Assembly: GCA_009885185.1 (NCBI GenBank)
Contig: VFLF01000300.1
Span: 1 to 10,305, forward strand
Direction: 5' to 3'
From: Nitrosomonadales bacterium
Lineage (GTDB): Bacteria; Pseudomonadota; Gammaproteobacteria; Burkholderiales; SG8-41
Length of the DNA: 10,305 bases
Within the stretch, counting starts at the first letter, position 1, and each line of letters starts with the position of its first letter. The notes beneath the pieces are model-generated. The model searched no databases, had not been told where the DNA came from, and saw only the letters and a program-made list of their open reading frames with translations. This document shows positions 1 through 10,305 of the stretch, piece by piece. The translations under genes and the position numbers were made by a program.

Positions 1-2
1 AG

Positions 3-1430
3 TACAAATTTTCGGTGGTGGTGGGCGCGCTGGCGGCCAACCCCGCTGTGTACCTGATGGGCATGCAGTCGTCCGCCGAGGATGTCGAAAAGCGCTGGGG
101 GGATGCCACCGCGAATCCGATTCCGCCACGCGTGGTGGAGAACGCCGCGTGTCAGGAAGTAGTGATTGAAGGCGATGCGTTAAAGGGCGAGGGCAATGGC
201 CTCGACAGCATTCCGATTCCGATTTCCACGCCGGGCTTTGACAGCGCGCCGACGTTGACCGCTACCAATGTGATTACCAAAGATCCCGATACCGGCATCC
301 AGAATCACGGCACCTATCGCGCGGCGCTGAAGTCGAATGACCGGCTGGTGATACGCATGGCCACGCGCACCGGCGGCGCGGGCGGCTACCGACATTACGT
401 CAAGCATCAGCAGCGCGGTGACAAGGAAATGCCCTGTGCGATTGTGCTGGGGTGCCCGCCAGCGGTCGCGTATGTGGCGCCGATGAAATTGCCGATAGAT
501 GTGGATGAAATCGGCGTTGCGGGCGGGCTGGTGGGCGCGCCGATCAACGTGGTGAAGGCGCGCACGGTGGATTTGCTGGTGCCCGCCGAAGCCGAGATCG
601 TGATTGAAGGTTATTGCGACACGGAGTTCCTCGAACCCGAAGGCCCGTTCGGCGAATCGCACGGGCATGTGGCACTCGAAGAATTCAACATCCCCATGCG
701 CGTGACTGCGATCACGCATCGCCGCGACGCGGTGGTGGCGTCGTACCTGTCGCAGGTCACGCCCAGCGAATCGAGCGCAATCAAGCTGGTGTCGTATGAG
801 CCGATGTTTCTGAACCACTTGCGTAAAACGCTGGGCATCCGCGGCGTCAAGCGTGTCAAGCTGCACGAGCGGCTGACCGCGCTGCGGCGCATCATCATCA
901 TCGTGTTGGAAAAAAACACGCCGCGCACGGAAATCTGGCGCGCGTTGCAGGGCGCTGCCGCATTCCGTGCCGACTGCGGCAAAATCTGCATCGCAGTGGA
1001 TGAAGACATCGATCCGGAAAACTCCGATGCGATTTTCTGGGCGATGGCGTTTCGCATGAACCCGTCGGAAGATTTGCAGGTGATTAACTACCGCAGCCCC
1101 GGCCACGGCCCCGAGCGCGAGCACGAGACCGAGCAGCAAGATGCGACACTGTTGATGGACGCCACCAAAAAAGAAGAACTGCCGCCGCTGGCGCTGCCGA
1201 AAAAGGAATACATGGAGCGCGCCGGTAAAATCTGGGATGAACTGGGCCTGCCCAAACGCCGCGCGCAGTCGCCGTGGTTCGGGCCGGGTGACGGTGACTG
1301 GTTGCCGCAGTGGGATGATGCCGCGAAGCGCGCGGTGGCGGGTGACTATCAGGAAAACGGCAAGATTAGCGCGACACGGAAGCGCAAAGGGATTAAACCG
1401 GAGACGGGGTTTCGACCGGATGAAAAGTAA
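3..1430 (+). CDS. UbiD-family prenyl-FMN-dependent decarboxylase, 5' truncated by window edge
   Basis: Members of this family reversibly decarboxylate aromatic or alpha,beta-unsaturated acids using prenylated FMN made by a UbiX partner (not seen here). The frame is open from the first bases, so the true start lies upstream. Numbering from the GTG at 15, the cofactor/metal signature NHGTYR gives N97 and R102, and EGPFGE gives E209 and E214. These match the N...R and E...E residues of the Fdc1/UbiD active site. Other typical blocks are CPPAVAYVAP (147-156), the QVTPSES segment and LLMDATKK near the C-terminus. About 475 residues are visible, and the family runs near 480-510, so only a short N-terminal piece should be missing. 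It is followed after 61 bases by the next plus-strand gene, so co-transcription is likely. The substrate cannot be read from sequence; UbiD itself (ubiquinone synthesis) is unlikely given the catabolic neighbours. Confidence 0.9.
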   Translation, partial: YKFSVVVGALAANPAVYLMGMQSSAEDVEKRWGDATANPIPPRVVENAACQEVVIEGDALKGEGNGLDSIPIPISTPGFDSAPTLTATNVITKDPDTGIQNHGTYRAALKSNDRLVIRMATRTGGAGGYRHYVKHQQRGDKEMPCAIVLGCPPAVAYVAPMKLPIDVDEIGVAGGLVGAPINVVKARTVDLLVPAEAEIVIEGYCDTEFLEPEGPFGESHGHVALEEFNIPMRVTAITHRRDAVVASYLSQVTPSESSAIKLVSYEPMFLNHLRKTLGIRGVKRVKLHERLTALRRIIIIVLEKNTPRTEIWRALQGAAAFRADCGKICIAVDEDIDPENSDAIFWAMAFRMNPSEDLQVINYRSPGHGPEREHETEQQDATLLMDATKKEELPPLALPKKEYMERAGKIWDELGLPKRRAQSPWFGPGDGDWLPQWDDAAKRAVAGDYQENGKISATRKRKGIKPETGFRPDEK

Positions 1431-1446
1431 GTGGTAAACCAACTCT

Positions 1447-1472
1447 GTCATTCCCGCGTACGCGGGAATGAC
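1447..1472. repeat. REP-like palindrome, copy 1 (single 26-bp unit)
   Basis: This is a perfect 26-bp palindrome. The half-site GTCATTCCCGCGT is followed directly by its reverse complement. It lies in the gap between the UbiD-family gene and the 366-residue protein gene. It shares the GTCATTCCCGCG/GCGGGAAT core with the repeat at 9388-9469 and the GTCATTC outer motif with the pair at 2614-2705. Such elements are common dispersed repeats in beta- and gammaproteobacteria. As RNA it would form a strong hairpin between the genes and could attenuate or stabilise the transcript, but there is no T-tract to call it an intrinsic terminator. Confidence 0.85.
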
Positions 1473-1475
1473 AAT

Positions 1476-1482
1476 GAGGAGA
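1476..1482 (+). promoter_or_regulatory. Ribosome binding site fixing the start at 1492
   Basis: GAGGAGA ends 9 bases before the ATG at 1492. The in-frame ATG at 1468 lies inside the palindrome, upstream of this Shine-Dalgarno sequence, so 1492 is the start. Confidence 0.8.
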
Positions 1483-1491
1483 ATATTCCCC

Positions 1492-2592
1492 ATGAACAGG
1501 CCCGCTGATCCGCAGGAAATCAACGCAGAAGACTTGATCGAGTGGTACTACGCCCAAGGCTACTCCGATGGCCTGCCGCTCGTTCCACCCACGCCCGCAA
1601 AAATCGATGCGATGGTCAAAGCACTCGGCGGCGACCCATCCATTAAAGAATGCCGCGTGCCTCCGCGCTGGGGCAGCCTGACACGCGAGGTGCTGGCGAT
1701 CAATATGGTGATGGCGGGCTGTCTGCCGGAGTACGCATCCATCGTGCGTGCGGCCATGCATGCGCTTTGCGATCCGGCGTTTAATCTCAATGGCGTGCAG
1801 GCCACCACCCACATGGCGAGCCCGCTGCTGATCGTCAACGGCCCGGCGCGCACCGCAGCGGGCATGAACTCGGGCATGAATGTGTTTGGTTCGGGCAACC
1901 GCGCCAACGCCACCATCGGCCGCGCCATACGGTTGATACTGCTCAACGTCGGCGGCGGCTGGCCGGGCGAACTGGATAAAAGCACGCTGGGCTCGCCGGC
2001 GAAATACACCTACTGTATTGCCGAGAACGAAGAGGTCAGTCCCTTCGTGCCGTATCACGTCGAGCACGGCTACCAGGCCGAGGATTCCACCGTGTTCGTG
2101 TTGGCCGCCGAGCCACCGCACAGCGTGACCAATCACGTGGCCAACGATCCGCAGGGCATTCTCGACAGCATGTGTTCGGCGATGAGCACCATCTGCAACA
2201 ACAACGCGGTGATGGGTGGCCACTGCGCGGTGGTGATTGGCCCGGAGCACGCGCGCACCATCGCCAAGCACGGCTGGAAGCGCCACGACATCCGCCACTA
2301 TCTGTGGAAAAACGCCGGCAATCTGTGGAAGGATTTGTACTTCAACGATCGCTACGGCAAGGTGTATAACCGCAGCTTTCCCGCGTGGTACAAACGCGAG
2401 CCGGAGGCGATGACGCCGATCGTGCCCGCGCCGGACAACATTCACGTGTTTGTCGCGGGCGGCGATGCGGGACGCTTTTCGGCGTTTATCCCCGGCTGGG
2501 GCAAGGTGTCGTCGCCCGTGCTGCGCGCGATTGATCCGGGCACTGAGCGCGCGGGCGGACCGGTGTGTCTGGATGGGACTTGTTATTTGTGA
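1492..2592 (+). CDS. Conserved protein of unknown function, neighbour of UGSC selenoprotein
   Basis: The 366-residue product starts at the ATG behind a good GAGGAGA site. It has no signal peptide or obvious membrane segment, so it is probably cytoplasmic. I do not recognise a characterised enzyme. Visible blocks are WYYAQGYSDGLPLVPPT (18-34), PPRWGSLTREVLAINMVMAGC (57-77), the Gly/Asn-rich GMNSGMNVFGSGNRANATIGRA (124-145), and a C-terminal tail with paired cysteines, CLDGTC (359-364). It has nine cysteines in all (54, 77, 93, 175, 228, 235, 245, 359, 364), unusually many for this neighbourhood. The protein looks well conserved and globular. It precedes the UGSC selenoprotein gene by about 155 bases that contain a REP-like pair. 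The pairing suggests a partner or substrate-binding subunit of the selenoprotein, but that is inference. The gene ends in TGA at 2590-2592, which I read as a true stop. Confidence 0.8.
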   Translation: MNRPADPQEINAEDLIEWYYAQGYSDGLPLVPPTPAKIDAMVKALGGDPSIKECRVPPRWGSLTREVLAINMVMAGCLPEYASIVRAAMHALCDPAFNLNGVQATTHMASPLLIVNGPARTAAGMNSGMNVFGSGNRANATIGRAIRLILLNVGGGWPGELDKSTLGSPAKYTYCIAENEEVSPFVPYHVEHGYQAEDSTVFVLAAEPPHSVTNHVANDPQGILDSMCSAMSTICNNNAVMGGHCAVVIGPEHARTIAKHGWKRHDIRHYLWKNAGNLWKDLYFNDRYGKVYNRSFPAWYKREPEAMTPIVPAPDNIHVFVAGGDAGRFSAFIPGWGKVSSPVLRAIDPGTERAGGPVCLDGTCYL

Positions 2593-2613
2593 GCCAACCA
2601 TATCCCCCCTCCC

Positions 2614-2705
2614 GTCGTTCTGGCGAAAGCCAGAACCCAGGTGGTAACGAGCGGCGCGTTGCGCCGGAAATTTACGCACTGGATTCTGGCTTTTGCCAGA
2701 ATGAC
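2614..2705. repeat. REP-like inverted pair, copy 2
   Basis: Two 27-base units (2614-2640 and 2679-2705) lie in inverted orientation around a 38-base spacer and match each other at 24 of 27 positions. Each unit is itself a small hairpin (TTCTGGC...GCCAGAA) ending in an outer GTC/GAC. The architecture GTC[A/G]TTC...GAA[T/C]CCA is the same as the pair at 9388-9469, with a TGGC core in place of CCCGCG. It fills most of the intergenic space before the UGSC gene. A read-through transcript could fold into one long stem. Confidence 0.85.
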
Positions 2706-2736
2706 GAAGTAAGTAAATCGAGTTAATCGGATTCAC

Positions 2737-2740
2737 GGAG
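2737..2740 (+). promoter_or_regulatory. Ribosome binding site deciding the UGSC start
   Basis: GGAG lies only 1 base before the ATG at 2742 but 7 bases before the ATG at 2748. The normal spacing favours 2748 as the start, giving MTQPHYDPRG as the N-terminus. Confidence 0.65.
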
Positions 2741-2747
2741 AATGACC

Positions 2748-3290
2748 ATGACGCAACCACACTACGACCCACGCGGCATCGTCGAAGCCGACACCCGCGC
2801 CGCCGCGGCGCGTGCGCCCTCACTCAAGGGCAAGCGCCTCGCCATCCTCGATAATACCAAGTGGAACGCCGGCAAGCTGCTGCGTAACCTGCAAGAGGGT
2901 TTGGCCAAAGACACGGGCCTGTCCGCGATCAATTACTACCGCAAACATAGCTTCTCGATGAATGCCGCGCCGGAACTGATCGATGAAATCGCGGCGAATA
3001 ACGATCTGGTCATCACCGCTATCGGCGATTGAGGCTCCTGCACGTCGTGCTGTATGCACGACACAGTGGAGCTCGAAGCGCGGGGCTTGCCCACGGCGCT
3101 GATTATCACCACGGAGTTTCAGCTCGAGGCCCAGGTGCAGCGCGACGCGCTGGGCATGAGCGCGTTGGAGCCGGTGGTGATCGAGCACCCGTTAAGTTCG
3201 CTGACCGAAGCGGAGATCGCGCAACGCGCCGCGCAGGCATTGCCGCAGATTCAATCGGTGTGGCTCACAGGTAAAGCAAAAGGCGCCTAA
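2748..3290 (+). CDS. UGSC-family selenoprotein (TGA at 3030-3032 read as selenocysteine)
   Basis: Read through the TGA, this is a 180-residue protein with Sec at 95. The N-terminal half holds the family-like block LKGKRLAILDNTKWNAGKLL (26-45). A predicted beta-strand, LVITAIGD, leads directly into U95-G-S-C98, the motif that names the UGSC selenoprotein family first noted in marine metagenome surveys. The motif continues TSCCMHD, so Sec is followed by Cys 98, 101 and 102 and His 104, a dense thiol cluster that could be redox-active or bind metal. The C-terminal half (VELEARGLPTALIITTEF) continues the fold with no frame break. There is no signal peptide, so it is probably cytoplasmic. The stop is TAA at 3288-3290. 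A SECIS-like hairpin follows the TGA. The biochemical role of the family is unknown to me. A conventional annotation would give two fragments here (an ORF ending at 3032 and another starting at 3054). Confidence 0.92.
3030..3072 (+). promoter_or_regulatory. Sec codon and candidate bacterial SECIS of the UGSC gene
   Basis: After the TGA at 3030-3032, GTCGTGC (3044-3050) pairs perfectly with GCACGAC (3056-3062) around the loop TGTAT (3051-3055). An outer helix can form between GCTCC (3034-3038) and GGAGC (3068-3072). The apical loop begins 18 bases after the TGA and has G in its second position. Both fit the bacterial SECIS pattern recognised by SelB (loop roughly 16-37 bases downstream, G among the first two loop bases). 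Hand-folded only. Confidence 0.8.
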
Positions 3291-4259
3291 TTGAGAACAT
3301 TGTTGTTGGCATTCGTGGCGCTTCCTTCGGTTGTTGGCACCAGCGTAAGCGCACAAACGTTCCCCGCGAAACCCATCCGCATCATTGTCCCCTTTGCGCC
3401 GGGCGGCGCGAACGATCTGGTGACGCGGTTGGTGGCGCAGAAGTTGACCACGGGCATAGGCCAAACGGTGGTGGTTGAAAACCGCGGCGGCGCAGGCGGC
3501 ACCATCGGGCTGGACGCGTGCGCGAAAGCACCGCCGGACGGATACACGCTGGTGATGGCGCCCACCAGCGCGGTGGCGTTTGCACCCAGCCTCAACGCCA
3601 AGCTTTCGTACGATCCGGTGCGCGATTTCGCGCCGGTCACCGCCGTGTCAAGCGGGCCGAACGTGCTGGTGGTGCATCCCTCGGTGCCGGCCACCACGGT
3701 GAAGGATTTCATAGCGCTTGCGCGCACCAAAACCGGCAAGCTGAGTTATGCGTCATCCGGCGCCACCAGCATGTCGGGCATAGCCGCCGAGATGTTCAAA
3801 TCGATGGCGGGCATTGACATGGTGGGCGTGCCGTACAAAGGCACTGGCCCGGCGATTACCGAACTCATCGGCGGGCAGGTCGATGTGATGATCGCCGACT
3901 TGGCGATTTCGCTGCCGCATGTGAATGGCAAGCGCCTGCGCCCGATCGCGGTCACCGGGCCAAAGCGTTCGGCGCACGCGCAGCAGTTGCCGACGGTGGC
4001 CGAGTCGGGCGTGCCGGGCTATACACTGGTCAACTGGCGCGGCATACTGGCCCCGGCCGCGACGCCGCGGGATATCGTGTTAAAGCTCAATGCCGAAATT
4101 ATCAAGACGCTGCGCTCGCAGGACATACGCGATTCGCTGGCGCGCGAAGGCTTTGAGCCGATAGGTGATACGCCAGAGCAGTTTGCTGCGTTAATAAAGT
4201 CTGAAGTGGCGCGCTACGATAAATTGATTAAGGCGGCGGGGATCGCCGGCCAGTTGTGA
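3291..4259 (+). CDS. Bug/TctC-family periplasmic solute receptor (tripartite tricarboxylate transporter type), receptor 1
   Basis: The 322-residue exported binding protein belongs to the tripartite tricarboxylate transporter (TTT) receptor family. A signal peptide (LLLAFVALPSVVGTSVSA, about residues 4-21, cleaved before QTFPAKP) is followed by the hallmark start of the mature protein, PAKPIRIIVPFAPGGANDL. Further family blocks are VVVENRGGAGGTIG, the KAPPDGYTLVMAP loop, YDPVRDFAPV, VPYKGTGPAITELIGGQVD and LPTVAESGVPGY. The predicted start is TTG at 3291, immediately after the UGSC stop codon, with a weak AAAAGG at 3278-3283. The abutting stop and start imply translational coupling with the selenoprotein gene. 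The ligand is probably a carboxylate but cannot be read from sequence. No TctA/TctB membrane genes are adjacent. Confidence 0.93.
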   Translation: MRTLLLAFVALPSVVGTSVSAQTFPAKPIRIIVPFAPGGANDLVTRLVAQKLTTGIGQTVVVENRGGAGGTIGLDACAKAPPDGYTLVMAPTSAVAFAPSLNAKLSYDPVRDFAPVTAVSSGPNVLVVHPSVPATTVKDFIALARTKTGKLSYASSGATSMSGIAAEMFKSMAGIDMVGVPYKGTGPAITELIGGQVDVMIADLAISLPHVNGKRLRPIAVTGPKRSAHAQQLPTVAESGVPGYTLVNWRGILAPAATPRDIVLKLNAEIIKTLRSQDIRDSLAREGFEPIGDTPEQFAALIKSEVARYDKLIKAAGIAGQL

Positions 4260-4308
4260 AAGCCGGTGTAGTATGATCAGGTTGTCTACGAGAAGGTATC
4301 ATAAGTAT

Positions 4309-4902
4309 ATGTTTTTAAAAAGTAAATGTGCGTATCTGTGGGCGTTCATCGTGGCGCTGGGCGCGGTCGCGTGTTTTGGCGCAGCGCATGCGGCAGAAGG
4401 TTTGTTTCCCGCCAACACGGTGATGGCGCCGCCGCCAAAGCCCACGGTGATGCCAGAATTTGAATTCACCAATCTGCATGGCGGCGTGCTGAAATCATCG
4501 GAGCTGAAAGGCAGGGTCGTCGTCATCCGCTTCTGGGCGACGTGGTGAGACATCTGCCGAAACGAAATGCCTTCCGTGCAGAAGGCACACAGAAGTTACC
4601 CGGAAAAGGACGTGGTGGTGATGACGATTTCGCTCGACGGCGGCGATGGCGCGCCGGTGAAAAAATTTCTTGATCAGCACAAATACACCATGCCGTCGGC
4701 GCACGATAAGGGTATGGCCTATGGCCGCAAAATCGAAGCGCGTGGCGTGCCGATGACGTATATTATTGACCGCGATCAGAACATCGTCGCGCGCGGGATG
4801 GGGCCGCTGGACCTGGACCGTCCCGATGTCCGGAAGATGATTCAAACCCTCGTAGCGAAGCCGCAATCCAAAGCCGAGCTGAGAGCCGAACCACGTAATT
4901 AA
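4309..4902 (+). CDS. Exported thioredoxin/TlpA-like selenoprotein with UxxC active site (TGA at 4546-4548 read as Sec)
   Basis: Read through the TGA, this gives 197 residues. An N-terminal signal peptide has hydrophobic core LWAFIVALGAVACFGA and probable cleavage after AHA at about residue 28. It is followed by the thioredoxin fold of the TlpA/ResA class: FEFTNLHGG, SELKGRVVVIRFWATW, then U80-D-I-C83-RNEMP where relatives have WCxxC. The cis-proline loop GVPMTYIIDRDQ (P148) follows at the normal distance. Apart from two signal-peptide cysteines (7 and 22), C83 is the only cysteine, so U80 and C83 form the selenenylsulfide pair. Start: ATG 4309 has AGAAGG at 4291-4296; an in-frame ATG at 4273 would add 12 basic residues and cannot be excluded. 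It is followed after 14 bases by the Sec-peroxiredoxin gene, its likely partner in the periplasm. It likely acts as a thiol-disulfide reductase, and the source of its electrons is not visible. Confidence 0.9.
4546..4587 (+). promoter_or_regulatory. Sec codon and candidate bacterial SECIS of the thioredoxin-like gene
   Basis: After the TGA at 4546-4548, TGCCTTC (4568-4574) pairs perfectly with GAAGGCA (4581-4587) around the six-base loop CGTGCA (4575-4580). The loop begins 26 bases after the TGA and carries G in its second position, within the bacterial SECIS pattern. The stem lies entirely in coding sequence. Confidence 0.8.
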
Positions 4903-4904
4903 CC

Positions 4905-4910
4905 AAGGAG
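4905..4910 (+). promoter_or_regulatory. Strong ribosome binding site of the Sec-peroxiredoxin
   Basis: AAGGAG lies 6 bases before the ATG at 4917 and 2 bases after the previous stop codon. It fixes the start and implies the gene is read from the same transcript as the thioredoxin-like gene. Confidence 0.85.
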
Positions 4911-4916
4911 AAGCTG

Positions 4917-5468
4917 ATGTTTCTGCGAATGTTGAAAACGGTACTGGCGGCAACAGCGCTGATGCTAGCGGCCCAATCCAGTCATGCGCTGCAAGTGGGC
5001 GACAAGGCACCAGATTTCTCGCTGCCCTCGACCAAGGGCGGCAACGTGAGACTCTCCGATTTTGCCGGCAAGCAATCGGTGGTGCTCTTTACCTACATCG
5101 GCGCGTTCACCAAGGCCTGAACGCAGGAAGCCCTCGGCTTTCAACTTGATCTGCCCAAGTTTGAAGCCGTCAACGCCCAGGTTCTGGGCGTCAGCGTGGA
5201 TTTCCTCGATGCCAACCGTGCGTGGGTTGAGAAGATGGGTGTTACCTATCCCATACTCTCCGACTTGCAGCGCACGATGCTGCGTTCCTACAGGGCGCTG
5301 TTCGACGATCCTGAAATGGCCAAGTCCAATCGCATCAACGTTTACCTGCGCGCGCAGCGTGCGTGGTACGTGATCGACAAGCAGGGCATCGTGCGTTACG
5401 TAAACGTCGGCTCAAGCTCGCTGATACCCAGCGACGAGCTGATCGAGGTGGTGAAAAAGCACAACTGA
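4917..5468 (+). CDS. Exported peroxiredoxin (AhpC/TSA-type) selenoprotein (TGA at 5118-5120 read as Sec)
   Basis: Read through the TGA, this is a 183-residue protein. A signal peptide (about residues 1-24, MLKTVLAATALMLAAQSSHA) precedes a peroxiredoxin core: VGDKAPDFSLPSTKGGNVRLSDFAGKQSVVLF, the active-site loop GAFTKA-U68-TQEALGF, then VLGVSVD, PILSDLQ and R148-AWYVIDKQGIVRYV. Sec replaces the peroxidatic cysteine of the TxxC motif (T65), and R148 matches the conserved active-site arginine. The usual Pro of PxxxTxxC is Ile (I61). There is not one cysteine in the product, so it has no internal resolving thiol and must be regenerated by another protein, plausibly the UxxC protein encoded just upstream. 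Predicted role: reduction of hydroperoxides in the periplasm. The start is fixed by AAGGAG at 4905. The stop is TGA at 5466-5468, convergent with the next gene. Confidence 0.92.
5118..5168 (+). promoter_or_regulatory. Sec codon and candidate bacterial SECIS of the peroxiredoxin gene
   Basis: After the TGA at 5118-5120, GGCTTTCAACTT (5136-5147) pairs with AAGTTTGAAGCC (5157-5168): ten Watson-Crick pairs, one G-U pair and one mismatch. The nine-base loop is GATCTGCCC (5148-5156). The loop begins 27 bases after the TGA and starts with G, fitting the bacterial SECIS pattern. A shorter competing hairpin at 5126-5142 has a loop without G, only 12 bases from the TGA, and fits less well. Confidence 0.75.
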
Positions 5469-5484
5469 CGCGGCGGGCGCCGCG
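5469..5484. terminator. Possible GC hairpin between convergent genes
   Basis: CGCGGC (5469-5474) pairs with GCCGCG (5479-5484) around a four-base loop directly after the peroxiredoxin stop codon. It lies between two convergent genes, where termination is expected, but there is no T-tract, so the call is weak. Confidence 0.25.
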
Positions 5485-5541
5485 GCGTGCAGGCGTTATC
5501 CGATATTCGATTTCGCCCTGAACGGCGCGGTGCAGTAAAGC

Positions 5542-6633
5542 CTACTGCGACCTGATTCCCGCCGCCTTGGTGAGCTTCAGCCACTTGGCGATCTCGGCCC
5601 TGATGATGGTGTCGAACTCTTTGCTGGGGCCGCCGTGTGATTCCAACCCTTCGCGCAGCAGCAGACCCTTTACATCGGGCAACTGCACCACGCGCGCGAT
5701 TTCCGCGTTCAGGCGTTCGACTATTGCCGGCGGGGTCCTTGCCGGCGCCAGCATGCCGACCCAGGAGTTGTGCTCGTAGCCCGGCACGCCGGATTCAGCG
5801 ACGGTCGGGAATTCCGGCGCGGTCACCGAGCGCCGGATTCCGGTGACGGCCAGACCGCGCAGCTTTCCCGCGCGCGCGTGCGGCAGTCCGGTGGAGATGG
5901 TGGCGAAGTTGACCTGACACTCGCCCGACAACATCGCGATCATTCCCGGCGCGCCGCCTTTGTAAGGCACGTTCACCATGCGCGTGCCGGTCATGTACAT
6001 GAACAGTTCCGCCGCGAGATGCGTGCTGGTGGCGATACCGCTGGAGGCGTAGAAGATATCGTCCGGCTTGGCTTTCGCCACGGCGATCAACTCCTTCACT
6101 GACTTCACCGGCATCGATGGATGCACCACCAGCAAATGCGGCAGGCCAGCCATCTGCGACACCGGAGCGAAATCACGCACCGGATCAAAGGGCAGTTGCT
6201 TGTGCAGGCTGGGGTTGATGGTGAACGACGCGGCAACCGCGAGCAGCGTGTATCCGTCGGGCGGCGCTTTTGCCACGGCATCGGTGCCGTTGATGCTGCC
6301 GGCGCCGGGACGATTGTCGACGAGAAAATTTTCCTTGAACGTGTCGGTGAGTTTTTGCGCCACCGCGCGCGCGGCGAAATCGGTGGAGCCGCCGGCGCTT
6401 TGCGGCACGATGATGCGCACGGATTTGGCGGGGTAGGATTGTGCCGCGACGAGGCTGGCGGTTAGCAGATATCCGGCGGCCAGCGTTCCCAGGGATGTTG
6501 CGCGCCGCCAGCCGGTTCGCGCCCGCAAGCGGAGCGAGGGCGTCGTGTCCGGGATGGGCGCGGAAATAACGCCTATGCGAAGGCGAGGCGGGTGCATGGG
6601 GAATTGCTGTGGCAGGCGGGTATCAGTCCGCAT
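5542..6633 (-). CDS. Bug/TctC-family periplasmic solute receptor, receptor 2
   Basis: This is a TTT-type receptor. The mature protein begins with QSYPAKSVRIIVPQSAGGSTDFAARAVAQKL, followed by LVDNRPGAGSINGTDAVAKAPPDGYTLL, LPFDPVRDFAPVSQM, VNVPYKGGAPGMIAMLSGE and FPTVAESGVPGYEHNSW, all characteristic blocks. From the ATG at 6633 it is 363 residues, longer than the usual 320-330, because some 50 residues precede the hydrophobic signal core (TLAAGYLLTASLVAA). A later start, ATG 6597 or a TTG nearer the core, may be the true one, since no clear Shine-Dalgarno decides it. The 6633 start would overlap the end of the upstream thiamine-diphosphate enzyme gene by 11 bases, a layout that allows translational coupling. 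It likely imports a carboxylate related to the substrate of that enzyme, but no membrane components are near. Confidence 0.92.
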   Translation of the reverse strand: MRTDTRLPQQFPMHPPRLRIGVISAPIPDTTPSLRLRARTGWRRATSLGTLAAGYLLTASLVAAQSYPAKSVRIIVPQSAGGSTDFAARAVAQKLTDTFKENFLVDNRPGAGSINGTDAVAKAPPDGYTLLAVAASFTINPSLHKQLPFDPVRDFAPVSQMAGLPHLLVVHPSMPVKSVKELIAVAKAKPDDIFYASSGIATSTHLAAELFMYMTGTRMVNVPYKGGAPGMIAMLSGECQVNFATISTGLPHARAGKLRGLAVTGIRRSVTAPEFPTVAESGVPGYEHNSWVGMLAPARTPPAIVERLNAEIARVVQLPDVKGLLLREGLESHGGPSKEFDTIIRAEIAKWLKLTKAAGIRSQ

Positions 6634-8377
6634 CGTAGCCCGGCTCTACGCGCATGTCGATCACGCATACCTTGCCCGCGCGCACCGCGGCGATGCCTTT
6701 CGCCAGCGTTGGTTGTATCTCCGCGACATCGGTGATCGGCCCATAGGCCACCGCGCCCTGCGCGCGCGCGATCGCGGCGAGGTCGATATCCGGGTCGCCA
6801 ATGTGCTGGCCAATCCAGCGGTTTTCCGCCGGGCGGCCGCGCTCGACGGCCATGTGCTCCTGGTGCCGCTCGTCATTGAAGTAAGAGCGGTTGTTCATGA
6901 TCACCATCAGGCACGGAATCTGATAGTGCGTGGCGGTCCATACCGCCGTGTTGCCCATCATGAAATCGCCGTCGCCGATCAGCCCGATGGGCAGACGCCC
7001 GCTGCCCTTGAGCGCCAGCGCCGCGCCCACGGTGATGCCCGGTCCCGCGCCGACGCCGCCGCCGCCGTCAAAGCCGACGTAATCGAGCGGATGACGGAAC
7101 GGCAGATAGGCGCCATTCCATCCCAGCGGCAGCCGCGTGATGCAAAAATCATCGTTGCCCAGCGCCGTGCGCAGGGCGTCGCCCACGCCGCGTATGGTCA
7201 CGTTCTTGTCCGGCGGCGCGGATTTTTTTGGCGCGGCCGGCAATGCCTTCGGCGCGCGGGGCGCCACCGCCTGCAGCAGTTGCGGCACCACGCTGTCGGG
7301 ATCGCACATCATGTAAATATCGACGGGCGGCAACGCCTGGTAATCCATGCTCCAGCCGCGATGTGCGTGCGCGTCGCATGACACGTTGATGATTTTTGCC
7401 GTCACCGGCTTTGAACCCATGGCTTGCGTTAACGAGCCCGCGAGATCAAGCCAATCGAGCGACAAAATCACATCGGCCTCGGCCAGCAGCTTTCGCGCTC
7501 CGGGCGCGAGCCGGTTGCCGGGCGGCACGGCGTGCAAACGGTGATCGGTGGGAAACGCCGCCGCGAGTTTGATATGCGTGAGTACCGGTATTTCAAGTTT
7601 TTCCGCGAGCGCAATGCGCGCGTTCCACGCCGCCATGTCGCGCGAGCAGCGCCCCGCGAGCATGACCGGATTTTTTGCCGCCGCCAGCAGCTTTGCCGCC
7701 GCGGCGATCTGATCCGCGGGCGCGGGCGGCGAGGGCGGCGGCGCATAGCGCGTGACATCCGGCAACACCGGCGCGCCGGCTAATTTTTCTTCCTGTATGG
7801 TCACGTCGAGATTCACGTACACCGGGCCGCGCGGCGCGGTTTGCGAGATCTGGCTCGCGCGCAGCAACGCCTCCAGGGCGGCGGTAACCGAGCCCGGCTG
7901 GTTGTCCCACTTGGTGTAGTTGCGCACCAGCGCGCCCTGATCCGAGCACGTGTGTATCCACTCGATCCACGGCCGGCGCTTGGCGGCATCCCACGCGCCA
8001 GTGGCGCCCAGCACCAGCACCGACGCGCGGTCGCACCAACTGTTGAAGATCGGCATCGCAGCGTGCATCAGGCCGACGTTGGAATGCAGCGCCGCGGCCA
8101 TCATTCTGTCAGAGGCTTTAAAGTAACCCTGCGCAATATGCACCGCGGTCTCGTCGTGCAGGCACAGCAGCATCTGCGGCGCGCGGTTGCCCAGATAATT
8201 GACCAGACTGTCGTGCAGGCCGCGGTAGCTGGCGCCCGGATTCAATGCGATGTACGGAATCTCCATCTTGCGCAGCATCCCGGCAATGGCATCGCTGCCC
8301 CAGTGGTTTTCCGACTCGCGCGCGGGCACTGGACTGTCGTGCACGATGGATGCGGTTTCATTAGTTTTGGTATTCAT
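6623..8377 (-). CDS. Thiamine-diphosphate-dependent enzyme, acetolactate synthase/benzoylformate decarboxylase superfamily
   Basis: The 584-residue three-domain ThDP enzyme shows an N-terminal pyrimidine-binding domain with catalytic Glu E76 in HDETAVHIAQGY, and SNVGLMHAAMPIFNSW (99-114). A central domain (about 222-375) contains NPVMLAGR and DVILSLDWLDLAG. The C-terminal pyrophosphate domain has the ThDP motif GDGDFMM...NN (GDG 468-470, N495-N496), and its approach FDGGGGVGAGPGITVGAALALKG is also typical. The start at 8377 is chosen because AAGGAA lies 6 bases upstream. The open frame extends 22 codons further, but overlapping the receptor gene end and without support. The enzyme should decarboxylate or ligate a 2-oxo acid; acetolactate synthase proper is less likely because there is no small regulatory subunit and it lies between two receptors in a catabolic setting. 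The exact substrate is unknown. Confidence 0.9.
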   Translation of the reverse strand: MNTKTNETASIVHDSPVPARESENHWGSDAIAGMLRKMEIPYIALNPGASYRGLHDSLVNYLGNRAPQMLLCLHDETAVHIAQGYFKASDRMMAAALHSNVGLMHAAMPIFNSWCDRASVLVLGATGAWDAAKRRPWIEWIHTCSDQGALVRNYTKWDNQPGSVTAALEALLRASQISQTAPRGPVYVNLDVTIQEEKLAGAPVLPDVTRYAPPPSPPAPADQIAAAAKLLAAAKNPVMLAGRCSRDMAAWNARIALAEKLEIPVLTHIKLAAAFPTDHRLHAVPPGNRLAPGARKLLAEADVILSLDWLDLAGSLTQAMGSKPVTAKIINVSCDAHAHRGWSMDYQALPPVDIYMMCDPDSVVPQLLQAVAPRAPKALPAAPKKSAPPDKNVTIRGVGDALRTALGNDDFCITRLPLGWNGAYLPFRHPLDYVGFDGGGGVGAGPGITVGAALALKGSGRLPIGLIGDGDFMMGNTAVWTATHYQIPCLMVIMNNRSYFNDERHQEHMAVERGRPAENRWIGQHIGDPDIDLAAIARAQGAVAYGPITDVAEIQPTLAKGIAAVRAGKVCVIDMRVEPGYDAD

Positions 8378-8383
8378 CGCTGT

Positions 8384-8389
8384 TTCCTT
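8384..8389 (-). promoter_or_regulatory. Ribosome binding site of the ThDP enzyme gene
   Basis: On the minus strand AAGGAA lies 6 bases before the ATG at 8377, in the 23-base gap after the receptor 3 stop codon. It decides the start over the longer open frame to 8443. Confidence 0.75.
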
Positions 8390-8400
8390 TACATGACGGT

Positions 8401-9498
8401 TCAATCCACGCGCGCGCCTGACAGCTTGATTACATTCGCCCACTTGGCGATTTCGGATTTTACGTGCGCGGCCAACTGCTCACGCGTGCTGCCCACCGGC
8501 ACCACGCCCTCTTCGACGAGCCGCGCCTTGATGTCTGCGCTCTGCATGATTTTTGCGACCTGTGCATTCAGTACGTTGAGTATCTCGGCGGACGTTCCTG
8601 CCGGCGCGAATAGCCCGTACCACTGGCTCGATTCATAACCTTTCAGTCCCGCTTCGGCCACCGTGGGCAGATTCGGCATCACCGGCAGCCGCTCGCGGCT
8701 GGTGACCGCCAGCGCGCGCAGTCGGTTGGTTTTGATATGTGGCCCGGCGTTGATCGCGGGCAAAAACATGATCATCGCTTCGCCGCCCATCAGCCCGATC
8801 ATCGCCGGCCCTGAGCCGCGATACGGAATGTGTTCCATCTTCACGCCGGCCATCACGTTGAACAACTCGCCCGCCAGATGCGGCGTGCTGCCGCTGCCCG
8901 AACCGGCAAAACCGATGGCGCCGGGCTTGGCTTTGGCGAGCGCGATCAATTCATTGACTGATTTTGCGGGCAGCGACGGATGCGCCACCAGCACATTGGG
9001 GCCGAATGCAATCAGGCTGATCGCTTCGAAATCACGCACAGGATCATACGGCGCCTTGCGATACAGGCTCGGCGAGGTGACGAAATTCGCGCCGTTGACC
9101 ATCAGCGTGTAGCCATCCTTGGCGGATTTCGCCACCACTTCGCTGCCGATCATGCCGTTGGCGCCGCCGCGGTTCTCCACCACGAACGTGCGGCCCAGCG
9201 CCTCGGAAAGTTTGGCCGCGGTGAGGCGGCCGAGGCTATCCACGCCGCCGCCGGGCGGGAAGGGGACGATGATGCGCACGGGGGCGGTGGGGTATTGTTG
9301 TGCGCGTGCGGGCGGCGCGCCGCTAAATGCAATCGCGGCAGCAATTGAAAATGTCAGGATGCAGGAAGTCGCCGAAAACCCAAAATCGTCATTCCCGCGC
9401 AGGCGGGAATCCATAACGCACGTGGCTTCGGCAAACCGTGTTATGGGTTCCCGCCTGCGCGGGAACGACGGGGTAGGTATTTTCGTTATCGCGGCCAT
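8401..9498 (-). CDS. Bug/TctC-family periplasmic solute receptor, receptor 3, with repeat-encoded N-terminus
   Basis: From ATG 9498 this is 365 residues. The mature part is a normal TTT receptor: QQYPTAPVRIIVPFPPGGGVDSLGRLTAAKL, VVENRGGANGMIGSEVVAK, DGYTLMVNGANF, YDPVRDFEAISLI, IPYRGSGPAMIGLMGGE and LPTVAEAGLKGYESSQW. The signal core is ILTFSIAAAIAFSGAPPARA. In front of it about residues 10-37 (PSFPRRREP...MDSRLRGND) are the translation of a REP-like inverted repeat, so the N-terminus is about 40 residues longer than usual. ATG 9498 lies 2 bases after the stop codon of the upstream FAD-subunit gene, with AGAGGG 10 bases before it, which favours coupled initiation there. ATG 9414, inside the repeat, would give a shorter and more ordinary signal peptide but lacks a ribosome site. 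Whether export still works is open. Confidence 0.88.
   Translation of the reverse strand: MAAITKIPTPSFPRRREPITRFAEATCVMDSRLRGNDDFGFSATSCILTFSIAAAIAFSGAPPARAQQYPTAPVRIIVPFPPGGGVDSLGRLTAAKLSEALGRTFVVENRGGANGMIGSEVVAKSAKDGYTLMVNGANFVTSPSLYRKAPYDPVRDFEAISLIAFGPNVLVAHPSLPAKSVNELIALAKAKPGAIGFAGSGSGSTPHLAGELFNVMAGVKMEHIPYRGSGPAMIGLMGGEAMIMFLPAINAGPHIKTNRLRALAVTSRERLPVMPNLPTVAEAGLKGYESSQWYGLFAPAGTSAEILNVLNAQVAKIMQSADIKARLVEEGVVPVGSTREQLAAHVKSEIAKWANVIKLSGARVD
9388..9469. repeat. REP-like inverted pair, copy 3, inside a coding region
   Basis: Two 30-base units (9388-9417 and 9440-9469), inverted around a 22-base spacer, match at 28 of 30 positions. Each unit is a small palindrome (TTCCCGCG...GCGGGAA) with an outer GTC/GAC. 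The core is the same as in the 26-bp palindrome at 1447-1472. The element is in frame with receptor 3 and contributes no stop codon to it. Confidence 0.9.
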
Positions 9499-9500
9499 GA

Positions 9501-10305
9501 TTATCGCGCCCTCTGCCAAGCCTTCACCAATATGCGCGCTGCCCACTCCACTGCCATCTCGCGTTTATATGCCGCCGAGCCGCGCACGTCCGACATCGGC
9601 TGCGCCAGCGTACGCACTTGCTGCACGGCATCACGTATCGATTGTTCCGCTAGTGGTTTGCCCACCAGTTGCGATAGATCAAGCACAATCGGCTTCCAGC
9701 CCATGCAGCCCACCACCACGCGTGCGTTAGAGCAATTGCCGGCGTTATCCAAAGTTACCTTGGCCGCAACGTTCACGGTGGGGATTTCCAGTTCGCCGCG
9801 CAGCATGTATTTATGGAAGGCCGAGCCGGTGCGGGCGGGCAGCGCATCCGCCTCGACGCTCGCCACCAGTTCATCCTTGGCGAAACGCTTTTCAAAGGCT
9901 TCGGTCAGCGCCAGCGTGCGCCGTCCCTGTGTACCGGCAACCGTGACGCGCGCATTCAACGCTAGCAAAGCTATCGGCAGATCAAAGCCCGCGATCAATG
10001 GCCCGATGCTGCCGCCGACGGTAATCATGCGGCGCAGGCGCGTGTGGCCGACGGCTTCGAGCGCGTCGTGTATCGCCTGCCAGCCTTGCTTGATTTTGGC
10101 GTCGTCGTAAATGCGTTGCTGATTGACCGCCGAGCCGATTTTCAACACGCCGGTAGCCGCTACGCCCATTTCAAGCAGTTCCGGTACGCGCGCCAGCGAC
10201 ACCAGTCGCTTCGCCTGCGGGTAGCCGGTGCGCTCGCGACGCAGCGCGTGCGACATGCCGCCGGATACCAATGCGGCGTCGCCCTCGGCCATCCGCTTCA
10301 CGGCG
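9501..10305 (-). CDS. FAD-binding subunit of a molybdenum hydroxylase (CO dehydrogenase/xanthine dehydrogenase medium-subunit type), 5' truncated
   Basis: About 267 residues are visible. The frame is open to the window edge, and a normal start with the family's N-terminal tyrosine motif should lie just beyond it. AEGDAALVSGGMSHALRRERTGYPQAKRLVSLARVPEL corresponds to the first FAD-binding region (usually AGG-S-L), and LRRMITVGGSIGPLIAGFDLPIALLALNARVTVAG to the second (usually TIGGNI). The C-terminal domain follows (GSAFHKYML...IPTVNVAAKVTLD, then GSAAYKREMAVEWAARILVKAW). In these complexes the subunit passes electrons from the Mo and 2Fe-2S subunits through FAD. Those subunits are not in the window and are expected upstream on the minus strand. 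The stop codon is 2 bases before the receptor 3 start, so the two are probably co-translated. The complex may hydroxylate an aromatic or N-heterocyclic substrate, by inference only. Confidence 0.85.
   Translation of the reverse strand, partial: AVKRMAEGDAALVSGGMSHALRRERTGYPQAKRLVSLARVPELLEMGVAATGVLKIGSAVNQQRIYDDAKIKQGWQAIHDALEAVGHTRLRRMITVGGSIGPLIAGFDLPIALLALNARVTVAGTQGRRTLALTEAFEKRFAKDELVASVEADALPARTGSAFHKYMLRGELEIPTVNVAAKVTLDNAGNCSNARVVVGCMGWKPIVLDLSQLVGKPLAEQSIRDAVQQVRTLAQPMSDVRGSAAYKREMAVEWAARILVKAWQRAR

What the first reader, a model, noticed from the sequence alone, without database searches (positions are those of the whole stretch)
2748..5468. Cluster of three selenoprotein genes in 2.7 kb, possibly one redox system
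Three different selenoprotein families lie in a row on one strand, interrupted only by a solute receptor, with tight spacing and a stop-start junction. Most bacteria that use Sec have one to a few scattered selenoproteins. The combination of a cytoplasmic UGSC protein, its conserved neighbour, a receptor and an exported Sec-thioredoxin/Sec-peroxiredoxin pair looks like a dedicated selenium-dependent system, either for detoxifying a peroxide or for handling the substrate imported by the receptor. Three independent errors landing on three catalytic codons is not credible.
Basis: inference. Interest (0 to 1): 0.93.

Follow-up and report, generated by a model that had tools for sequence, protein, structure and literature searches.

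The report
Two selenoprotein modules side by side
This stretch of a bacterial genome carries three genes whose in-frame TGA codons are predicted to encode selenium at the active site: two of them sit next to each other in nearly every near relative that has them and likely form a peroxide-destroying pair outside the inner membrane, while the third belongs to a separate gene pair that related genomes carry up to dozens of times and that would be a family of selenium-dependent reductases of unknown substrates.

Summary
Confirmed: in-frame TGA codons lie at the catalytic positions of a UGSC protein (3030-3032), a TlpA-like thioredoxin (4546-4548) and a peroxiredoxin (5118-5120), each followed by a SECIS-like hairpin conserved over 32-34 distinct sequences. 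Of 35 relatives' genomes, 33 pass the selB cut-off and 33 the tRNA-Sec cut-off. "One system" is only partly supported. The Sec-Trx/Sec-Prx pair is a unit: Trx lies directly upstream of Prx in 42 of 43 nearer loci, the other being cut by a contig end, but not in 45 remoter Prx loci. UGSC stands beside the pair in 5 of those 43. UGSC's fixed partner is the unnamed gene at 1492-2592 (gene2): adjacent to 47 of 53 UGSC copies in two genomes. All 53 copies carry TGA; 60 genomes of one family hold 1-48 UGSC matches each. Best mechanism: (a) a one-Sec peroxidase recycled by a Sec-TlpA; (b) a Sec-dependent two-subunit reductase of unknown substrate, perhaps distantly akin to glycine/proline reductase. 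The receptor recurs beside the Trx/Prx pair, less clearly beside UGSC. No experiment was possible.

The parts
3..1430 (+). UbiD-family decarboxylase (5' end outside window); flanking, not part of either selenoprotein module
   Evidence: PF01977, PF20696
1492..2592 (+). gene2: unnamed 366-aa partner of UGSC
   Evidence: no Pfam/NCBIfam match; 7950 of 8000 scored candidates are homologues (capped); within 500 nt on the same strand of 47 of 53 UGSC copies in two genomes
2613..2706 (.). inverted repeat (35-nt arms, 83% complementary) between gene2 and UGSC; in L002, L007 and L008 the two matches are 34-37 nt apart
2748..3290 (+). UGSC-family selenoprotein gene
   Evidence: PF24696, NF041046 over cut-offs
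3030..3032 (+). TGA = predicted Sec95 of UGSC
   Evidence: same codon in all 35 extracted sequences
3045..3061 (+). SECIS-like hairpin of UGSC (TCGTGC-TGTAT-GCACGA)
   Evidence: 6 inner pairs form in all 32 distinct sequences, 0 of 500 shuffles reach the pairing or covariation score; two outer pairs of the RNAalifold fold fail in some sequences (184 of 192 cells)
3291..4259 (+). TctC/Bug solute receptor, start abuts the UGSC stop
   Evidence: PF03401
4309..4902 (+). TlpA/ResA-like thioredoxin with N-terminal signal sequence (read by eye), Sec in UxxC
   Evidence: PF00578/PF08534/PF13905
4546..4548 (+). TGA = predicted Sec80 of the thioredoxin
   Evidence: TGA in 32 of 34 loci
4569..4586 (+). 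SECIS-like hairpin of the thioredoxin (GCCTTC-CGTGCA-GAAGGC)
   Evidence: 5 counted pairs form in all 32 distinct sequences kept, 3 with two-sided changes; 0 of 500 shuffles; 171 of 175 cells with three remoter rows included
4917..5468 (+). peroxiredoxin with N-terminal signal sequence (read by eye); Sec is its only Cys/Sec residue
   Evidence: PF00578 118 bits
5118..5120 (+). TGA = predicted Sec68 (peroxidatic, TxxU)
   Evidence: TGA in 69 of 80 loci, Cys in 11
5138..5166 (+). SECIS-like hairpin of the peroxiredoxin
   Evidence: 8 pairs form in all 34 distinct near relatives; weaker against shuffles (18 of 500 reach it)
5542..6594 (-). second TctC receptor, convergent with Prx
   Evidence: PF03401; TctC within 600 nt downstream of Prx in 18 of 39 loci

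Best explanation
The stretch holds two neighbouring gene modules with in-frame TGA codons predicted to be read as selenocysteine, and they are likely two systems rather than one: a thioredoxin-peroxiredoxin pair predicted to be exported and likely to destroy peroxides in the periplasm, and one copy of a two-gene module (gene2-UGSC) predicted to be a cytoplasmic, thiol-dependent reductase. Module A (4309-5468). Shown: the two genes are adjacent, on one strand, in 42 of 43 nearer loci; the peroxiredoxin has TxxU and no other Cys in 36 of 37 loci; the thioredoxin has UxxC; a DsbD-type membrane gene is in 10 of 10 genomes. Inferred: Sec68 reduces H2O2 or an organic peroxide and becomes a selenenic acid; having no resolving Cys, the enzyme passes the oxidising equivalents to Sec80/Cys83 of its neighbour, which DsbD re-reduces. 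Module B (1492-3290). Shown: UGSC and gene2 are adjacent in 47 of 53 copies and often lie in one reading frame; the two genomes examined hold 17 and 36 divergent copies, 12 of the 17 with a copy at least 80% identical in the other genome. Inferred: Sec95 at the start of an alpha-helix attacks a bound substrate, Cys98 resolves the adduct, thioredoxin restores it, and each paralogue acts on a different small organic molecule.
For: Sec: TGA at the same codons in relatives, hairpins, selB over cut-off in 33 of 35 genomes (2 of 14 control genomes) and tRNA-Sec at 69 bits or more in 33 of 35 (cut-off 47, passed by 5 of 14 control genomes). Module A: 42 of 43 loci, cysteine count, DsbD_TM 10 of 10, though 10 of 14 control genomes have it too. 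Independence. Module B: 15 of 17 and 32 of 36 UGSC copies beside gene2, 8 and 16 of them with no TAA/TAG between, 22 of the 53 in open frames of 400-630 aa; no gene2 in 400 kb of G008 picked by hand away from known UGSC places; UxxC in 50 of 53 copies; 15 of 17 copies in one genome are closer to a copy in another genome than to a sister copy; AlphaFold model of UGSC pLDDT 88.5, Sec95 between strand 87-93 and helix 96-111; Cys forms of the pair beside thioredoxin reductase in 3 of 8 plasmid regions opened, of 24 records with a match.
Against: No expression, Sec-insertion or activity data; export is read from the sequence by eye only. The Trx-Prx order is not general: of 45 remoter Prx loci (L036-L080) 4 have a Trx-like match within 400 nt, all downstream of Prx, and 25 of 60 family genomes have no Prx hit at E<=1e-20. 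The UGSC fold matches in the PDB are generic and the gene2 fold is unresolved. Profile comparison of UGSC with PrdB-like proteins gives only 28% probability. trxB lies near none of 82 UGSC loci from the genome searches, which are shorter (up to about 3 kb each side) than the plasmid regions (8 kb each side). A Sporomusa gene2-UGSC fusion has Met where Sec/Cys is expected, so not every member can use thiol or selenol chemistry. Two of 34 Trx partners carry Cys. The Prx hairpin is weaker against shuffles, and 39 more distant Prx sequences share no fold. The count of two-sided pairs is reached by 59 (UGSC) and 132 (Prx) of 500 shuffles. TctC near UGSC is only modestly enriched. 'One reading frame' was judged with TGA read through, so a pair of genes split by a TGA stop in the same frame would be counted.
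Confidence: 0.6

Rival explanations
1. One dedicated selenium-dependent system: receptor brings in a substrate, UGSC/gene2 converts it, and the exported pair removes peroxide made on the way.
For: Tight spacing and a stop-start junction in the window; the same order gene2-UGSC-TctC-TauD-Trx-Prx in L002, L007, L008 and L208, and gene2-UGSC-Trx-Prx in L005.
Against: Loci with ubiD-TctC-TauD-Trx-Prx but no UGSC/gene2 (L004, L009) and with ubiD-Trx-Prx only (L001, L010, L211); 52 of 53 UGSC copies lack the Trx in the fetched stretch.
Confidence: 0.15
2. The exported pair is not a peroxidase couple but a thiol/selenol relay for another envelope target (for example reducing cytochrome c or receptor disulfides), with the Prx-like protein acting as a redox sensor.
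For: TlpA/ResA relatives serve such roles (established knowledge, recalled); scores are far below the ResA and TlpA equivalog cut-offs, so the role of this subfamily is open; the pair recurs beside TctC receptors.
Against: The Prx keeps an AFTxxUTxE motif in the 37 nearest loci and has no further Cys in 36 of 37, which fits a partner-recycled peroxidase.
Confidence: 0.2
3. UGSC/gene2 is not a redox enzyme: Sec is a strong nucleophile or metal/metalloid ligand in a lyase, hydrolase or racemase-like reaction.
For: A Sporomusa fusion has Met at the Sec position; weak gene2 matches to class I fumarases and cyclic amide hydrolases; Cys copies lie among CoA-transferase, lyase and hydratase genes.
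Against: TGA in 53 of 53 copies of two Sec-using genomes, with Cys three residues on in 50 of 53 (UxxC, a redox pair); thioredoxin reductase beside three Cys copies.
Confidence: 0.3

Closest known systems
UGSC-containing selenoprotein family (GOS 2008; PF24696, NF041046)
   Same: UGSC gene scores over both curated cut-offs, has the UGSC motif and TGA; GOS reports 255 Sec and 21 Cys sequences and a 'UGSC/Unknown_1' fusion (PMC2398784, passages read)
   Different: Here it is shown as a near-constant pair with gene2 (possibly Unknown_1; not checked, figure S1 not seen) and as a set of up to dozens of paralogues per genome
Sec-containing peroxiredoxin (TxxU) and Sec thioredoxin-like (UxxC) families
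   Same: Same motifs as listed in PMC13188914 and PMC2398784 (passages read)
Tso (three selenoprotein operon) and SAO operons (Haft; as cited in PMC13188914)
   Same: Several selenoprotein genes in a row
   Different: None of the window's ten proteins scanned matched a Tso or SAO model in NCBIfam at E<=1e-3 among the rows shown; the Tso paper itself is not held
Glycine reductase GrdB / D-proline reductase PrdB (PF07355)
   Same: UxxCT motif followed by ...E..G.PT..I; profile comparison aligns Sec to Sec; thioredoxin reductase beside some copies (that grd/prd operons carry it is recalled)
   Different: No Pfam match to PF07355; profile probability only 28%; partner gene2 matches no known Grd/Prd subunit

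Membership tests
UGSC family (PF24696 / NF041046) | score over curated cut-off | tested here: met
   197.2 bits (cut-off 25), 160.4 bits (cut-off 125)
UGSC family (PF24696 / NF041046) | UGSC motif with Sec codon and SECIS | tested here: met
AhpC/TSA peroxiredoxin (PF00578) | score over cut-off and peroxidatic T-x-x-C/U | tested here: met
   117.8 bits (cut-off 26); AFTKAU
AhpC/TSA peroxiredoxin (PF00578) | resolving Cys (2-Cys types) | tested here: not met
   no Cys from 45 residues before Sec to the end in 36 of 37 loci: a one-Sec type
ResA / TlpA equivalogs (PRK03147, NF047696) | score over curated cut-off | tested here: not met
   81 of 170 and 74 of 230 bits: TlpA-like only
GrdB/PrdB (PF07355) | sequence match of UGSC | tested here: not met
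   no Pfam match listed even at E<=10
GrdB/PrdB (PF07355) | distant relationship by profile comparison | tested here: inconclusive
   hhalign E 6e-4 for one comparison, probability 28%, Sec aligned to Sec
GrdB/PrdB-type reductase | thioredoxin-dependent reductive activity | not testable with these tools
   needs enzyme assay
Tso operon | TsoA, TsoB, TsoC families | tested here: not met
   no such NCBIfam match among the proteins scanned
SAO operon | SaoB, SaoC, SaoL, SaoP, SaoT, SaoX families | tested here: not met
   no such NCBIfam match
bacterial SECIS | hairpin shortly downstream of UGA (spacing rule recalled) | tested here: met
   stems begin 12, 20 and 17 nt after the three TGA codons; pairing conserved in near relatives

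The most novel reading that the evidence does not exclude
gene2-UGSC is a new class of two-subunit selenoenzyme, a cytoplasmic counterpart of glycine and proline reductase, that one betaproteobacterial family has multiplied into an arsenal of up to dozens of substrate-specific selenium-dependent reductases per genome; beside it, the lineage has built a selenium-to-selenium relay in the periplasm, in which a one-Sec peroxidase is recycled by a Sec-thioredoxin.
Probability: 0.3. Interest if true: 0.87.

Novelty: new variant of a known kind. Interest (0 to 1): 0.66.

Why it matters
UGSC has been a prominent selenoprotein of aquatic metagenomes since 2008, and a 2026 review still lists it among those with uncharacterised roles (PMC2398784, PMC13188914, passages). 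This work gives it a near-constant, unnamed partner, both gene orders and likely fusions, Cys forms in haloarchaea and bacteria (three with thioredoxin reductase next door), and a lineage in which two genomes examined keep 17 and 36 divergent copies with TGA. That makes its role testable: co-purification, thiol dependence, substrate screening. The Trx/Prx pair is a case of two selenoproteins that likely react with each other outside the cytoplasm. The reviews name anaerobic delta-proteobacteria, clostridia and Synergistota as the selenoprotein-rich groups (PMC9312934, PMC13188914, passages); this betaproteobacterial family would join them. PMC13188914 gives 57 and 63 selenoprotein genes as the largest sets, so the totals here are not shown to be a record; the number of members of one family is what stands out.

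Tried and rejected
Sequencing error or a reassigned TGA: rejected, because TGA recurs at one codon in relatives with hairpins, and other genes of the window use TGA as stop (Prx, gene2 and TctC end in TGA). JGI protein entries with Trp at the Sec position look like TGA read as Trp by a gene caller; among the 80 genome loci the codon is TGA in 69 and Cys in 11, never Trp.

MAG duplication as the cause of many UGSC copies: rejected for the two genomes examined; nearest sister copies are at most 72% identical in G008; in G004 one pair is 90% identical, the rest at most 68%, and 6 copies align to no sister over 80 residues; 15 of 17 have closer counterparts in the other genome. The 1-48 range counts matches, can include split fragments, was not checked copy by copy, and the 48 is the number scored out of 70 candidates. 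In G009, 5 of 35 matches have no TGA; four of them are pieces that begin at or after the Sec position and the fifth is a 32-position match under the cut-off.

TctC as evidence for a UGSC substrate: not convincing (51% of random windows have one). The 400 kb of control were 20 stretches picked by hand from long contigs of G008, away from the UGSC places, so the lack of UGSC there is by construction; the lack of gene2 is not.

Promoter/terminator scan: 1 promoter-like site (1.7 expected) and 7 terminator-like (4.8 expected), uninformative. Rfam hits are below gathering scores and overlap inverted repeats. DNA search of plasmids with the cluster found only partial matches (no record covers 80% of it; the five rows listed, of 124 records, lie mainly over the receptor). 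Weak extra Pfam hits (ERO1, ScaI) are taken as noise. Pfam of ten ORFs flanking Trx/Prx in six remoter loci gave TctC (3), an ABC-2 transporter, a luciferase-like monooxygenase and five without a match, some of which may not be genes.

Rows dropped: the genome scan kept the best 80 of more than 593 matches. The Trx/Prx adjacency count uses L001-L035 and L208-L215; L036-L080 are told apart. One search left out Trx rows L039, L053, L058 and rows without TGA, limited Prx to L001-L035 and L037, and counted a trimmed set of pairs; the untrimmed counts are 184 of 192, 171 of 175 and 306 of 306 cells; 39 other Prx sequences gave no common fold. The pairs come from these same sequences, so the slid controls lean in their favour. 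Of 24 plasmid records with gene2, 8 were opened. Literature: searches; 'not listed' claims rest on passages of PMC13188914, PMC2398784, PMC9312934, PMC5029168 and PMC12013277; the Haft & Tolstoy 2025 paper is not held, the Haft & Gwadz 2023 paper was not asked for, and either may describe related neighbourhoods.


Full report
WHAT IS THERE. The window (10,305 bases; no whole genome is held for it) reads on the + strand: ubiD fragment, gene2, UGSC, TctC receptor, TlpA-like thioredoxin, peroxiredoxin; then on the - strand a TctC receptor, a TPP enzyme, a third TctC and an FAD-binding subunit. Translating TGA as Sec opens three frames, each with one internal TGA at the residue expected for catalysis: UGSC U95, thioredoxin U80 in UxxC, peroxiredoxin U68 in TxxU. 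Family scores are. gene2 has no Pfam or NCBIfam match, yet 7950 of 8000 scored candidates in a capped protein search are homologues.

ARE THE TGA CODONS SEC? One genome scan with a Prx alignment kept the best 80 loci of more than 593 matches. The Prx codon is TGA in 69 of 80 and Cys in 11; in the nearest, L001-L037, it is TGA in 37 of 37, and the Trx codon is TGA in 32 of 34; two Trx (L033, L035, Rokubacteria) carry Cys. All 35 UGSC sequences extracted (32 distinct, window included) have TGA. Downstream hairpins, on a trimmed set of pairs and near relatives only: UGSC 6 pairs, 32 distinct sequences; Trx 5 pairs, 32; Prx 8 pairs, 34; every pair forms in every sequence, against 13-63% of cells when the partner is slid by 1-3 columns; shuffles that reach the covariation score: 0, 0 and 18 of 500; shuffles that reach the number of two-sided pairs: 59, 0 and 132. 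RNAalifold without trimming: 184 of 192, 171 of 175 and 306 of 306 cells paired, z against column shuffles -4.2, -6.9 and -2.5; 39 remoter Prx sequences share no fold. In 35 relatives' genomes selB passes its cut-off in 33, the other two holding fragments; tRNA-Sec reaches 69 bits or more in 33 (cut-off 47, which 5 of 14 control genomes also pass).

ONE SYSTEM OR TWO? In 43 Trx/Prx loci (L001-L035 and L208-L215) the Trx lies directly upstream of Prx on the same strand in 42; in L030 the contig ends. In 45 remoter Prx loci (L036-L080) a Trx-like match is within 400 nt in 4, always downstream, 3 of them with TGA: so the Trx-Prx order marks one branch of this Prx family. UGSC with gene2 is near in 5 of 43 (L002, L005, L007, L008, L208), all with Prx 69-91% identical to the window's; L001, L003, L004, L009, L010, L210 and L211 are comparably near (63-87%) and lack it, some with ubiD-TctC-TauD-Trx-Prx or ubiD-Trx-Prx; L006, L024, L030, L034 and L209 have under 1.5 kb upstream. 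Conversely, of 17 UGSC copies in genome G008 one is beside the Trx, of 36 in G004 none, with one remote Prx-like TGA match near a G004 copy (L157). All 60 sampled genomes of the family of G008 have UGSC; 35 of 60 have a Prx hit at E<=1e-20, 30 of them at E<1e-50. So the cluster is best read as two modules put side by side in one lineage. The window also lacks a TauD-like dioxygenase that relatives have between TctC and Trx.

THE RECEPTOR. TctC genes are very common here (46 hits at 25 bits or more, 42 above 60 bits, in 400 kb of G008). Beside UGSC they are only modestly enriched (39 of 53 stretches, against 51% of random 6.5-kb windows). Beside the Trx/Prx pair they are clearly enriched: same strand within 600 nt upstream of Trx in 15 of 37 loci (2.9% expected) and within 600 nt downstream of Prx in 18 of 39 (6.0% expected). 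Many of these loci are related, so the number of independent events is small, and the expectation comes from one genome.

MODULE A. The peroxiredoxin has no Cys besides Sec in 36 of 37 loci (counted from 45 residues before Sec), so it cannot form an internal resolving bond; its neighbour carries U-x-x-C (C-x-x-C in two). Both have N-terminal signal sequences (read by eye). DsbD_TM passes its cut-off in 10 of 10 genomes, as in 10 of 14 controls. The inferred cycle is peroxide -> Sec68-SeOH -> mixed bond with Sec80 of the thioredoxin -> Sec80/Cys83 selenenylsulfide -> DsbD. Every chemical step is inference from established peroxiredoxin and TlpA/DsbD knowledge.

MODULE B. gene2 is within 500 nt of UGSC on the same strand in 15 of 17 (G008) and 32 of 36 (G004) copies, in both orders; in 8 and 16 of them no TAA/TAG lies between, TGA being read through, and 22 of the 53 UGSC matches lie in open frames of 400-630 aa, which speaks for true fusions. 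Two of the six exceptions (L122, L133) lie within 0.3 kb of a contig end. gene2 does not occur in the 400-kb control, which was picked away from UGSC. Copies are old: 15 of 17 in G008 have a closer copy in G004 than within G008, and 12 of the 17 have one at least 80% identical; the window-type copy has none above 42%. UGSC is modelled as a Rossmann/flavodoxin-like domain with Sec95 at the start of helix 96-111. Hints for a reductase: UxxC in 50 of 53 copies; Sec aligned to Sec in a weak profile match to PrdB-like proteins of the same genomes (28% probability, E 6e-4 for one comparison); Cys forms beside trxB in 3 of 8 plasmid regions opened (Roseovarius, Arthrobacter with trxB-trxA-gene2-UGSC, Variovorax). 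Against: no trxB near 82 shorter UGSC loci from the genome searches; a Sporomusa fusion with Met in place of Sec; unresolved gene2 fold.

WHAT IS KNOWN. UGSC (255 Sec, 21 Cys sequences in GOS), its 'UGSC/Unknown_1' fusion and a few selenoprotein gene pairs were reported in 2008 (PMC2398784, passages). A 2026 review names UGSC among selenoproteins whose functions remain largely uncharacterised and describes Tso and SAO selenoprotein operons and selenoproteomes of up to 57 and 63 genes (PMC13188914, passages). The families here are known; the Sec-Trx/Sec-Prx pair, the gene2 partnership as a rule and the number of Sec-UGSC paralogues were not found in the papers searched, with the Tso paper itself not held.

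VERDICT. The most surprising part lies outside the given interval: the sheer number of UGSC-gene2 modules in this lineage.

Noticed in passing
G008, G004 and further genomes: 60 of 60 sampled genomes of one betaproteobacterial family carry 1-48 UGSC matches each; the rows listed (capped, best first) each carry one TGA.
   Followed up: partly
L165-L172, L175, L176: A PrdB-like selenoprotein with a UPNCTC motif in eight of the ten genomes searched for PF07355; Entotheonella (L164, L173) and G014 (L163) also hold full-length GrdB-like genes with TGA.
   Followed up: partly
L207:7320-9044 (Sporomusa termitida plasmid): UGSC-gene2 fusion with Met in place of Sec/Cys and Ser in place of the second Cys: a member that cannot use thiol or selenol chemistry there.
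   Followed up: no
L200, L202, L206: Cys-type gene2-UGSC pairs on plasmids beside thioredoxin reductase, once with thioredoxin; other pairs on haloarchaeal plasmids (L201, L204, L205).
   Followed up: partly
window 1445-1474, 2613-2706, 9390-9467: Palindromic repeats between genes; the first and third (CCCGC..GCGGGAA cores) overlap the sub-threshold Rfam hits, and the second separates gene2 from UGSC.
   Followed up: partly
L002, L004, L007, L008, L009, L208: A TauD-like dioxygenase (named by eye from its sequence) lies between TctC and Trx in relatives and is missing from the window.
   Followed up: no
L039, L053, L058, L072: In remoter genomes a Trx-like gene lies downstream of Prx instead of upstream, three of four with TGA: the partnership may have formed more than once.
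   Followed up: partly
protein records P0124-P0151: Many JGI Prx entries show Trp at the Sec position, and other entries start just after it: signs of gene callers mishandling TGA.
   Followed up: no
records of L002, L004, L005, L007 and others: Several MAG records are titled Bordetella parapertussis; the label looks like a placeholder and was not relied on.
   Followed up: no
gene2 C-terminus, window about 2566-2589: The 68 aligned close gene2 homologues share two invariant Cys near the C-terminus (CxDGTC-like, C359 and C364) that the more distant Arthrobacter, Variovorax and Sporomusa copies lack.
   Followed up: no
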